Shown here in pieces: positions 1 to 64,000 of a stretch of 64,000 nt of DNA. The position numbers and the translations under genes are program-made. The first letter of the stretch is position 1. Each line of letters starts with the position of its first letter. The notes beneath the pieces were generated by a model that worked only from the letters and a program-made list of their open reading frames with translations, did no database searches and was not told where the DNA came from. Source of the DNA: Verrucomicrobiaceae bacterium (GTDB lineage: Bacteria > Verrucomicrobiota > Verrucomicrobiia > Verrucomicrobiales > Verrucomicrobiaceae); NCBI GenBank assembly GCA_019694165.1, contig JAIBCL010000005.1, positions 310,001 through 374,000 of the forward strand, given 5' to 3'.

Positions 1-248
1 AGACCCAGCGCCAGGCCGCGGAGATCGGCGGCCGTCTCCGTGCGGGATAGATGGAGCACACACTCGTGCACGGTGTCGTGATCAAAGACTTCGGCGTCGT
101 GCTTCAGCGGACTGCCGACGCGGATGACTCCCGGCTTTTCGGGCCGCGATGAAAACAGGCCGAGCAGCCACACGATCATCACCGGCACGAACGTGATGAG
201 CACCAGTGCGAGCTTTGCCGTGGAAAGGCTGTCGGAGAGCGGAGGCAT
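1..248 (-). CDS. Membrane-anchored protein of the Pel-like operon (3' part outside window)
   Basis: The frame opens with an ATG at 248 and runs off the left edge (82 codons visible). It begins 18 bases after the stop of the PelD-like gene on the same strand, so it is very probably the next gene of that operon. Residues about 10-33 form one hydrophobic segment (AKLALVLITFVPVMIVWLLG) followed by a polar, charged stretch. In known pel operons pelE follows pelD, and PelE has N-terminal membrane segments followed by TPRs; what is visible is too short to assign this as PelE. Function is not recognised. No Shine-Dalgarno sequence is seen, as for most genes here. Confidence 0.6.
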   Translation of the reverse strand, partial: MPPLSDSLSTAKLALVLITFVPVMIVWLLGLFSSRPEKPGVIRVGSPLKHDAEVFDHDTVHECVLHLSRTETAADLRGLALG

Positions 249-266
249 TGGGCGGAACGCTCGGGA

Positions 267-1604
267 TCAGAGTTCGAGGATGCGCGACCACAGCTCCTCG
301 ATCTTCGCGGGGCCGACGACGAGGTAGTGCGAGGTGCGCAGCGAGGGCAGCCGCTCCTTGATGTGCCGGGAGGCCTCCTCGGCCCCCTGCTCGCCTGTGA
401 AAGGCAGCAGCGAGACGAATCCACCGGACGGAGGCCGCGTGGTGAGCGCCGTGACGGGAAGGATGCCGGTGATCTGACGGCCATCGCTTGAGACGGCGCG
501 CTCGCCCTCGGGCACTTCGCACCGGATCACAGCCGAGGGGATGCGGTGCGTCTGCTCCGTCTCGAGCGCTTGTGCGAGCAGCACCATGAAATCCTCGAGC
601 GGCAGCAGCTTGCGGCCGGATGCGGCGCCGCCGGGCGATTCGGCATGGGCGCGCAGCGTGAGCACCCAGTGCAAGATGACCTCGATGCGGGCCAGGTTCC
701 GCGGGTCGGAGGACTCCAGCGGCATGTCCTGGATGAGCAGCACGCCCTCGTGATCGTGATGTTTCCACGGCACGGCGGTGAGGAAGGGCTGGTCCTTGGA
801 ATTCTCCAGCGGATTTGTGAGCGAGGCGATGGCCTTCTCCTCCAGCGCCCGCGCGGCGAGCGGTGAGCGCGCCAGCGTCAGGCTCGCCGCCAGCGGCGCC
901 GTCTCGTGTATGACGGCCTCGCGGTGCAGCGTGCCTTCGCGCAGCGAGTAGAATCCGGCGGACGTGACTCCGGCGAGACGGTGCAGCAGATGAAGCAGCG
1001 CCGGAAAGACCTCACCGGGAGGCAGCGGGACGAGCTTGCGCAATTCCACGTCGAGGGAGGCAAAGGAAGCATTGTGAAGCGCGAGGCGCTGCTGCAGCTC
1101 GTGGCGCGTCTCATTGACGATGTCCAGCTCGCTGCGCAGACGATCGACCTGCGCGGTGAGCATGTCATTGCCGCGCTGGAGCTTCCAGGCATCACCGCGC
1201 AGCATGTGGTGAAGCTGGCCGGCAAGAAAGCCCGCGACGACAAAACTGGTGAGCGGGTAGCGATGCTGCGTGGCGAAAACCCACGGCTCCACGCCCTCGA
1301 TGCGCGCCCGGATGACGGACAGGACGGCCACCGTGAGCAGACCCACCGTGGTGCCGGCCGCTGCGCCGTAGCGCGCGCCGATGAGCAGCGCGGGCAGCAA
1401 CCAGGGCGTGGGGTTGAGATCGAGCCAGCCGGCATCATCCCGCGCCAGCACGTAATTCAGCCCGGCCAGCAGTGCGCAGAGCAGCAGTGCATCACGCACC
1501 ACGCGTCCGATAGAGTCGTTTGTTCCTTCCATGCTCGTGAGTCGATTGATGCCAGCGCCAAGGCCCGTGGCAAATGGCAATGTGAGGGCGCGGGCGGAGT
1601 TCAT
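267..1604 (-). CDS. pelD: PelD-like inner-membrane GAF receptor protein
   Basis: A 445-residue protein with the PelD layout. Hydrophobic segments lie at about 35-55, 67-98 and 116-135, a heptad-like coiled coil at about 140-192, a GAF-type domain at about 195-315 and a C-terminal domain where PelD has a degenerate GGDEF. In Pseudomonas, PelD is the inner-membrane c-di-GMP receptor that activates Pel polymer synthesis. Its ATG overlaps the stop of the TPR gene as ATGA, so translation is probably coupled, and it follows a PelA homologue, which supports the name. Known c-di-GMP binding uses an RxxD site in the degenerate GGDEF; I see no RxxD in the C-terminal half, so nucleotide binding is doubtful. 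The assignment rests on architecture and neighbours more than on sequence identity. Confidence 0.65.
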   Translation of the reverse strand: MNSARALTLPFATGLGAGINRLTSMEGTNDSIGRVVRDALLLCALLAGLNYVLARDDAGWLDLNPTPWLLPALLIGARYGAAAGTTVGLLTVAVLSVIRARIEGVEPWVFATQHRYPLTSFVVAGFLAGQLHHMLRGDAWKLQRGNDMLTAQVDRLRSELDIVNETRHELQQRLALHNASFASLDVELRKLVPLPPGEVFPALLHLLHRLAGVTSAGFYSLREGTLHREAVIHETAPLAASLTLARSPLAARALEEKAIASLTNPLENSKDQPFLTAVPWKHHDHEGVLLIQDMPLESSDPRNLARIEVILHWVLTLRAHAESPGGAASGRKLLPLEDFMVLLAQALETEQTHRIPSAVIRCEVPEGERAVSSDGRQITGILPVTALTTRPPSGGFVSLLPFTGEQGAEEASRHIKERLPSLRTSHYLVVGPAKIEELWSRILEL

Positions 1605-3787
1605 CGGCGGGTGATGGGTTTGTCGCTGATGGCGTCAGCGGCGATGCTACCGGGCGCGCTGTGCCGGGCGATCTTGCGGCTCACGACGGAGAGCGCTTTC
1701 GCGTAGGCTTCATTCGCCTCAGCGGCGAGGCCCAGCTTCATGTGCGCATCACCGAGCAGCATCCAGTCCGCGGGCTGCGGCTGCGTGCTCTGGGCGATGT
1801 TCTGCCGCGCGAAGACTTCGGCCTTGTCGAAGTGACCTGCCATCAGATGGGCGGAGGCGAGCATGGCAAAATTCTCGCGCTCAGAAGGAACGGACGCAAA
1901 GAGCCGCGCGCCGCGCGCCGCATCACCGGCGAGGCAGCAGGCGGCTGCAAGATGCAACCGCGCCTGCTTGGAAAGCTCGAACCTGCCTTCGAAATCCGGA
2001 CCGATGACGGCCAGGACCTCGGCGCTGCGCGTTGTGTGAATGCAGGCGCCGAGCGCAATCAGCCGCGCGTCGATCCGCTGCTTCACGACGGGATCGAGCA
2101 CTTCGGCGAGTGCTTCGTCGTGGCGTTCCGCTTCGAGCAACCAGCCGGCGAGCTTCACGCGCAGCGAGGGGCTTTTCGGCAGCCGCGCGATGCCGTCCCG
2201 CAGAATCTTCAAGGGTGTGTCGTCATCCGTCTGGCGCTTCGCCGTCTCGGCCATGCGGATGAAGAGGGCGGGTGTGACCGCCTTCGGATCACTGCCGGCG
2301 ATGCGCAGCGCACGCTGCAGCGAGGCCGGGCGGTCGAGCGACTCGGCCAGCTCGGTGTAGCTCTCGAGCGCGGGAGCATCGAAGTCTTTCTCTGCGAGGC
2401 CGTCCAGTTCGCGCAAGGCCGACTCGTGCTGCCCCTGGCCGATGCGCAGCAGGGCGAGTCTTTTCACCGCGGGCGCATCGCGCGGCACCGCGCGCAGAAA
2501 ACGTTCGAGGATGGCGACGGCCTTTGCGGCATCGCCCGAGTGCTCCCAGAGTGTGCTGAGTTCCAGCACGGCGGCGCGGTCATTGGGATGCGAGTCGAGC
2601 CATTCCTCGAACAAGATCGCGGCCTTTTGCGTCCTCCCGTTCGCCGCAGCCACGCGGGCAGACTCGATGAGTGCACGCTCGCTGGATGCGTGCAGCAGGC
2701 GCGCGGTCTCCTCGCCGTGGCCGAGTTCATCGGCCAGGGGCAGCAGGCGGTCGAGGCCCGTGGTATCCCGCATGGCCAGCACGCGCAGGTGGTGAGCGCA
2801 CGCCTTTTCACCGAGGCCGAAGCGGTCGGCGATCTCGGCGGCGCGGCGCACCCAGACTTTGTACCCGGCGGATGGTGATGCCGTGAGCAGCTCTTCGTGC
2901 GTAAGGCGTGCTTCGGGGAATGCGGCCAGGCAGCTCTCGATCCATGGGAGAAGCTCCCTCGTGCGACCGGCGAGTTGCGCGGCAGCGTGCGCGCGCTCCA
3001 GGAGCGCGGCGGAGGCGGCCGTGATCGAGGGCAGTGCTTTCAATTCCACAAGGCTCGCATCGAACGCCTCACCGGGCAGACTGGCCTCAAGTGCCAGCGT
3101 GTAGCGCAGGTCCAGTGCTTCGCGATTTTCCCGCGCGTCGAGTTCCGTGCCGTGCCGCGCCATCCACAGACGGAACTCCTCCATCGCGGCGGGCTGGCGG
3201 CTGACGAAGCGCGAGTGACGCACCATTTCCTTCACCGTAGCCCAGGTCGAGGCAGGCTGGCGGCAGGCGATCTGCAACGCCTCGGCGCCGATCTCCGGCC
3301 GCGCGGTGCCGAGCGCAACGGTTGAGATAAAATCAATCCATTCATGCTGCCACGCGGGAGGAATGCGCGGTAGCTCGGGCACCACAACGCGCAGCGCCTC
3401 TGCGGGCGCGAGCATGCTGGCATCGCGCACGGTCGCGAGGGAAAACGCATGGGTGAACTGGTCAAATGGCTGCGCGGGCGAGGCATGGAGGATGCGGCTC
3501 AATCGCTCGCACGGCGGCACCGAAGTGAGAGCGGCCAGAGACCGGAGGCGCTCCACCGGCAGCTCGCCGAGCGCCTGCGCACGCCCGTGATCACACTCGG
3601 GCGCGCCCCCGAAGATGGCGGGTTCGATCTCGGCGATGAGCCGCTTCTTTTCCCACAGGCCGCCTGCCCCCCATTTGCCGGACACGACGAGGCAAGGCAG
3701 GATCAGTCCGCCAAGGATCACCCGGGTGGACGGACGACGGCGTAGGATGTGGTGCGGTGACGACACGGACTCAGCGGGCGACTGCAT
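1601..3787 (-). CDS. Membrane-anchored TPR protein of the Pel-like operon
   Basis: A 728-residue protein with one N-terminal hydrophobic segment (about 22-42, VILGGLILPCLVVSGKWGAG) and then almost entirely paired helices of TPR type, for example around LFEEWLDSHPNDRAAVLELS and the C-terminal run PADWMLLGDAHMKLGLAAEA. In known pel operons PelB (TPRs plus an outer-membrane barrel, about 1190 residues) and PelE (membrane plus TPR) carry such repeats. This protein has no sign of a C-terminal beta-barrel, so it looks like the TPR half of PelB or an enlarged PelE. Its start lies 17 bases inside the end of the PelA-like gene and its stop overlaps the PelD-like start, so the three genes form one tight operon. 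A role as periplasmic scaffold for polymer modification and export is inferred. Confidence 0.65.
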   Translation of the reverse strand: MQSPAESVSSPHHILRRRPSTRVILGGLILPCLVVSGKWGAGGLWEKKRLIAEIEPAIFGGAPECDHGRAQALGELPVERLRSLAALTSVPPCERLSRILHASPAQPFDQFTHAFSLATVRDASMLAPAEALRVVVPELPRIPPAWQHEWIDFISTVALGTARPEIGAEALQIACRQPASTWATVKEMVRHSRFVSRQPAAMEEFRLWMARHGTELDARENREALDLRYTLALEASLPGEAFDASLVELKALPSITAASAALLERAHAAAQLAGRTRELLPWIESCLAAFPEARLTHEELLTASPSAGYKVWVRRAAEIADRFGLGEKACAHHLRVLAMRDTTGLDRLLPLADELGHGEETARLLHASSERALIESARVAAANGRTQKAAILFEEWLDSHPNDRAAVLELSTLWEHSGDAAKAVAILERFLRAVPRDAPAVKRLALLRIGQGQHESALRELDGLAEKDFDAPALESYTELAESLDRPASLQRALRIAGSDPKAVTPALFIRMAETAKRQTDDDTPLKILRDGIARLPKSPSLRVKLAGWLLEAERHDEALAEVLDPVVKQRIDARLIALGACIHTTRSAEVLAVIGPDFEGRFELSKQARLHLAAACCLAGDAARGARLFASVPSERENFAMLASAHLMAGHFDKAEVFARQNIAQSTQPQPADWMLLGDAHMKLGLAAEANEAYAKALSVVSRKIARHSAPGSIAADAISDKPITRR

Positions 3788-6392
3788 ACGGTGCGCGGGA
3801 AACGGAAAGGGACACGGTGGAGTGTGGTGGCAGCGAGAGCTTCAAGGTGCCGGTGGCATCGGTCTCCAGGCGGCCCTGCTCGAGATTTTTTTTCACGGCC
3901 ACCATCGTGTGTGGCGGCATTCCGGAGAAGACCACGTCGACGGTGGTCCAGCCGCCGACATTGAAGAGAGTGCCGCGCGCGCTGAGTTCGTGAATCTGGA
4001 TGTCGGCGCTCGATTCGACGAGCCGCAGGTATTCCGGGACGGCGGCCGGTGCGTCGGTCAAGACGAGTTCGGTGAGCATGCGGCCCGTGGTGTGGACGTA
4101 GGTCACATCTCCTTGTGTTTTCCAGCCGGCGATGCCGCGGCAGAGCGGCAGATCAGGCACACCGGCCGATGCGGGGATGCGGAACGTGCGCATCTGACCC
4201 GCGTTGGCCACCAGCCAGTGACGCGGGGCGACCTGATGGAACTTCGTGCGCACCGCATCCCCCGCGATCGCGGCGTATTGGAAGGCCGATACTGGGTGAA
4301 GCGGCTGGGCCGAGCACCATTCGTAGATCTTTTCCAGTGCGAGACGCGACGCCGGCTGCGCGGCCGCGGCAAAATCGTGCTGGAGGAAGACGGGGGCCAG
4401 GCGGAACGGCAGATCCGAGCTTTTGAAACGCTCGATCACATCGCCAAACGCAGCGAACGAGCCGGCAGGTGCGCGCGATGCGCCGTTGGCCGTGGTATCC
4501 GGCTCGCGCGGAAGCGCCTCGACATTGGCGAGGGTGAGGATCGACCGCGCGACATTCTGGCGGCGCTGTTTGTCGAGCGGCCCGTCGCCTTCGGCGGGAG
4601 TTTCGACGTCGGATTCGGCGAGTGAAACGGACACTGGGAGCGGATGCTGCTGCAAGACACGCGAGCGGATCACCTCGGCGCACATGGGATGGCCGGCGCA
4701 CTGCGCCAAAGAGGAAAACCCATCACCGGAGACGTGGCTGTAGAAAAGCCTGCGGCCGTCACGCGTGGTGGTGTCGGGAACCGGGAAGGTGTTTGCCACC
4801 GGCTCCAGCCAGCGGGTGAGAAAGCGGAGTGCATCAGCGAGGACAAGGCGATCATCAGCCGGGCGCGTCAATACGTAGGGATCCAGCCACATGCCACCCC
4901 AGGAACAGAGGAACACGGGATCGAAGCGCACGGCTCGGCCAGCGGCGTCCTCGCCACGAAGCGAGAGGAACACCTGCGCGCCGGCGGGAGCAGCCAGATC
5001 ACGAAATGCTGCGGCGCGCGGCTGCAGGCGGTCGCCTCCCGTCATCATGGCGGCGTCAAGCCGGGTGATGGCGGGGGCTGTGATGCCGCGCACGGTCTCC
5101 ATCGTCCCGCTCAAGGCGAAGGCGGAGGCGAACTCCGCCCGCGCGTCCTCATCCGCGAAAGGCAGGCCGCCGACGAACAGGACGGGCGTGCGCCGCCTCG
5201 CAAGCTGCGCGAGCCAACGGGCGGCGGTCTTTTCCTGATCCGGACGCAGGGCAAGCGTGCCGTCCACGATCACGGCCGCGAAGCGCGGAGGAAGCGCGGC
5301 GGGCAGCGTTTCGCTGCCCGCGTCCAGGTACTCTGGAGCGAACCCCAACCAATTGAGCGTTCGCTGAAGTTGCCGCCCGGTCAGTGTGTCCGCCGGTGAG
5401 GCGGCCGGCTTGTCTGCAAAGTCCGCATCCCAGCCATAGAGCACCAGAACGCGGCGTGGCACCTCGCTCAACGGGGCCAGCGCGGTGCCGTTGAGCTCTG
5501 GCGTGGTTACAAACGGGATGCAGCCGAGTGCCGACAGCTTCTCCGCCGTCTGCCGTGCGAGATCCTTCTGCGTAGGATCGACATAATCAACCGCATAGAC
5601 TTTCAGGTCGCGCATCTGCACCTCACGGATGCGGGCCTCCAGCCACGCACGGTCTTCAGCGGAGACTGCCTTGTAGCTCCGCGTTTTAGGATCGAACGAT
5701 TGGAGCACCGACTCGACGAGCACGCCGTTGATATCAGCGGCGATTTTGTCAATCAGGCCAAAGCCCCGATTGACCACGATCTTGGCCTTGGGGAACTGCC
5801 GGTGTAGATCCTTGATGAGGCCTTCGAGCGCCTTCCGGTACGCGCCGGCTTTCTGCGGCGATTGCTTCACGAGCAGCTCGGCGCTGTCGATGGTGTCGAG
5901 GAAAAAACCGTCAAAGCCCCTGTCGAGCGCCGGCTTGGCCAGACCGTCGATGAACATCGGCTTCCAATCGGGATGAGTGATGTCCAGCAGCCGGGTACCC
6001 CAGTCGGCGTTGGCACCCACAAACGGCACCTTGTTTGCCGCAGCCAGCTTTTCGCATGTCGAACCGGGTCTGGCTTCGACGGTGCTGATGTAGGCCAGGT
6101 ACGTGTGCCCCAGCGTGTGGCCCGGAGCGAGATCAACCTGTGCCTCAGCATCGAGGATGCAGAGATCGAAGGTGGCCAGGTCCTGCGGATCGGGCTTGTG
6201 CGAGTAGTTCACATACAACCGCGTGGTGACAGGCTGGACCGGCTTCGCTCCGGCACCCGACACAGCAACGCCCACAACCAAGATGCCCAACCAGACTGCC
6301 AGCGGCCGCCGGCGAGCATCATAGTCCCGCGAACTTGCCCTCAGCTCGGCCGTAGCGGCCATTTCCACATGTGATCGGTTCTCAAATGCCAT
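3771..6392 (-). CDS. pelA: PelA-like glycoside hydrolase with degenerate deacetylase domain
   Basis: An 873-residue protein with an N-terminal hydrophobic segment (about 31-49), so probably exported. Residues about 55-305 match the PelA hydrolase domain (GH166/endo-alpha-1,4-polygalactosaminidase fold): GFDGFFLDTID gives Asp166 and VLVESV gives Glu227, at the positions of family acidic residues. A Rossmann-like middle part follows (about 313-530), then the PelA deacetylase start (FYSHVSGDGF, 550-559) and the PelA C-terminal block (LALEKIYEWCSAQPLHP, about 684-700). PelA trims and deacetylates the Pel polymer in the periplasm. The first catalytic Asp of the DGD motif is Ser555, and the SHTxSHPF zinc motif expected after NVEA (623-626) is missing with most of the sequence up to the C-terminal block. 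M11 (6362) is an alternative start. First gene of the operon. Confidence 0.78.
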   Translation of the reverse strand: MAFENRSHVEMAATAELRASSRDYDARRRPLAVWLGILVVGVAVSGAGAKPVQPVTTRLYVNYSHKPDPQDLATFDLCILDAEAQVDLAPGHTLGHTYLAYISTVEARPGSTCEKLAAANKVPFVGANADWGTRLLDITHPDWKPMFIDGLAKPALDRGFDGFFLDTIDSAELLVKQSPQKAGAYRKALEGLIKDLHRQFPKAKIVVNRGFGLIDKIAADINGVLVESVLQSFDPKTRSYKAVSAEDRAWLEARIREVQMRDLKVYAVDYVDPTQKDLARQTAEKLSALGCIPFVTTPELNGTALAPLSEVPRRVLVLYGWDADFADKPAASPADTLTGRQLQRTLNWLGFAPEYLDAGSETLPAALPPRFAAVIVDGTLALRPDQEKTAARWLAQLARRRTPVLFVGGLPFADEDARAEFASAFALSGTMETVRGITAPAITRLDAAMMTGGDRLQPRAAAFRDLAAPAGAQVFLSLRGEDAAGRAVRFDPVFLCSWGGMWLDPYVLTRPADDRLVLADALRFLTRWLEPVANTFPVPDTTTRDGRRLFYSHVSGDGFSSLAQCAGHPMCAEVIRSRVLQQHPLPVSVSLAESDVETPAEGDGPLDKQRRQNVARSILTLANVEALPREPDTTANGASRAPAGSFAAFGDVIERFKSSDLPFRLAPVFLQHDFAAAAQPASRLALEKIYEWCSAQPLHPVSAFQYAAIAGDAVRTKFHQVAPRHWLVANAGQMRTFRIPASAGVPDLPLCRGIAGWKTQGDVTYVHTTGRMLTELVLTDAPAAVPEYLRLVESSADIQIHELSARGTLFNVGGWTTVDVVFSGMPPHTMVAVKKNLEQGRLETDATGTLKLSLPPHSTVSLSVSRAPYAVAR

Positions 6393-6446
6393 GGTTTGGT
6401 GCTGCGCTGTCTATCAAAAATGGAAATTTTATCAGAATGGAGTTTC

Positions 6447-6474
6447 ATAGTAGCAAATCCAGAATAGGAAGCAA
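6447..6474 (-). promoter_or_regulatory. Candidate sigma-70-type promoter for the Pel-like operon
   Basis: In the only AT-rich stretch between the DUF1501 gene and pelA, the minus strand reads TTGCTT (6474-6469), a 16-base spacer, then TACTAT (6452-6447). This would place a start of transcription about 45 bases before the pelA ATG. It is a reading by eye; the rest of 6393-6660 shows no gene. Confidence 0.35.
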
Positions 6475-6660
6475 GGTGATAAAAATTAGAATTTGCAACC
6501 CAAGGGCTGGTACCGCCCTCTGCGCCTCTTTCAGGCGTGCCGACAGATCAAGGTCAAGGGGCACGAGTACCGCTCACGCCTCTCCACCAACTCCGCTGAC
6601 GTGCGCAGCAGGGCGGAGGGCTCAGCCGGGCTTCAAATGCGCTGCTGCGATGAGCGGAGC

Positions 6661-8004
6661 TCACACAAGTTCCCTCATCGGCAAGCAGCCGCCGTCCACG
6701 AGGTACTGTGGACGGCCAGTCAGATCGGTCAGCGTCGTCTTCGTCACATCAATGCCGAGTCGGTGGTACAGCGTGGCGAAGACTTCGGCAAAGGCGACGG
6801 GGCGATCAATGGCTTCCCCCCCAAGTTTGTCCGTGGCACCGATCACCTGGCCGTGGCGCATTCCACCGCCGGCGAGCAGCGCACAAGAGACGCGCGGCCA
6901 GTGGTCGCGACCGCCTTGTTTGTTGATCACCGGCGTGCGGCCGAATTCACCCCAGACGACGACAGACACGTCCTTGTCCATGCCCCGCTCGTGCAGGTCG
7001 GTGATCAGCGCGCTCAACCCCCTGTCGAGCAGCGGCAGATCTTCGCGCAGTTGGCCGAAGTTGTTGGAGTGATAGTCCCAGCGGCTGAACGCCAGGGTGA
7101 CCACTCGCGCTCCCGCTTCGACAAGGCGCCGCGCCACCAGGAAATGCTCGGTCAACCGCGGCCCCCCATCGTCGCGGCATTCGGCGATGCCCCTGCCGTA
7201 GAGTTCGACGAGGCGGGGATCCTCCTTGTTGAGATCGAGCGCGTCGAGCAACTTCGAGCTGGTGAGCACGCTCAACGCCTGGGCGTTGAAGACGTCAATG
7301 CCGCCCATGAGTCCGCTCGCATCCACATCACGCCTGAATTGATCGAAGCTGGTCAGCAGAGACTTGCGATCACCGAGCCTTTCAAGCGTCACGCCACTGA
7401 GCGTCATGTCCTGCGTGCCGCCGCCACGGTTGGGCTGAAAGGGTGCATGCGCCACGCCGAGGAAGCCCGGCTCGCCCGTGCGCGCCCACGGCATATGCCC
7501 CATCTTCGGCGCGAGACCTACAAACGAAGGAACCGCCGGATCGACCGCGCCGCTCAGCCGCGACACCACCGACCCCATCGAGGGCCATCCGCCCGGCGGC
7601 TGGCGCTTGGAATTTCGGCCCGTAAGGCACTGAAAGGCATCGTGGCTGCCGTCGCAGTCGGACAAGGACCGGATGAGGGTGCATCGGTCCATCAGTTTCG
7701 CCAGCCTGGGCAGCAGCTCGCAAACCTCGATGCCTGGAACATTTGTGGGGATTGGCCGGAATTCGCCGCGCATCTCGGACGGTGCGCTCATCTTCAAGTC
7801 AAAAATGTCCTGGTGCGACGGGCCGCCGGGCAGGAACACCATGATCACTGCTTTATGTGATCTTCCAGATCCCTGCGCGGTCTCGGCCTGGAGCAGATCG
7901 GCCAGCGACAGCCCGCCCATGGCGAGTCCGCCGATCTTGAGGAAGTTCCTCCGCGATACACGGTCGCAGAAGCCGCCGGCCGGGTTGGAAAGCACCGAAA
8001 GCAT
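6661..8004 (-). CDS. DUF1501 family exported protein (Tat signal)
   Basis: A 447-residue DUF1501 protein, distantly related to the sulfatase/alkaline phosphatase fold. The chosen ATG (8004) puts a twin-arginine signal at the N-terminus ([15 protein letters not shown]). The frame is open 20 codons further upstream, but those residues lie ahead of the Tat motif and look non-coding. Family hallmarks visible are [17 protein letters not shown] near the N-terminus, WGEFGRTP, and GGRDHWPR in the last third. These proteins are abundant in Planctomycetes and Verrucomicrobia, usually next to a DUF1549/DUF1553 cytochrome-like partner. No partner is present here, so it is an orphan copy. Its substrate is unknown. 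It is on the same strand as the Pel-like operon but 268 bases separate them. Confidence 0.85.
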
Positions 8005-8080
8005 CCGCACAGTAAGCCACAGGGGCGCGAATCCTTTCAAGCGCACCGCTCCCCAGCCGCGCAATCTGCGCCCGGCACTC

Positions 8081-8662
8081 TCACCACTTCACTTCCACCT
8101 TCTGCTGGCGGCCATTGCGGTCGAGGTACTTCACATGGCCGTGCTTCGCACCGTATTCGTGGACACAACGGGTGACCTTCACATCGTAGGCGCAGTAACG
8201 CGCGATCTCGGCGACTTTCTCGCGGTGCGTCACGAGATCACCCTTCTGCAGCGCGGCCTGTGCTTCCTGCCACCAGCGGATGGCGTCGAGTCCGTCGCCG
8301 GTTTTTCCACAGCCGAGCGTGGCGGAGGCGACGGCGTCGAGCTTCAGGCGATGCCCGAGCTTTTGCTCGAGGTCGATGAGCAGATCGAGGCTGTGCAGTT
8401 GATCCCGAAAATCGAAGATGCTGTAGCCGAGGAGCACCTCGTAGTCGAAGCCAATGTGATTGAAGCCGACGACGAGGTCGGCGCGCACGAGCTGGCTGAT
8501 GAGATCGCCGTTCTCGTCCTCGGTGAAAACACGATATTCGCCAGTCTTCGTGCTGTAGGTGACCGCAATTGAGATGCCCATCTTGTGCTTGTTTCCCCAA
8601 CCGCCCACGTCGTTGGCGGTGCGCTGCGTTTCGAGATCGAAGTAGACGATGTTTTCTGCCAT
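8081..8662 (-). CDS. DEDDy-type 3'-5' exonuclease domain protein
   Basis: A 193-residue RNase H-fold protein of the DnaQ-like exonuclease superfamily. The three exonuclease motifs are visible: FDLET (Exo I, Asp and Glu) near residue 8-12, [10 protein letters not shown] (Exo II) in the middle, and YCAYD (Exo III, Tyr-x3-Asp, the DEDDy form) near the C-terminus. This predicts two-metal 3'-5' nuclease activity; whether the substrate is DNA or RNA cannot be told. The ATG at 8662 is chosen because the motif-bearing fold begins directly there ([12 protein letters not shown]), while the upstream open frame is basic and low in information. No helicase or polymerase domain is attached. It is divergent from the SGNH hydrolase gene with 103 bases between the starts. 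Confidence 0.75.
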
Positions 8663-8765
8663 GAGTCCGGTGCTCGTGGAGACTGGCATTGATGGCGGGC
8701 GCGGGCAAGGGGCGCGTCCTTTTTTGCATTGCGACGTGCCAGCACCGCGCTCCAATCACCGTCCG

Positions 8766-9422
8766 ATGAAGACCATCCTTTGCTTCGGCGACTCGAACAC
8801 CTGGGGCTACGACGCCGCGGGCACTGCCGCCACCGGCGTGCTACAGCGCCACTCTCCCGACGCACGCTGGCCGGGCGTGCTCGCGCGCGAACTCGGCCCG
8901 GACTTCCGAGTCATCGAAGAAGGACAAAACGGACGCACCACCGTGCATGACGACCCTTTCTCGATCTGCCGCAACGGCAGGAACTACCTGCCCGCCTGTC
9001 TCGAAAGCCACAAGCCACTGGATGTGGTGGTGATGATGCTCGGTACCAATGATCTGAAAACTGTCTTCGCCGCGTCCCCCGCCGAGATCGCGTCGTGCGC
9101 GGCCATGCTGGCAAAGATAATCCTGCAGAGCGACGCCGGCATCGGCTGGCGGCCACCACAGTTGCTCCTCATCTCCCCGCCTGCTGTCGGTGACATGTCG
9201 CGGGCACCAGACATCGCGGAAAAGTTTGCCGACGGAGCCGCAAGATCACGCAGACTGCCGGAACGCTACGCAGCGGTGGCCGCGCAGCTCGGCTGCGACT
9301 TTCTGGATGCACAGCGGGTTGTGACCCCAAGCGGGCACGATGGCATCCATCTCGAAGCGGCCGAACACGAGAAGCTCGGCAAGGCGGTGGCAGATGCCGT
9401 CCGCCGCATGACCTGCGCATGA
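8766..9422 (+). CDS. SGNH/GDSL-type hydrolase (arylesterase-like)
   Basis: A 218-residue SGNH hydrolase without a signal peptide, so probably cytoplasmic. The family blocks are all present: ILCFGDSNTWGYD (block I, nucleophile Ser), a Gly-Arg in block II (GQNGRTT), MMLGTNDLK (block III, Asn) and SGHDGIHL (block V, Asp and His). It resembles the arylesterase/acyl-CoA thioesterase-like branch, in which FGDSNTWG is typical. It would hydrolyse an ester, probably an acyl or acetyl ester; the substrate is unknown. The ATG at 8766 is chosen because the strand carrying the nucleophile starts immediately after it. It stands alone, divergent from the exonuclease gene and convergent with the cytochrome gene. 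Confidence 0.85.
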   Translation: MKTILCFGDSNTWGYDAAGTAATGVLQRHSPDARWPGVLARELGPDFRVIEEGQNGRTTVHDDPFSICRNGRNYLPACLESHKPLDVVVMMLGTNDLKTVFAASPAEIASCAAMLAKIILQSDAGIGWRPPQLLLISPPAVGDMSRAPDIAEKFADGAARSRRLPERYAAVAAQLGCDFLDAQRVVTPSGHDGIHLEAAEHEKLGKAVADAVRRMTCA

Positions 9423-9444
9423 TTCTTTCTCAATCACCGTGCGC

Positions 9445-10785
9445 TCAACGCGCTGCGAGATCCTGTTTCCAACTCGCAGGCGCGTCCTCAAGCGTTTCGG
9501 CCAGGATGTGCTTGATGTTCTTGCGCTCCGAGCCGCCGAGATACGAGTAGCGTCCGCCGGCTTCCTTGTCATCGAGCGCCTTCCACAGCCCGGCCAGCAC
9601 GGTTTGCTTGAGCTGCGGCATCAGGTTCTTGAAGGTGATGGAGTACACCATGTAGCTGCACCGATATTTGAAGAGCCGGTTCAGAAGCTGGAAATCCTTG
9701 AGCGAGCGTCCTTCCTTTGTCTGCGGCGCGCGCTTCGTGAAGGCTTCCTGAAATGCTGCGTCTCCCTCGATGCCGCCCTGCGGAAGCTCGGCCTCGTCCT
9801 TGAAGAGCAGCGCATCCACCACATCCTCGGCACAGTGGTCGATGATACGGCGCGCGGTGCCCGTCGGCTCATTCTCGACCTTCTCGCCCAGTTCGCGCTG
9901 CAGGCTCTGCTGCATGTACATCGCGCGCAGCGATGCGTGATTCGCCTTCGTGAGGATGTTCTGCGTCGAGGTCTGATGCTCCAGCACCATGAGCGCGACG
10001 ATGTCACTCGTCTTCTGTGGATAGGGCTCCGTGTCGAAGAGCTTGTCCAGCGTCTTCATGTTTGCGCCGGCTTCAAAGTTCATCGTCACCTTCTCGCCTT
10101 CCTCTTTGGCCGTGACGTTGCCGCGGTGCAAAGTGCTGCCGTGCCTGCCTGTAACGTACCAGCCGCCCCAGCGGTCGGCGAACGGCGTGGTGGTGTCCAC
10201 CACCGTGCTGCCTTGGCTCATGATCGGATGGCCTTCCGGACCGGGGAAGACGGAGCGCACGATCACACCCGGCACCTCCGGCGAGAACGGCCCGCCGTGG
10301 CAGCTCAGGCACGATTGATCGCGTTGAAAGCGGATGGGCTCGTTCTCGGGGACGTTCGGATCACACAGGTAAAAGATCGGACCGAGCACGGGATCAACCG
10401 TGGAGACCTCGAAGACGCCGCCGACCGAGTAGCCGACGTAAGCGTTGTCGGTGAAATAGATCACGCGTGGCGTGGCGGGGCTGATGCGGTCGTTCTGCTT
10501 GCTCGTCTTCGAGAAGACCATGACCTGGGATTCCTGCGGAATGTTCCAGTGCTTGAGTATGCCGTAAAGCGTGGTCCAAGCGCTGCCGCGCGGGATCTTT
10601 ACCTTTCCGGCCTCCTGGTCCTTCTCCAACTTCTGCGCGGCGTCGTGAGGCGGGGTGTCGGAGTAGCGGATCGGCGCGTTCTCGTATTCGTTCTCTGCAC
10701 GGAGCGTGGCCCAGCCGCCGAGGCAGAGGGCACAGAGGGCGAGCCATGGCGGCAGCGTGCTAACGGGTGGCTGGTTCGGTTTCAT
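9445..10785 (-). CDS. Exported mono-heme c-type cytochrome-like protein
   Basis: A 446-residue protein with a signal peptide (about 12-30, LPPWLALCALCLGGWATLRA) and one heme c attachment site, CLSCHGG (CxxCH), near residue 165. The ATG at 10785 is chosen because it gives the signal peptide. The rest has no domain I recognise; it is rich in charged helices and shows YFTDNAYVGY before the heme site. The gene start lies 26 bases inside the 3' end of the NsrR-like regulator gene, so the two are co-transcribed. This suggests a periplasmic redox role connected to nitric oxide or nitrite exposure, but that is inferred only from the neighbour. No catalytic partner such as a nitrite or NO reductase is adjacent. 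Confidence 0.65.
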   Translation of the reverse strand: MKPNQPPVSTLPPWLALCALCLGGWATLRAENEYENAPIRYSDTPPHDAAQKLEKDQEAGKVKIPRGSAWTTLYGILKHWNIPQESQVMVFSKTSKQNDRISPATPRVIYFTDNAYVGYSVGGVFEVSTVDPVLGPIFYLCDPNVPENEPIRFQRDQSCLSCHGGPFSPEVPGVIVRSVFPGPEGHPIMSQGSTVVDTTTPFADRWGGWYVTGRHGSTLHRGNVTAKEEGEKVTMNFEAGANMKTLDKLFDTEPYPQKTSDIVALMVLEHQTSTQNILTKANHASLRAMYMQQSLQRELGEKVENEPTGTARRIIDHCAEDVVDALLFKDEAELPQGGIEGDAAFQEAFTKRAPQTKEGRSLKDFQLLNRLFKYRCSYMVYSITFKNLMPQLKQTVLAGLWKALDDKEAGGRYSYLGGSERKNIKHILAETLEDAPASWKQDLAAR

Positions 10786-11224
10786 GTCGTGAGGTGAAGA
10801 GGATGCTGTTGAGCCGCTTCCGTTCCGCCCCGCACACGAGGTCGGCCACGGTATGCCGGTCGAGTTCATCGAAGTAGGCCTTCGAGGCGCGCGCCAGCAC
10901 GGTCTTGAGACGGCACGTTCCATTGATCGGGCATGTATTGGTCTTGAGGTCAAAACACTCGACGATGACGGGCGAATTCTCGGTTCGATGCACCAGGAGG
11001 CCCAGCCGGATTTCGTCCGCAGGCATGCCGAGGGCGATGCCGCCGCCGCGCCCTCTCTTGGTCTCCAGATAGCCCAGTTTTGCCAGGAAGTTCACCACCT
11101 TGATAAGGTGATTCCGGGATATCTGATAGCTGTCGGCTATTTCACTCAGTGAAAATGGCCCCCCTTTGAGCGCCGCGAACATCAGCACTCGAAGGGAATA
11201 ATCGGTGAACAGGCTCAAACGCAT
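10760..11224 (-). CDS. nsrR: Rrf2-family transcriptional regulator, NsrR-like
   Basis: A 154-residue Rrf2-family winged-helix protein. The N-terminus (MRLSLFTDYSLRVLMF) and the DNA-reading helix region (YQISRNHLIKVVNFLAKLGY) follow the NsrR pattern, and the wing RGRGGG is present. Cys90, Cys98 and Cys104 (ECFDLKTNTCPINGTC) match the three cysteines that hold the NO-sensitive Fe-S cluster in NsrR; Cys98-Cys104 spacing is as in known NsrR, while the first gap (seven residues) is two or three residues longer than in those I recall. NsrR represses genes for NO and nitrosative stress and is released when NO damages the cluster. The cytochrome gene overlaps its 3' end, so it is the likely target along with autoregulation. 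IscR is a less likely identity, as sufS and sufU lie nearby but on the other strand. Confidence 0.75.
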   Translation of the reverse strand: MRLSLFTDYSLRVLMFAALKGGPFSLSEIADSYQISRNHLIKVVNFLAKLGYLETKRGRGGGIALGMPADEIRLGLLVHRTENSPVIVECFDLKTNTCPINGTCRLKTVLARASKAYFDELDRHTVADLVCGAERKRLNSILFTSRHETEPATR

Positions 11225-11362
11225 GGGTCCAAAAAAACGGGCAATGAATTCTAAACTTGCCTGTGCGATGCAACTTTACCGCCTCCGCGCGCCAGAACGC
11301 CAATCTCGGCGCAACACGCCGCAATTTACAGGTGCCCAGCCCTATGGTATGCACCACGTCCG

Positions 11363-11629
11363 ATGAAAATCCTCCGTCCTGCCGCGGCTTTCCTGATCAT
11401 GCTTACGCTCAGCGGTTGCTCGCTGTTCTCCACCGCCTCCAACCTGATCGGCGGCATGGCAAAGGCCATCACCCGCACCGTGACGGATGCCGGTACGCCC
11501 GCGGACAATCCAGCCGCCGATCCTGCGGCGGAGCGTGGCGCGCAGATCGCCGCTCGCGGTGCCTATCGCGGTGGTGCGGCGGGCGCGGCGGCTGCGGCCG
11601 AGACTTCCGTCGGTGTCGCGAGCCGCTAG
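11363..11629 (+). CDS. Small alanine-rich lipoprotein
   Basis: An 88-residue protein with a lipoprotein signal: basic start (MKILR), hydrophobic core and lipobox LSGC (Cys19). The mature part is short, rich in Ala and Gly (AARGAYRGGAAGAAAAAE), and has no recognisable domain. It should be an envelope lipoprotein of unknown role. It lies 25 bases before sufS on the same strand and is divergent from the NsrR-like gene, so it may share the sufS promoter. It resembles short entericidin-like or filler lipoproteins only in being small, which is not enough to name it. Confidence 0.6.
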   Translation: MKILRPAAAFLIMLTLSGCSLFSTASNLIGGMAKAITRTVTDAGTPADNPAADPAAERGAQIAARGAYRGGAAGAAAAAETSVGVASR

Positions 11630-11653
11630 TCCTTCACCGCTCGTATTCACCGT

Positions 11654-12892
11654 GTGAGTTGCACCCTGCCCAAGATCGACTGGAGCCGCATCCGCTCCGA
11701 CTTTCCCATTCTCGACCAACGGGTCGGCGACTGGCCGCTGATTTACTTCGACAACGCCGCCACCAGCCAGAAGCCGCGCGCGGTGATCGACGCGCTGGTC
11801 CGCTACTACGAGCGCGACAACGCAAACGTCCACCGCGGCCTCCACGAGCTGAGCAACCGCGCGACGGACGCGTATGAAGGCGCGCGAAAGAAAGCCGCCG
11901 CCTTCCTCGGCGCGGCGAGCGACGAAGAGATCATCTTCACGCGCGGCACCACGGAGGGGATCAACCTCGTGGCGCAAATCTGGGGCGCGCACTTCTTGAA
12001 GCCCGGAGACGTGATCCTGCTCACCGAGATGGAGCACCACAGCAACTTGGTCCCATGGCAGTTCGCTGCGCAACGCTCGGGCGCAACGTTGCGGCACATC
12101 CCCATCACGGACGACGGCATGCTCGATCTCGATCAGCTCGGCAAGCTGCTGACACCCGAGGTGAAGATCTTCTCCTTCGTCCATGTCTCGAACTCGCTCG
12201 GCACGATCAATCCCGCCGCCGAGCTCTGCCGGTGCGCGCGTGCACTCGGCATCACCACCTTCGTCGATGGCGCGCAAAGCGCCGGTCACATGCCGGTGGA
12301 CGTGCGCGAGATCGGCTGCGATTTCTACGCGCTCTCCGGTCACAAAATGTGCGCGCCCACCGGCATCGGTGCGCTCTACGGCCGCCGCGAACTGCTCGAA
12401 ACACTCCCGCCCTGGCATGGCGGCGGCGAGATGATCAATCGGGTGACGCTCACCGACAGCACCTTCAAGCCACCGCCCGCACGCTTCGAGGCCGGCACGC
12501 CGGACATCGCCGGTGCCATCGTGCTCGGCACGGCCATCGACTACCTCGAAGCCGTCGGCCGCCAGAACATCTTCGAGCACGACCGCACGCTCACCGACTA
12601 CGCCATGCTGCGTCTTGCCGAAGTACCCGGCCTCCGCATCTACGGTCCGAAAAAGGATCGCGGCGCTCTCGCTGCGTTCACGCTCGATGGCGCGCATCCG
12701 CACGACCTCACCACCTTCGCCAACACCCGCGGCCTCGCCTTGCGCGGCGGTCATCACTGCACGCAGCCCGTAATGAAGAAGCTGAAGGTCAACAGCACCA
12801 GCCGCGCGAGCTTTTACTTCTACAACACGCACGAGGAGATCGACCGCATGATCGAGATCCTCCTCGAGGCGAACAAGTTTTTTGGCGGGTGA
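11654..12892 (+). CDS. sufS: Cysteine desulfurase SufS
   Basis: A 412-residue PLP-dependent group II cysteine desulfurase. It takes sulfur from cysteine as a persulfide for Fe-S cluster assembly. The PLP lysine is Lys231 (ALSGHKMCAPTG); EMEHHSN near residue 125 binds the cofactor. The persulfide cysteine is Cys369 (RGGHHCTQP), in the short SufS-type loop. The start is a GTG at 11654; there is no better ATG before the conserved FPIL and FDNAATSQKP blocks. sufU follows 145 bases downstream, the pair in which SufU receives the sulfur. sufB, sufC and sufD are not in this window. Confidence 0.95.
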   Translation: MSCTLPKIDWSRIRSDFPILDQRVGDWPLIYFDNAATSQKPRAVIDALVRYYERDNANVHRGLHELSNRATDAYEGARKKAAAFLGAASDEEIIFTRGTTEGINLVAQIWGAHFLKPGDVILLTEMEHHSNLVPWQFAAQRSGATLRHIPITDDGMLDLDQLGKLLTPEVKIFSFVHVSNSLGTINPAAELCRCARALGITTFVDGAQSAGHMPVDVREIGCDFYALSGHKMCAPTGIGALYGRRELLETLPPWHGGGEMINRVTLTDSTFKPPPARFEAGTPDIAGAIVLGTAIDYLEAVGRQNIFEHDRTLTDYAMLRLAEVPGLRIYGPKKDRGALAAFTLDGAHPHDLTTFANTRGLALRGGHHCTQPVMKKLKVNSTSRASFYFYNTHEEIDRMIEILLEANKFFGG

Positions 12893-12902
12893 CTTTGGGT
12901 TT

Positions 12903-13024
12903 GGATGGCCGAAAGAAACGAAAGAAGGAAAAGAAACAAATGAGCTTCATCTGATCTGCCCTTCATTCTTTCGCCGCTCCAAGTCCTCACCCTCTTTTGT
13001 TTATTTCGTTTTTTTCGGCCACCC
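12903..13024. repeat. Long imperfect inverted repeat between sufS and sufU
   Basis: The left arm (GGCCGAAAGAAACGAAAG from 12907) pairs with the right arm ending at 13020, whose reverse complement reads GGCCGAAAAAAACGAAAT. About 24 bases pair well, and weaker pairing extends inward across purine-rich sequence. The arms enclose about 70 bases. In mRNA this would be a large hairpin just before the sufU start. It is not followed by a T-run, so it is not a classic terminator; it may set sufS/sufU stoichiometry or mRNA processing. Confidence 0.6.
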
Positions 13025-13037
13025 TCATCCCCCCCAC

Positions 13038-13511
13038 ATGAATGACGAACTCCGCGAACTCTACCAGCAGGTGATCCTCGATCACTCACGCAAGCCGCGG
13101 AACCACGGCACGATCGCAGACGGGGCCGTCCATGTACATGGCGACAATCCATCATGCGGCGATGAGATCGATCTCTTTGTGAAGTTCGACGAAGCGGGAA
13201 AGATCGCCGACATCAAGTTTGACGGCCAAGGCTGCGCGATCAGCCAGGCTTCGGCATCCATGATGACGTTGAAGGTCAAAGGCCGTCAGCAGGTTGATGC
13301 GACAAGTCTCGCCCGTGACTTCCGCGTCATCGTCACGGGCGAAGGCAAGGTGGCGAACGAAGATGCGCTCGGCGAGCTGCAGCTCCTCGAGGGCGTGCAG
13401 CACTTCCCGCAGCGCGTGAAGTGCGCCATGCTCGGCTGGCGCGCGCTCGAGCAGGCCATCCAGATGCACAACGCCGGCGGCAGCGAAGGCACGGCGAGTT
13501 CGGAGGATTGA
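13038..13511 (+). CDS. sufU: SufU-type sulfur acceptor / Fe-S scaffold protein
   Basis: A 157-residue protein of the SufU/IscU family. The three conserved cysteines are Cys40 (NPSCGDE), Cys66 (GQGCAIS) and Cys129 (RVKCAMLGW), with Asp42 as the fourth ligand. In SufU these residues hold zinc and one cysteine accepts the persulfide from SufS. The distance between the second and third cysteine (62 residues) is longer than in IscU, which fits the SufU insertion. The ATG at 13038 is chosen because LYQQVILDHSRKPRNHG is the conserved N-terminus; upstream codons lie inside the inverted repeat. It is co-directional with sufS. Confidence 0.9.
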   Translation: MNDELRELYQQVILDHSRKPRNHGTIADGAVHVHGDNPSCGDEIDLFVKFDEAGKIADIKFDGQGCAISQASASMMTLKVKGRQQVDATSLARDFRVIVTGEGKVANEDALGELQLLEGVQHFPQRVKCAMLGWRALEQAIQMHNAGGSEGTASSED

Positions 13512-13563
13512 GCGACCGCCTGCGGCGGCGTTGACAGGGCGGAATCATCTTTGATGCTGCCCA

Positions 13564-14382
13564 ATGCCATTCCGCACCATCGAAATCTCCAACCCCGACC
13601 ACCTCGGCGGCGGCATCAGTTTTGTCACGGTGAAGTCAGCGGCGCTGAAGCGGCGGGCTGACATCAGCTTCTACGTGCCGCCGGGCATCAAGGCGCAGGA
13701 GCTGCCGGTCGTGATCCTGCTGCACGGCGTGTATGGCAGCCACTGGGCCTGGCTCTTCAAGGGTGGCGCGCACCGCGTGCTCGACAGGCTCATCGAGCAC
13801 GAAGATTTGCCGCCGATGATGCTGGCCATGCCGTCGGATGGACTTTGGGGCGATGGCAGCGCGTATGTGCGCCACGCCGATGCGGACTACGCGCGCTGGA
13901 TCGTCGATGAAGTGCCCGAGGCCGCCTCCCTTGTGGAGCCAAACACCGCGCGCGCACCGCGCTTCATCTGCGGCCTCTCGATGGGCGGCTACGGCGCGCT
14001 GCGGCTCGGCGCGCTGCATCCTGACATCTTCGCGGCGATCAGCGCGCACAGCAGCATCACCGAGCCTGCGCAGATGCAGGGCTTTGTGGAGGAAACGCAG
14101 GGGCAGTTTGATCTGGCGGAGGAAAGGCCGCTGCAGGTGCTGGCGTGCATGAAGATGAACGCACACCGCCTGCCGCCGCTGCGGTTCGATTGCGGCAGGG
14201 ACGATCCGCTCATCGAGCACAACCGCCACCTTCACGCCGGGCTGGATCGCGCGCAGATCAAGCACGAGTACCACGAGTTCCCCGGCGCGCACGAGTGGAG
14301 CTACTGGCACGAGCATCTGGCGGACTCGCTGCGCTTCTTTGCGGCGGAGATGCGGCGGCGGGGTCTGGCAAATGCGCTCTGA
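13564..14382 (+). CDS. Esterase, alpha/beta hydrolase of the EstA/esterase D type
   Basis: A 272-residue alpha/beta hydrolase without a signal peptide. It has the oxyanion region LLHGVYGSHWAW, the nucleophile elbow GLSMGGYGAL, a candidate catalytic Asp in CGRDDPLIEHN and a candidate His in PGAHEWSYW. The pattern is that of the putative esterase family (PF00756), which includes S-formylglutathione hydrolase and mycolyl/feruloyl esterases. Substrate is unknown. It starts 52 bases after sufU and may be co-transcribed, although no functional link to Fe-S assembly is apparent. It converges on the copper ATPase gene. Confidence 0.85.
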   Translation: MPFRTIEISNPDHLGGGISFVTVKSAALKRRADISFYVPPGIKAQELPVVILLHGVYGSHWAWLFKGGAHRVLDRLIEHEDLPPMMLAMPSDGLWGDGSAYVRHADADYARWIVDEVPEAASLVEPNTARAPRFICGLSMGGYGALRLGALHPDIFAAISAHSSITEPAQMQGFVEETQGQFDLAEERPLQVLACMKMNAHRLPPLRFDCGRDDPLIEHNRHLHAGLDRAQIKHEYHEFPGAHEWSYWHEHLADSLRFFAAEMRRRGLANAL

Positions 14383-14400
14383 AGGGTCGCCGCCGCGCCA

Positions 14401-16596
14401 TCAGCTTCGCACCGTGGGCGTCCCGTTCCCGCCAAAGCCGCGCAGCCTCAGGCTGTTCAAAATGACGGACACGCTGCTCAGCGACATCGCCGCGCTGGCG
14501 AGCATGGGATTGAGCAGGATGTGGAAGAGCGGATAAAGCACACCGGCGGCCACCGGGATGCCGAGTCCGTTGTAAAGGAAGGCAAACCAGAGATTCTGCC
14601 GAATGGTTTTCATCGTGGCGCGGCTGAGGGCGATGGCCTGCTGAATGCCGCGCAGATCACCCTTCACCAGCGTTACGCCGGCGCTTTGCATGGCCACGTC
14701 GGTTCCCGTGCCCATCGCGATGCCGACATCGGCTGCTGCCAGGGCGGGAGCATCATTGATGCCGTCTCCGGCCATCGCGACACGGTTGCCGCGGGCCTTC
14801 GCCGCTGCGATGTGCTCGAGCTTCTGCTGCGGTGTGACCCCGGCGGCGACGACGCTCAGTCCGAGCTGCTCGCCCACGCGCTGCGCGGTGGCGGCGTGGT
14901 CCCCGGTGAGCATGTGAATGCGCAGACCCAGGGCGTGAAGCGCGGCCACGGCCTCCGGCGAGCTGTCCTTGATGCGGTCGATGAGCGCGATGATGCCGGC
15001 GGGCTGATCGTCGATGACCACGACGACCACGGTGTGGCCTTCATTTTGCAAACGGGCGGCATGAGCGACGGAATCTGGATCCAGTTCGATGCCGTGCTGC
15101 TGAAGGTAGGCGGCCTGGCCGATGAAGACGTCCTTTCCATCGACCATGCCGATCACGCCGCCACCGGGCACGGCTTGAAAGTCCGAGACGGCGGCCAGCG
15201 GGATGCTTTCATCCTGCGCGGCACGGACGATGGCGGCGGCCAGCGGGTGCTCGCTCGCCGCCTCCACGGCGGCGGCCAGCGCGAGCAGCTCATGCGCATC
15301 GCGGCCGGACGCGGGCAGGACTTCAGTGACCGATGGCCTGCCCTCGGTGAGCGTGCCGGTCTTGTCGAGCATGAGCGTGTCGATCTTCTCCAATGCCTCG
15401 AGCGCCTCGGCATGGCGGATGAGCACGCCCATCTGCGCGCCGCGGCCGACGCCGGTGGTGACGGCCATCGGTGTGGCGAGTCCGAGCGCGCACGGGCACG
15501 CGATGATGAGCACGGCGACAGCGTTGACGACGGCAAAGGCGAGCCGCGGCTCGGGACCGAAGCTCCACCATGCGGCAAATGCAAGCATCGCCACGACCAC
15601 GACAGCGGGGACGAACCAGCCGGAAACCCTGTCAGCGAGCTTCTGGATCGGCGCACGGCTGCGCTGGGCGCTGGCGACCATCTCTACGATGTGGCTCAAC
15701 AGCGTGTCCGCACCGACGCGCTCCGCACGCATGATCAAAGAGCCGGTGCCATTGACCGTACCGCCGCTGACGCTGTCACCGGCTTCCTTCGCCACGGGCA
15801 TGGGCTCGCCGCTGATCATGGATTCATCGACCGCGCTCGCGCCGCTGACGACGACACCATCGACGGGCACCCGCGTGCCGGGCTTGATGCGCAGCAGGTC
15901 GCCCGGCTTCACTTCGTCGATGGGCCGCTCGACTTCTGCATCATTCGTCACGATGACCGCGGTGTTCGGCGCCAGGCCGAGCAAGGATTTGATGGCCGAC
16001 CCCGTCGCGGCGCGCGCGCGGCCTTCGAGCACCTGGCCGAGGAGCACGAGCACGGTGATCACCGCCGCGCTTTCAAAGTACACCGCCACGCCGCCACCAT
16101 GCTGGTAGTGATGCGGGATCGAATCCGGAAAGAGGACTGCGGCCACGCTGAACCACCACGCCGCCATCACCCCGAGGCCGATGAGCGAGAACATGTTCAG
16201 CTTCAGCGTGCGGAAGGACTGCCACGCGCGCTGCAGCAGCGGCCGGCCGCACCAGAAGACGACGGGCGCGGACCACACCATCTGCATCCAGCGGTTCGCC
16301 ATCGGCGGGATGATTCTAACCGCGGGCAGCCCTTCGCCCATCGAGAGTGCGAGCACCGGCAGCAGGAACACGGAGCCCCAGACAAAGCGCGTCCACAGCT
16401 CGCGCAATTCGCCGTCCTCGGCCTCGTCGCGCGGCCCGCGCCAGCGCGGATTGAGTTCGAGCGCCATGCCGCACATGGGACATGCGCCGGGCTTGTCCGA
16501 TTCCGCTCCGGGGCACATCGGGCAGATGTACTTCGCCACGCTCGCGGTGTTCACGGGCGGCTCGTCTTCGTGATGGCAGTGGCAGCAAGAGGGCAT
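14401..16596 (-). CDS. copA: Copper/silver-transporting P1B-type ATPase
   Basis: A 731-residue heavy-metal P-type ATPase of the inner membrane, pumping Cu(I) or Ag(I) out of the cytosol. The N-terminus carries metal-binding residues: a Cys/His cluster (CCHCHHEDE, 4-12) and a heavy-metal binding domain with CPMCPG and CPMCGM (25-44), instead of the usual GMxCxxC domain. Then come membrane helices, the transmembrane CPC motif (ACPCALG, about 366-372), the phosphorylation site DKTGT (Asp about 410), the SEHP motif and the hinge GDGINDAPAL (about 610). The CPC site and the Cys-rich leader indicate Cu/Ag rather than Zn/Cd. No copper regulator is adjacent. Confidence 0.92.
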   Translation of the reverse strand: MPSCCHCHHEDEPPVNTASVAKYICPMCPGAESDKPGACPMCGMALELNPRWRGPRDEAEDGELRELWTRFVWGSVFLLPVLALSMGEGLPAVRIIPPMANRWMQMVWSAPVVFWCGRPLLQRAWQSFRTLKLNMFSLIGLGVMAAWWFSVAAVLFPDSIPHHYQHGGGVAVYFESAAVITVLVLLGQVLEGRARAATGSAIKSLLGLAPNTAVIVTNDAEVERPIDEVKPGDLLRIKPGTRVPVDGVVVSGASAVDESMISGEPMPVAKEAGDSVSGGTVNGTGSLIMRAERVGADTLLSHIVEMVASAQRSRAPIQKLADRVSGWFVPAVVVVAMLAFAAWWSFGPEPRLAFAVVNAVAVLIIACPCALGLATPMAVTTGVGRGAQMGVLIRHAEALEALEKIDTLMLDKTGTLTEGRPSVTEVLPASGRDAHELLALAAAVEAASEHPLAAAIVRAAQDESIPLAAVSDFQAVPGGGVIGMVDGKDVFIGQAAYLQQHGIELDPDSVAHAARLQNEGHTVVVVVIDDQPAGIIALIDRIKDSSPEAVAALHALGLRIHMLTGDHAATAQRVGEQLGLSVVAAGVTPQQKLEHIAAAKARGNRVAMAGDGINDAPALAAADVGIAMGTGTDVAMQSAGVTLVKGDLRGIQQAIALSRATMKTIRQNLWFAFLYNGLGIPVAAGVLYPLFHILLNPMLASAAMSLSSVSVILNSLRLRGFGGNGTPTVRS

Positions 16597-16735
16597 CGGA
16601 AGGGGCGGAAGACTTGAAGACTAAAAGACAGAGGATCGGATCACCCGTTCGCACAACACCCGGTGATCTGGGCAGTACCTACGACGCGCAGCTCATACTT
16701 GATCAGCGTCCGGCAACCGGCGGGGCACATCTGTC

Positions 16736-17521
16736 TCAGTTGTTCTGCCTCTGGCTCTCCGGCCACGGCTCCGCCACCACTTGCAACAGCGCCTTGGCCT
16801 CCAGCGGCCGCAAATCGGGACGCGAGGAGAGAAGCCGCGCGAGCATCCCGGCGGCGCGTGGCGCGGCGAAGCTGCTGCCGGTGGTCTCGATGATGATGCC
16901 GCCTTTCCAGGGCACGCGCACGTTCACCCCATGCGCGGCGAATTCGACCAGCGACACTCCCTGATTCCGGTACAGCCGGTCCTCACGCGGCGCGGCGAGC
17001 ATGTTCACGGTGATGACGGAGGAGAAATGACCGGGCCACTCGAGCCTGCGGAAGTCCAGGTTGTTGCACGCGGCGACGACATGCACACCGGCGAGATAGG
17101 CGCGATCCACCCAGTCCTTGTACATCAGCACCTGCTCCTTGATGCCGGCGCCGATGCTGCAGTTGATGATGTGATAGCCGCGCTCGATCGCCAGCAGCGC
17201 CGCGCGGCAGACCGCGTGGCTCTTTGACAAATTGCGGCCGTCGAGCACGCGGAAGCTGCCGATCCGGGCCTCAGGCGCGGTCTGCAATGCGGACCACGCC
17301 ACCGCCGTGCCGTGGCCGAAGGCATCGCGTCCGCCGCCTTCCTCGATCACCAGACCGTCGTCCTGCTGCACGATGGCGATGTCATCGACGAGCGCCAGCG
17401 CGCCAAAGGACGGATGCGCGGCTTCGACTCCCGAGTCGATGATCGCGATTTTCACGCCGTTGCCGCGACCGTGTTCGAGCGCATCTTTCGCCTGCGCCGG
17501 TGTCATCCACGCGCGGCTCAT
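16736..17521 (-). CDS. Minimal cytoplasmic subtilase (S8 family serine protease)
   Basis: A 261-residue protein made of little more than a subtilisin catalytic domain. The triad is intact: Asp29 (IAIIDSGVE), His70 (FGHGTAV) and Ser217 (TGSSFAAPRAAG), with Asn153 (ACNN) as the oxyanion residue. There is no signal peptide, propeptide or membrane segment, so it should act inside the cell. This is unusual for subtilases and recalls those that cut ribosomal peptides or act with regulatory partners. Its ATG overlaps the stop of the GAF gene (ATGA), indicating translational coupling. The frame is open far upstream, but that region is read by the GAF gene in another frame. A GAF-controlled protease is the most direct inference. 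Confidence 0.85.
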   Translation of the reverse strand: MSRAWMTPAQAKDALEHGRGNGVKIAIIDSGVEAAHPSFGALALVDDIAIVQQDDGLVIEEGGGRDAFGHGTAVAWSALQTAPEARIGSFRVLDGRNLSKSHAVCRAALLAIERGYHIINCSIGAGIKEQVLMYKDWVDRAYLAGVHVVAACNNLDFRRLEWPGHFSSVITVNMLAAPREDRLYRNQGVSLVEFAAHGVNVRVPWKGGIIIETTGSSFAAPRAAGMLARLLSSRPDLRPLEAKALLQVVAEPWPESQRQNN

Positions 17522-18117
17522 AGTCCATTGTCCCAGCCGGTGATCACGCTGACGAGTTCGAACTCTATGAGCTTTCCGAGCACATGCGCGACGAACTGCA
17601 TCTCTCCCAGCGCGGCCATCTCGAAGCCGGGCGGATCGGGCTCCTCCGCCAACTGCTTGGCCTTGATGCACGAGACCACTCCGCGCAGCCCTTTGGCGAA
17701 GGTGAGCGGCGCGGCGATCATCGAGCAGGTGAGCACCCCCAGCTTCTGATCGAGCGCCTTCGCCTGCATGCGGTTCGTGTAAACCTTGTTTTCGCAAAAC
17801 GGCTGCTCGGTGGCCAGCACCATGCTCACGATGCCGGAGGTGAGCGGCTGCGCAAAGCCCGTCACCTGCGCCGCGCGCGTGCCCCACGCATGGCAGACAA
17901 CCAGATTCTTCCCCTCCGGATCGACGAGCCATACCGCGCCCTCATGAGCGCCGGCGTTCTGAAAGGCGCGCTGCAGCAGGTTCTTCATCGTGGGATCCAG
18001 GAAGTCGTCGAAGTTCTCCGCGTTCAGCGACGACGCCGTGCGCATGATGCGGTCCGACAGCAGCGACGTGAGCTTTTCAAACTCGGGCGACGGCAGAAGT
18101 GAGGCGCGATCGTTCAT
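17518..18117 (-). CDS. GAF-domain protein coupled to the subtilase
   Basis: A 199-residue soluble protein in which residues about 45-190 form one GAF-type sensory domain (GAVWLVDPEGKNLVVCHAWG; SMIAAPLTFAKGLRGVVSCIK). There is no kinase, cyclase or DNA-binding output domain, so the output is probably through protein contact. The ATG at 18117 is chosen because upstream codons are Arg-rich and non-conserved looking, and overlap the divergent promoter region. Its stop overlaps the start of the subtilase gene by one ATGA, so the two proteins are made together. The ligand is unknown; Cys residues in the domain (AWG-preceding VVC, PFCEN, LTCSM) leave a redox or metal role possible. Confidence 0.7.
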   Translation of the reverse strand: MNDRASLLPSPEFEKLTSLLSDRIMRTASSLNAENFDDFLDPTMKNLLQRAFQNAGAHEGAVWLVDPEGKNLVVCHAWGTRAAQVTGFAQPLTSGIVSMVLATEQPFCENKVYTNRMQAKALDQKLGVLTCSMIAAPLTFAKGLRGVVSCIKAKQLAEEPDPPGFEMAALGEMQFVAHVLGKLIEFELVSVITGWDNGL

Positions 18118-18322
18118 GGGTGGACTTGAACGCCGCCGCCGCCGGTGCGTCAAGCGGCATGATTTCCGCGCGTGCGATGCGGCGGGGCTGCCAGCGCACC
18201 ACAAGTGATGCCGGTGAAAGCGCAAGAAATAGACTGGTTTCAATGACGCCCGACGGGATATTGTCGTGGAAATCATCTCCGCCGCGCAGCCGGCGCGGCC
18301 GCCTTACGGTCCTTCTACTCTC

Positions 18323-21300
18323 ATGAACACCCGCACACACTCCACCGCTTCGTGTTTCCCGTTCGTGTTGAAAACCGCCGTGCTCGCCGCTGCGCTGGCG
18401 TGGATGCATCCACCGGCGCGCGGCGAAATCCTCAACGAGGAGATCATCACCACGGACCTCAGCTATCACATCCTGTATTACACCACCGATTCGTCGAACA
18501 CAGACTGGTTCACCTTGGACTCCGACGCGCAAACCATCGCCAGCTTCTACGATCCGGACGGCGCGGGCACGGGCATTCACGAGAACTATGTGAGCCTCGG
18601 CTTCCGCGAGCCGGACTTCGGCGTGTTCGGCTCGCGCGTGCTGCTGCGCACCGCGCCGCTGACCGGCGGACGCTCGAACGCGCTGTTTCCCGACCGCATC
18701 GTGCTGCCGCCGGTGTCGTTGAACGCGATGACCTTCACCGACAAGAAGGAGCTCTGCGCGCACGAGCTGCACCACATCGTCCAGTACCAATATGTGCCGT
18801 GGGGCCTGAACTTCCTCGATCTCTATCCCTTCGGCATCGAGGGCACGGCGACGGCGGCGGAGAACTGCATCTCCGCCGACGTGGATGCGAACACGAACCT
18901 CGACTACAACAACCCGCTCTACCCGACGCTGGTGGACTACTACATGTGGAACGAGTCGGACGACTATCTGTGGACCGGCAGCGGCTATCACTCCGGATTG
19001 TTCTGGACCTACCTGATGGAGCAGTTCGGCTCCGCGCGCACCGAGCCGGGATTCGGCGTCGATGTGCTGCAGCGTTTTTACGAGCTGGCGGACGCGCACC
19101 ACGACGAGGGCGTGACGGACCTCATCGACCGCGTGCTCGGCGAGAAGGATCGCAAGACGACGAGCGCCTTCGACACCGGCGTGGACGTGCGCGAGGTGTT
19201 CCAGGACTTCACCATCGCGAACTGGCTCGCCAGCCGGTCGCCTTTGCTGAGCGTGTCCGATCCGGCCCGCTTCACCTACGTGGACAACATGCCGGCGGCT
19301 GCATCGTCGCCGTCGTCCACCACGCACGGCACGCTGGCAAAGGGAGCGAACACGGGGATGCAGACTTCGAGCGTCGAGCGCTACGCCGCGCGGTATCTGG
19401 AGTGCAATTTCAGTCTGACAGCGCCGAGCGACAGCTACGGCGTGGGCTTCTGGGCGCAGTCGCAGGCTTCGAACAAGAACTGGTTCTCGATCATCGGGAA
19501 GCGGCACTCGGGGCAGATCGACTTCATCCAGAAGAGCAGCGTCCATCCCGACGAGAACAATCCGTTTCAATACGCCGTGATGCAGAGCGCAACGGATCCG
19601 TACGAGACGTTTTACGTCGTGGCGAATGGCGACGAAACGGATTACCCCTCGCTGCTGGCCGATTTTGACTACTACTTCAGCTACTTCCAGCCCACGCTGG
19701 ACATCCAGGAGCCGACCGCCGCGTATCTCGCGTATGTGGGCGATGGCACCGCGCCGGAGCGCTTCCTCGTGCGGCTGCGCGTGACGAGCCCCGACTATCT
19801 CGGCAGCGGTTCGATGAACGGGCTGACGGCTTCGCACTTCACCGTCTATGTCGGATCGACGACGGTCTCGTCGAACCTCGCGCCGGTGCTCAGCGCCGCG
19901 TATGTGCTGGGCGAGTACTGGCTCACCTGCCAGGCGCCGGTGAAATCGCCCGCGCCCGTCGGCGCGCAAAACATCACGGTGCAGCTCGGCGGCGTCTCGG
20001 ACACGGAACAGGAGGCAGTGCTCTACGAACATCTCGAAGTCGATCAGATGATCGTGATCGACCGGTCGGGATCAATGTCCGCCACCTCCGGCGGCGTGCG
20101 CCGCGTGGACGGCGCGCGCGCGGCCGCACAACTCTTTGTCGATACCTCGGGCAGCGACGACCAGATCGGCATCGTGCGCTTCAGCGGCGACGGCACCGAG
20201 CCGGACTCCACGAGCTACGGCGACGGGCAGGTGATGTACTCGCTGCAAAAGATGAACTCGCAGTTCGAACGCGATTTGGTGAATCTCTTGATCGACACGA
20301 CGAATCCCGCCGGCGACGTGCTCACACCAACCGGCAGCACCTCGATCGGCGACGGCCTGTATCACGGAGCGAAGGAGATCGTCGATCACGGCCAGAGCGG
20401 CGCGCAAAAGTGGATCATTCTCCTGTCGGACGGGGTGCAGAACGAGGATTCGAAGTACAGCGACCAAAAGGCGTTCCTCACCGGCCTCGGCGTTCACGTC
20501 GAGACGGTCGCGCTCGGCTCCGGAGCGGACAACGGGCTGCTTCAATCCATCGCGACGGAAACCTCGGGCAAGTATTACGAAGTCGCGGCACCGACCGATC
20601 CGCCCTTCGCTCCGCCCATTGGCAAAGGCGGCGCGCCCGCGAACCTCGGCCCCGGCGGCTCGGGCACGATGCTGATGGAGCTGGCGAACACGTTTCTGGT
20701 GAGCAGTGAGCGCATCCACCGCCGCGAGCGCATTCTCGAAGCCTCCGGCTCGCTCGCCGCGGGCGCCAGCACGAGTCCGACGCTGACGCTGACGGAGGGC
20801 GGGCTGACGGACTGCGTGGTCACGGCGTTCGGCGAGACGTCGGGCAAGATCGGCCTCACCATCACGCGGCCGGATTCCACCACCGTGCCCGCGCCCGATG
20901 CGGGCTACACGAGCACGACGCTGGATCCATCCGGGCACTACTGGGATCCGGGCTACTACGTGAGCTATCGCATCCCGTCGATGACCGACGGCATGTGGAC
21001 GTTCTCCGTTTCAAACAGCGGCACGGCATCGCTGAACTACCTGCTCGTCGTCTCCGGCAAGAACCGCCAGGGCGCGGCCGTGCGGCTGTGCTTTGCGGAG
21101 TATCACGGCAACAGCACACTCTACGCGCAGAACGGCCTCTACCTGCGCGGACTGCCGATGCCCGTCGTAGCGATGATCACCGACGGCACCGGCCCGATCC
21201 GTGGCGCGACGGTGACGGCGGTCGTCACGCATCCGACGCGCGGCCCCGTGACGCTGCGGCTGCGCGACGATGGCAATGGCAATGACGGAGTGGCGAATGA

Positions 21301-22978
21301 CGGCGTTTACTCCGCGATCTACCGGCCGACGACCGAGGCATCCTTCTCCGGCATGAACAACGCCGAAGGCTCGCCCGCCACCGTGAAGCCGAGCTATCAG
21401 GTCACGGTCGTCGCGACCGGCAAGGACAACTTGAGCCGCAACTTCCAGCGCGTGACGCGCGGCTCGTTTCAGGTCTTCGAGACACAGGAAGGGGGCGACA
21501 CCGATGGCGACGGAATGCCCGACCGCTACGAAGCGCTGCACGCCGGAATCAACGCGAGCGTGGCCGATGCGACCGGCGACATCGACGGCGACGGCCTCAC
21601 CAACTTCCAGGAGTACCAGCTCGGCACCGATCCCGCGCGCATCGACACCGACGGCGGCGGCGAGTCCGACTTCTCCGAGAACAGCCGCGGCGGGAATCCC
21701 GTCGATTACACCGACGACTTGATCAAGCAGCCGCTCGTCGCGCGCGTGCTCGACCGCTGGGGCGACCTGCGGCCGCCGGAGGCCGAGACGGCATGGATTC
21801 CAAAGCCGGGGCAGAACATCGTCACCTTCTCCGTCGAGCGCGGCTTTCATGACGTGGAAATCCGCCGCTCGACCAGCGCCAGCGGACCCTTTGCGCTCAT
21901 CACCACGGTGCACGCCGACGTCGATGGCGGCATCTACATCGACACCGGCCTGACGAACGGCACGACGTACTACTACTATGTGCAGCCCCTCGATGCCGCG
22001 GGTCATCGCGGCGCGGCGAGCCGCGTATTCTCCGGCACACCACGTACGGATGTCGATTACCCGTCGGGCACTCTCTCGATCAACGGCGGCAGCCGCTACA
22101 TCACATCGACCACGGTGAACTTGCAGTTCAACGTCTCGCCCGACGTGACGCAGATGAAGATCGGCGGGAGCGCGAACCTTTCCGCGCTGCCGTGGGTCGC
22201 GTTCTCCAGCAGCGTGGCCGGCTGGTCGCTCGGCGCTCCGCCGCCCTCCGGCACGCGGCGCAATGTGTTCGCGCTGGTGCGCGACGCGGCGGGCAATGAG
22301 ACGCTGCTCTCCGCATCCGCGACCTTTGTCGCTCCGGCCGCGGCGGCCACCGTCACCGGCACGGCGGTCACGTCGCTCGATTCAAACAATCGCAACATCA
22401 ACGTGCGGCTCAAGAGCGGTGCATCGGTGAACGAGATTCACACCGGACCGTCCGGCGCGTTCGCGCTGCCCGTGCCCGCCGGCACATGGGACATCAGCAT
22501 CTCGCAGCGCGGCTACCAGCCCTTCTTGTTGAACGGCGTCGTGCTCGCCGCCGCCAGTACGCTCAATCTCGGCACCATCAATCTTACTCCCATCGACAGC
22601 GATGGCGACAGCCTGCTCGACGTGCCCGAACTGCGGACCTACAACACCAACCGCCACCGCCCTGACACCGACGGTGACGGCCAGTCCGATGGCGCGGAGA
22701 TTCTCCTGCTCTTCACCGATCCGCTCGATCCAAACTCGCTCCTGCGCGCCACTGGCACGCCGGTCGTGAACACGAGCGCCGGCACGATCACCATCACCTT
22801 CGCGAGCGTCAGCGGAGTGACCTATGGCTTCGAGACATCCACCGATCTCGCGTCATGGTCCACCGTGATGAGCAGCGGCACGCCGTACAAAGTGACAGCC
22901 ACCGGCCCCGTGACCACGGCCACGCTGGGCTTCACACCAGGCACCTCGAAGTTGTTCGTCCGCATTACTTTCCCGTGA
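18323..22978 (+). CDS. Giant secreted protein: HExxH metalloprotease-like, vWA, calcium-repeat
   Basis: A 1551-residue protein with a signal peptide (about 14-33). The N-terminal part carries HELHH (HExxH, residues 147-151) followed by GIEGTATAAE about 25 residues on, the layout of a zinc metallopeptidase with a glutamate third ligand. A von Willebrand A domain lies at about 573-800 with an intact MIDAS (VIDRSGSMS, TGSTSIGDG, LLSDGVQ). Around 1059-1125 and again near 1425-1460 are Asp-rich calcium repeats of thrombospondin-3/EF type (DTDGDGMPD, DIDGDGLTN, DTDGDGQSD). Between these is a fibronectin III-like part, and the C-terminus (YGFETSTDLASW) matches a tail seen again in the glucoamylase-like protein at 24.3 kb. 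It should be an extracellular or cell-surface adhesin/protease. ATG 18323 gives the signal peptide. Confidence 0.78.
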   Translation: MNTRTHSTASCFPFVLKTAVLAAALAWMHPPARGEILNEEIITTDLSYHILYYTTDSSNTDWFTLDSDAQTIASFYDPDGAGTGIHENYVSLGFREPDFGVFGSRVLLRTAPLTGGRSNALFPDRIVLPPVSLNAMTFTDKKELCAHELHHIVQYQYVPWGLNFLDLYPFGIEGTATAAENCISADVDANTNLDYNNPLYPTLVDYYMWNESDDYLWTGSGYHSGLFWTYLMEQFGSARTEPGFGVDVLQRFYELADAHHDEGVTDLIDRVLGEKDRKTTSAFDTGVDVREVFQDFTIANWLASRSPLLSVSDPARFTYVDNMPAAASSPSSTTHGTLAKGANTGMQTSSVERYAARYLECNFSLTAPSDSYGVGFWAQSQASNKNWFSIIGKRHSGQIDFIQKSSVHPDENNPFQYAVMQSATDPYETFYVVANGDETDYPSLLADFDYYFSYFQPTLDIQEPTAAYLAYVGDGTAPERFLVRLRVTSPDYLGSGSMNGLTASHFTVYVGSTTVSSNLAPVLSAAYVLGEYWLTCQAPVKSPAPVGAQNITVQLGGVSDTEQEAVLYEHLEVDQMIVIDRSGSMSATSGGVRRVDGARAAAQLFVDTSGSDDQIGIVRFSGDGTEPDSTSYGDGQVMYSLQKMNSQFERDLVNLLIDTTNPAGDVLTPTGSTSIGDGLYHGAKEIVDHGQSGAQKWIILLSDGVQNEDSKYSDQKAFLTGLGVHVETVALGSGADNGLLQSIATETSGKYYEVAAPTDPPFAPPIGKGGAPANLGPGGSGTMLMELANTFLVSSERIHRRERILEASGSLAAGASTSPTLTLTEGGLTDCVVTAFGETSGKIGLTITRPDSTTVPAPDAGYTSTTLDPSGHYWDPGYYVSYRIPSMTDGMWTFSVSNSGTASLNYLLVVSGKNRQGAAVRLCFAEYHGNSTLYAQNGLYLRGLPMPVVAMITDGTGPIRGATVTAVVTHPTRGPVTLRLRDDGNGNDGVANDGVYSAIYRPTTEASFSGMNNAEGSPATVKPSYQVTVVATGKDNLSRNFQRVTRGSFQVFETQEGGDTDGDGMPDRYEALHAGINASVADATGDIDGDGLTNFQEYQLGTDPARIDTDGGGESDFSENSRGGNPVDYTDDLIKQPLVARVLDRWGDLRPPEAETAWIPKPGQNIVTFSVERGFHDVEIRRSTSASGPFALITTVHADVDGGIYIDTGLTNGTTYYYYVQPLDAAGHRGAASRVFSGTPRTDVDYPSGTLSINGGSRYITSTTVNLQFNVSPDVTQMKIGGSANLSALPWVAFSSSVAGWSLGAPPPSGTRRNVFALVRDAAGNETLLSASATFVAPAAAATVTGTAVTSLDSNNRNINVRLKSGASVNEIHTGPSGAFALPVPAGTWDISISQRGYQPFLLNGVVLAAASTLNLGTINLTPIDSDGDSLLDVPELRTYNTNRHRPDTDGDGQSDGAEILLLFTDPLDPNSLLRATGTPVVNTSAGTITITFASVSGVTYGFETSTDLASWSTVMSSGTPYKVTATGPVTTATLGFTPGTSKLFVRITFP

Positions 22979-23067
22979 TCCGCCGCGCCGGCGGCCGCGG
23001 GATCTCCGCCCGCCGGCAGAAGTAGCGCATAGATGCGGGCGGGGGCTTCGTTTGTACCAGCCCCAAC

Positions 23068-23817
23068 ATGAGAAGAACCCCGACCATTCAGGCGTGGCTG
23101 CTCGCCGCCATGCTCGTCTGCTCCGCGCGTGCGGAGGATGCGCCCGCGGTCGATCCTGATCTGCCGCAGCCGTTTGACGAAACCCAGACGCAGGCGCTGA
23201 TCTCGCAGTCGCCCTTCACGCGCACTGTGAATCTCAAAGACTCGCTGCGCCTCACCGGCATCGCCTATGTCGGCGGCAAGCCGGTGGCCACGATGCTGAA
23301 CAAGGAGACGCGGCAGAGCTTCACCGTGTCCGACGAGCCGAACGCCCAGGGCATATGGCTCACGGAGGCCGCCCCGAGCGCTGAGCTCGACGAGAGTATG
23401 GTCACCATCCTGGTCGGTGACGAGACAGTGACCATGCACTACGGAGACGAGCAGCTCAGCCCGGGTGCCGCGAAAAAAGGCGCTCCCACCTCGCATCTCG
23501 CCGGCTCGAAGTCGAAGTCTTCCTCCTCCGGCCACGTTCCGGGACTGGACGGAGGCGGAGAGCATGTGAAGGCCTCTTCGCTGCTCGGCAGCGAGGCGAA
23601 GGCGCTGTACGAAACGCTTTCTTCCTCCATGCGCTCGAGGTTCAAGGACATCATCCACTCCCGCGTGGAGAAGCATCCGGACATGACGCCCGACCAGCTC
23701 TCTGCCTACGCCGAGAAGCTCGTGGCCGGCCTGAAAAAGGCCGAGGACAAATCTGCTGCCGGCGGCTCAAGCGAGAAGGTCAAGAAGTCTGGCAGCAAGC
23801 CATCGAAGCTCAGGTAG
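23068..23817 (+). CDS. Secreted protein of unknown function
   Basis: A 249-residue protein with a signal peptide (about 8-22, IQAWLLAAMLVCSARA). The first half has a small beta-rich segment (LRLTGIAYVGGKPVATMLNK) resembling the fold often used in Verrucomicrobia for type IV pilus or secretion accessory proteins, but not clearly any named family. The middle is low complexity (SKSKSSSSG) and the C-terminus is helical with many Lys residues (VKKSGSKPSKLR). It follows the giant vWA protein by 89 bases on the same strand and may be its partner. Function is not recognised. Confidence 0.65.
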   Translation: MRRTPTIQAWLLAAMLVCSARAEDAPAVDPDLPQPFDETQTQALISQSPFTRTVNLKDSLRLTGIAYVGGKPVATMLNKETRQSFTVSDEPNAQGIWLTEAAPSAELDESMVTILVGDETVTMHYGDEQLSPGAAKKGAPTSHLAGSKSKSSSSGHVPGLDGGGEHVKASSLLGSEAKALYETLSSSMRSRFKDIIHSRVEKHPDMTPDQLSAYAEKLVAGLKKAEDKSAAGGSSEKVKKSGSKPSKLR

Positions 23818-23896
23818 AAGCCCGCCCACATGTTTTGACGGGTGCATCCGTGCGGAGTGGCAGGCTGCGGGGCCGGTGACAAAACTGTTCCAAAAC

Positions 23897-23912
23897 TGGC
23901 ACGGCGCTTGCA
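23897..23912 (+). promoter_or_regulatory. Sigma-54 (RpoN) promoter, perfect consensus match
   Basis: The sequence TGGCACGGCGCTTGCA matches the -24/-12 consensus TGGCACG-N4-TTGCW at every defined base. It lies in the non-coding gap before the DUF2934 gene, in the same direction, and predicts a leader of about 95 bases that contains a small stem (GGGCAT at 23954 with ATGCCC near 23974). Sigma-54 promoters need an activating AAA+ enhancer-binding protein, none of which is encoded in this window. Confidence 0.7.
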
Positions 23913-24019
23913 TTCGAAATGTGCTTCGTGTAAGACGCACGCCCCCTTTTGCCGGGCATCCGTCCTTTGATGGTCATGCCCGCCAAGATCGGGGACAAAA
24001 ACCACACCAAACCCCCGCC

Positions 24020-24259
24020 ATGAATACATTGACCCCAGTACAGGAACAGATCGCCCAGCGCGCCTATCACCTCTATCTCGAAAACGGTTGCCAGCACGGA
24101 CGCGACCTCGACCACTGGCTCGCCGCCGAGAAGGAGATCGGCGGCAAGTTCTTCACGCCGCCGCCGCCCAAGAAGGCAGCCTCAAGAAAAGCCCCGGCAC
24201 CGAAGCCCGCCGTCACGAAGAAAGCCGCCGCGAAGAAGCCGGGGGCGCGCAAGGCGTGA
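24020..24259 (+). CDS. DUF2934 protein with Lys/Ala-rich histone H1-like tail
   Basis: A 79-residue protein. Residues about 8-40 match the DUF2934 pattern (QIAQRAYHLYLENGCQHGRD then LDHWLAAEKEI). The rest is a basic tail of repeated Lys-Ala-Pro units (KKAASRKAPAPKP, KKAAAKKPGARKA) like the C-termini of histone H1 and bacterial H1-like proteins, which suggests nucleic-acid binding. The ATG at 24020 is chosen because the DUF2934 motif begins there and a sigma-54 promoter sits about 100 bases ahead. DUF2934 has no settled function. Expression under sigma-54 suggests production under nitrogen stress or in a special growth state. Confidence 0.75.
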   Translation: MNTLTPVQEQIAQRAYHLYLENGCQHGRDLDHWLAAEKEIGGKFFTPPPPKKAASRKAPAPKPAVTKKAAAKKPGARKA

Positions 24260-24326
24260 CGCACGGAGACTGACCACAGTCTCAGCGCGCGGCTCCTCGC
24301 CCGCAGTCCTTCAGGCCGCCGGCCCA

Positions 24327-25889
24327 TCATCGCTGGATCGACAGCCGCAAGAACTCCCGCACGCCCGAAGGCGTGCCGGACCACGACGCAACGCCCGCCG
24401 CTGAAAAACTCACCGGCCCGGCATCTTGCCACACGACGAGGTCCGCTGAACGCTGAAGGCGTGCCGCGCTGAGCGGCACGCCGCTCCAGTTCGCCTGGAC
24501 GAGCCCCGATGAGATCGTGACCGCATTGAGCTGCGGCGGAAAAATCATCGACAACGCACCGGCGATGCGCGCATCGGCAAAGAGCAGATCATGCACCCGG
24601 CCGCCGGCCAGCAGATTGTCCACCGCCAGAGCCGTCAGGCTGATGTCCTGGCCGATGATGAACCCGCTCGCCGCGAGATGCGGCGACTGCGTGGCCATCA
24701 CGCTTTCGAGCGGCCAGCCGTGCCACTGGAAGAAACCAGGGGTGGTGGCCATGAGTTGCGAGAGCGCCACGGCCAGCGGATTTGCCGCCGGCGTGGATGA
24801 GTAGTACGGCAGCCCGCCGGCCACGCTGTAGATCGTGGCGTCCGAGTAGTTCGCCGCGGGCGCGTCCGGGCTGCTGCGCGGCTTTGCGATGGAACCGGTC
24901 GAGCCATTGAAGAACGCGAAGGTGAGCGAGTCGAGGAAGCCGCGCTCTTTGCGGAAGTATTCCACATGCCCCTGGTAGGACGTGCGGCTCTCGGCGAACC
25001 AATTCACTCCATTGAAATCCGCCGGACACCTGTGCAGGCCGAGCAGCGCGCTGGCGTAAAAGACAGTGAAGGGATCGCCATTCCATGTGGCGTGGCAAAC
25101 GAAGGTCTGCGCGGCAGGCCCGGGCGGGACATAGGTGACGAGATCGCGCCGCCACGCAGTCCACAGCGCCCGCGGATCGAGCGTGATGTCCGATGCGCAG
25201 GCCATCACGTCCAGAAGCAGGGTCTCCTGGCTCCACCAGTCCCACCACCCGGCGAAGCCAGACGCCGGATACCAGGCCATGCGGAACTGATTCAGGTGCC
25301 CCGGCGTGGAAGTGTCGAGCCAGCCCTTCCAGTCGACGAGGTCACGCGCGCTGGTGTAGTCGGTGAGCACGGTGCCGCCGAAGTACTGGGCGCAGGCCGC
25401 CAGTCCGTACATCAGGAGCGCCGTGTCGATGCTGCTCACCTCGGCGCTGCCGTGAAACTCACCGGCGACACCGTCCCAGACGTAGTAGTGAAAGAGCATT
25501 CCCTTGTATCCGTAGAGCGCACGCGCCGCGGGCGTGACCGCCTGGGCGGACTTGGTGATCATCTCCTTGATCCGTGCGGACGCATCAAGTGCGATGGCGG
25601 TGCCCTGGGAAAGTGTGATGACACTCGTCGCCACCGCAGCCGGCAGCGCGGCAAGAGAGAGTCCGCTCGCCGCCAAGTCGATCTCGCCCGTCGGCGAAAA
25701 CGGTGACTGCGCGTACAACCCATGACGGATGGATATGGTGCCCGGGTCATTCGGTGCGCGGCCCGCCGCATAGAAAAGACAGCGCTGCCGCAAGAGGGCC
25801 ATGTCTTCCGGCACGCCGGCTCTGGTTTGAATGAGTGCAAGGCAGAGGGCGACGCCTGCCGCTACGATGGGGTGTCTCGGTAATTTCAT
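24327..25889 (-). CDS. Exported glucoamylase-like glycoside hydrolase
   Basis: A 520-residue protein with a signal peptide (about 6-24, PIVAAGVALCLALIQTRA). Its core matches the glucoamylase-like (alpha/alpha)6 family (PF10091, GH144 and relatives): GMLFHYYVWDG, SSIDTALLMYGLAACAQYF and GFAGWWDWWSQETLLLDVMA are the typical helices. Known members hydrolyse beta-1,2-glucans or related sugars. The C-terminal 80 residues form a small beta domain (ARLQRSADLVVWQDAG) of the type that also ends the giant vWA protein, possibly a surface-attachment or sorting module. The ATG at 25889 is used; another lies two codons upstream (25895). It is divergent from the ABC permease gene. Confidence 0.75.
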   Translation of the reverse strand: MKLPRHPIVAAGVALCLALIQTRAGVPEDMALLRQRCLFYAAGRAPNDPGTISIRHGLYAQSPFSPTGEIDLAASGLSLAALPAAVATSVITLSQGTAIALDASARIKEMITKSAQAVTPAARALYGYKGMLFHYYVWDGVAGEFHGSAEVSSIDTALLMYGLAACAQYFGGTVLTDYTSARDLVDWKGWLDTSTPGHLNQFRMAWYPASGFAGWWDWWSQETLLLDVMACASDITLDPRALWTAWRRDLVTYVPPGPAAQTFVCHATWNGDPFTVFYASALLGLHRCPADFNGVNWFAESRTSYQGHVEYFRKERGFLDSLTFAFFNGSTGSIAKPRSSPDAPAANYSDATIYSVAGGLPYYSSTPAANPLAVALSQLMATTPGFFQWHGWPLESVMATQSPHLAASGFIIGQDISLTALAVDNLLAGGRVHDLLFADARIAGALSMIFPPQLNAVTISSGLVQANWSGVPLSAARLQRSADLVVWQDAGPVSFSAAGVASWSGTPSGVREFLRLSIQR

Positions 25890-26049
25890 GGACATCGGAG
25901 TTGCGTTCTCGATTTGAAGTACGGGGTTCACTACTCGCTTCCATCCCCGGTCCGGTTTGTGCGGCGATGGGTGAAAATTGATGAGTTTTGCTCCCGAAGG
26001 CCCATTCCTTGCATTGCGCGGGCACGGCGCGGCCGTCATCATGGCTCGT

Positions 26050-27768
26050 ATGTCGTCCCAAGCTGGCCATGATCCTCGACGCACCCCGTTCTCCTGGCGG
26101 GACGGAGCAGCGTGGCTGGTGGTTTTTGCGCTCATTTACACGGTGATCAATGTCGCCGACGAATGGCGCGCGCCGCTGCGGCAGAGCGCCGTGATTCATC
26201 TCGAAGCGCGCTATCTGCCCGGCTACACGTTTTACAGCCTGATGCGCGGCATCGCGGCCTACGTCGTGTCGTTTCTCTTCACGATGGTCTATGGCTACAT
26301 GATGGCCCGCGTGCGCGGAGCGAGCCGTGTGATGCTGCCGTTGCTCGACATCCTGCAGAGCATTCCTGTTCTCGGCTTCCTGCCGGGTTTCGTGCTCGCG
26401 CTCGTTCATCTGTTCCCGCATCGAAACGTCGGCCTCGAGATGGCCTCGGTGCTGATGATCTTCACCGGCCAGGTCTGGAACATGACGTTCTCGTTCTACA
26501 ATTCGCTGCGTTCCGTGCCGCAGGATCTCGTGGAAGTCAGCCAGCTCAGCGGCCTCGGCTGGTGGCAGCGTTTCATGTCGCTCGATCTGTCTTACGCCGC
26601 ACCGGGACTCATCTGGAACAGTATGATGTCGATGGCTGGCGGCTGGTTTTTCCTCGCGGTCAGCGAGGCCTTCGTGCTGGGCGATCACGATTTTCGCCTG
26701 CCCGGTGTGGGCGCTTACATGAGCGTGGCCATTGAGCGTGGTGACGGAGAAGCGCAGGTGCTCGGCGTGCTGGCGATGATCATCATGATCGTCGCTCTCG
26801 ATGTCGTCGTCTGGCGTCCAGTCGTCGCTTGGGCACATCGCTTCAGCGATGAACAAGGCCGGCCCGCCACGCTTCTCTTCTCATGGGACTGGTGGGGCCG
26901 CACGCGACTGGCCGCATGGCTTGGCGCATTCGGTCGCAAAACACGACTCTGGATTGCCTCGCTGCCGATCGGCGGAGCGATGCCTGACGTTTTGAAAAGG
27001 CCACGTCGCCCGAGAGGCTGGCGCGCATGGACAGGCCGTGTCTTCATCTGGCTCGTATGGGCGGGCATCATCGCATCCGTCGGCTTTTACATCGATCTCG
27101 TGCAGACGGTGCACTGGTCGCAGTGGCTGGATTTGATCCGCGATACCGCGCTGACCTTTGGTCGCGTGCTGGCCTCTGTCGTGTTCGCCACACTTTGGAC
27201 CGTGCCCGTCGGCGTGTGGATCGGCACGCATAAAAAATGGGCGCGGCGTTTGCAGCCCGTGATTCAAACTGCGGCCAGCTTCCCCGCGCCGATGCTTTAT
27301 CCACTCGTGCTCGGCCTCGCGATAAGCGCGGGCTTCGGCCTCGAGAGCAGCTCCATCGCGCTGCTGCTGCTGGGCACACAATGGTATGTGCTCTTCAACG
27401 TGATCGCCGGCGCATCCGGCATGCCGAATGATCTGCGCGAGGTGTGCTCGCTCGCCACTCTGCGCCGGTCTCGCGTGTGGACTGCCTACATTTTGCCCGC
27501 GATTTTTCCACAGCTCGTCACCGGCTGGATCACCGCGATGGGTGGCGCGTGGAATGCGAGCGTCGTCGCTGAATACCTGCGCTATCAAGGCTGCACGCTG
27601 AGCGCCACGGGGCTCGGCGCGACGATCAGCAAGGCCACCGAGCACGGTGACTTTGCCACGCTCGCCGCCGCCGTGGGGCTCATGTCCGTCTCCGTCGTCG
27701 GCTTCAATCGTCTCGTATGGCGGCCGCTCAGCCGTCTCGCGCAAAACCGTTACGCTGCCCTTCAGTAG
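26050..27768 (+). CDS. ABC transporter permease with two fused membrane domains (NitT/TauT type)
   Basis: A 572-residue inner-membrane protein in which two permease halves of the SsuC/TauC type are fused: first half about residues 18-260, second about 350-570, joined by a charged linker. Each half carries a version of the EAA loop that docks on the ATPase ([40 protein letters not shown]). Such fused permeases form a known subgroup of nitrate/sulfonate/taurine-type importers. The ATPase gene follows after two bases. No substrate-binding protein is next to it, so the substrate cannot be inferred. ATG 26050 is chosen; ATG 26041 is an alternative. Confidence 0.88.
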
Positions 27769-27770
27769 CC

Positions 27771-29072
27771 ATGCCTGACTCACTCATTGATCTCGAAAAC
27801 GTGACGCTCCATCTTCCCGGCAGCGATGGCAGGCCGGTGGAGATTTTGCACGACATCAGTCTTTCGGTGAAGGAACGCGAGGTCGTCGCCATCCTCGGAC
27901 CATCCGGCTGCGGAAAATCGACCTTGCTCCGCGTCGTCCTCGGCCTCACCGAGCCCGACGCAGGTCGTCGTCTTTATCGCGGCAAGCCTTTGCACGGCCT
28001 TACGCCCTCGACCTCGCTTGTGTTTCAGAGCTTTGCCTTGTTCCCTTGGCTGACGGTTCACGAAAACATCGCGCTTTGCCTCGAGAACCTCGGCCTCACT
28101 GACGAAGAATGTGACAAACGCGTGCATGAAACCATCGACGCCGTCGGTCTTGAAGGCTCGGAGAATGCATATCCGCGCGAGCTGTCGGGTGGCATGAAAC
28201 AACGAGTCGGCATCGCCCGCGCGCTCGCCGTGCGGCCCGCGCTGCTTTGCATGGACGAGCCGTTCAGCGCGCTCGATGTGCTGACAGGCGAGACATTGCG
28301 CAATGAAGTCATGGACCTCTACCGCTCGCCAAAATCACCGATCAACGCCGTCATCATGGTCACGCACAGCATCAGCGAGGCTGTGTTCATGGCCACGCGC
28401 ATCGTCGTCATGGGCGCGCATCCCGGCGTGATCCGCGCCGTGCTCGACAATCCCCTGCCCTATCCGCGTGATGAGCGACATCCCGAATTCCTGCGACTTT
28501 CCCAGCAGATTCACGGTTTTATTTCGCAGAGCATCATGGCCAGCACCCAGGCTACCGGCGTCGATCGCGCGCCGCAGCATCAGCTCGTTCAGTCGATCCC
28601 AAACACCAGCCTCGCCGCCACCATCGGTCTTCTCGAAGTGCTCGAGAACGAGGGCGACATGGACTTCTTCGAGTTGCAGCAGCACGCCGGCCTCGAACTC
28701 ACCGATCTGCTGCTCATTTTGAAGACGGCCGAGATCTTCGGCTGGGTCGCCACGCCCGCGAATCGCGTCGTCATGACCGCCGCCGGCCGCGCCTTCCTCG
28801 CCGCCGACATTAACACGCGCAAAAATGCCGTCCGCGCCGGTCTGCGCGACATCCGGGTCTTCCAGGTAGTCATCGAGACGCTGCGCACGGAGACTGACGG
28901 CGAGGTCGAGGAATATTTGCTCAAAGACAAGCTGTCACGCTTGTTCCCCTACGAAGACTCAGCCCGGACGATCCAGACCATCACCAACTGGGCCCGCTAC
29001 GCCGAACTGTTCAAATACGACAGCGACCGCCACCTGTTCTACGAGCTCCACCCGGAGACTGCGGCGGCCTGA
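27771..29072 (+). CDS. ABC transporter ATPase with C-terminal AAA-associated domain
   Basis: A 433-residue ABC ATPase of the NitT/TauT/SsuB type. Walker A is GPSGCGKST, the signature is LSGGMKQRV, Walker B is [12 protein letters not shown] and the switch His is in VTHSISEAV. After about residue 265 there is an added domain of about 165 residues (AAA-associated, PF09821), containing two winged-helix-like parts ([44 protein letters not shown]). In this subgroup the extra domain probably senses or regulates. It starts two bases after the fused permease gene, so the two make one importer. It converges on ftsK, with only 15 bases between the stops. Confidence 0.92.
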
Positions 29073-29087
29073 ACCGCGCGTTCCCTT

Positions 29088-31676
29088 CTAGCCAAGCTCG
29101 ACGAGAATCTCACGCGGCTTCGCACCTTCGCCCGGACCGATGATGCCGCGATCTTCGAGGAGATCCATCATGCGCGCGGCGCGCCCGTAGCCGAGGCGCA
29201 AACGGCGTTGGAACAGGGACGTGGATGCCTTCTTTTCCTGGCGCACGACTTCGAGGCACTTTTCGAGCGTCTCCTCTTCCTCGGCAGAGACGCCGCCTTC
29301 GCCTTCCTCGCCCTCGAACGATTCGGCTCCGGCCTCGGTGGCTGCATCGTAGATTGGCCTGCCCTGGCTCTCGCAATACTGCACGAGACCATGGATTTCA
29401 TCATCGGTGACCAGCGCACCCTGGGAGCGCACGGGCTGCGAACCGCCGGGCGGGACGTAGAGCATGTCCCCTTTGCCGACGAGGTTTTCGGCGCCCTTGC
29501 GGTCGAGGATGACGCGGCTGTCGAGCGCGGAAGCCACCTGGAAGGCGATACGCGACGGCACGTTTGCCTTGATCACACCGGTGATGACATCGGCGCGCGG
29601 CGTCTGCGTGGCAACGATCAGATGGATGCCGGCGGCGCGCGCCATCTGCGTGATGCGGGCGATGGCGACTTCGATGTCAGCCGGCGCGGTCTGCATGAGA
29701 TCGGCCAGCTCGTCGATGATGACGACGATGTACGGCATCGTGTCGGGGATGACGAGTTCGTGCTTCGGACGCGGCGGCGGCGAGGCGTCGCTGGTCCAGT
29801 CTTCACCGGGTGCTGGCGGAGCGAGGGTGACGTTGAACAGCTCGTTGTCGTCCATTTCCGCGATCATCTCGGGCGTAGTCTCCTTGAGAGGCTTCCGCGG
29901 CTTGAGCGGCGCATCAAGGACAGGCGGCTCCGTGGCGAGGCTGGCTACGGGGGCGGCCGAGGCGCTTGAAGCAGCGGCCTTCTTCCGGTTCCGGTTGTTG
30001 AAGACCTCGAAGTTCCGGCAGCCTTCCTGGGCGAAAATCTGGTAGCGAGTCTCCATCTCGCGCACGACCCAGCGCAGCGCCATGAGCGCCTTCTTCGGAT
30101 CGGTCACCACAGGCAAGGCGAGGTGCGGGAGGTTCGCGTAGGTCTGCATCTCCACCACCTTCGGGTCGATGAGGATGAAGCGCAGCTCGTCCGGTGCGAA
30201 GCGGCAGAGCAGGCTCGTGACGATGCTGTTGATGCACACGCTCTTGCCGCTGCCGGTGGCACCGGCCACGAGGAGATGCGGCATGGCGGCGAGGTCGCCG
30301 ATGATCGTCTTGCCGTAAACATCCTTGCCGAGCGCAAGCGGCAGACGCGCCTTGCCATTCTGGAAGGCATCGTCTTCGAGGAGTTCGCGGACGGGCACGA
30401 TGACTTTTTCGGTGTTTGCCAGTTCGATGCCGACGGTGTCCTTCCCGGGGATGGGGGCAAGAATGTTGATGCGTTCGGCCTTCGTGGCGCGGGCCAGGTC
30501 GGCGTCGAGATTGGCAATGCGCGCGACACGCAGCCCGTCGCTGGGACGCACCTCGAAGCGCGTGATGGCGGGTCCGCGCGTGATGTCACCCGGAGTGACG
30601 GTGATGCCGAAGCTGGCGAGCGTGCGCACGATGGTGGCCTGTGTGTCGAGCAGCGCCTGCCGGTCGGCGGGATGGTGGCCGTTGTTTTGCGGCCAGCGCA
30701 GCAGGTCGAGGCTGGGCAGTTTGTAATCCTTGAACACCTCGGTGAGGCTTCCCACAGGCGCGGTGGAGATGCGTTCCAGCTTTTGCGCGCGCTTCTTCTC
30801 CCACACCTCCGCCAGCGGCGGCTTGTCTGATTTCGACGGCACGCGTGGGGCCGAGGCATCAATGATCTGCGGCGGCGGGGGCGGATCAAACTGCAGCGGC
30901 AGCTCGGTCGTGACCATTTCTTCCGGGGCCAGGCTGTCCGGGGTGATCTCGGACACCTTCGCCCCACGGGGCTTGCGCCGCGGCGCGGCAACAGGCGCGG
31001 CGGGCGGTGCAGGTACCGGCAGGCGCGAGACGACGATGTCCGGCACTCCGGCGTAGGCCTGGCGCATCTTCCACTGGGAGATCAGCTTCGGAATCTCGCC
31101 CTTGAGGCTCGAGAGCACGTCGAGGGGATGCAGGCCGGTGACGAACACCAGTCCGATGCAATAACAGAGGCCGAGCACGAAGGTGGACCCCACCTTGCCC
31201 AGCAGGTTGTCGAAAACCACGCCGCCCAACAGATGCCCCACACCGCCGCCGCCCCCAAACGGAGCGATGCCATTCCTCAGTTGGAACCAACCCTGGATGT
31301 GCAGCAGAGCCGCCGCACTCAACACGATGAGCACCAGACCAAGCCACGCACGGGCCGTCACCCGCAAGTTTGAGGTCATCTTGCACACTCCGAACCACGT
31401 CAGGCAAAACGGAATCAAGTACGTGGCCGCTCCGAGCAAGAACAGAGAGTAACCAGCCGCCAGCGCGCCCATGCGGCCCACGAAATTCTGGGTCACCGCG
31501 TTCGGCTGGGCAGAAGGGCTGAGGCGGCTCCACGTCGGCAGGTCACGCGGATCATACGAGAACAGCGCCAGAAAATAGAGCACCGCCAGCCCGATCATGA
31601 CGATGCCAAGCACATCGTCCCAAGCGGACTCGACTTCTTCGGTGCTGCGGCTGCGCTGCGGACGAGGGCGGTTCAT
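29088..31676 (-). CDS. ftsK: DNA translocase FtsK
   Basis: An 862-residue FtsK/SpoIIIE protein that pumps DNA at the division septum and helps resolve chromosome dimers. The N-terminus has about four membrane helices (to about 190), then a Pro-rich linker, then the motor domain: Walker A GATGSGKSVC (about 471-480), Walker B FILIDPKVVE, and a C-terminal winged-helix gamma domain (RLRLGYGRAARMMDLLEDRGII) for reading polar DNA sites. Between about 560 and 645, where short loops are usual, there is a low-complexity acidic/Ala-Pro insertion of about 85 residues. The ATG at 31676 is used; a TTG six codons upstream is possible. The AT-rich gap 31690-31735 probably holds its promoter. Confidence 0.93.
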   Translation of the reverse strand: MNRPRPQRSRSTEEVESAWDDVLGIVMIGLAVLYFLALFSYDPRDLPTWSRLSPSAQPNAVTQNFVGRMGALAAGYSLFLLGAATYLIPFCLTWFGVCKMTSNLRVTARAWLGLVLIVLSAAALLHIQGWFQLRNGIAPFGGGGGVGHLLGGVVFDNLLGKVGSTFVLGLCYCIGLVFVTGLHPLDVLSSLKGEIPKLISQWKMRQAYAGVPDIVVSRLPVPAPPAAPVAAPRRKPRGAKVSEITPDSLAPEEMVTTELPLQFDPPPPPQIIDASAPRVPSKSDKPPLAEVWEKKRAQKLERISTAPVGSLTEVFKDYKLPSLDLLRWPQNNGHHPADRQALLDTQATIVRTLASFGITVTPGDITRGPAITRFEVRPSDGLRVARIANLDADLARATKAERINILAPIPGKDTVGIELANTEKVIVPVRELLEDDAFQNGKARLPLALGKDVYGKTIIGDLAAMPHLLVAGATGSGKSVCINSIVTSLLCRFAPDELRFILIDPKVVEMQTYANLPHLALPVVTDPKKALMALRWVVREMETRYQIFAQEGCRNFEVFNNRNRKKAAASSASAAPVASLATEPPVLDAPLKPRKPLKETTPEMIAEMDDNELFNVTLAPPAPGEDWTSDASPPPRPKHELVIPDTMPYIVVIIDELADLMQTAPADIEVAIARITQMARAAGIHLIVATQTPRADVITGVIKANVPSRIAFQVASALDSRVILDRKGAENLVGKGDMLYVPPGGSQPVRSQGALVTDDEIHGLVQYCESQGRPIYDAATEAGAESFEGEEGEGGVSAEEEETLEKCLEVVRQEKKASTSLFQRRLRLGYGRAARMMDLLEDRGIIGPGEGAKPREILVELG

Positions 31677-31819
31677 GTAGTGGGGGCGTTTCAAATTAAA
31701 GCTTAAGTTTAGTTAACAAACCAAAAACCTCAATGCCTATCTCTCCAATCTGAACGCCCTCACAAAAAGCACCCACAATCCGGCTTGGCACACGGCCACG
31801 CCGACCGGAAGGTGGCGGC

Positions 31820-32413
31820 ATGAAAACGAAAAACCTCGCCCTCTTGCCGGCTGTCGCGGTGATCCTCGTGCTGACCGGCTGTCCGGAAACCAATGTGCCG
31901 CGCGACTTCGGCTCCTGTCCGCTCAAACTGAACGCCGAAGAGTGGAACGGAGTGTGGGCCGACCCCGCCGATGGTGAAGGCATGACCTTCAAGGTCGTGG
32001 ATGCCGCCAAGGGGCAGCTCACCATCACGTTCCCGGCCAAGGCCAACAAGGAACCAGAAGTACTCCAGGTCGTGATCAACGAAGTGAACGGTGGCGAGAC
32101 GGAGAAGAAGCTCGCTTTCTTCATCCACTTCGACAAGACCGCCGCTGCGGCGGGCCTCGGCCCCTTCAATCTCATCCGCCGGCCGGAGAATGGCGTGCTG
32201 CGTCTCTGGAACCTCAGACACGATGTGATCGAGGCGGCGGTAAAGAGCGGCGAACTGAAAGGCACGCTTACAAAGGTGCCAAAGACCAAGGACGAAGCCG
32301 AACACCAGCACGCGCAGCTCGCCGCCGACCCTGCGAACTACCAGCGGATCGTGGATGCGAAATTCTGGGATTGGACTGATCCGGGCGTCTTCGTGCGCAC
32401 AAAGGAAAAATAA
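31820..32413 (+). CDS. Lipoprotein of unknown function
   Basis: A 197-residue protein with a lipoprotein signal peptide and lipobox LTGC (Cys21). The ATG is preceded by GGAAGG, one of the few good ribosome binding sites in the window. The mature part contains a beta-rich stretch (EGMTFKVVDAAKGQLTITF) and later KLAFFIHFDKT. No family is recognised. Many Verrucomicrobia carry such single-domain lipoproteins that may sit in the outer membrane. It is divergent from ftsK and followed after 58 bases by the beta-helix protein. Confidence 0.7.
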   Translation: MKTKNLALLPAVAVILVLTGCPETNVPRDFGSCPLKLNAEEWNGVWADPADGEGMTFKVVDAAKGQLTITFPAKANKEPEVLQVVINEVNGGETEKKLAFFIHFDKTAAAAGLGPFNLIRRPENGVLRLWNLRHDVIEAAVKSGELKGTLTKVPKTKDEAEHQHAQLAADPANYQRIVDAKFWDWTDPGVFVRTKEK

Positions 32414-32471
32414 CGGCCCGCGGCGTGGAGCCGGAAAGTCCGCGGCATGTTGCGGCGTGGTCTTGCGCTCC

Positions 32472-33641
32472 ATGCGCCGCTTTTGCTTCATCCTCGCCGC
32501 CGCTTCCCTGAACGTCCACGCTCTTACCGAGACGGAAATCCAAGGCCATATCGACGAGGCGGTGAAAGCCGGCGGTGGCGAGGTGGTGATACCGCCCGGC
32601 GTGCATGTGATCGAGCGCGGACTTGTGATCAAAGCTGCGAGGAATCTGCGCCTCATCGGCCTCGATGCCGAGAAGTGCGTGCTCAAAGCGCCGCCGTTAA
32701 GCTATGCGGAAACCGCGGCGGGCACGCCGGCGGGAAGCGACCGCATCGCCACGGCGCGCCTGCAGAATATCAAGCCCGGCATGAGGCTGCACATCGAGGC
32801 CGATGGCGAGACCGACAGCTTCACGAAGAAACCGAAACCCTACATGCTCGCCATCGTCAAGGCGGTGGAAAAGGACGCCATAGTCCTCAAAGAGCCGCTC
32901 AAGTTCCCCGTGCCCGCCAGGGCGCTGGTCCGCGATGAGGCCGCGCCTAATCTCATCGAGGTACGTGGTGCGAGCGAAGGCGTGCGCATTGAAAAGCTCA
33001 CCCTCGACGGCGGCAGGACGGACGGTGACCCGCCAGTGCGCGGCCACGCGCAGCTCTGCGGTGTGTTTGCTGCCGGCCCCTACTCGTATGAGAAGGGACC
33101 GACGGGGCCGAAAGTGAAAGGCGTCGTCGTCTCCCGCTGCATCATCCAGCGCTGCTTCGGCCGGGGCGTGGCCTTCTACTCGGTCGATGGCTCGTCCGTG
33201 GAGGACAGCACGATCATGGATACGAATGATGAGGCGGTCGATCTCGATCACTTCACGACGAAGACCATCGTGCGCCACAATCACGCCGCGCGCTGCAGCG
33301 TGGGCGTCGAATTGAATGACGCGAATGACTGCGCGGTCGAGGCAAACGAGTTTCGCGACTGCGGCACGGGCATCAATCTCTGGCGCTGGTGCAGGATGCC
33401 GGAGCTGAACCAAGGGAACCGCATCACCGGCAATCTTTTCACCGGTGCCAGAGGCAACGGCATCCAGATCGCCACAGGCACCGCGAGGAACACGGTGAGT
33501 GAAAACGAGATACGCGACTCCGGACGCAACGGCATCAGCCTCGCCGGCTCGAACCAGATCGTCCGTGGAAACTTGGTCGGTGGCAGCAAGCTGAAGGACG
33601 TGGTGGTGAACGAAGGCGAGCACGAAATCAGCGCCAAGTAG
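32472..33641 (+). CDS. Exported right-handed beta-helix protein
   Basis: A 389-residue protein with a signal peptide (MRRFCFILAAASLNVHA). It begins with the beta-helix cap typical of pectate-lyase/NosD-like folds (IDEAVKAGGGEVVIPPGVHVI) and continues with NosD/PbH1 repeats: VVVSRCIIQRCFGRGVAFYS, DCAVEANEFRDCGTGIN, NRITGNLFTGARGNGIQI and NTVSENEIRDSGRNGISL. Proteins of this type bind or cleave polysaccharides. No catalytic residues can be assigned without a structure. The ATG at 32472 is chosen because it gives the signal peptide. Confidence 0.78.
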   Translation: MRRFCFILAAASLNVHALTETEIQGHIDEAVKAGGGEVVIPPGVHVIERGLVIKAARNLRLIGLDAEKCVLKAPPLSYAETAAGTPAGSDRIATARLQNIKPGMRLHIEADGETDSFTKKPKPYMLAIVKAVEKDAIVLKEPLKFPVPARALVRDEAAPNLIEVRGASEGVRIEKLTLDGGRTDGDPPVRGHAQLCGVFAAGPYSYEKGPTGPKVKGVVVSRCIIQRCFGRGVAFYSVDGSSVEDSTIMDTNDEAVDLDHFTTKTIVRHNHAARCSVGVELNDANDCAVEANEFRDCGTGINLWRWCRMPELNQGNRITGNLFTGARGNGIQIATGTARNTVSENEIRDSGRNGISLAGSNQIVRGNLVGGSKLKDVVVNEGEHEISAK

Positions 33642-33668
33642 CGGCACGCCATCGCCGCCCGGTGCCGA

Positions 33669-34577
33669 TCATTTCTCCACCTCGATCCGGTAGAGAGGTG
33701 TGGGCACATGTTCGCTGGTGAGCCAGAGGCTTTTGCCATCCGGGCCGAAGCACACGGCTTCGCATTGAATCATGGCCGGCGGCACGATCCGCAACGGCGT
33801 CTGTGCCAGGGGATCGGCCAGCGGCTTCGCGGGATCCAGCCTCCATTCGTAGATGCTCGAATACGTGCTGACCACGAGGCGGGTGGCGTCGGGCGAGAAA
33901 CACGCCCCGGTGGCCATGCAGTTGTCGATCGAACGCTTGCCGGGGCGCCTGAGCGGCGGAATGCGGAATTGCGCCACGGCTTCGAGGTTCATGCAAGCGC
34001 TGGTCTGCAGCTTCACGGGAAACGCATACACGCCGCACTGGCCGGTCTCGGACTTCGTGATGACGAACAGCCGTCCGGTCCTCGGATGGCAGAGGAGCGA
34101 CTCCGCATTGTGCCTGCCGTCAGGGTAGGCGGCCCGGAGCTTCCTCACGAGCGTGGCCTGCGTCTCTGCCGGCTCGCCAGAGGCAGCGGAATCGAGGACC
34201 GGCTCGGCGACTTGATACACCTCCAGCTCGGAGCGGATGAGCAGATTGTCCCCGATGTCGCCGATGAACAGCGTGGGCGTGCCCTCCTCGTCCGGACCGC
34301 TCGCGATATCCTCCCAGTCGAAGTTTGCCGCGCCTTTGATCTCGCAGCGGGCGCGCGTGCAGCCTTTCTCATCGATGGCAAAGAGGAACGGACCGCCGCC
34401 CGAGTCGTTGAGCGTCCAGAAGATGCCCGGGCAGCGGCGGCTGATCGCAAGGCCCGAGCTTTCGTTGACGCGCGCATCGGCAAGTTTCGCGGCCAGCGTG
34501 GTCTTCCACTGTGCGTCCTCGGCGCTCGCGCAGCAGACGGTGAGAGCCAGGAGCAAAGCCTTGATGATCCTCGACAT
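33669..34577 (-). CDS. Exported beta-propeller-like protein
   Basis: A 302-residue protein with a signal peptide (MSRIIKALLLALTVCCASA). The mature part shows repeating beta-blade motifs: SSGLAISRRCPGIFWTLNDS, GTPTLFIGDIGDNLL, NAESLLCHPRTGRLFVITK, GACFSPDATRLVVSTYSSIY and VCFGPDGKSLWLTSE. This fits a six-bladed propeller like those in esterase- or phytase-like periplasmic proteins, and the motif FIGDIGDN is typical of a common secreted family of unknown role. It lies 14 bases downstream of the amidase gene on the same strand, so they are probably an operon. Confidence 0.72.
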   Translation of the reverse strand: MSRIIKALLLALTVCCASAEDAQWKTTLAAKLADARVNESSGLAISRRCPGIFWTLNDSGGGPFLFAIDEKGCTRARCEIKGAANFDWEDIASGPDEEGTPTLFIGDIGDNLLIRSELEVYQVAEPVLDSAASGEPAETQATLVRKLRAAYPDGRHNAESLLCHPRTGRLFVITKSETGQCGVYAFPVKLQTSACMNLEAVAQFRIPPLRRPGKRSIDNCMATGACFSPDATRLVVSTYSSIYEWRLDPAKPLADPLAQTPLRIVPPAMIQCEAVCFGPDGKSLWLTSEHVPTPLYRIEVEK

Positions 34578-34591
34578 GCGTCCATCGAGGT

Positions 34592-35323
34592 TCAGCCAAG
34601 GGGCTGCGCCGGGCCCGGGATGATCCGCTGATAGTGGGTGTTCACGCGGTTGAGGAACCATTGCCAGGTGCGTCCGGGCCGCCCGTTGTCCAGAAGAAAG
34701 TGCGGGCAGTCCTTGTGCGGCTGCTTGATGTAGGGGCTGATGCGCGGCCAGTGGTAATGCGGTACCACATGACCGAGCGGAATGTTGTAGGTGTACATCA
34801 GATAGGCCGCCAGCTTCGCGGTTCGGTCGATGGTCTGGCCGAGATCATTCCCGTAGTGCTCGCACATTTCGATGCCGATGGAGTAATTGTTCCCAGGTCC
34901 GTCAAAGTCGGCATGCTCGCCCTGCTCGCGGCACGGCAGATGCTGGACGGCCACATCCTGCTGCACGGTGAAGTGCCATGTGAGGAAGCCGATGCGGTTG
35001 CCCCCAGGGCGCTTTGTGGCACGCAGCGCGCCACGCTTCAGCGCCAGCGCATGCTGCCAGGCATTGCCGGTCTTGTTCTCCGTCGCATGGATCGTCACGT
35101 ACGTCGGCTTCATGGGCCGGTAGTATTTGCGCCCCACCGTGCCGGACGGGATGAGATCCTTCGCGACGTGGCATTCCGCGAGCAATTGCGCCGGCGTGAC
35201 CTTCGGCAGCGGACCGGTGCCCATGCGCGATTCCCAACTCCGCGACCGCGGAGGTGGCTGGGTGGAGCAACTGCACATCATGCCAATGGCAATGCCGACG
35301 AGCGCGATTCGAAGGTGGTTCAT
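34592..35323 (-). CDS. N-acetylmuramoyl-L-alanine amidase, lipoprotein
   Basis: A 243-residue protein of the amidase_2/PGRP family (AmpD-like). Zinc ligands expected in this fold are present: His in YVTIHATEN, a middle block GNNYSIGIEMCEHYG, and His plus Cys in HKDCPHF; HYHWPRISP also matches the family. The enzyme would cut the bond between MurNAc and the first L-Ala of the peptidoglycan stem. The N-terminus is a hydrophobic segment ending in a possible lipobox MCSC, so it is probably lipid-anchored. ATG 35323 is chosen for that reason. It is upstream of, and likely co-transcribed with, the propeller protein. Confidence 0.85.
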   Translation of the reverse strand: MNHLRIALVGIAIGMMCSCSTQPPPRSRSWESRMGTGPLPKVTPAQLLAECHVAKDLIPSGTVGRKYYRPMKPTYVTIHATENKTGNAWQHALALKRGALRATKRPGGNRIGFLTWHFTVQQDVAVQHLPCREQGEHADFDGPGNNYSIGIEMCEHYGNDLGQTIDRTAKLAAYLMYTYNIPLGHVVPHYHWPRISPYIKQPHKDCPHFLLDNGRPGRTWQWFLNRVNTHYQRIIPGPAQPLG

Positions 35324-35481
35324 GCGCTCCACTATGCGCGCCGCGCTCAATTTTGCCAGCGACGATGAAAAGACACCCTGGACTCTTCGGCTGCCGCCAT
35401 CAGGTCCTCGCCAGATTCGCAAGCCAAATGGGAGCACAGGACACCTCTCCGGCAGTCTGTTCTCCACGTCCCCGGGCGCAG

Positions 35482-36240
35482 TCACGATCCCCGGAACGCC
35501 ATGGCAGCGCCAGCGATGCTCAAGACACACATCGAGGCCGTCTCCGCCCGCAGAGTGAGAGGTCCGAGCGACACAGGGATGGCACCATGCCGGATGGCGA
35601 TGCTCATTTCCTCCTGCGTGAAATCACCCTCCGGCCCGACGAGCGCCAGGAGGCTGCAAAATGTGCCTCCGGCCTTCTGCCGCGCATCTGCCATCGCCTG
35701 GAGCATCGGCATGGAATGATCCGAAATCGCGGCGATCACCGTGAGGGCGGTGCACGCCGAGCCGCCGCACACTTCTTCCATCCGGCGCGCGGGATGGAGC
35801 ACGGGCACCCACGCGCGGCGGCACTGCTTGCAGGCCTCGACGACGATTCGCTGCCACTTGTCATGTTTCCGCGCGGCATCGTCCGCTCCGAGCTTCACGA
35901 CGCACCGCTCGGTGATGAGCGGCTGAATCTCCGTCGCACCGAGTTCGGTGGCTTTCTCGAGCAACCATTCCCAGCGGTCCGCTTTGATGAGCGCGGGAGC
36001 AAGCGTGACGCGGCCGGCCGGCAGCTCGATGTGTTCGACGGCAATGCAGTCGAGCATGATTTCGTGCTTGTTGATTGTCGCAATGTGCGCGCGGGCCATG
36101 TCGCCGACACCATTGAAAACGATGACTTCATCACCTTCACGATGGCGCATCACTTGAGAACAGTGCTTCGCTTCATCGTCGAAGAGTTGAAGCGATGACG
36201 CGTCCCATTGCGCGGGCGGGATGTAGAAGCGGTCGGACAT
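35482..36240 (-). CDS. rsmE: 16S rRNA m3U1498 methyltransferase RsmE
   Basis: A 252-residue SPOUT-class methyltransferase that methylates N3 of U1498 in 16S rRNA using S-adenosylmethionine. The N-terminal PUA-like part has HCSQVMRHREGDEVIVFNGVG; the SPOUT knot shows KADRWEWLLEKATELGATEI, the SAM loop LVGPEGDFTQEE and the C-terminal SLGPLTLRAETA, all signature blocks. Full length for the family. A strong palindrome lies directly upstream (36246-36303). Confidence 0.93.
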   Translation of the reverse strand: MSDRFYIPPAQWDASSLQLFDDEAKHCSQVMRHREGDEVIVFNGVGDMARAHIATINKHEIMLDCIAVEHIELPAGRVTLAPALIKADRWEWLLEKATELGATEIQPLITERCVVKLGADDAARKHDKWQRIVVEACKQCRRAWVPVLHPARRMEEVCGGSACTALTVIAAISDHSMPMLQAMADARQKAGGTFCSLLALVGPEGDFTQEEMSIAIRHGAIPVSLGPLTLRAETASMCVLSIAGAAMAFRGS

Positions 36241-36245
36241 TCAAG

Positions 36246-36303
36246 GGTGGTGCAAACTTCCAGCTCGCAGCATGTGGCGTGCAAGCTGGAAGCTTGCACC
36301 ACC
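36246..36303. repeat. REP-like palindrome
   Basis: Two 20-base arms pair with one mismatch: left GGTGGTGCAAACTTCCAGCT (36246-36265), right AGCTGGAAGCTTGCACCACC (36284-36303), with an 18-base loop. It fills almost the whole gap between the end of rmlA (36305) and the start of rsmE (36240). There is no T-run after either arm, so it is more like a mobile REP/REPIN palindrome than a terminator. Confidence 0.8.
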
Positions 36304-36304
36304 G

Positions 36305-37213
36305 TCACGCTATCGGCCCGCTCTGCGCGGTCGTGTGGTCGTAGGTCGCGAGTTTTTTCAAATACGTCGCATACTCCGTCTTCCCGAGCTTGTCGGCCCA
36401 GGCGAGGAGCTGATCGCGGCTGACCCAGCGCTTGTTGTAGGCGATCTCTTCGAGGCACGCGATCTTCAGGCCCTGACGATGCTGGATGATCTGCACAAAC
36501 TCCGCCGCTTCCATCAGCGAGTCCGGCGATCCCGTGTCGAGCCACGCCGTGCCGCGCCCGAGCACTTCGACGTTCAACTCGCCCTTCTCGAGATACACGC
36601 GGTTCAGGTCGGTGATCTCGTATTCGCCGCGCCGTGAGGGCTTCAGTTCCTTCGCGATCTCGCACACCTTCTCGTCGTAGAAGTACACCCCCGGCACCGC
36701 GTAGTTGCTCTTCGGTTGCGCGGGCTTTTCCTCCAGCGAGATCGCGCGGCCCTTCGCATCGAACTCGACGACGCCATAAATCTCCGGCGTGGCCGTGTAG
36801 TAGCCGAAGATGGTCGCCCCGCGCTCCTGTTTGCCAGCGTTCTCGACTGACTTCCGGAACTGCGAGCCGTAGAAGAGATTGTCACCGAGTACCAGCGCGG
36901 CGGGCGAGCCGTCGAGAAATTTTTCGCCGATCACGAATGCCTGCGCGAGACCGTTCGGCACGGGTTGCTCCGCGTATTCAAAGCGCAGGCCGAACTGCGA
37001 GCCATCGCCGAGGAGCCGGCGGAAGTTTGGCAGGTCGAGCGGCGTCGAGATGATCAGGATGTCCCGGATGCCGGCGAGCATCAGCGCCGAGAGCGGATAG
37101 TAGATCATCGGCTTGTCATACACGGGCATGAGCTGCTTGCTCACGGCGATGGTCAGCGGATACAGACGCGTGCCGGAGCCTCCGGCGAGGACGATGCCTT
37201 TGCGGTTGGACAT
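36305..37213 (-). CDS. rmlA: Glucose-1-phosphate thymidylyltransferase RmlA
   Basis: A 302-residue nucleotidyltransferase that makes dTDP-glucose from glucose-1-phosphate and dTTP, first step to dTDP-rhamnose. Family blocks are clear: [40 protein letters not shown] and [17 protein letters not shown], with the C-terminal [17 protein letters not shown]. Length and motifs fit the RfbA/RmlA short form. rmlB, rmlC and rmlD are not adjacent, so the rest of the pathway must be elsewhere; the sugar cluster at 55.7-61.9 kb is separate. Confidence 0.95.
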
Positions 37214-37269
37214 GCGGCGGAGGATGGCGCGGGTGCGGAGCTTCGCAAGTCAGCGGTGCCGCGCGTGAA

Positions 37270-37368
37270 ACTATTCAGTAGGCAGTGTTCAGTGTTCAGT
37301 GTTGAATGCGCGGCTGTGCGGCAATCTCATGCGCCTCGCTGAATACTGAAAACTGATCACTGAATACT
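37270..37368. repeat. TTCAGT-type dispersed repeat, copy 1
   Basis: The gap between rmlA and the OppA-like gene holds repeated units of the form GTGTTCAGT (from 37282) on the left and, inverted, ACTGAATAC/ACTGAAAAC on the right (37340-37368). The two clusters face each other, so the region can fold into a stem. Related sequence occurs at 46.78 and 59.67 kb. Confidence 0.6.
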
Positions 37369-37375
37369 TTCCTCG

Positions 37376-38956
37376 ATGCCCCCGCGTCTCCACCACGCCC
37401 TCACCCTCGCCACCGCGCTGCTGTTATGCGCGTGCGGTCGTATGCATGAGAGGGCGGACTTGGTCTTCATCAATGGCGCGGAGCCGGAGACGATCGACCC
37501 GGCTATCGTGACGGATCAGGTGAGCATGAGAGTCTCGAACGCCATGTTCGAGGGCCTCTGCCGAAACAACGCAGACGGAAAACCCGAGCCTGGCATAGCT
37601 GAACGCTGGGACGTTTCGACGGACAAGAAAACGTACACCTTTCACCTCCGCGCCGAGGCAAAGTGGAGCAATGGCGATCCGGTCACCGCGCGTGACTTCG
37701 TTTTTTCGTGGAGACGCGCATTGTTGCCGGAGACGGCTGCGGACTACGCATCGATGCTTTACATCATCCGCGGTGCACGGGCGTTCAACGAGGGGACGAA
37801 CCCCGACTTCAGCCAGGTCGGTGTGCGCGCCATCGAAGATCACACGCTGGAAGTCGAGCTGGAGAACCCGACGCCGTATTTCATCGATCTCTGCGCCTTT
37901 CCCACGCTCGCACCGGTGCATGAGGCCACGCTGGCGAAGCACAAATCCGCGTGGGTGAAGCCGGAGAACGTCGTCGTGAACGGCTCGTATTTGCTGAACG
38001 ACTGGCTGCTCGATGATCGCATCGAGCTGAAAAGCAATCCGGGCTACTGGGACGCCGCGAACGTGAAGATGCGCACGATCGACGTGATGCCGGTGAGTGA
38101 TCCGAATACGGCGCTCAACTACTTCCTCACCGGGCAGGTCGATCTCATGATGGACAAGGGCACCGTGCCCGTTTCTCTCGTCGCGAAGCTCAAGCAGCAG
38201 ACGTGGTTCCACACCGGGCCGTTCCTTGGCACATGGTTCATCCGCTTCAACGTCAACAAGCCGCCGTTCAACGATCCGCGCGTCCGCCACGCGCTCAGTC
38301 TGGCGATCGATAAAAAGCGCATCACCGAGAAAATCACGCAACTCGGCGAGCGCACGGCCTTTGCCCTCGTTCCGCCGGGAGCCGGGGCTGATTACCAGCC
38401 GCCGAAGGGCGATGACTTCGATCCGCAAAAAGCGCGCGAGCTGCTCGCGGCTGCCGGCTTTCCTGGTGGCAAAGGATTTCCGCTCATCGAGTATCTGCAC
38501 ATCCCGCCGCTCGTGGAGCGGAACATCGCGGTCGAACTGCAGGCCATGTGGGAGCAGAACCTCGGCATCAAAGTCAGCCTCGCGAAACAGGAGCAGAAGA
38601 TCTGGCTCGCCTCCATGCGCGAGCTTTCCTATCAAATGACGCGCTCGAGCTGGGTCGGTGACTACAACGATCCGAACACGTTCCTGGAGATGTTCACCAC
38701 GGGAAATGGCAACAACCGCACCGGCTGGGCCAGCGCCGAGTATGACATGCTCATCGCCGACGCCGCGCGCGAGCCGGACGTGCAGAAGCGCAACGCCATC
38801 TTCCAGCGCGCCGAGAAGCTTCTCGTCGTCGATGAAGCCGTGATCCTGCCGGTTTACTACTACGTCGGCGTGCAGTTCCTGAACAAGGACAAGCTCGGCG
38901 GCGTGCAGACGAACCTGATCGATGATCATCCGTTCCGATGCATGTATTGGAAATAG
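37376..38956 (+). CDS. Peptide ABC transporter substrate-binding lipoprotein (OppA-like)
   Basis: A 526-residue extracytoplasmic solute-binding protein of family 5. It begins with a lipoprotein signal (LLLCACGR, lipobox Cys about residue 20), then the SBP_bac_5 blocks: EPETIDPAIVTDQVSMRV, LRAEAKWSNGDPVTARDFVFSWRRAL and NKPPFNDPRVRHALSLAIDK. The C-terminal DYNDPNTFLEMFTTGNGNN is typical of OppA of oligopeptide importers. It would capture peptides at the outer face of the inner membrane. Its permeases and ATPases (OppBCDF) are not in this window. The start follows directly after the dispersed repeat. Confidence 0.88.
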   Translation: MPPRLHHALTLATALLLCACGRMHERADLVFINGAEPETIDPAIVTDQVSMRVSNAMFEGLCRNNADGKPEPGIAERWDVSTDKKTYTFHLRAEAKWSNGDPVTARDFVFSWRRALLPETAADYASMLYIIRGARAFNEGTNPDFSQVGVRAIEDHTLEVELENPTPYFIDLCAFPTLAPVHEATLAKHKSAWVKPENVVVNGSYLLNDWLLDDRIELKSNPGYWDAANVKMRTIDVMPVSDPNTALNYFLTGQVDLMMDKGTVPVSLVAKLKQQTWFHTGPFLGTWFIRFNVNKPPFNDPRVRHALSLAIDKKRITEKITQLGERTAFALVPPGAGADYQPPKGDDFDPQKARELLAAAGFPGGKGFPLIEYLHIPPLVERNIAVELQAMWEQNLGIKVSLAKQEQKIWLASMRELSYQMTRSSWVGDYNDPNTFLEMFTTGNGNNRTGWASAEYDMLIADAAREPDVQKRNAIFQRAEKLLVVDEAVILPVYYYVGVQFLNKDKLGGVQTNLIDDHPFRCMYWK

Positions 38957-39019
38957 GGGGGGACGGCCTTGTGAAGACGCCAGTGCCCGCGTGATTGGCA
39001 GAAGCCCAGTTCAGAACAA

Positions 39020-39051
39020 AACGGCTGCTCCCCTCGCGAGAAGCAGCCGTT
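39020..39051 (-). terminator. Rho-independent terminator behind the orphan cupredoxin-gene tail
   Basis: A perfect 10-base stem, AACGGCTGCT (39020-39029) with AGCAGCCGTT (39042-39051), and a 12-base loop. On the minus strand it is followed by TTTTGTT, as expected for termination of minus-strand transcripts. It sits 25 bases past the stop codon of the orphan gene tail (39076), the position expected for the original terminator of the cupredoxin gene. Confidence 0.78.
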
Positions 39052-39075
39052 CATTGAATCAATCTCAGCGCAGAC

Positions 39076-39202
39076 TCACTTCACCACCGGCGCAGGCACG
39101 ACGTTCGTCGCCGGGTTCGCCTTCAAGTAAGCATCCACATCCTTCGTAACGATCACCTTGCCGCCCATGGTCATGAAGTGGCCGGGGAAGGTGCAGACGA
39201 AT
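39076..39202 (-). pseudogene. Orphan 3' end of a cupredoxin-domain gene (duplicate of 40256-40382)
   Basis: In the minus-strand frame ending with TGA at 39076 this encodes about 41 residues beginning FVCTFPGHFMTMGGKV and ending PAPVVK, the same as the C-terminus of the large protein at 40256-44290 except for four residues. By eye there are 16 base differences, all in the 3' part (39076-39148), and none across the 54 bases 39149-39202. There is no start codon or upstream coding region; the Abi_2 gene adjoins it and ends inside it in another frame. It is the stranded original or a duplicated tail of that gene. Confidence 0.85.
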
Positions 39203-40127
39203 CAGCAATCAATCCCCAGAAAGCCTCATCCTTCCAGTTGGTTGAAAAACCCAGCGCCTTCAGATCTACGAACAGATGCTGCTCCAGCAATCTAGCCAGT
39301 CTCTCATGCCAATGCGATAGCGGCGCGATGCGCAGCATCAGCTCGTGGATGACCACGGCGATCGCATAGAACCGGTCGTTGCTCTTCAGGAAGGATAGAT
39401 GTTTCTTGGCGATGATCGGCTTTATGACCATCTGGCGGTTCCAGACTCGGGCATGATGGGCGCAGAGATTGCGGAGGTAGGTCAAGGCGTGGAGCCAGTT
39501 GCGGAGAATCTGCTCGTCGATGCTGAAGTTGGCGGCGATGGCTTTGCGCTCGGCGGGGAGCTTGAGGTTATCGAAAATCTTCGACCACATGCCCAGCGTC
39601 AGCGTCTCCGAAATCATCCAGATCGGCGGCAGGTAAGGTGACGTGTAGGTGTCGAAGTAGTAATTGATGAAGACCTCGTGATGGCGTCGATGCGGACGCG
39701 TGCCGCCCCGAGGAATGGTGAACTCGGCATCCAAGCGATCGAGCAATTCCGTATGCCGGGGATTGCGAGCCGACGCGTCGAAATGAACGGTATCCATGAA
39801 CCAGTGTGGACCATGCTTCACCGCCATCTCATTGACGATCACGGTGCGAACGGCGACTTCGATACGCTCAATGGCATCCATCGTCAGCAGGCGCAACTCA
39901 CGGTCGAAGCGGTAGAGGTCCAGAATGTTCCGAAAGGTCGTGCCAGATTTGAAGGGCTTCCCCGGCACCGCAGATTGCTGAAGCGGCAGGGCGTAAGCCG
40001 AAAGGCGATAGTAGCCGATGAATCGCAGGTAGTGCTCAGCTTCGGCGTCATCCTCGATCAACAGGCTGCGCGCCTTGAGTTTCGCGATCTGCTCGGGAAT
40101 CGTCAGCGCTGGCTTGGTGAACTTCAT
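39171..40127 (-). CDS. Abi_2-family (AbiD/AbiF-type) abortive infection protein
   Basis: A 318-residue protein of the Abi_2 family (PF07751), which includes AbiD and AbiF phage-resistance proteins of Lactococcus. Family blocks are FTKPALTIPEQIAKLKARSL at the start, HYLRFIGYYRLSAYALPL, LDLYRFDRELRLLTMDAIER and the HEPN-like LRNLCAHHARVWNR (RNxxxH) in the C-terminal half, which suggests RNase activity. ATG 40127 fits the family start; another ATG lies at 40154. The last ten codons and the stop are read from the duplicated cupredoxin tail in another frame, so the original C-terminus was probably altered on insertion. Role in phage defence is inferred from the family. It follows the large cupredoxin gene by 128 bases on the same strand. 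Confidence 0.88.
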   Translation of the reverse strand: MKFTKPALTIPEQIAKLKARSLLIEDDAEAEHYLRFIGYYRLSAYALPLQQSAVPGKPFKSGTTFRNILDLYRFDRELRLLTMDAIERIEVAVRTVIVNEMAVKHGPHWFMDTVHFDASARNPRHTELLDRLDAEFTIPRGGTRPHRRHHEVFINYYFDTYTSPYLPPIWMISETLTLGMWSKIFDNLKLPAERKAIAANFSIDEQILRNWLHALTYLRNLCAHHARVWNRQMVIKPIIAKKHLSFLKSNDRFYAIAVVIHELMLRIAPLSHWHERLARLLEQHLFVDLKALGFSTNWKDEAFWGLIADSSAPSPATS

Positions 40128-40255
40128 CCGTGCGATGCCCTGAAAATAAAGCACCCGCCCTGGTGCGCTTCTTCGAGAGGCGTGGCGGGTATGTTGGGCA
40201 AATAGTCGTAGAGGTAGCTACCTTTGCAACCAATTGTTGACGTATGAAGTTATGA

Positions 40256-43200
40256 TCACTTCACCACCGGCGCGGGCACGCCATTCGTCGCGGGGTGGGA
40301 CTTGAGGTAGCCGTCCACGTCTTTGGTGACGATCACCTTGCCGCCCATGGTCATGAAGTGGCCGGGGAAGGTGCAGACGAATTCGAACTCGCCTTCTTTG
40401 CCGGGGGCTTTGAATTGCAGGCGCTCGGTGTTGCCGGGTTCGAGCATCTTGGTGGCGACATGGATCTTGAAGTTCTTGTCGTCGGGGACGTAGAGGCGGC
40501 CTTGCTTGTCGGGCGTGGGCTGCATGGTCATGGCTTTCATGCCGATGGGCTGGCGCTGGCCGTTGTCCACGATGAGCAGGTTGTGCGGCATCACGTCGTC
40601 GTTCTCGAAGATGATCTCGGTTTGCTTGCCAGCAGCGACAACGATGCGGTTGGTATCGAAGCGGAGCTGCTCGCGCACGGTTTTCACCACGACGACATCG
40701 ACGCTGATCTGGCGCAACTCGGCGCGGACCTTGTCGCCATCAGCGCTGGGCATGAGTGCGGCGAGATCGCGGGCGACCTGCACGGCGCTGACGTAGTCGG
40801 GGCTGGTGCGCTTGTTGGCGGGTTGCTTCTGGCAGTCGGCAAGGATCGCCTTCGTCAAAGCGGCGGCGTCATCGGCTTTCCAGGCGGGTTGCAGACGCGC
40901 GAGCGCGTAGAGCGAGGGCGCGAGGTGCTTGTTCGATTTGATGAAGCCTGCGACGATGCCATACGCGGCGGCGGTGTTGTCGGAGCCGAGGAGCGGCAGC
41001 GTGCGCAGCGCGGTGTCCACATACCTGCCGTTCTTGTTCGTGTCCAAACCAGCGCTGGCGAGCGGGAAGAACTTCGCGCGCAAGGCAGGATCAGGGATGC
41101 TGCCGGCGGCTTCGAGCAAGGCGAGGCGCGTGGCTTCGTCGCCTGCATTCCATGCCTTGGCGGGATCGCCGCTGGCAATGACCTGAGCGCACAAACCGGT
41201 GCGGCGCTGCGTGTTGCCGCTGCTCTTCACAAGCTTGGCGAGCGCGTCCTGTGACTTGTCGAGTTCAGCAGCGGAGGTTTGCAGGATGAGTTTGGAAAGC
41301 TCCTGATTCGCACCGGCCTTGTTGCCGTTCACGCGTTCGAGCGCGGCGGCGAGTTCGGTCACGCGGTTGGTGTGATTGATCTTCGCGAGATCGGTGATGG
41401 CCTTCTCGCGAGCGTCGGGTTTGGTGTCGGCGCGATCAATGATGGCTTGCAGCACGGCGCTGTCGTTGCCGAGCTTGCCAAGGTCGCCGGACTTCACGAA
41501 GGCGAGCAGCCAGGCCTTCGCTTTCGCATCATCGAGCAGCACGAGTTGCTCCGGCTTCGGTGCGATCTGGCGCAGCGTTTCCTTCAAGCAATACTCGAGT
41601 GTGTAATCGAGGTCCTTCTTCGTCGCGCTGAGCGCGGCGGTGATGACTCGCTTGTCGCCCGGCGCGAAGAACGAGCAGGCACGCACGCCTTCGAGACGCA
41701 CGCGCATGTTGTCATCGGCCACGGCTTTCTCGATGATGTCGAGCACGTTCGGCACGCGGTCGCGCTGATACAAGGCGACGCGCACGGCCTGCGCACGAGC
41801 CCGCGGCTCAGGCGAGGCGAAGACGGTGTTGATGAGGTCGGTGTTCACCACGTTGTGCCACTGATGCACCCAGAGTGCTTCGAGGACGTGATGTGCGTCT
41901 TCGACCTTCTTCGGATCGAACTGCTTCACCCACTCCTGAGTGGCGGCGATGACTTCCTTCGTGTCGTGCTTGTCGAGTTCGATCTTCGCGCGCAAGCGCA
42001 CATCGTTCTCCGGCTCCTTCAGCAGATCGAGCAAGGCCTTGATCGGCTGGCCATCGATCTTCTTCACCTCTTGCAGCGGACGACCTTCATACGTCACGCG
42101 ATAGATGCGGCCCGTGGTGTGGTCGCGGTTCGGATCGCGCAAGTGATGCTGCATGTGGCCGATGATCGCGCAGCTCCAGTCGGCGAAGACGAACGCGCCG
42201 TCCGGTGCATTCACGCCATAGATCGGGCGGAAGGTGCCGACCTCAGCGGGATCGCACTCGATGAAGGTGTTGTATTCCTTGTCGCCGTCCTTGCGTGTGA
42301 TGGTCGTGCCTTTGATCGCGCTGCCGTCTTCTTCCATCTTCACGCGATGGATGCCCTGGATGGAGATGACGTTGAAGTTGATGAAGTTGTTGTTCCAGTC
42401 CTCTGGGAAGTGACGGCTGCTGAGGATGAGCGTGTTCGGGCACGGGCGCGACGGACGCTGCCACCACTGCTGGTAATTGCTGTGCGCCACGGTGCCGAAG
42501 TCGCCGCCGTCGATGAAGCTGGAGAAGCCGGGGCCGTAGTAGTTCGCGTTGCCGGTGGCATCGGTGATGAAGTCATTGCCCCAGTAGTCAAAGACGCGAC
42601 CGTGTGGATTCGCGAAGCCGTAAGCGGCATGGCGGATGAATTTGCCCGTGCGCGGCTCATAGCGATAGATCGCACCGTTCGTGTTGCGCACCGGACCCTG
42701 CGGTGTCTCGAGCTGCGTGCGATGGAACACGCCGTCGCTGCAATACACCGCGCCGCCGGGCTCGTAGCACATCGAGTTCGTCTCGTGATGCGAGTCAGCC
42801 GCGCAAAGACCAGTGAGCACGCGCTCGACCACATCCGGCTTGTCGTCGCCATTGGTGTCGCGAATCCAGAGCAAGTCTGGGCTCTTCATCACGAGCACGC
42901 CGTCCTTGTAGAACTGGAAGCCAGTGGGGCAGTTCAGCTTGTCGTAGAAGGTGATGCACTTGTCCGCTTTGCCGTCGTTGTCCGTGTCTTCAAAGATGAG
43001 CAGCTTGTCGCCATCGGTGCTCGTCGGCGTGCGCTCGGGATAGTTCTTCCACGCGCTCACCCACAGGCGGCCCTTCGTGTCGTAGGCCATCTGCACGGGC
43101 TTCACGAGTTCGGGGAACATCTTCTCATCCGCGAAGAGCTGGATCTTCAGCTTCGGATCCTTCTTGATCTTCGGAATGATCGAGTTGCCGTCAGGGAAGG

Positions 43201-44290
43201 CGATGAGGCCCGTCTTCGGATCGACTTGGAAGCCGGTCATCGGCGTCTTGTTGAACGTGTCGCTGCCGACTTGCAGGTTCGATCCCACTTCTTCCACCTT
43301 CGGCAAATTCGAGTCATCCACCTGACCTTCGCCGCCCTTCGCAATCGCCCACACCGCCGCTTCGCGATTCGACGTCATCAAGTCGCGCACGCCCATCTCT
43401 TGCTGCATGACCTGGAAGTTCGACACATACGGCTTCTCCGGCTGCTTGATGTTCTGCTTCATGCCGCCCACGCCCGCCGCATACGCGAGACCCGAGCGCC
43501 CCCCGTAAACGTTGTAGCCGTCCACCGTGCGATAGCGACCATGCCACGCTTCATTGCGCACCACGACCGCTGCGCGCAGCTTCTCGAGCGAGTCGATGTT
43601 CGGCGCATTGTCACCGAACACGCCTTTGAAAAGGATCGGCGCGATCGCCTTGTCGCCTTCCTCGGTGAGGTGAATGCCATTGAACGTCAGCGGCTTCTTC
43701 GCCTCCGCATACGCCGCGAGCGATGGATTGAAGAGGTCCACAAACTGCACGCCGTTCGCCTTTGCTACCTCCGCCATCGCCGCGACGTAGAGTTTCAGGT
43801 TTGCGTTGATCGGCGCGGCATCCGCGATGTCGGGATTGCTCTGTTTCTCCGCGCCAATCGGCGACACGAGCACCACGCGCGGCGCGCCTTTGCCGGAGAA
43901 GTTTGCCTTCGCCATATCCTTCAAGAAGGTGTCGAGCTTCGTCTTGAAATCCGCCAGACCCGCCTCGCCCTTGAACGACTCATTGAAGCCGTAAAACGCG
44001 AGCACGACCGAGGCCTGCACCTTCGTCAGCCATTCATCGCGCGTGCCGAAATCATCCACACGATGCCACGTGCCGACTTCATCACCGGAGAACGCCAAGT
44101 TCCGCATCACGATCTGTTCGCCCGGATTCGCCGCATGAATCAGTGTATCAAACCAACCCGTGTGCTGCATACGATCCGGCGTGGTGCCGCCGAGGATGGC
44201 GATGTGGTCGTTGCTGCTGAGCTTCAGTTGTGCGTGCGCGGCGATGGCCGTGCAGAGAGCCAGGATGAAGGTGATGAGCTTCTGTTTCAT
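40256..44290 (-). CDS. Giant secreted SGNH-like / beta-propeller / HEAT / cupredoxin protein
   Basis: A 1344-residue exported protein (signal peptide about 1-20). Order: SGNH-like domain (about 25-225; FYGFNESF and GIHLTEEGD, but the nucleophile Ser is absent in AILGGTTPDR), beta-propeller of the PVC glucose-dehydrogenase type (about 385-755; FPELVKPVQMAYDTKGRLWV), HEAT-like repeats (about 770-1190), and a C-terminal azurin-like cupredoxin. The copper ligands are intact: His in VMPHNLL, and Cys, His and Met in CTFPGHFMTM. The relatives in PVC bacteria usually end in a CxxCH heme site instead, so this copy uses copper for electron transfer. Likely a periplasmic sugar oxidation system; substrate unknown. 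Its last 127 bases are duplicated at 39076-39202. Confidence 0.88.
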   Translation of the reverse strand: MKQKLITFILALCTAIAAHAQLKLSSNDHIAILGGTTPDRMQHTGWFDTLIHAANPGEQIVMRNLAFSGDEVGTWHRVDDFGTRDEWLTKVQASVVLAFYGFNESFKGEAGLADFKTKLDTFLKDMAKANFSGKGAPRVVLVSPIGAEKQSNPDIADAAPINANLKLYVAAMAEVAKANGVQFVDLFNPSLAAYAEAKKPLTFNGIHLTEEGDKAIAPILFKGVFGDNAPNIDSLEKLRAAVVVRNEAWHGRYRTVDGYNVYGGRSGLAYAAGVGGMKQNIKQPEKPYVSNFQVMQQEMGVRDLMTSNREAAVWAIAKGGEGQVDDSNLPKVEEVGSNLQVGSDTFNKTPMTGFQVDPKTGLIAFPDGNSIIPKIKKDPKLKIQLFADEKMFPELVKPVQMAYDTKGRLWVSAWKNYPERTPTSTDGDKLLIFEDTDNDGKADKCITFYDKLNCPTGFQFYKDGVLVMKSPDLLWIRDTNGDDKPDVVERVLTGLCAADSHHETNSMCYEPGGAVYCSDGVFHRTQLETPQGPVRNTNGAIYRYEPRTGKFIRHAAYGFANPHGRVFDYWGNDFITDATGNANYYGPGFSSFIDGGDFGTVAHSNYQQWWQRPSRPCPNTLILSSRHFPEDWNNNFINFNVISIQGIHRVKMEEDGSAIKGTTITRKDGDKEYNTFIECDPAEVGTFRPIYGVNAPDGAFVFADWSCAIIGHMQHHLRDPNRDHTTGRIYRVTYEGRPLQEVKKIDGQPIKALLDLLKEPENDVRLRAKIELDKHDTKEVIAATQEWVKQFDPKKVEDAHHVLEALWVHQWHNVVNTDLINTVFASPEPRARAQAVRVALYQRDRVPNVLDIIEKAVADDNMRVRLEGVRACSFFAPGDKRVITAALSATKKDLDYTLEYCLKETLRQIAPKPEQLVLLDDAKAKAWLLAFVKSGDLGKLGNDSAVLQAIIDRADTKPDAREKAITDLAKINHTNRVTELAAALERVNGNKAGANQELSKLILQTSAAELDKSQDALAKLVKSSGNTQRRTGLCAQVIASGDPAKAWNAGDEATRLALLEAAGSIPDPALRAKFFPLASAGLDTNKNGRYVDTALRTLPLLGSDNTAAAYGIVAGFIKSNKHLAPSLYALARLQPAWKADDAAALTKAILADCQKQPANKRTSPDYVSAVQVARDLAALMPSADGDKVRAELRQISVDVVVVKTVREQLRFDTNRIVVAAGKQTEIIFENDDVMPHNLLIVDNGQRQPIGMKAMTMQPTPDKQGRLYVPDDKNFKIHVATKMLEPGNTERLQFKAPGKEGEFEFVCTFPGHFMTMGGKVIVTKDVDGYLKSHPATNGVPAPVVK

Positions 44291-44428
44291 GATTGAATTT
44301 TGGGGGGCGCTATTACGGGGGCCGAGGGTAGTTCATTTCCCCTTTTGCGCGAGTTGTTGCACCGAAAAACACGAGGCGAGGACCTCTTCAACCCGAAAGA
44401 TCAGCAGAGGCAAAGCGATTGGCTACAC

Positions 44429-45280
44429 ATGGCCCGGCCCGCTCATTGCCTCTGCTTCGTGATTCTCATCTTTGGTGCCGTTTTGCCGGCGGAAGAAAAG
44501 GCGCATCCGCCGAAGGCCGGTGAGCGCGGCACCATCACTATTCCCAAGTCGCCCGTGCAGTCCGAAGCCGAACAGCTCAAGCTCCGCCTCCACGCCCTGG
44601 AGAACCCGCCGGCCTACGACGTGAGCAGGGAAGTGTTCGAAGTCATCGTGCCGCCAAAATACAAGCCCGCAGACCCACACGGCCTCTTCATCTGGATCAG
44701 CTCAGGCAACTCGCCGGCGATTCCGAAGGAGTGGGAAGCCATGCTCGTGGCGAAAAAGCTGATCTTCGTCGGCGCGCGGAACTCGGGCAATCCGCGGAAT
44801 CTCTTCGACCGAATGAGGATGGCCATCGATGCAAACGTCCACCTTCGCACGCTCTACCAAATCGACGGCCGACGCGTCTATGTCAGCGGCTTCTCCGGCG
44901 GCTCGCGCGTCGCGTCGATGCTCGGCGTCTGCTACGCCGAGATGTTCAGCGGCACCATCTGCTGCATGGGCGTCAATTTTTACACCGACGTGGTCGGCGA
45001 CGACGGCAAAACCTACGGCCTGAACTACATCCCCGACGATGAAGTCGCCGCGCTGGCGAAGAAGTTCTGCCGCTACGCCCTGTTCGCCGGCGAGAAGGAC
45101 TTCAACCGCCCCAACACCCGCGCCGCCTATGAGCAGGGATTCAAGAAGGAGGGCTTCACCAACGTGAAGCTCTTCGACGTGCCCGGCATCGGCCACCAGC
45201 CCCCGCCAGCCGACTGGCTGGGCAAAGCCATCGACTACCTCGACGAGGGGAAGCCCGCGGGAAACACCGGACGACAATGA
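44429..45280 (+). CDS. Exported alpha/beta hydrolase-like protein
   Basis: A 283-residue protein with a signal peptide (MARPAHCLCFVILIFGAVLPAE). The mature protein has VFEVIVPPKYKPADPHGLFIWIS, the nucleophile elbow VSGFSGGSRVASMLG, a candidate acid in LFAGEKDFNRPN and a His in VPGIGHQPPPADW, so the triad can be completed. It belongs to the same loose group of PVC exported hydrolases as the SHD1 fusion at 57.4 kb (which has GGFSGGAKYS). Substrate unknown. ATG 44429 is chosen because it gives the signal peptide; a longer open frame upstream lacks one. Confidence 0.78.
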   Translation: MARPAHCLCFVILIFGAVLPAEEKAHPPKAGERGTITIPKSPVQSEAEQLKLRLHALENPPAYDVSREVFEVIVPPKYKPADPHGLFIWISSGNSPAIPKEWEAMLVAKKLIFVGARNSGNPRNLFDRMRMAIDANVHLRTLYQIDGRRVYVSGFSGGSRVASMLGVCYAEMFSGTICCMGVNFYTDVVGDDGKTYGLNYIPDDEVAALAKKFCRYALFAGEKDFNRPNTRAAYEQGFKKEGFTNVKLFDVPGIGHQPPPADWLGKAIDYLDEGKPAGNTGRQ

Positions 45281-45374
45281 GCCGGACGCTGCCGCGAAGG
45301 ACGCTTGGGAACAAAACAAAGCCGTCCGCGCAGCACAAGCATGGCCCGCTTCGCCCTGGCACTGCGGCCCGGTC

Positions 45375-46073
45375 TCACTGCGGCTGCGGCACGGCGCGGC
45401 TGCCAAAGATCGCGCTGCCCACGCGCACGATGGTCGCACCCTCCTCTACGGCGATCTCGAAGTCGTGGCTCATGCCCATGGAGAGCTTCGGCAGCGGCGC
45501 GCCGCCGAGCTTTTCCAGCTTGTCGCGCAGTTCGCGCAAACCGGCGAAGTAGGGCCGGCTCTTTTCGACCTCCGGCGCGAAAGGCGGGATGCACATCAGA
45601 CCCTGGATGAAGAGACGATCGAGCTTGTAGAGTTCCTCAAGTTGTCCGCACACTGACTTCGCATCAAAGCCGAACTTGCTGGCCTCGGCGCCGACATTGA
45701 TCTCGAGATACACCTTCGGAAACAAGCCCAGCTCGCCCGCGATGCGATTGATGTCCTTCGCCAAATCCAGCGAGGTCACGCTGTGGATCGCCTCCACGAA
45801 TGGCAGCACCTTGCGCACTTTGTTCGATTGCAGATGCCCGATCAAATGCCACCGCAGGGATGAAGGCAGCAGCGGGATCTTCGCCAGAAGCTCCTGCACC
45901 TTGTTCTCGCCGAACAACGTTTGTCCGGCGTCCGCCGCCTCACGCACCACTTCGGCCGGAAAGGTCTTCGAGACGACGAGCAGTTCCACATCGCCCGGCT
46001 TTCTGCCCGAGCGCCCGGCGGCGGCGGCAACGCGCTGGCGGACGGTTTCGAGGTTTTCAGCGATGGTGGACAT
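45375..46073 (-). CDS. yggS: PLP homeostasis protein YggS/PipY
   Basis: A 232-residue single-domain PLP-binding protein with the alanine racemase-like TIM barrel. Lys36 (LLVVSKTFPAE) is the PLP-binding lysine, and the family blocks FGENKVQE, WHLIGHLQSNKVR and LSMGMSHDFEIAVEEGATIVRVGSAIFG are all present. YggS keeps the PLP pool in balance and is cytosolic. It follows the DUF1080 gene by six bases on the same strand, so it is probably co-transcribed, although the two products act in different compartments. Confidence 0.95.
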   Translation of the reverse strand: MSTIAENLETVRQRVAAAAGRSGRKPGDVELLVVSKTFPAEVVREAADAGQTLFGENKVQELLAKIPLLPSSLRWHLIGHLQSNKVRKVLPFVEAIHSVTSLDLAKDINRIAGELGLFPKVYLEINVGAEASKFGFDAKSVCGQLEELYKLDRLFIQGLMCIPPFAPEVEKSRPYFAGLRELRDKLEKLGGAPLPKLSMGMSHDFEIAVEEGATIVRVGSAIFGSRAVPQPQ

Positions 46074-46079
46074 CGATGA

Positions 46080-46721
46080 CTACTTCTTCGCCTCAATCGG
46101 CGTCAGCACCACGTTCCTGATCTCCGCCGTGGTCGCGTAAGTCGTGAACGAGAGCGGCAGATAGCTCTCGATGGGGCCGGGCCGGACGCTGATTTTTTTG
46201 CCCTCGATGTCGGCGTCGATCACCTGCTTCTCGTTCAGCCACGCGCTGAGGTTCTTCGGCGTCACGCGCAGCTTGATCTTGTACCACTCGTTGTCCTTGT
46301 AGCGCTGGTAGGTGCCGGTGGAATTCTCGGCGGCATCCAAGCCGTCGATGCTCGAGATGCCCGTGACGCTGCCACCCCAGCCGCCAACGACGAGCGTGGC
46401 GCACGTCTTCAGGCTGCCGACGGGAAAGGTGAGGCCGCAGAAGAAATCCACGCCCTGCGTGCGGCGCGCTTCGAGCGTGATCTCGTAGTTGGTGACGGGA
46501 AGCTTGTCGGCCTTCTTGTAGATCGCACCGCTCACACTGTCGCCCTGCTTGATGACGAGCGCGCCGTTTTCCAGCTCCACTTCGCCGCTGCCGCCAATGT
46601 CCACGCTTTGCCAGTCTTCCATCGACTTCCCGTCAAAAAGCGTGATGGCCTTCGGTGCATCGGCAGCGAGCGCGAGACCTGAAAGCAAGGGGATGAGCGA
46701 GACAAGGAAACGGCGTTTCAT
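46080..46721 (-). CDS. DUF1080 (3-keto-disaccharide hydrolase-type) exported protein
   Basis: A 213-residue protein with a signal peptide (MKRRFLVSLIPLLSGLALAAD) and one DUF1080/LamG-like jelly-roll domain. Family blocks are AITLFDGKSMEDWQS, GALVIKQG, NYEITLEARRTQGVDFFCGL and NEWYKIKLRVTPKNLSAWLN. Some members hydrolyse 3-keto-glycosides; many are carbohydrate-binding proteins in PVC bacteria. Substrate unknown. Gene directly upstream of yggS. Confidence 0.85.
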   Translation of the reverse strand: MKRRFLVSLIPLLSGLALAADAPKAITLFDGKSMEDWQSVDIGGSGEVELENGALVIKQGDSVSGAIYKKADKLPVTNYEITLEARRTQGVDFFCGLTFPVGSLKTCATLVVGGWGGSVTGISSIDGLDAAENSTGTYQRYKDNEWYKIKLRVTPKNLSAWLNEKQVIDADIEGKKISVRPGPIESYLPLSFTTYATTAEIRNVVLTPIEAKK

Positions 46722-46782
46722 GGCGCGGATCGTAGGCGGTTCGCGCGAGACTGTCCAGACGGGAGAGCAGCATTGTTCAGCG

Positions 46783-46897
46783 GGTCACCGGGTCAGTATA
46801 CAGCGTTCAGTCGTCAGTATTTTGCGGAACACGGGCATCGCGGGATTCGATCCTTCTGAGAACCAAACACTGAATACTGGCTTCTGGCTTCCGAACA
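46783..46897. repeat. TTCAGT-type dispersed repeat, copy 2
   Basis: The gap 46722-46954 contains GTTCAGCGGGTCACCGGGTC and GTATACAGCGTTCAGTCGTC on the left (46784-46818) and the inverted unit ACACTGAATACTGG (46867-46880) on the right. GTTCAGCGGGTCA also occurs exactly in copy 3 (59.69 kb). The rest of the gap holds nothing I recognise. Confidence 0.55.
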
Positions 46898-46954
46898 CTT
46901 CCCCACATCGCGGCCTCCCTGCAAAACCTGCCCCCGCTCACCCGTTCACGTCGC

Positions 46955-47926
46955 ATGAGCGGACTGGTCGGACACACGATGTATGCCGTGCTCGCGGCCG
47001 AGGCGGCGGAGCAGCGTGGAATCTCGATCGTGCCCACGCTGCGCGAACATTTCGCCAGCTATCTCACCGGCGCCTACCTCGGTTGCGACATTCAGGTCAT
47101 GCCGGAGGCTGTGTGCGTCGATACAGGCAAAGAAGTTGGCTTCGGTACGGTGCCTATCGACAAAAGTCCGATCACTGGCGGCGCGGTGAAGCCTTGGTCC
47201 CTCGAACACGATGGCCGCCACTACACGCCAAGGGAAATCCATCAGCTCTTCTACGGCCGCGCGCATCTGGTGTTCGGCTGGTTCGGCGATGACGCCAAGC
47301 TCGCCGTGCCGTGGGACCATCTGGCTGACTATTGCGCGCTCGTCGTGCGCGATCTGCGCCAGCGCGCGGACTTCACCGGGCGTTCACTCGCCTACGTGTT
47401 CGGGTGGATGGTTCACATCGTCGGCGACTCGCTCATCAAGTCGATCCGCTCCGGCATCAAGATGCAGCTTCTCGACGGCACCTACACGCCGCGCAATCGG
47501 CCCATCCAGGATCTCTTCACTTTTCACAAGATCGGCATCGAGGAGCGCGGCGCACCGTGGGCGAAGTGGTTCGAGGAAATGGCCGCCACGCCTGTGGAGC
47601 CGGTGCAGCCACACTACATGCGCATCGCGGACAAGAACGGTGCTCTCGGCGGCATGTATGCCGCCGGCTGGCGGCCGGAGCGCGCGGGCTTGCTCGATGC
47701 CGTGCTCAAAGAAAACCGCCGCTGGCTCAAACACCACGCCGCCGATGTTCTCCGTGACATGACGCTCACCAACGGTACGGAGGTCAGCGGAAACGTGAGC
47801 AAGGCCACCGGCGGCCTCACCTATCCCCGCATGATGGAGATGGCGGAAGGGTCCGGGATGCGGCAGACGCTTGCCACGATCGCCGAAGAAGCAGCGAGCT
47901 TGTTCGAGAAAGTCCAGGCGCACTGA
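46955..47926 (+). CDS. Zinc-dependent phospholipase C-like protein
   Basis: A 323-residue protein without signal peptide. It shows the arrangement of the zinc-dependent phospholipase C/S1-P1 nuclease-like all-alpha fold: an N-terminal GHTMYAVLAAEA helix with His, then FYGRAHLVFGWFGDD, and LAYVFGWMVHIVGDSLIK with His-x3-Asp, a known zinc-ligand spacing. The substrate may be a phospholipid or phosphoester. The match is to the fold's motif pattern only. It lies alone, after the dispersed repeat, and converges on the pyruvate kinase gene. Confidence 0.5.
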   Translation: MSGLVGHTMYAVLAAEAAEQRGISIVPTLREHFASYLTGAYLGCDIQVMPEAVCVDTGKEVGFGTVPIDKSPITGGAVKPWSLEHDGRHYTPREIHQLFYGRAHLVFGWFGDDAKLAVPWDHLADYCALVVRDLRQRADFTGRSLAYVFGWMVHIVGDSLIKSIRSGIKMQLLDGTYTPRNRPIQDLFTFHKIGIEERGAPWAKWFEEMAATPVEPVQPHYMRIADKNGALGGMYAAGWRPERAGLLDAVLKENRRWLKHHAADVLRDMTLTNGTEVSGNVSKATGGLTYPRMMEMAEGSGMRQTLATIAEEAASLFEKVQAH

Positions 47927-47954
47927 TTGACCGGAGCGCCGGCCAGGCTCCTCG

Positions 47955-49367
47955 TCACGCCTCCCGCAGCAGGATGGCCTCGACGGTCATCTCGTCGTGG
48001 AGCGCATCACTGAGGATGACGATGGGATCGCCTTTTTGCACGAGGCCGCGTTCGCGGAGGAGGTCCAGGGCGGCGCGGATGTTCGTGTCGGGGCTTCCCT
48101 TGATGAACTCCATCACGAAGGGGTGCACGCCGCGCGCCATGCACAGCGTGCGGCTCACATGGAGCTTCGGCGTGAAGGCAAAAATGGGCGCGGATTCGGG
48201 ACGCTGATGTGCGAGCAGGTGTGCCATGACGCCGCGCAGCGTGAAGACCATGAGCTTCGAGCCGGGTATGGAGTTTGCGAGGACGATGGCGGCCTTCACG
48301 GTCTTGTGCTTGTTCGTCTTCAGCGGTGCATCCGAGGCGAAGCGGCCGGACGGATAGCTCTCCTCGATGCGGCGGATGACGCGGTCGAGCACTTCGACGC
48401 ATTTGTCCGGATACTTGCCCACGCTGGTCTCGCCGCTGAGCATGACGCAATCCACCTGCTCGATCACGGCGTTGAAAATGTCGGTGACCTCCGCGCGGGT
48501 GGGCACGGGATTCTCGATCATGCTCTCGAGCATCTGCGTGGCGACGATGACCTTCCGCCCGTGCCACGAGCAGCGCTCGACGATGCGGCGCTGGATGATG
48601 GGCAGATCCTCGATGGGGCACTCGCTGCCCAGATCACCGCGCGCCACCATGATGCCCCCGCTGGCCTCGACGAGAGCGTCGAGATTGTTGAGCGCCTGCT
48701 GGTTCTCAATCTTCGCGATGACGCGCGCCTTGCTGTTCCGCTGCTCGAGCAGGAGTTGTACGTGCTGAATGTGCGCCGGCTCGCGCGCGAAGCTGAGCGC
48801 GAAGAAATCGACGCCCAGCTCCACGCCGAGATCGAGATCGAGGTAGTCTTTGCGCGTCAGCGGCGGCAGATTCACGGCGACTCCGGGGAGGTTGATGTGG
48901 CGGCGCGACTTCATCTCGCCGCCATTGACGACGGTGGCGAGAATGCGCTTGTCCGAGACCTCGGTGGTACGCAGCAGAATCATGCCGCCGTCGATGGCAA
49001 TGGAGTCGCCAGCCTTGATATCCTTGGTGATGCCCGCGTAGTTCACCGTCGTGGAGAGCGGCGTGATGGCGGGCACGGTTTCGTCCGTGCGCAGCTCGAC
49101 TGTGTCACCTGGCGTGAGCTGCCACGCTTCTGCGAGATCACCCGTCCGGATGGAAGGTCCGGTGAGGTCCATGAGCACGGCCACGTCACGCCTCAGGCTC
49201 TCCGCGGCCTCGCGGATGCGCTGGCACACGGTGCGCACCCATTGGTGGGAGCCGTGGCTCATGTTCAGACGGAACATGTCAGCCCCGGCGGTGATGAGGC
49301 GTGCGAGCGCCTCCGGTGATTCCGTGGCCGGGCCGAGGGTGCAGAGGATTTTGGTTTTGCGCATCAT
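47955..49367 (-). CDS. pyk: Pyruvate kinase
   Basis: A 470-residue pyruvate kinase, converting phosphoenolpyruvate and ADP to pyruvate and ATP. Signature blocks are TKILCTLGPATESPEAL, ADMFRLNMSHGSHQ, AKIENQQALNNLDALVEASG with the catalytic Lys, MVARGDLGSE, ATQMLESMIENPVPTRAEVTD and SGETSVGKYPD. The C-terminal domain is of usual length without an added PEP-utiliser domain. It starts nine bases after the stop of glgX on the same strand, so glycogen debranching and the last step of glycolysis are transcribed together. Confidence 0.96.
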   Translation of the reverse strand: MMRKTKILCTLGPATESPEALARLITAGADMFRLNMSHGSHQWVRTVCQRIREAAESLRRDVAVLMDLTGPSIRTGDLAEAWQLTPGDTVELRTDETVPAITPLSTTVNYAGITKDIKAGDSIAIDGGMILLRTTEVSDKRILATVVNGGEMKSRRHINLPGVAVNLPPLTRKDYLDLDLGVELGVDFFALSFAREPAHIQHVQLLLEQRNSKARVIAKIENQQALNNLDALVEASGGIMVARGDLGSECPIEDLPIIQRRIVERCSWHGRKVIVATQMLESMIENPVPTRAEVTDIFNAVIEQVDCVMLSGETSVGKYPDKCVEVLDRVIRRIEESYPSGRFASDAPLKTNKHKTVKAAIVLANSIPGSKLMVFTLRGVMAHLLAHQRPESAPIFAFTPKLHVSRTLCMARGVHPFVMEFIKGSPDTNIRAALDLLRERGLVQKGDPIVILSDALHDEMTVEAILLREA

Positions 49368-49376
49368 GGGTTCCGT

Positions 49377-51506
49377 TCACATCACCAGCACCAGACATGC
49401 CATGCTGCCGCCCTGCAGCGCGAAGATGCCGCCGTAGTCATCACCGCCAGATGGAGCCTCGGCGAAACACGGCTCGACGGCGGTGTCGAAGACGAGCGAC
49501 CAGCGGCCGGCGTCCTCCGCCGGGAGGACGAATTCATGCGTGGCATCGCCGCGATTGAAGAGCAGGAGCAGCGGGCTGTGGTGCTCGCCGCGGCCGTTGA
49601 GCGGGGCGAGCGCATGAGCGGGCGCGTCGATGAGCGCCCCGAAGACGCAGCGCGCGGGATCGTGCCATTCCTCGCGCGAGAGCTGGCCTCCGGTGCCGTC
49701 GAGCCACGTCACATCGCGGCGGCCGGTTTGCGGATTGGTCTTGCCGTCGAAGAAGCTCTCGCGTCGCAAGGCGGGGTGGGACCTGCGGAAGGCGGTCAAC
49801 CTGCGCACGAAATCGAGCTGCGCCTCGTCGCCCTCGGTCCAGGCGAGCCAGTTGATTTCGTTGTCCTGGCAATAGGCGTTGTTGTTGCCGCGCTGCGTTC
49901 GTCCGCGCTCGTCGCCGGAGGTGAGGAAGGGCACGCCGAGGGAGCACAACACGGTGGCGAGCACCGCTCGCTGGAGCTGGCGTCGGCGTTGGAGTATCTG
50001 CTGATCGGCCGTCTCGCCCTCCGTGCCGCAGTTGGTGGAGTGGTTGTCGTTGTCTCCGTCGCGGTTGTCCTCGCCGTTCGCCTCGTTGTGCTTGTCCGCG
50101 TATGAGAAGAGATCGCGCAGCGTGAAGCCGTCGTGCGAGGTGACCATGTTCACGCTGGCGAGCGGCGGGCGGCCTGCGGCGCCGAAAATGTCATCGCTGC
50201 CGCAGAACCGCTTTGCAAATTCCGCGGTGGTTCCCTCGTCGCCGCGCCAGAAGCGGCGCACGGCATCGCGGTACCTGCCGTTGAGTTCCCGCCACGGCTC
50301 GGGGAACCCGCCGACTTGGTAGCTGTCCTCCCGGCCCACGTCCCAGGGCTCTGCGATCATTTTGACCCGCGAGAGCACGGGGTCCTGCTGCAGTGCGGTG
50401 AAGAAGGGGCTGAGCACATGGAAGCGCTCCTGGTCGCGCCCGACGGTGACTGCGAGATCGAAGCGGAAGCCGTCGATGTGCATCTCGCTCACCCAGTAGC
50501 GCAGGCTGTCCATGATGAGACGCAGTGCGGGGCCGTTGTGCGAGGCCACCGAGTTCCCGCAGCCGGTGACGTTTGTGTAAAACATCTGCGCGCCGTCGAA
50601 GCCGTGGCGGTAATAGCTGACATTGTCCAGCCCGCGGAACATGACGCTCGGCCCGCGTTCATCGCCCTCGCCGGTGTGATTGAAGACCACGTCGAGGATG
50701 ACCTCGACGCCGGCGCGGTGGAAGGTGCGTACCATTTCCTTGAACTCGCGCACCTGCGCCAGCGGATCGCGCTCCGACGCATACTCGCCGTGCGGAGCGA
50801 AGTAGCCGATGGTGTTGTAGCCCCAGTAGTTGGTCAGGCCCTTGTCGATGAGAAAGCGGTCGTCGAGGTGCTGGTGCACCGGCAGCAACTGCACGGAGGT
50901 GACGCCGAGCTGTCTCAAGTACCGGATCACGGCGTCGTGACACAACCCTGCGTAAGTGCCGCGCAGAGGTTCCGGCACCTCAGGATGCAGCCGCGTGAAG
51001 CCCTTGACGTGCAGCTCGTAGATGACCGTGTCACGCCACGCGACGCCGGGCCGCTCGTCGCCCGCCCAGTCGAACGCATCGTCGATCACCACTGACTTCA
51101 GCGCGGTGGGTCCGTTGTCGATGAGGCCGGGGAAGCGTCCCGGCCCCGGCTCCGCATGCATATCCTCGTTTCCCTGCGGCGTACCGGCGACGGCCTTCGC
51201 GTACGGATCGAGCATGAGCTTCGCCGCATTGAAGCGCATCCCGTTGGCCGGCAGCCACGGACCGTGGGCACGGAAGCCGTAGTGCGCTCCCGGCTGGAGG
51301 CCGCGTACGAAGACATGCCACAAGTCGGCCTCCCCGCGATTCATCCTCACCCGGTGCGTCTCACGCGCGGAGTCGCCGGGGTCATGCAGGCAAAGGTCCA
51401 GCGCCTGCGCATGGCGTGAGAACACGGAGAAGTTCACCCCGCCGTCGCAAACCGTCGCCCCGAGGGGGAACGGCTGGCCGGGGGCAACTGAGAGGGCATC
51501 GTACAC
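49377..51506 (-). CDS. glgX: Glycogen debranching enzyme GlgX
   Basis: A 709-residue GH13 enzyme that hydrolyses alpha-1,6 branches in phosphorylase limit dextrins. The N-terminal CBM48 part has PFPLGATVCDGGVNFSVFS; the barrel has VTSVQLLPVHQ, VVFNHTGEGD, the nucleophile in IDGFRFDLAV, the acid/base Glu in IAEPWDVG and the third Asp in MVTSHDGFTL. EINWLAW is the typical GlgX block. Full length for the family. Upstream partner of pyk in the same operon; no glgP or glgA lies nearby. Confidence 0.95.
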   Translation of the reverse strand: MYDALSVAPGQPFPLGATVCDGGVNFSVFSRHAQALDLCLHDPGDSARETHRVRMNRGEADLWHVFVRGLQPGAHYGFRAHGPWLPANGMRFNAAKLMLDPYAKAVAGTPQGNEDMHAEPGPGRFPGLIDNGPTALKSVVIDDAFDWAGDERPGVAWRDTVIYELHVKGFTRLHPEVPEPLRGTYAGLCHDAVIRYLRQLGVTSVQLLPVHQHLDDRFLIDKGLTNYWGYNTIGYFAPHGEYASERDPLAQVREFKEMVRTFHRAGVEVILDVVFNHTGEGDERGPSVMFRGLDNVSYYRHGFDGAQMFYTNVTGCGNSVASHNGPALRLIMDSLRYWVSEMHIDGFRFDLAVTVGRDQERFHVLSPFFTALQQDPVLSRVKMIAEPWDVGREDSYQVGGFPEPWRELNGRYRDAVRRFWRGDEGTTAEFAKRFCGSDDIFGAAGRPPLASVNMVTSHDGFTLRDLFSYADKHNEANGEDNRDGDNDNHSTNCGTEGETADQQILQRRRQLQRAVLATVLCSLGVPFLTSGDERGRTQRGNNNAYCQDNEINWLAWTEGDEAQLDFVRRLTAFRRSHPALRRESFFDGKTNPQTGRRDVTWLDGTGGQLSREEWHDPARCVFGALIDAPAHALAPLNGRGEHHSPLLLLFNRGDATHEFVLPAEDAGRWSLVFDTAVEPCFAEAPSGGDDYGGIFALQGGSMACLVLVM

Positions 51507-51619
51507 GCGTTTGGATTTAGCGCGGTGCGCGCGTGGATCAAGACGTGAATCGGCCGGCCGGTCCGCCTCGACCAGCGCCAGCGTTTGCTCCCGTGCGCGC
51601 TGCTGCTACGGGTGCGCGC

Positions 51620-52993
51620 ATGAAGCGCCGTCACTTTCTTCAGAGCACCGCCGCGGGATCGGCGGGCATTGCTGTCGCTACAAACTCTCAAGCTGCGCCG
51701 TCGGACTCCGGAAAAAACGCGCCGGTCATCGAAGCCGACGTGCTCGTCTGCGGCGGCGGATGCGCGGGAACGGCGGCGGCTTTGTCGGCGGCGCGCAAAG
51801 GCGTGAAGACGCTGCTCATCGAAAAGGCGCCATTCGCCGGCGGCATCATCACGAGCGTGGGCCTTCCTTTCTTCGACGGCATCGCTGACATCCGTGACAA
51901 TCGCATCATCGTCCGCGGCATCGCTCTCGAGCTTCTGGCGAAGACCGGCGTGTGCAAGCCGGACGCGACGCACACCGAGAAGCACAACCCGACGATTCCG
52001 AGCACATTTGAATTCAAAGTGCTGCTCGATCGCGAGCTGACCAAGCTCAAAGACAACCTCACCACGCTCTTCAATTCGTTCGCCTGTGATGTGATCAGCA
52101 GGGACGGCCGCATCAACGAAGTGCTCGTGGCGAACAAGGATGGCCTCGTGCGCGTGCGGCCCAAGGTCGTGGTCGATTGCACCGGCGATGCCGACATCGC
52201 GACATGGTCGGGCGCGCCGACCGAGCAGAGCGCCGAGGTGCAACCGCTCACGCTGCATTTCCGCATCGGTCATGTGCAGAAGAACCAGGACCTCACCAAG
52301 AACTGCCGCGCCGCGCTCGCGAAGGCGCAGGAGGCCGGCGAGCTGCCGATGTATTACGGGCCGGGCATCATGTTCAAGTATGCGAACGACGAGATCTACA
52401 TCCACAGCATCCGCGTGCCCGCGAATCCGACGAGCGCCGCCGATCTCACCCGCGCGGAAATGCAGGGACGCTCCGACGTGCTGGCGATGTTCACAGCATG
52501 GAAGCGTGACGTGCCGGGCTTTGAGGACGCTTATTTGATCGAGGCGTATCCGTGGATCGGCGTGCGCGAGTCGCGCCGGCTCGTGGGGCAGCATGTGCTC
52601 AATGAAAAGGACATCATGGACTGCCGCCGCTTCGACGATGCCATCACCACCGGTTGCTGGTATCTCGATCTGCACCCGAACAAGGTCACCGTCGGCAGTG
52701 CGAACGATTTCCAGCCCGAAAAGGTGCAGCCGAAGCCATACGACATTCCGTTTCGCTCGCTGCTGCCGCAGAAGATCGAGAACCTCCTCGTCGCCGGCCG
52801 CTGCCACTCCGCCACACGCGGCGCGCACGCATCGACTCGCGTGACCGTCACCGCGATGGCGATGGGTGAAGCCGCCGGACTCGCCGCCGCGATGTCCGTC
52901 GAAGCAAAGAAAAGCGCCCAGGAGGTCGAAGGCCCCGCCGTGCGCGCGACGCTGCGCAAACAGAACGCCGGACCGCAGCAGGACTGGTCGTAG
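51620..52993 (+). CDS. FAD-dependent oxidoreductase with Tat signal
   Basis: A 457-residue protein of the FAD_oxidored family (PF12831). It starts with a Tat-type signal (MKRRHFLQSTAAGSAGIAVA), then the dinucleotide-binding motif VLVCGGGCAGTAAALSAARKG and the Glu that binds the ribose (LLIEKA). The rest shows VVDCTGDADIATWSG and the C-terminal LLVAGRCHSATRGAHAS and VTAMAMGEAAGLAAA, typical of this group. Members in PVC bacteria are secreted and of unknown substrate. The ATG at 51620 starts the Tat signal; the longer open frame upstream is Pro/Ala-rich. Confidence 0.85.
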   Translation: MKRRHFLQSTAAGSAGIAVATNSQAAPSDSGKNAPVIEADVLVCGGGCAGTAAALSAARKGVKTLLIEKAPFAGGIITSVGLPFFDGIADIRDNRIIVRGIALELLAKTGVCKPDATHTEKHNPTIPSTFEFKVLLDRELTKLKDNLTTLFNSFACDVISRDGRINEVLVANKDGLVRVRPKVVVDCTGDADIATWSGAPTEQSAEVQPLTLHFRIGHVQKNQDLTKNCRAALAKAQEAGELPMYYGPGIMFKYANDEIYIHSIRVPANPTSAADLTRAEMQGRSDVLAMFTAWKRDVPGFEDAYLIEAYPWIGVRESRRLVGQHVLNEKDIMDCRRFDDAITTGCWYLDLHPNKVTVGSANDFQPEKVQPKPYDIPFRSLLPQKIENLLVAGRCHSATRGAHASTRVTVTAMAMGEAAGLAAAMSVEAKKSAQEVEGPAVRATLRKQNAGPQQDWS

Positions 52994-53203
52994 AGTCGTA
53001 GGGTGGACAGTTTCGCGCGCTACAAACTCGACCTCATCCGAGGCGTTTTCGCGAAATTGTCCGCCTTTCTGTGCGGAAGAACGTCTGTATCCCACGACGG
53101 AAAGACGAGTTGAGTCCGGACACAGACGGGCAATCCGGCGACAAGAGCCGGGATGAGAACGACGCTCCTTGCGCCGGACATGCCCTCCTGCTTTTGTCCC
53201 GCG

Positions 53204-54583
53204 CTAGTCCACTTCCTTCCGCAGCGCAAACACGGTGCTCAAGATGTGCGCCTCCGTCTTCTCGCTCCAGCGTGTGGGATGTGTGCCGTATCTCATCGCG
53301 CCGCCGCCTTCGTAGCCGCCTTCGGTCCACACGCGCAGGCTGGGGATGTAGGCCATCACGTCGTTCGAGTAACCGGACACCCACACGATCGGATCCTTGA
53401 TCTCCTTTTTCAGCCGCAGCGAGTAATCGACCACCACCTCGCCGCCGAGCGTGATCCAGGTGAGATCGTTGCCAAGGCGCACGACTTGAACGGGATAGGG
53501 ATAGTCGGGCGCGAGCTTGCCGTCGGCGTCGAGCTTCGCGAGCACGCGTGCGCCGTGAGCGGCGGCATACTTGTCCTTCGACTCCTTCTCGGCCAGCAGC
53601 TCCTCTCGCGTCGGCAGTTTGTCGTAGGCGAGCGGAATCTCGCGAAACGCCGCACGGATGCTGCCGGTCAGCGGCTTCATGTTCGTCGTAAGCGCCGCTT
53701 CGACGGCGGTGGCCAGCGAGCGGCCATGCGTCTGGGCCAGCTCCATCGTGCGGCGCGGGTAAGGATTCTGATCGCCGCTGCAGCCGTTCATGAACATGGC
53801 GACCGCCGACGGATGAGCCTCCTGCAAATACTGCTGCGCATAGCCCGCGTAGTCGCCGCTGAACTTCTGATGGCCGAGCGTGGTGCAGTGGCAACTGTAG
53901 CCGAACACGAGCGCGATCTCCTTTCCGTCCGCGCCACTCAGTTTGAGGACCGGCACGGTGTGATCGACGGGGCCGGCGGGGTTCGGAAAATTGTTCCATC
54001 CGCCCTTGCCGTCGGGCGTGCGGCGGTTCATCGCGAAGCCGCACCGCGCGCTGCAATAGTCCAGCGCGGCGGGCCGGGCCTTCGCGGCAGCCTCGGTGAT
54101 CAGGCGCACGATGGTGTCCTGCAATTTGTTTGTGTAGCCCGCGGCTTCTTCTTCGCGCCGCGCGGGATCATCGGCGCCATGGACGCTCGTGGTGCGCAGT
54201 TCCGGCCCGCTGTGCGTGTGTGAGGCATTGAGCGTGAGATGCGCGGCATCGATGCCGAGTTCCTTCCGCACCCGCTCGGCCACGGCAAGCCGCACATTTC
54301 TCGGCACGCCGATGAGATCGAGCGTGACCAGAGCGAACTTCGCGCCCATGGCGTCCTGAACGACCAGCGCTTTGGCAAAGAGATCGAGTTCCACGCCCTC
54401 CGAGGGTTTCGTGCGTGCGGCGTAGCCTGCCATCCACATCGGCCCGTCCGGCGTGATCTTCGCGGACGCTGCGCCGGCTTTCCACACAAGCGCCGCTGCG
54501 GCCGGCCCGCTGGTTTGCGATACGCTGGTGACGACGGCGGCGAGGAGCAAAGCGGCGGGCAGAAGGAGTGTGGTGGCTTTCAT
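53204..54583 (-). CDS. Neutral ceramidase-like / alkaline ceramidase domain protein
   Basis: A 459-residue protein with a signal peptide (MKATTLLLPAALLLAAVVTS). It matches the neutral/alkaline ceramidase N-terminal domain (PF04734): GAASAKITPDGPMWMAGYAAR, LVTLDLIGVP, LTLNASHTHSGPEL with the zinc-type HTHSGP motif, and FGYSCHCTTLGHQKFSGDYAG. The true ceramidase has a C-terminal immunoglobulin-like domain that is absent here. Such short relatives are frequent in PVC bacteria and may cut other amides. The ATG at 54583 is chosen; a TTG lies four codons earlier. The gap 52994-53203 before it holds nothing recognisable. Confidence 0.8.
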   Translation of the reverse strand: MKATTLLLPAALLLAAVVTSVSQTSGPAAAALVWKAGAASAKITPDGPMWMAGYAARTKPSEGVELDLFAKALVVQDAMGAKFALVTLDLIGVPRNVRLAVAERVRKELGIDAAHLTLNASHTHSGPELRTTSVHGADDPARREEEAAGYTNKLQDTIVRLITEAAAKARPAALDYCSARCGFAMNRRTPDGKGGWNNFPNPAGPVDHTVPVLKLSGADGKEIALVFGYSCHCTTLGHQKFSGDYAGYAQQYLQEAHPSAVAMFMNGCSGDQNPYPRRTMELAQTHGRSLATAVEAALTTNMKPLTGSIRAAFREIPLAYDKLPTREELLAEKESKDKYAAAHGARVLAKLDADGKLAPDYPYPVQVVRLGNDLTWITLGGEVVVDYSLRLKKEIKDPIVWVSGYSNDVMAYIPSLRVWTEGGYEGGGAMRYGTHPTRWSEKTEAHILSTVFALRKEVD

Positions 54584-54668
54584 GGCGGAAACCAACGCAC
54601 AACAGCGTGGCGTGTTTGCGGGTTCGGCGTGCGCGTGACGATGCCGGCGCGGCAGTCACAAAAACTCA

Positions 54669-54697
54669 GGGCGGCTCCCTGTCGGAGAGAGCCGCCC
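54669..54697 (-). terminator. Rho-independent terminator of the small Cys/His-rich gene
   Basis: A perfect nine-base stem, GGGCGGCTC (54669-54677) with GAGCCGCCC (54689-54697), and an 11-base loop. On the minus strand it is followed by TGAGTTTTTG, so it should end transcripts of the gene at 54740-55081. On the plus strand ATTTT follows, which gives weak activity in the other direction. Confidence 0.75.
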
Positions 54698-54739
54698 ATT
54701 TTCGTGTGTGGAGTTTTGTTTTGTCAGCGGGGCTTCAAC

Positions 54740-55081
54740 TCAACGTCCGAACGAAAAGTGGAAGCCCAGGCCTGGCCGGCCGATCTCGACATGCGCGCCG
54801 TGCGAGTGACCATGGTAGGCGGGTGCGCACGAGGGACGGCTGTAAACGACCGGACGCGGATGGCATACGGGGCAGTCGCAATTCGCGCGCTCCGTCTCCC
54901 AGCAACCGACGGGCCGGCCAAAGCGGTCGTAGCCGCGGACTTCGTAGTGCGCGAAGACGGGCCGGCCGCATGGCAGGTAGCTGACGATGCGGCGCGTCTC
55001 GCAATGGTCGGCGCCGGCGGTGGTGGGAATCGCGAAGCCAAGACTGGTGACTGCCGCGAGAAGTGAAAGTGTGAGTTTCAT
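54740..55081 (-). CDS. Small exported Cys/His-rich protein
   Basis: A 113-residue protein with a signal peptide (MKLTLSLLAAVTSLGFAIPTTA). The mature part of about 90 residues has seven Cys (for example CETRRIV, YLPCGRP, NCDCPVCH, SCAP) and many His (YHGHSHGAH). The spacing CDCPVCH suggests metal binding or disulfides. No family is recognised. It is monocistronic: ATG 55081 is chosen because it starts the signal peptide, and a strong terminator follows. Confidence 0.7.
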   Translation of the reverse strand: MKLTLSLLAAVTSLGFAIPTTAGADHCETRRIVSYLPCGRPVFAHYEVRGYDRFGRPVGCWETERANCDCPVCHPRPVVYSRPSCAPAYHGHSHGAHVEIGRPGLGFHFSFGR

Positions 55082-55259
55082 GGTGGGTGGGTTGTTTGGG
55101 TTACGGCTCATTCGACGAGGCGACTGATTCGCTATTCGAGGTGCACGAAAAAATTTTCGCGGCATCGGATGCGGAGACGCGGCGCGCACCGCGCAAGGTG
55201 TAAACATGACCGCAAACTGTAATGGTCCGCCCGTCCGCAAATGATAAGCAGCCCCCGCC

Positions 55260-55676
55260 ATGAACACCCAACCCGCGCTCTCCACCCACAGCAAGACCAT
55301 CGGCTACATCCTCTGGCTCTTCGGCTTCACGGGATCCCACCGCTTTTACTATGGAAGGCCGGTGACGGGTGCCATCTGGTTCTTCACACTCGGGTTGTTC
55401 GGCATCGGCTGGCTCATCGACTTGTTCCTGATTCCCGGCATGGACCGCGAGGCAGACAGACGTTTCGCGGCGGGCGACACGGACTATTCCGTCGCGTGGA
55501 TTCTGCTCACCTTCCTCGGCGCCTTCGGCGTCCACCGCCTTTACATGGGCAAGTGGGTCACGGCCATTCTCTATTTCTGCACCGGCGGTCTGTTTCTCAT
55601 CGGCTGGCTGTATGATTTCTGCACGCTCAACACGCAGATCAGCGAGATCAACCAGCGCACCGCGAACCGAGGTTGA
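55260..55676 (+). CDS. TM2-domain membrane protein (two TM2 units)
   Basis: A 138-residue membrane protein built of two TM2 units. Each has the pattern of a hydrophobic helix, a G-x-x-x-H-R-[FL]-Y loop and a second helix: GFTGSHRFYYGRPVTGAIWFF then IGWLIDLFLIPGM, and GAFGVHRLYMGKWVTAILYF then IGWLYDFCTL. TM2 proteins are usually single-unit; duplicated ones occur. Function is not known in bacteria. It lies upstream of the sugar cluster on the same strand. Confidence 0.85.
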   Translation: MNTQPALSTHSKTIGYILWLFGFTGSHRFYYGRPVTGAIWFFTLGLFGIGWLIDLFLIPGMDREADRRFAAGDTDYSVAWILLTFLGAFGVHRLYMGKWVTAILYFCTGGLFLIGWLYDFCTLNTQISEINQRTANRG

Positions 55677-55728
55677 CAGGCAGGAGCCGCCTTGACATTG
55701 CGTGCCGGGCCTGTTTCTTCGCCGCCCG

Positions 55729-56193
55729 ATGCCAGTCGCCCCTTCCGTGAAGCTTGGCCGCGAGGTCAAGATATTCCATCCTGACCTCGTGAACCTCTAT
55801 GGCTGCACGGTGGGGGACGAGACGAAGATCGGCTCGTTCGTCGAGATTCAAAAGAACGCCTTCATCGGCGCACGATGCAAAATCTCCTCCCACACCTTCA
55901 TCTGCGAAGGCGTGACGATCGAGGACGAAGTGTTCGTCGGCCACGGCGTCATGTTCACGAACGACAAGCAGCCCCGCGCCACCGCCGAAGGCGGCGCACT
56001 CCAGACCGAGGCCGACTGGGCCGTGATCCCCACGCGCGTGTGCAGAGGCGCTTCGCTCGGCAGCGGCGCCGTGATCCTCTGTGGCATCACCATCGGTGAG
56101 CGTGCGATGATCGGTGCGGGCGCGGTGGTCAGCAAAGACGTGCCGCCCGGCGCCGTCGTCGCGGGAGTGCCCGCGAGAGCACTGAGACGCTGA
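55729..56193 (+). CDS. WbpD-type left-handed beta-helix N-acetyltransferase
   Basis: A 154-residue hexapeptide-repeat acyltransferase. The block LVNLYGCTVGDETKIGSFVE, then IGARCKISSHTFICEGVTIE and VFVGHGVMFTNDKQPRA, follow WbpD/WlbB, which acetylates the 3-amino group of UDP-2-acetamido-3-amino-2,3-dideoxy-glucuronate. His in KISSHTFI or GHGVMF is the likely catalytic base. With the WbpB-type gene next to it and the WbpE-type aminotransferase close by, the substrate is probably such a 3-amino sugar. The ATG at 55729 is used; GTG 55702 is an alternative. Confidence 0.85.
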   Translation: MPVAPSVKLGREVKIFHPDLVNLYGCTVGDETKIGSFVEIQKNAFIGARCKISSHTFICEGVTIEDEVFVGHGVMFTNDKQPRATAEGGALQTEADWAVIPTRVCRGASLGSGAVILCGITIGERAMIGAGAVVSKDVPPGAVVAGVPARALRR

Positions 56194-56266
56194 GAAGGAC
56201 AGGACCTGTTCGGCACATGAGTCCCACAAGCCCGATGAACCCACCCCTCACCCGCCCACTCCTCCA

Positions 56267-57289
56267 ATGGTAAACATCGCTGTCATCGGCTGCGGCTACT
56301 GGGGTCCAAACTTGATCCGCAATTTCTCCAGCACGCCGGGCGCGCACCTCGCCGCCGTGTGTGATTTGAATGCCGACCGTCTCCGCAAAGTGAGCGAGCA
56401 GAATCCCGGCCTGCACACCACCGCCGACTACGCCGCGCTGCTCGCGAGCGGGAAGGTTGATGCGGTGGCCATCGCCACTCCTGTCTCCAGCCACTTTCCG
56501 CTGGCGAAGCAGGCGCTGGAGGCCGGCAAGCATGTGCTCGTGGAGAAACCGATGACTGCCACCGTCGCCGAGGCGGAGGAACTCGTGGCTCTTGCGGCGA
56601 AGAAGGGCCTCGTGCTGATGGTCGATCACACCTTCGCCTACACGAGCGCCGTGCGGAAGATCAAGGAGCTCGTGGACACGGGCGAGCTCGGCCAGCTTCT
56701 CTACTACGACTCCGTGCGCATCAATCTCGGCCTCTTCCAGCACGACGTGAACGTGCTCTGGGACCTCGCTGTGCATGACCTCGCCATCATGGACTTCGCC
56801 CTCGGGCAGCAGCCCGTGGCCGTGTCCGCCACCGGACTGGCGCATCTGCAGGGCCAGCATGAAGACGTGGCCTTTCTCACCTGCTTCTTTGAGAGCAGCC
56901 TCATCGCTCACTTTCATCTGAACTGGCTCTCGCCCCTCAAGGTGCGCCGCACCATCATCGGCGGCGAGAAGAAGAGCGTGGTCTATGACGACATCGAGCC
57001 GAGCGAGAAGCTCAAGATTTACGACCGCGGCGCGAGTGTGAACGAGCAGAGCCTCGAGAGCATGCGCCGCACGCTGGTGGATTACCGCATGGGAGACATG
57101 TGGGCGCCGCACCTCGGACAGGGCGAGGCTTTGCGCGCGGAATCGACGCACTTCGTCGAGTGCATCACCCAGAAAAAAACGCCCGTCACCGACGGCCGGG
57201 CCGGTCTGCGCGTCGTCCGCATCCTCGAAGCGGCGAATGAGTCGCTCAAACTACGGGGTGCGCCCGTGAAGATCAAGGCAGGCGCCTGA
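56267..57289 (+). CDS. WbpB/WlbA-type Gfo/Idh/MocA oxidoreductase
   Basis: A 340-residue NAD-dependent oxidoreductase. The N-terminal Rossmann motif is IAVIGCGYWGPNLIRNF; the catalytic Lys is in HVLVEKPMTATVAEA, and the C-terminal half has FAYTSAVRKIKELVD and DLAVHDLAIMDFALG with the active-site His. WbpB and WlbA oxidise UDP-GlcNAcA at C3, making the keto sugar for the WbpE aminotransferase. It is 73 bases downstream of the acetyltransferase and likely in the same operon. Other Gfo/Idh substrates are possible, but the neighbours favour this one. Confidence 0.85.
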   Translation: MVNIAVIGCGYWGPNLIRNFSSTPGAHLAAVCDLNADRLRKVSEQNPGLHTTADYAALLASGKVDAVAIATPVSSHFPLAKQALEAGKHVLVEKPMTATVAEAEELVALAAKKGLVLMVDHTFAYTSAVRKIKELVDTGELGQLLYYDSVRINLGLFQHDVNVLWDLAVHDLAIMDFALGQQPVAVSATGLAHLQGQHEDVAFLTCFFESSLIAHFHLNWLSPLKVRRTIIGGEKKSVVYDDIEPSEKLKIYDRGASVNEQSLESMRRTLVDYRMGDMWAPHLGQGEALRAESTHFVECITQKKTPVTDGRAGLRVVRILEAANESLKLRGAPVKIKAGA

Positions 57290-57360
57290 TCGACCGGAGC
57301 GCCGGCGGGCGCGAAGAGATTCACGCAGCGAGAATGAAGGGGCCAGGGGAGCCCCCGCCC

Positions 57361-58425
57361 CTACTGTTTGCCTGCCGTTCCCCTGACGCCTTCGGCAAAC
57401 CACTCCATCGCGGCGCGCACATGATCTTTGTTCACCTCATGCCCGCCGTCATGAAGCTCTTCGCGCACCTCGAAGCCGCTGCGCTTGAGCGACTTCACCA
57501 CGGCCTCTGTCTTCCCCGGACCGGCGATCCTGTCCGCCTTGCCCGTGCTTACGAATATCCGCGCCTTGGTGAACTCCCTTTTCGGCGCCTTCCACTCGTC
57601 GATCGCCTTGGAAGCCATATCCTCATTGCATCCGCCCATGAACATGCCCGGCACGCGGCGGCCCGCCTTGCTGAACCAGCCGCCCAGCCAGCCGGAGTAC
57701 TTCGCACCACCGGAGAATCCACCTGTGGCCACCGGCCAGTCCTTCGATGCGGGCCACTGCGCAGCCAGGGCCTCGAGCGCCGTCTCCGCCAGAGCGGCCC
57801 GGTTCGCGGGCAGACCCGGCGTCAGATTTCCGGGACAGTCGGCACCGATGACCACCCAGCCCAGTTCGTTCGCCGCATCGGCAAAAGTTCCCATCGCCTT
57901 CACGCTCGACGGATTTTTGCCCTGCGCACGTCCGCTGTCCGTGACGCTGACTATGATCACCGGCCATGACCGGGCTGGATCGAAGTCTTTTGGCACGAGC
58001 AGGCCCACCTGAGCCTTCGTCATGTCCACGTCGTCATATGAGTCATTGCCACCGGTGATCTTCCTCGCCTTCGCGCCCACCGCCGCGGGGACCGGCGTCT
58101 CAAACTCGGTTTTCACCCCGGGCTTCACGGTCACGCCCGCGATGCTCAGGCCCGAGGTTGTCGCCGGTGCCGCGGCTGTAGACGGCGGCGGAGCCAGTTT
58201 GTTTCTTATCCACTCGCGGTCATCCGACGAGAGCTTGTCCAGGGGGATCGGGTAGTCTTTGCCGGCCATGCGCACCGTCACGGTGTGCTCATCCGCCGTT
58301 ACGAACTCCGCCTGAATCACGCGACCCGTCACGTCCTTCCAGGCTCGCGTGGCCGGTGTTTCCGCTTGTGCGCCAAAAACGGCGGCCAAAAAAATCGCCG
58401 CACCGAGGAGAACCGGTTTGTTCAT
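57361..58425 (-). CDS. Exported SHD1-domain alpha/beta hydrolase
   Basis: A 354-residue protein with a signal peptide (MNKPVLLGAAIFLAAVFGAQA). Residues about 25-75 form an SHD1-type domain (WKDVTGRVIQAEFV, then YPIPLDKLSSDDREWI), the SLA1 homology-like module frequent in PVC exported proteins. The rest is an alpha/beta hydrolase: WVVIGADCPG, nucleophile GGFSGGAKYSGWL, and a candidate His in LHDGGHEVNKDH. It interrupts the sugar cluster on the opposite strand and seems unrelated to it. The ATG at 58425 starts the signal peptide. Substrate unknown. Confidence 0.78.
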   Translation of the reverse strand: MNKPVLLGAAIFLAAVFGAQAETPATRAWKDVTGRVIQAEFVTADEHTVTVRMAGKDYPIPLDKLSSDDREWIRNKLAPPPSTAAAPATTSGLSIAGVTVKPGVKTEFETPVPAAVGAKARKITGGNDSYDDVDMTKAQVGLLVPKDFDPARSWPVIIVSVTDSGRAQGKNPSSVKAMGTFADAANELGWVVIGADCPGNLTPGLPANRAALAETALEALAAQWPASKDWPVATGGFSGGAKYSGWLGGWFSKAGRRVPGMFMGGCNEDMASKAIDEWKAPKREFTKARIFVSTGKADRIAGPGKTEAVVKSLKRSGFEVREELHDGGHEVNKDHVRAAMEWFAEGVRGTAGKQ

Positions 58426-58537
58426 GGCGCGAAACTGCGGCCGCCGTTGCCAGCGGCAAGTGAAAACTGATCGCCGAGGCTGCACGCACAAGGGAGCAAC
58501 GCGAACTCCGCGCACCTTCGCACTCGGTGATCGGACA

Positions 58538-59647
58538 TCAGCCGTCAGCCAAGGCCTGCCTCAATGCGCTGGCGATGCGCTGGAGCTGCTCGTCGGTCAA
58601 TTCGGCAAACATCGGGAGCGAGAGGCAGTGCTCGCCGAGCCTCTCGCTCACAGGGAAGTCGCCTTTCTTGTAGCCGAGGGCGGCGCAGGCCTTCTGGAGA
58701 TGGAGCGGCAGCGGATAGTGCAGGCCGGATTCGATGCCAGCTTCCGCGAGCTTCTGGCGCAAGTGATCGCGGCGGTCGCTCTCGATGACGTAGCAGTGCC
58801 AGACGCTCTGTGAGTCAGGGAACTCCTTCGGCAATGTGACCGGCAGATCCGCGAGGAGCTCCGCGTAGCGCTTGGCATGCCTCGCACGCGCGGCATTCCA
58901 GGCGTCGAGGTGTTTGAGTTTCAGGCTCAGCATCGCACCCTGGATGCTGTCCATGCGGTAGTTGTAGCCGAGTTCGTCGTGGTAGTAGCGCTCGCTCTGC
59001 GCATGGCTGCGGAGCTGGCGGGCACGCTTCGCGAAGGCCTCGTCATTGGTGACGAGCGCGCCGCCTTCACCGAAAGCTCCGAGGTTCTTTCCGGGATAGA
59101 AGCTGAAACATCCCATGACGCCGAGCTGGCCGGCACGCCTGCCTTTGTAGGTCGCGCCGTGTGCCTGCGCGGCGTCCTCGATGACCGGGATGCCGTGGCG
59201 CTTGGCGATCTCGAGGATCGGGTCCATGTCGGCGATCTGGCCGTAAAGATGCACGGGGATGATGGCCTTCGTGCGTGGCGTGATGGCGGCTTCGAGCTTC
59301 GCGGGATCGAGCGTGCGGCGCGCGGGATCTATGTCCACGAACACAGGCTTGGCTCCAACATAGTAAATCGCCCATGCGGTGGCGATGAAGGTCATGGGCA
59401 CGGTGATCACCTCGTCTCCAGGGCCGATGTCGAGGCAGTGCAGCGCGAGATGCAGCGCGCTCGTGCCGCTGTTCACGCCGACGCATTCCTTCACGCCACA
59501 CCACGCCGCGAACTCGTCTTCAAACTGTTTGGCGGCGGGGCCTTGCGCAAAGCCGCATGACTCGGCGATGCGATCAAAGGCGGCGATGGCTTCATCGCGA
59601 ATGACGCGATACTGGGCGTTCAGGTCGAGGATGGGGATGCGGGACAT
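58538..59647 (-). CDS. DegT/DnrJ/EryC1 sugar aminotransferase, WbpE-type
   Basis: A 369-residue PLP-dependent aminotransferase for nucleotide sugars. Lys187 (CFSFYPGKNLGAFGEGG) binds PLP, Asp158 (VIEDAAQAHGA) contacts its nitrogen, and LDLNAQYR is the usual start. WbpE/WlbC type enzymes add the 3-amino group to the keto sugar made by WbpB/WlbA. The FYPGKNLGA block with E-G-G is the pattern I associate with that branch. It is on the opposite strand from the acetyltransferase and oxidoreductase genes, separated by the SHD1 hydrolase. Confidence 0.85.
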   Translation of the reverse strand: MSRIPILDLNAQYRVIRDEAIAAFDRIAESCGFAQGPAAKQFEDEFAAWCGVKECVGVNSGTSALHLALHCLDIGPGDEVITVPMTFIATAWAIYYVGAKPVFVDIDPARRTLDPAKLEAAITPRTKAIIPVHLYGQIADMDPILEIAKRHGIPVIEDAAQAHGATYKGRRAGQLGVMGCFSFYPGKNLGAFGEGGALVTNDEAFAKRARQLRSHAQSERYYHDELGYNYRMDSIQGAMLSLKLKHLDAWNAARARHAKRYAELLADLPVTLPKEFPDSQSVWHCYVIESDRRDHLRQKLAEAGIESGLHYPLPLHLQKACAALGYKKGDFPVSERLGEHCLSLPMFAELTDEQLQRIASALRQALADG

Positions 59648-59674
59648 CTGGAAGAGTGGGCGTGGGGTGGGGCG

Positions 59675-59737
59675 AAGTATTCAGTGTTCAGCGGGTCAGT
59701 TGTCGGCGGTCGATGGCAAGACTGAGCACTTTGATCG
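59675..59737. repeat. TTCAGT-type dispersed repeat, copy 3
   Basis: The gap between the two aminotransferase genes contains GTATTCAGTGTTCAGCGGGT followed by CAGTTGTC, with an inverted unit ACTGAGCACT about 20 bases on. The part GTTCAGCGGGTCA matches copy 2 exactly and TATTCAGTGTTCAG matches units in copy 1. Confidence 0.55.
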
Positions 59738-59755
59738 GACGAGGTGAACGATTCA

Positions 59756-60886
59756 TCAGACCGCCAGCGCACGGTGGAGTGCGTCAATGACGCCGTCTTG
59801 TTCGGCGTCCGTCATCTGCGGATAAACCGGAAGAATGATGCCGGTGTCCTGCGCGCGCTCGGACTCGGCGAGCGGGTGCGGCAGCGGGTGGCCGGCGTAG
59901 GCCGCCTCGCGGTGCGAGCACATGATGGCGCGGCGCGTGGCGATGCCTTCATCGAGCAGTTTCTGCATGATTCCGACCTGATCACAGCCATCCGGCAGGC
60001 GCACGCAGTAGCTCTGCCAATTGCTGCGCGCCCACGCGGGCTGATGCGGATGGGTGACGCCGCGCAGTTTTGCGGCGTAGCGCGCGGCGAGTTCGCGGCG
60101 GCGTCCGATAATGCCCGGCAGACGCTTGAGCTGCTCGCGGCCGATGGCGGCCTGCGGATCGGTCATGCGGAAGTTGAAACCGACGACGGGATACGACTCG
60201 AAGATGACCTTGTTGGACGCGTGGCGTGTTTTGTCCGAGACGCTCATGCCGTGCTGACGCAGCAGGCGGAAGCGCGCATCCCAGTCGGGATTCGTGGTGG
60301 TCAACATGCCGCCGTCGCCGGTGGTGATGACTTTTCGCGGATGCAGCGAGAAGCAGACGATGTCGCCGATGGGCGCTCCGATCTTCTGCCATGGGCCGTT
60401 CCATTGGATCTCACTGCCGATGGCGCAGGCGGCATCCTCCACGACCTTCAAACCGTGCTTTTTCGCGACGGCAATGATCGCCGCCATGTCGCACGGCATG
60501 CCCATTTGATGCACGACGAGGATGGCTGTCGTGCGCGGCGTGACGGCTGCCTCGACGCGGCGGGGGTCGATGTTGAAGGTGGCCGGCTCGATGTCCACGA
60601 AGACGGGTTCCGCTCCGCAGTAGCGCACCGCGTTGGCGGTGGCGATGAAGGAATGGCTCACTGTGATCACCTCATCGCCCGGCTTTACGCCGAGCACCAG
60701 CAGCGCCAGATGAAGTGCCGTGGTGCAGTTCGAGACTGCGCACGCATGTGGCGCGCCGACCATGGCGGCCCACTCGCGCTCGAACGCCTCCACCTCGGGA
60801 CCTTGCGTGACCCAGCCGGAGAGCACGGCGCGGCTGGCGGCCGCGGCTTCCTCGGCGCCCAGGACTGGTTTGGCGATCGGTATCAT
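59756..60886 (-). CDS. DegT/DnrJ/EryC1 family sugar aminotransferase (second copy)
   Basis: A 376-residue PLP-dependent aminotransferase for keto sugars. Lys185 (CFSLHPRKVITTGDGG) is the PLP lysine and Glu150-Asp151 (VVEDAACAIGS) gives the pyridine contact. LHPRK-x-x-x-TGDGG is closer to perosamine/4-amino sugar synthetases than to WbpE, so it likely makes a different amino sugar. It shares the strand with the WbpE-type gene and the SDR gene, about 36 bases from the latter's end, so these may be one operon. Confidence 0.85.
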   Translation of the reverse strand: MIPIAKPVLGAEEAAAASRAVLSGWVTQGPEVEAFEREWAAMVGAPHACAVSNCTTALHLALLVLGVKPGDEVITVSHSFIATANAVRYCGAEPVFVDIEPATFNIDPRRVEAAVTPRTTAILVVHQMGMPCDMAAIIAVAKKHGLKVVEDAACAIGSEIQWNGPWQKIGAPIGDIVCFSLHPRKVITTGDGGMLTTTNPDWDARFRLLRQHGMSVSDKTRHASNKVIFESYPVVGFNFRMTDPQAAIGREQLKRLPGIIGRRRELAARYAAKLRGVTHPHQPAWARSNWQSYCVRLPDGCDQVGIMQKLLDEGIATRRAIMCSHREAAYAGHPLPHPLAESERAQDTGIILPVYPQMTDAEQDGVIDALHRALAV

Positions 60887-60922
60887 GTCTCGGTGTCGGG
60901 TGGCTGGTGAGGTTCCGGGAGA

Positions 60923-61900
60923 TCAGGCCGCTGGCGTCCTGTGCGCGAGATGGTCGAAATACCAGCGCGAGAGCCGGGCGAGTCCCGCGTCGAGGGACAC
61001 GGACGGCTCGTAGCCCAACAACTTCCGCGCACGGCTGATGTCGGCCAGACGGCGGGAAACGGGGTTTACGCTGTTGGCCGGCCGGTGTTCCGGGGCGAGG
61101 CTGCAGGAGTTCACTTTCAGCAAGGCGGCCAGAAGCTGCGCGAGCGAGGTCTCCACACCGGTGCCCACATTGAAGGCCATGTCGGTGGCGTCGGAGAGCA
61201 GCGCGAGCACGTTGCACTTTGCGATGTCGCTCACATGCACGAAGTCCATCGTGTCACTGCCGTCGCCAAAGATGAGCGGCGCGCGGCCGTCGCGGATGCA
61301 GTCGAGCCACTTGATCATCACCTCGGTGTACTTGCCGTGTGTGTCCATGCGCTCGCCATAGACGTTGAAATAGCGCAGCGCCACGTAGTCCAGTCCGTGC
61401 ATGAACTTGTAGCTGCGCAGCATCTGCTCGCCGAAGAGCTTGGCCGCGCCGTAGAAGGTCTGGTTGTCGTACGGATTGTCGCTCTCCGGCGTGGGGAAGT
61501 GCTGCGCCAGGCCATAAACCGAAGCGCTTGAGGAGTAGATCACCTTTTTCACACCGTGCCGTTTGCAGGCGTCGATGAGATTGAAAGTCGCTGCGGCCAT
61601 CACATCGAAGCCTTCACGCTGGTCGGCGGCGCACGCATTGATCCGCAGCGCCGCCATGTGGAAGACGTACTGTGAGCGCGCCACACAGTCCTCGATCAGC
61701 TTCGCATCCCGGATGTCACCTTCGATGAACTCGACCGCCGGATGGTCCTTGAATCCCGCCATGTTCGCCGCGCTGCCACGGATCATGTTGTCCACGATGA
61801 TGATTCTCTTCGGCGGGAACTTCAGCAGTTCTTCGACGACATAAGAGCCGATAAAGCCGGCGCCGCCGGTGACGAGGATGGTTTGGTCGATGAGATTCAC
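60923..61900 (-). CDS. NAD-dependent epimerase/dehydratase (SDR, nucleotide sugar)
   Basis: A 325-residue extended SDR. The NAD motif is ILVTGGAGFIGSYVVEELL; the catalytic pair is in YGAAKLFGEQ (Tyr-x3-Lys) with the Ser in YSSSASVYG; RYFNVYGERM and DFVHVSDIA are the usual later blocks. It resembles UDP-glucose 4-epimerase and UDP-GlcNAc epimerase/dehydratases. It could supply the keto or epimerised sugar for the adjacent aminotransferase. The start is uncertain: GTG at 61900 gives the usual short lead to the Rossmann motif; TTG at 61948 is a longer option. The gap to the peptidase gene holds nothing recognisable. Confidence 0.85.
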   Translation of the reverse strand: MNLIDQTILVTGGAGFIGSYVVEELLKFPPKRIIIVDNMIRGSAANMAGFKDHPAVEFIEGDIRDAKLIEDCVARSQYVFHMAALRINACAADQREGFDVMAAATFNLIDACKRHGVKKVIYSSSASVYGLAQHFPTPESDNPYDNQTFYGAAKLFGEQMLRSYKFMHGLDYVALRYFNVYGERMDTHGKYTEVMIKWLDCIRDGRAPLIFGDGSDTMDFVHVSDIAKCNVLALLSDATDMAFNVGTGVETSLAQLLAALLKVNSCSLAPEHRPANSVNPVSRRLADISRARKLLGYEPSVSLDAGLARLSRWYFDHLAHRTPAA

Positions 61901-62156
61901 AGTCAGGTTTGGAGCGTGCGACGGTTGCCGGGAATGACCGGCAGGCAAGAAGTGGTTGCGGATAAAGAGGACCGCGGCGGATTCAGACGCCCGAACAGGG
62001 GCCGCTTATCCGGGCCGCCCCCCGGACTGCCGCGGCGGCTCGTCGCCCACGGAGTGGAAGTGTGCAGAAGAAGTGGATTGGAGCGGCAGCGGCTTGCGCC
62101 TGGCCGATGGATTCGGATGCACGACAACCCCGGTCGGGCTACATGTCGCACCGATC

Positions 62157-64000
62157 ATGAAGCTTCTCTCGCTGCTCACGCTCGCACTTTTGTCCCCCAT
62201 GCCATCTTCCGCCGCAGACTGCGCCCCGCTGAAGTACCCCGTCACCCGCAAGACAGAGGTGACCGATGACTACCACGGCACCCGCATCGCCGATCCCTAC
62301 CGCTGGCTGGAGGACGACAACTCGGCGGAGACAAAAGCGTGGGTGAAAGCCCAAAACGACGTCACCTTTGGCTACCTCAAGACGCTTCCGCGCCGCGAGG
62401 AGATCAAGGCACGGCTGACCAAGCTCTGGAACTTCGAGCGCATCGGCCGGCCGTTTGAAAAGGGCGGGCGCTGGTTTTACACGCGGAACTCCGGCCTGCA
62501 AAACCAGTCGGTGCTCTACACCGCGCCTTCGCTCGACGGAGAGCCGAGCGTGCTGCTCGATCCGAACAAGATGTCGAAGGATGGTACGGTATCGCTCGCA
62601 GGCTACGCGCCGAGCGAGGACGGAAAGCTCCTCGCCTACAGCACCTCCACGGGTGGCAGTGACTGGCATGAGATCCGTGTACGCGACATTGCCGCAGGCA
62701 AAGATCTCGAAGATCATCTATGCTGGGTGAAATTCAGCGGCACTTCGTGGATGAAGGACGGCAGCGGGTTCTTCTATTCGCGTTACGATGAGCCCAAGAA
62801 AGGTGCTGCCCTCACCGAGAAGAACGAGTTTCAAAAACTCTACTTCCACAAACTCGGTACCGCGCAGTCTGCCGACACGCTCATTTACGAGCGGCCGGAC
62901 CACCCTGACTGGGGTTTTGGCGGCAGCGTGACGGAGGACGGCCGCTACCTGATCATCCAGGTCTGGAAGGGCACCGAGCCGAAGAATCGCGTCTATTTCA
63001 AGGATCTCGCCGCCGCCGACGGCAAGGTGATCGAACTGCTCAACGACGCCGACGCGAAGTATGACTTCATCGACAACGAGGGCTCCGTTTTTCTTTTCCT
63101 GACTGATCTCGAAGCCCCGCGCCGCCGAGTCATCGGCATCGATGTGAACAAACCTGCGCGCGACAACTGGCGCGAGATCGTGCCGCAGTCGAAAGACATC
63201 CTCGATGAGGTGAGCACCGTCGGCGGGCAGATGTTTTGCGAGTATCTGAAGGATGCGAAGAGCGCCGTGCGCTGCTTTGATCTCAAAGGCAAACTCATTC
63301 GCGATCTCGAATTGCCCGGCATTGGCACGGCTGGCGGTTTCGGCGGCGAGCGGGAGGACAAGGAGACCTTTTATTCCTTCACCAGCTTCACGGAGCCGGG
63401 CGCGATCTATCGCCTCGATCTTGCGAGCGGCAAAAGCAGCGTGTGGCGCAAGCCGAAGGTTGGTTTTGATGCCAGCGCGTATGAGACGAAGCAGGTTTTC
63501 TTCGATAGCAAGGACGGCACGCGCGTGCCGATGTTCATCGTCCACAAGAAGGGCATCAAGCTCGACGGTGGCAATCCGACGTTGCTTTATGGCTACGGGG
63601 GGTTCGAGATCAGCCTCACGCCGGCCTTCTCGCTGTCCCGTGCAGTCTGGCTCGAAATGGGTGGCGTCTTCGCCATGCCAAACTTGCGCGGTGGCGGGGA
63701 GTACGGCTCGGAGTGGCACGAGGCCGGAATCAAACTGAAGAAGCAAAACGTCTTCGATGATTTCATCGCCGCCGCCGAGTGGCTCGTCGCGCATCATTAC
63801 ACCTCGCCAGCCAGGCTCGCCATCCAGGGAGGCAGCAATGGCGGACTGCTCGTCGGCGCATGCATGACGCAGCGGCCCGATTTGTACGCCGCCGCGCTGC
63901 CGGCCGTTGGTGTCATGGACATGCTGCGCTTCCACCGCTTCACCATCGGCTGGGGCTGGAAGAGCGACTACGGCAGCTCCGAGAACGCCGACGAGTTCAA
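62157..64000 (+). CDS. Prolyl oligopeptidase family serine peptidase (3' part outside window)
   Basis: Open to the right edge; 614 codons are visible. It starts with a signal peptide (MKLLSLLTLALLSPMPSSAA) and the S9A N-terminus (YHGTRIADPYRWLEDDNS), then a beta-propeller of about 400 residues (TRNSGLQNQSVLY; SRYDEPKKGAALTEK). The peptidase domain shows LLYGYGGFEISLTPAFS, NLRGGGEYGSEWHEAG and the nucleophile Ser560 (IQGGSNGGLLVGACMTQRPD). The catalytic Asp and His lie beyond the window. Such enzymes cut short peptides after proline; the signal sequence puts it in the periplasm. It is not in an operon with the sugar genes, which face the other way. Confidence 0.95.
   Translation, partial: MKLLSLLTLALLSPMPSSAADCAPLKYPVTRKTEVTDDYHGTRIADPYRWLEDDNSAETKAWVKAQNDVTFGYLKTLPRREEIKARLTKLWNFERIGRPFEKGGRWFYTRNSGLQNQSVLYTAPSLDGEPSVLLDPNKMSKDGTVSLAGYAPSEDGKLLAYSTSTGGSDWHEIRVRDIAAGKDLEDHLCWVKFSGTSWMKDGSGFFYSRYDEPKKGAALTEKNEFQKLYFHKLGTAQSADTLIYERPDHPDWGFGGSVTEDGRYLIIQVWKGTEPKNRVYFKDLAAADGKVIELLNDADAKYDFIDNEGSVFLFLTDLEAPRRRVIGIDVNKPARDNWREIVPQSKDILDEVSTVGGQMFCEYLKDAKSAVRCFDLKGKLIRDLELPGIGTAGGFGGEREDKETFYSFTSFTEPGAIYRLDLASGKSSVWRKPKVGFDASAYETKQVFFDSKDGTRVPMFIVHKKGIKLDGGNPTLLYGYGGFEISLTPAFSLSRAVWLEMGGVFAMPNLRGGGEYGSEWHEAGIKLKKQNVFDDFIAAAEWLVAHHYTSPARLAIQGGSNGGLLVGACMTQRPDLYAAALPAVGVMDMLRFHRFTIGWGWKSDYGSSENADEF

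Follow-up and report, generated by a model that had tools for sequence, protein, structure and literature searches.

A gene for a small, strongly basic protein of the DUF2934 family in a Verrucomicrobiaceae bacterium is preceded by an exact match to the sigma-54 (RpoN) promoter consensus. The best explanation of the locus, to which we assign a probability of about 0.7, is that the match is the genuine promoter of a lineage-specific, stress-linked gene. The features concerned (Table 1) lie within a window of 64,000 nucleotides, i.e. the whole stretch of DNA analysed, which belongs to a genome of 7.8 Mb spread over 66 contigs. In mechanistic terms, RpoN-RNA polymerase would bind the -24/-12 element and remain closed until opened by an enhancer-binding protein of the AAA+ class, for which the two GAFTGA-carrying proteins read in this genome are the likeliest candidates. 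Transcription from near the expected start would then give a short mRNA, probably of this gene alone, with a leader of ca 97 nt. Its 79-aa product would most likely be a small stress-linked accessory able to bind polyanions, comprising a DUF2934 helix pair and a disordered tail rich in Lys, Ala and Pro. Sigma-54 control of this kind would have been acquired in this lineage.

Table 1. Coordinates of the features discussed (window positions unless given as residues or loci).
Feature	Position	Strand	Basis
Sigma-54 (-24/-12) promoter element TGGCACGGCGCTTGCA (TGGCACG-GCGC-TTGCA)	23897..23912	+	Exact fit to TGGCACR-N4-TTGCW
Expected transcription start, inferred	23922..23924 (about 23923)	+	Sigma-54 geometry, 11-13 bases past GC of -12
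Expected 5' leader, stable hairpin	23923..24019	+	RNA fold
DUF2934 gene, 79 aa	24020..24259 (ATG 24020-24022, stop TGA 24257-24259)	+	Pfam PF11154, coding score
DUF2934 domain	residues 8-40, 24041-24139	+	Pfam PF11154, E 9.6e-15
Lys/Ala/Pro C-terminal tail	residues 44-79	+	Composition
Hairpin GAGACTG-ACCA-CAGTCTC, just 3' of the stop, between convergent genes	24266..24283	+	Sequence and fold
hsp20 loci with a sigma-54 site	L310, L295, L294, L296, L298, L312, L299, L314, L300, L315, L302, L303		

As the preliminary description had it, the element agrees with the consensus at every defined position, including the invariant GG and GC, and is read in the direction of the gene. It is also, as had been noticed, the only exact match in the window, where shuffled sequences contain 0.05 on average (5 of 100 shuffles with one). 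Sites with up to two mismatches number six in the window, below the shuffle mean of 8.9, such that only the exact fit is informative. Similarly, the relaxed pattern TGGYAYN5TTGCW occurs 13 times in the genome against 11 for the controls, and relaxed patterns have therefore not been used as evidence for this site. Even the exact match is not in itself significant genome-wide, with four sites as compared to two for the reversed pattern; its location, on the other hand, is. The element sits in the gap downstream of a 249-aa frame ending at 23817, and its end lies 107 bp from the ATG of the DUF2934 gene. This spacing, which the preliminary description had called sensible, is slightly long yet normal for family sites, 58 of which, all facing genes, have a median of 57 bp and quartiles of 36-105 bp. 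The bases directly 5' of the element (AAAAC) are, at most but not all positions, nearer to those of gene-facing than of intragenic sites. The expected start follows from sigma-54 geometry, in which transcripts begin some 11-13 bases beyond the GC of the -12 element. No sigma-70-like promoter was found across 23700-24400.

The importance of location becomes evident from a survey of all 140 exact sites, together with all 68 reversed-pattern sites, in the same 40 genomes of the family. Genes were called with a purpose-built codon model trained on these loci, with which start codons may be off (for amtB at L005 the called start lies 245 bp from the site and a nearer in-frame ATG lies upstream). 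Among the exact sites, 69 point towards a gene start no more than 300 bp away, 38 are intragenic in the same direction, 16 intragenic on the other strand and 17 elsewhere; the respective numbers for the controls are 2, 29, 34 and 3. The gene-facing excess has a Fisher p of 6e-13, a value which is only a guide, since genomes so related do not count as independent. Clustering by sequence sorts the 69 targets into 30 clusters, of which 12 recur (51 sites) and 18, the DUF2934 target among them, are single. From Pfam searches with eight cluster representatives, the commonest recurrent target is the ammonium transporter, with 19 of the 69 sites, followed by Hsp20 (6), RpoN (5) and N-acetylmuramoyl-L-alanine amidase (4); the smaller clusters are a family without a Pfam match (3) and a sigma-70 factor, Hsp70 (dnaK) and an ATP-grasp protein (2 each). 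Since family sites are so placed, and since amtB, hsp20 and rpoN recur as targets, the site before the DUF2934 gene is probably a working promoter. The survey also doubles as a catalogue of RpoN targets with exact consensus sites in Verrucomicrobiaceae-like bacteria.

It could be argued instead that the exact word arose by chance in an intergenic gap, the gene being served by a sigma-70-type promoter or by readthrough. The small genome-wide excess over the reversed pattern, the lack of conservation before other DUF2934 genes and the lack of a clear activator site (both discussed below) are what such an origin would leave behind. Nevertheless, it would put the site in a position that few controls occupy, and a gene served in this way finds no sigma-70-like promoter at hand. 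Moreover, at the control rate ca 1.6 chance sites would be expected to face genes; set against the 18 single targets this is a share of ca 9%, and of 34% at the upper bound. A chance match is accordingly regarded as unlikely.

Two further groups of sites emerged from the survey. Exact sites at L067, L068 and L110 precede a protein of 139-141 aa without a Pfam match that recurs in genus g9. Exact sites also lie 36-133 bp before rpoN itself, at L184 (G012:C1:3562401), L169 (G002:C84:98448), L107 (G007:C17:21075), L158 (G013:C16:89969) and L126 (G009:C5:131507); from these positions rpoN is likely to be autoregulated, as the available text of PMC12316311 already reports for Verrucomicrobiia.

Turning to the product, the 79-aa frame has a coding score of 17.3 in the purpose-built codon model and a PF11154 score of 54.4 bits against a curated cut-off of 22. 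A longer alternative frame with a GTG start (23876-24259) would place the sigma-54 element within coding sequence; homology begins only in the 79-aa form and not in the extension. The tail of 36 residues contains 9 Lys, 2 Arg, 10 Ala and 8 Pro with neither Asp nor Glu, and the whole protein has a pI of 10.1, in keeping with the DUF2934 domain and basic tail originally described. In composition the tail is akin to those of histone H1-like and AlgP-like proteins, although it has only 36 residues and the likeness is one of composition alone; low-complexity tails converge easily. On the basis of this composition the protein may bind DNA or RNA. A single-sequence structure model, of low confidence (mean pLDDT 59), gives helices at residues 6-22 and 26-40 and a disordered tail, and the best hit of a PDB sequence search (E 0.31) is no relevant relative, so that neither fold nor relative adds to the argument from composition. 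Neither the protein nor either of its neighbours has a match in NCBIfam, the upstream 249-aa frame has none in Pfam either, and a comparison with plasmid DNA gave no match. The downstream neighbour (24327-26135, - strand) is convergent; the hairpin in between is a possible transcript end, has no T run and is weak in the sense that 13 of 200 shuffles reach the same stability.

The expected leader folds at -32.9 kcal/mol as compared to -23.9 for its shuffles (z -2.84), with none of 200 shuffles equally stable, and contains no Shine-Dalgarno-like 4-mer. Both features might point to a real promoter whose functional product is, or includes, a structured leader RNA with or ahead of the DUF2934 message. 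Such a reading is highly improbable: Rfam has no family that matches the leader at gathering score, and the frame itself scores as coding and has Pfam homology. Nor is the missing 4-mer special, because 51 of 58 gene-facing leaders in the family likewise have none.

The sigma-54 motif that was looked for before orthologues, as proposed in the preliminary description, did not appear. In this regard, 450 bp upstream of 88 DUF2934 loci, a subset of the matches listed, were scanned; 18 of the 88, 16 of them from the phylum search, were dropped where a small model missed the domain, and removal of duplicates left 66 distinct domains including the present one. With GG and GC kept, none of the 65 others has a site at zero or one mismatch and a single one (L029) has a site at two, the reversed-pattern control giving none in the same regions. 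A basic C-terminal tail occurs in 12 of the 66 domains, and the 11 others so equipped have no sigma-54 site. As far as these upstream regions go, therefore, DUF2934 genes are not in general under sigma-54 control, and the present protein, with a full domain match above the curated cut-off, differs from its relatives in having such a site. Close orthologues, however, are lacking. The best other match to the 79-aa protein among 386 genomes of the order has E 2.1e-8 and 38% identity, a contig scan for close homologues gave a single relative (40% over residues 8-42), a search of one congener gave no DUF2934 gene, and the present gene is the only one found in its own genome. With no close counterparts, and a congener without the gene, the case is one of absent true orthologues, not of orthologues demonstrated to differ.

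The genome contains the machinery that such a promoter needs. RpoN is encoded (Sigma54_DBD, E 9.5e-62), as it is in all 35 genomes searched, this one included. There are nine matches to PF00158, six of which were read: two (L038 and L039) carry GAFTGA, two of response-regulator type (L040 and L041) do not, and L042 and L043 read as Clp-like and Mg-chelatase-like AAA+ proteins, respectively. Three of the four exact sites in the genome face genes, namely hsp20 (L003), DUF2934 (L004) and amtB (L005), and the fourth (L002) is by reading antisense to a polysaccharide-export-like frame, although the gene caller put it in the class of sites neither facing a gene nor intragenic. The recurrence of hsp20 and amtB among the family's targets makes it very likely that sigma-54 functions in this genome and recognises this consensus. 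The suggestion that the gene is made on command of an enhancer-binding protein is supported in so far as RpoN and GAFTGA activators are encoded and exact sites are tied to gene starts; as to an activator site, a search of up to 300 bp upstream found no exact palindrome with 6-bp arms except CGGCCT/AGGCCG at -170. In other words, the locus resembles known sigma-54 promoters in consensus, spacing, intergenic position, direction, RpoN and GAFTGA activators, and differs from them in being known from sequence alone and in having no activator site found. A sharply regulated, apparently monocistronic DUF2934 member together with two clear activators would provide a simple handle on a family without an assigned function.

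As regards the signal, nitrogen limitation or a developmental state had been suggested, neither of which is borne out. Among 126 neighbouring proteins of DUF2934 genes (chosen from 232 listed, mainly from the family and order, with some loci near-duplicates) there are 10 response regulators, 6 Usp, 3 DUF892, 3 CBS, 2 dodecin and 2 Hsp20 domains, as compared to 3 CBS and at most 2 of any other neighbour family in 126 random proteins from 152 control loci, for which 25 families are listed. In Sinorhizobium fredii NGR234 a DUF2934 gene is listed, in the available part of PMC9100948, among induced genes that also comprise CBS, CsbD, ferritin-like and sigma-32 genes; mentions of the family are scarce in the literature searched, those looked at being table entries. 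Together, the neighbours and the NGR234 listing weakly favour stress over nitrogen limitation. A variant of the best explanation, in which the promoter is real and an NtrC-like activator is shared with amtB, would draw on the standing of amtB as the commonest recurrent target and on the presence of amtB among the three genes that exact sites face in this genome. Against this, no link of DUF2934 to nitrogen genes was found, the neighbours are of the kinds just listed, and no activator site is common to L004 and L005 (one motif compared), which leaves nitrogen control unlikely and stress the weakly preferred signal. In genome G038 two hsp20 genes (C82:18696 and 22845; L289 and L307) flank a DUF2934 gene (L018, C82:20534), the span being C82:18696-23150.

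The hsp20 genes were considered in a set of 30 loci among the matches listed in a search of 23 genomes. Thirteen of these are of a type, assigned after the fact, that begins MKL or similar, and 12 of the 13 (L315 among them, from a different family of the same order) have a -24/-12 site at a similar distance (counted at zero to two mismatches, GG and GC kept); two of the remaining 17 loci have such a word, one of them intragenic. In 9 of the 12 a pair of GMGYCA-N3-TGRCKC-like palindromes, 43-45 bp apart, lies upstream, at about -136 and -92 relative to the -24 box. At up to two mismatches the 12 upstream stretches of 300 bp contain 22 matches, as compared to 1.4 after shuffling of bases, a comparison which is partly circular, as the motif was read by eye from the same sequences. 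Similar words occur in two dnaK upstream regions. Judged from these sequences, the sigma-54 promoter is conserved in one hsp20 type of this order, preceded in most cases by paired palindromes, which are likely to be the enhancer-binding-protein site of a heat-shock regulon. In the present genome, hsp20 has only a decayed palindrome copy (-96), the exact motif is no commoner than its control (4 places as compared to 7, and no excess in the window either), and before the DUF2934 gene the nearest approach has three mismatches at -100, equalled there by 7 of 131 unrelated upstream regions. It is tentatively conceivable that this lineage has a sigma-54 stress programme in which Hsp20 and the basic DUF2934 protein are produced together and the latter protects nucleic acid or compacts it; the core of the programme (hsp20, dnaK) would then, in related genera, be under an undescribed enhancer-binding protein that recognises paired palindromes ca 44 bp apart.

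Chaperone genes under sigma-54 have been described elsewhere. A 2025 survey describes, in its available text, sigma-54 enrichment of chaperone genes in Planctomycetota and Bacteroidota (PMC12316311), and the available part of a study of Chlamydia gives hrcA-grpE-dnaK as sigma-54-dependent chaperone genes (PMC8762339). The hsp20 and dnaK genes of the present family are alike in carrying -24/-12 sites. The difference is that the genomes here are Verrucomicrobiaceae-like, and that the regulons in the available text of PMC12316311 and PMC8762339 include no DUF2934 counterpart. That of PMC12316311 also has no statement on Verrucomicrobiota chaperones under sigma-54, and a search for papers on sigma-54 and heat shock in Verrucomicrobiota, judged by titles and abstract openings, returned none. 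Elsewhere in the window, at 18266-22978 (+), a large secreted-looking protein combines metalloprotease-like and CLCA-like stretches with a choice-of-anchor X domain, the last being the only one of its NCBIfam matches above cut-off.

Follow-up and report, generated by a model that had tools for sequence, protein, structure and literature searches.

Chromosomal toxin–antitoxin (TA) modules are mobile, yet many have no mobile element around them, and the route by which they enter a genome is unsettled. The locus described here poses this question in a simple form. In a 64-kb window of a Verrucomicrobiaceae genome – the window being the whole stretch of DNA that was analysed, 64,000 nucleotides in length – an Abi_2 gene lies between two copies of the 3′ end of one host gene, and that gene is intact (Table 1). 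How did the module get there? The original prediction was that a defence cassette had entered at the 3′ end of the gene, leaving the gene intact and bringing with it a divergent replacement end, and that homologous recombination between related genes had been the route. Our analysis supports entry at the gene end and makes recombination of this kind the likely route: a self-contained AbiF toxin–antitoxin module was probably brought in by homology-anchored import, and the locus is what that event left behind.

Table 1. Features of the locus, with positions counted from the first letter of the window
Feature	Position	Strand	Remarks
Host gene, 1344 aa	40256..44290	-	Intact; GDSL lipase-like, DUF7133, HEAT and C-terminal copper-binding (plastocyanin/azurin) domains (Pfam scan, ORF, orthologues)
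Copy A, terminal 127 bp of the intact gene	40256..40382	-	Repeat search and copy alignment
Outer 73 bp of copy A	40256..40328	-	Segment differing from copy B; putative donor-derived tail
Unique insert between the copies, 1053 bp	39203..40255	-	Spacer, abiF RNA and Abi_2
abiF RNA (Rfam RF03085), RNA antitoxin of the AbiF system	40153..40189	-	44.9 bits (gathering 37), E=1.3e-6
Abi_2/AbiD-F toxin ORF	39171..40154	-	GTG at 40154, likely true start ATG at 40127; HEPN motif RNLCAH; stop within the orphan copy
Junction of Abi_2 3′ end and orphan copy	39202..39203		Putative illegitimate join
Copy B, orphan cupredoxin 3′ end	39076..39202	-	First 54 bp identical to copy A; putative native tail
Terminator hairpin behind the orphan copy	39020..39051	-	-26.3 kcal/mol, z = -5.0; putative original terminator of the gene

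The pair of gene ends is the longest direct repeat within the window: 127 nt, aligned without gaps and 87% identical. As had been noticed by eye, the differences are one-sided. All 16 mismatches fall between repeat positions 55 and 109, in the outer 73 bp (22% of positions there differ), and none in the first 54, a distribution with p = 1.4e-4 if the differences were spread evenly. Eleven of the 16 fall at third codon positions (p = 0.06), which makes the codon-phase test a weak one for the window alone. The strong terminator predicted behind the orphan is present, and a consensus scan found none directly 3′ of the intact copy.

A first issue is which of the two ends is native. Orthologues of the giant cupredoxin gene in relatives share 50–60% amino acid identity with it, the nearest about 58–60%; these distant orthologues are single copy, with neighbours unlike those in the window. 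The orphan tail peptide (KDVDAYLKANP) is closer than the intact tail (KDVDGYLKSHP) to that of the orthologue in genome G003 (KDVDAYLAANP), the shared pattern being KDVDAYL.ANP. In both G003 and G002, moreover, the stop codon of the orthologue runs into a hairpin, with no Abi_2 gene there. Because the orphan tail is the nearer to G003, these orthologues are hairpin-ended and the orphan retains its hairpin, we favour copy B and its hairpin as the native end and the outer part of copy A as donor-derived; the predicted replacement end would then be the tail that the intact gene now carries. Since the orthologues are only 58–60% identical and have no tested downstream neighbour in common with the window, we infer this assignment rather than read it off directly.

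The insert holds only the abiF RNA and Abi_2, with no mobile-element genes and no recombinase, as anticipated. Its length and its Abi_2 gene had also been described correctly; the abiF RNA, which immediately precedes the coding sequence, had been missed. The same arrangement is found in other genomes, at six loci (L045, L046, L034, L035, L036 and L044). The Abi_2 protein matches PF07751 (E=1.1e-54) and PADLOC AbiD (E=6.8e-71), and the HEPN RNase motif described for the AbiF protein, R-(N/H/D)-x3-H (PMC12373285), is present as RNLCAH and invariant in a four-sequence alignment. Translation probably begins at ATG 40127 and not at GTG 40154, because homologues begin MKF and the GTG overlaps the abiF RNA. 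By its content the insert is a complete AbiF module, an abiF RNA together with a HEPN-motif Abi_2 toxin, which is a known kind of RNA–protein toxin–antitoxin system. Its presumed role is that of a HEPN RNase, held in check by the RNA, that arrests the phage-attacked cell. The altered C-terminus of the protein weighs against this reading of toxin function, which is predicted from family membership. Homologues terminate ..FWNLR* or ..FWNLS*; the window protein goes on for ten residues in the orphan copy, GLIADSSAPSPATS, a read-through that the original prediction had recognised. Abi_2 has lost its own stop codon and uses one inside the orphan copy. The homologues end at FWNL(R/S)* and the window protein continues beyond this point; the join therefore fell at the toxin's stop codon.

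These features suggest a sequence of events. A fragment from a related donor lineage would have included that lineage's cupredoxin 3′ end and, behind it, the abiF RNA and Abi_2. The conserved copper-site codons would have been the place where RecA-type pairing linked the recipient gene to the donor tail, the gene staying whole, while the other end of the fragment, at the toxin stop codon, would have joined the recipient gene slightly upstream of the crossover. This second join would have duplicated the 54 bp between the joins and stranded the recipient 3′ end, with its terminator, beyond the cassette as an orphan. Such a join could have arisen through homology-facilitated illegitimate recombination, or else a small circle could have entered by a single crossover that made both joins. 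For the window the former appears to fit best, because the identical block reaches the edge of the repeat. Import by homology is well supported. What we infer is which lineage was donor and which recipient, how the second join was made, and what the module does biochemically. ComEC is present in the window's genome, and permits natural transformation without proving it.

A near-identical Abi_2, as expected of a donor, was not found among plasmids, phages, viral contigs or species-representative genomes, where the best identities were about 40%, 32%, 41% and 61–62%, respectively. The nearest proteins, at 61–62%, belong to a Spartobacteria metagenome-assembled genome (MAG) and another Verrucomicrobia MAG; that of the Spartobacteria MAG sits within an apparent type I restriction locus. 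The rest of the window's own genome holds no second copy of the 1053-bp insert. No strict empty site or donor locus for the window was found, the orthologues in the five nearest genomes sharing no tested downstream neighbours with it.

Is the scar peculiar to this locus? The order of intact gene, TA/Abi module and orphan 3′ end was found in seven further cases from the same family as the window, with repeats ranging across cases from about 80 to 390 bp. The host genes comprise groEL twice, dnaA, a purL-like gene, a P-type ATPase-like gene and two others, the purL-like and ATPase-like names being readings of C-terminal sequence and not the results of a domain search. In one groEL case (G011) the gene is followed by a PIN-domain toxin with a likely antitoxin and then by an orphan groEL end, 268 bp in length and 98.5% identical; in the other (G017) the cargo is an AbiGi cluster. 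PIN cargo also lies behind dnaA (L420), the purL-like gene (L368) and the ATPase-like gene (L371). The remaining two cases are L381, which has ParDE cargo and a toxin stop inside the orphan copy, like the window, and L409, in the window's own genome, where a DUF6797 gene is followed by DUF433/DUF5615 cargo. The resemblance, raised at the outset, to an element that rebuilds one specific target gene does not hold: the same scar stands behind many unrelated genes and encloses unrelated TA cargo. Neither this recurrence nor the RNA antitoxin formed part of the first account of the locus.

A survey within the family, which gene content and the nearest named hits probably place in Verrucomicrobiota, indicates that direct repeats are enriched around TA modules. 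Flanking direct repeats were found at 11 of 83 TA loci and at none of 64 control loci; a second set gave 5/39 against 3/157 position-shifted controls on the same contigs (p=0.009). Pooled, the counts are 16/122 and 3/221 (p = 1.1e-5, or 2.6e-5 minus one of a sister pair), figures from a small survey with two control sets unlike in kind and many draft or metagenome-assembled genomes. The contig repeat survey covered about 1.24 Mb and the TA loci. Repeat-flanked loci do not all involve gene 3′ ends: one concerns paralogous genes (L340), one a 5′ end (L385), and several are intergenic or unclassified. Across bacteria as a whole, Abi_2 loci have flanking direct repeats in 9 of 81 instances against 7 of 256 shifted controls, and by eye these repeats include terminators, tRNA ends and an hsdR 5′ end. 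Such heterogeneity led us to reject the idea of a single attachment-site element built on Abi_2.

The eight gene-end pairs, taken together, permit a sharper question: when did the copies diverge? In all, 80 of 115 differences fall at third codon positions (70%), and 77 of 115 are synonymous. Decay of the orphan after insertion would give a third-position share of no more than about 0.47, from which the observed value departs strongly (p = 6e-7). Because the differences are mostly synonymous and at third positions, beyond what decay of one copy could produce, the copies appear mostly to have diverged as working genes – alleles of two lineages joined by recombination. The window and L381 suggested that the crossover has a uniform polarity, a notion that three other pairs broke: in L371 an identical block has differences to either side of it, L420 has them on the junction side (the reverse polarity), and in L409 they occur throughout with no clear block. 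One-sidedness is thus no uniform property of the joins.

An orphan end of this same cupredoxin gene lies beside a defence gene in another genus. A protein query with the cupredoxin C-terminus matched genome G017, from a different genus of the same family, over 62 aa at 89% identity; no full cupredoxin orthologue was detected there. The matching segment (L199 7996-8169), an orphan cupredoxin end, is 94% identical to copy A, a match that counts in favour of a donor origin for copy A's outer 73 bp, and it runs past its stop into the hairpin of copy B (L199 7938-7997; 82% over 186 bp). It lies immediately upstream of an AbiGi gene (PF10899; PADLOC AbiGi) and near a DUF5615 gene. The AbiGi cluster is in turn placed behind groEL, and the groEL 3′ end is duplicated on the cluster's far side. 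In the congeneric genome G010, groEL, the terminator region and glyS are contiguous: an empty site. By comparison with G010 the groEL locus of G017 has received two inserts, and a copy of host sequence remains from each. A block of about 30 bp present in G010 and in the two displaced copies is missing from the 3′ flank of the intact G017 groEL, which would be expected if that gene now bears a donor tail.

These observations bring into view a more general process, which we put forward tentatively. Solitary chromosomal TA and abortive-infection modules of this bacterial family may spread without a recombinase, with gene 3′ ends that they have borrowed serving as their homology arms. An import would restore the target gene with a donor tail, leave an orphan as the next arm, and could move gene ends between genera, as with the cupredoxin end by AbiGi behind groEL in G017.

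Among other accounts of the scar, the strongest shares the homologous crossover and differs in the second join. A small circle carrying the module and a gene end, excised for example between the flanking repeats of another host, could have integrated in the manner of Campbell through one RecA crossover. This would account for exact direct repeats and an intact gene, and it predicts just the pattern seen at L371, with differences on both sides of the identical block; L371 seems to fit such an integration. At the window, however, the identical block reaches the repeat edge and there are no donor-type differences on the junction side; nor has the circle been seen. The combination of one homologous and one non-homologous junction would fit the window and L381, and does not simply fit L371, L409 and L420. 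We regard integration of a circle as a possible but less probable history for the locus than homology-anchored import of a fragment.

A transposition-like insertion, in which 127 bp of host DNA were duplicated and the orphan later decayed, is less likely again. Its anatomy is that described for restriction-modification genes in Helicobacter (PMC1643837, PMC3874152, PMC3031569), and the G011 groEL pair, 98.5% identical throughout, looks as a fresh duplication would and is compatible with both copies having come from the target. The third-position and synonymous bias across the eight pairs argues against that origin, and at the window all 16 differences lie in one block. Recombinases or terminal inverted repeats were not found, and the repeat varies in length from case to case.

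It is very improbable that the orphan is what remains of a tandem paralogue, two gene copies having flanked Abi_2 and one having been deleted down to its last 127 bp. There are many paralogues of the gene family per genome, and the orphan does retain a coding-like tail and a terminator. But no relative with two full tandem copies – the arrangement that the original prediction had singled out as contrary evidence – was found, and the window's own genome has no other close copy of the gene. Identity over 54 bp followed by 22% difference over the next 73, moreover, is not what a paralogue would show, and the groEL, dnaA and purL-like scars would require many independent tandem duplications. That the 54-bp block is the attachment site of an element served by an integrase in trans is hardly credible, for all that the layout recalls elements that integrate at the 3′ ends of tRNA genes and restore the gene end: no integrase was found in the insert, and the other cases have unrelated gene ends and different cargo, with, as a trend so far, no shared core motif.

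In eight cases, then, a readable scar ties TA or abortive-infection modules to the 3′ ends of genes, with codon-level evidence for copies of two lineages, statistical enrichment and one empty site. Its recurrence suggests that homologous recombination could spread TA modules that have no mobile element themselves. The entry route of these modules becomes testable, and orphan gene ends provide a simple detector for recently acquired defence modules.

Several known systems invite comparison. Site-specific recombinases integrate at the 3′ ends of tRNA genes, where the element restores the gene end. The scar is similar in that the newcomer restores the end and the old end is displaced; it differs in that the insert has no integrase and the targets are many unrelated protein-coding genes. 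In its cargo the window resembles the AbiF system of Clostridioides difficile, in which the toxin is neutralised by a direct-binding RNA (PMC12373285): in both, as in RF03085, an abiF RNA lies just before the gene of an Abi_2/AbiD-F HEPN protein whose motif is R-N-x-x-x-H. The window has one abiF motif, however, and not two, and the C-terminus of its toxin is replaced by ten residues read from an orphan gene end. Insertion with long target duplication has been described for restriction-modification genes in Helicobacter pylori, in reports (PMC1643837, PMC3874152, PMC3031569) that cite Nobusato et al. 2000. The likeness lies in addiction or defence genes placed, without mobile-element machinery, between long and variable host direct repeats (of the order of 100 bp), and in the empty site of a relative, which we have for the sister case of G017 and G010. 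Here, by contrast, Verrucomicrobiota-type genomes carry AbiF and type II TA modules as the cargo, a host gene's 3′ end often forms the repeat, and the synonymous differences between copies point to import of a donor allele rather than to simple duplication of the target; in the literature searched, mostly open papers, we found no report of an insertion of the Helicobacter type for TA or AbiF modules. Homology-facilitated illegitimate recombination, a mechanism that at the window is deduced from sequence only, has been invoked for the T6SS effector-immunity arrays of Vibrio cholerae (PMC5361080) and for small variable segments (PMC2884548). The V. cholerae arrays would share with our locus one homologous anchoring end, another end joined without homology, and the orphan 3′ end of a displaced gene downstream. 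There the effector changes and the old immunity genes are kept, whereas here the host gene stays whole and the cargo is a toxin–antitoxin module.

A second instance of a duplicated gene end is present within the window's own genome, where the 3′ end of a DUF6797 gene recurs as a repeat of 175 bp (87%). A pair of direct repeats on the window's contig marks another candidate insertion, and between the repeats lies a small, putatively ParE-like ORF at G000:C12:17131-17403 on the plus strand.

Candidate insertions and duplicated gene ends (L-numbered loci in their own coordinates)
Feature	Locus	Positions
DUF6797 gene 3′ end duplicated around DUF433/DUF5615 pair	L409 (G000:C30:227600-239600)	5633-6749
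Direct repeat, 90 bp (90%), around ~600 bp	G000:C12	16725-17511
Pair of nested inserts behind groEL	L199 (G017:C37:12000-28000)	5289-11143
PIN-domain TA module between duplicated dnaA 3′ ends	L420 (G025:C2:337000-349000)	5307-6419
Abi_2 gene adjoining hsdR, Alloalcanivorax	L118	9688-10980

Behind groEL in G017, the first insert holds DUF5615, AbiGi and an orphan cupredoxin end, while the second, next after it, holds an ORF of 403 aa with no Pfam match. Each of the two left one copy of the groEL terminator region; the congeneric genome G010 supplies the empty site.

The dnaA/PIN arrangement follows the cupredoxin-gene orthologue at a distance of ~1 kb on its downstream side. In G009, G083 and G085 this orthologue likewise has PIN genes downstream of it, no more than ~2 kb away; the region is possibly a hot spot.

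In another genome (G011), ORFs resembling, by eye only, REP-associated (IS200-like) transposases lie between direct repeats of 147 bp (C2:110249-111344) and 374 bp (C2:277900-280873).

The Alloalcanivorax locus presents a mirror image of the arrangement in the window: the duplicated stretch (80%) appears to be the hsdR 5′ end, whereas in the window it is a gene's 3′ end that is doubled. At window 40151-40166, a terminator-like hairpin, its tail rich in T, overlaps the abiF RNA at the latter's 3′ end and could end this antitoxin RNA ahead of the toxin gene, much as has been reported for AbiF of C. difficile.
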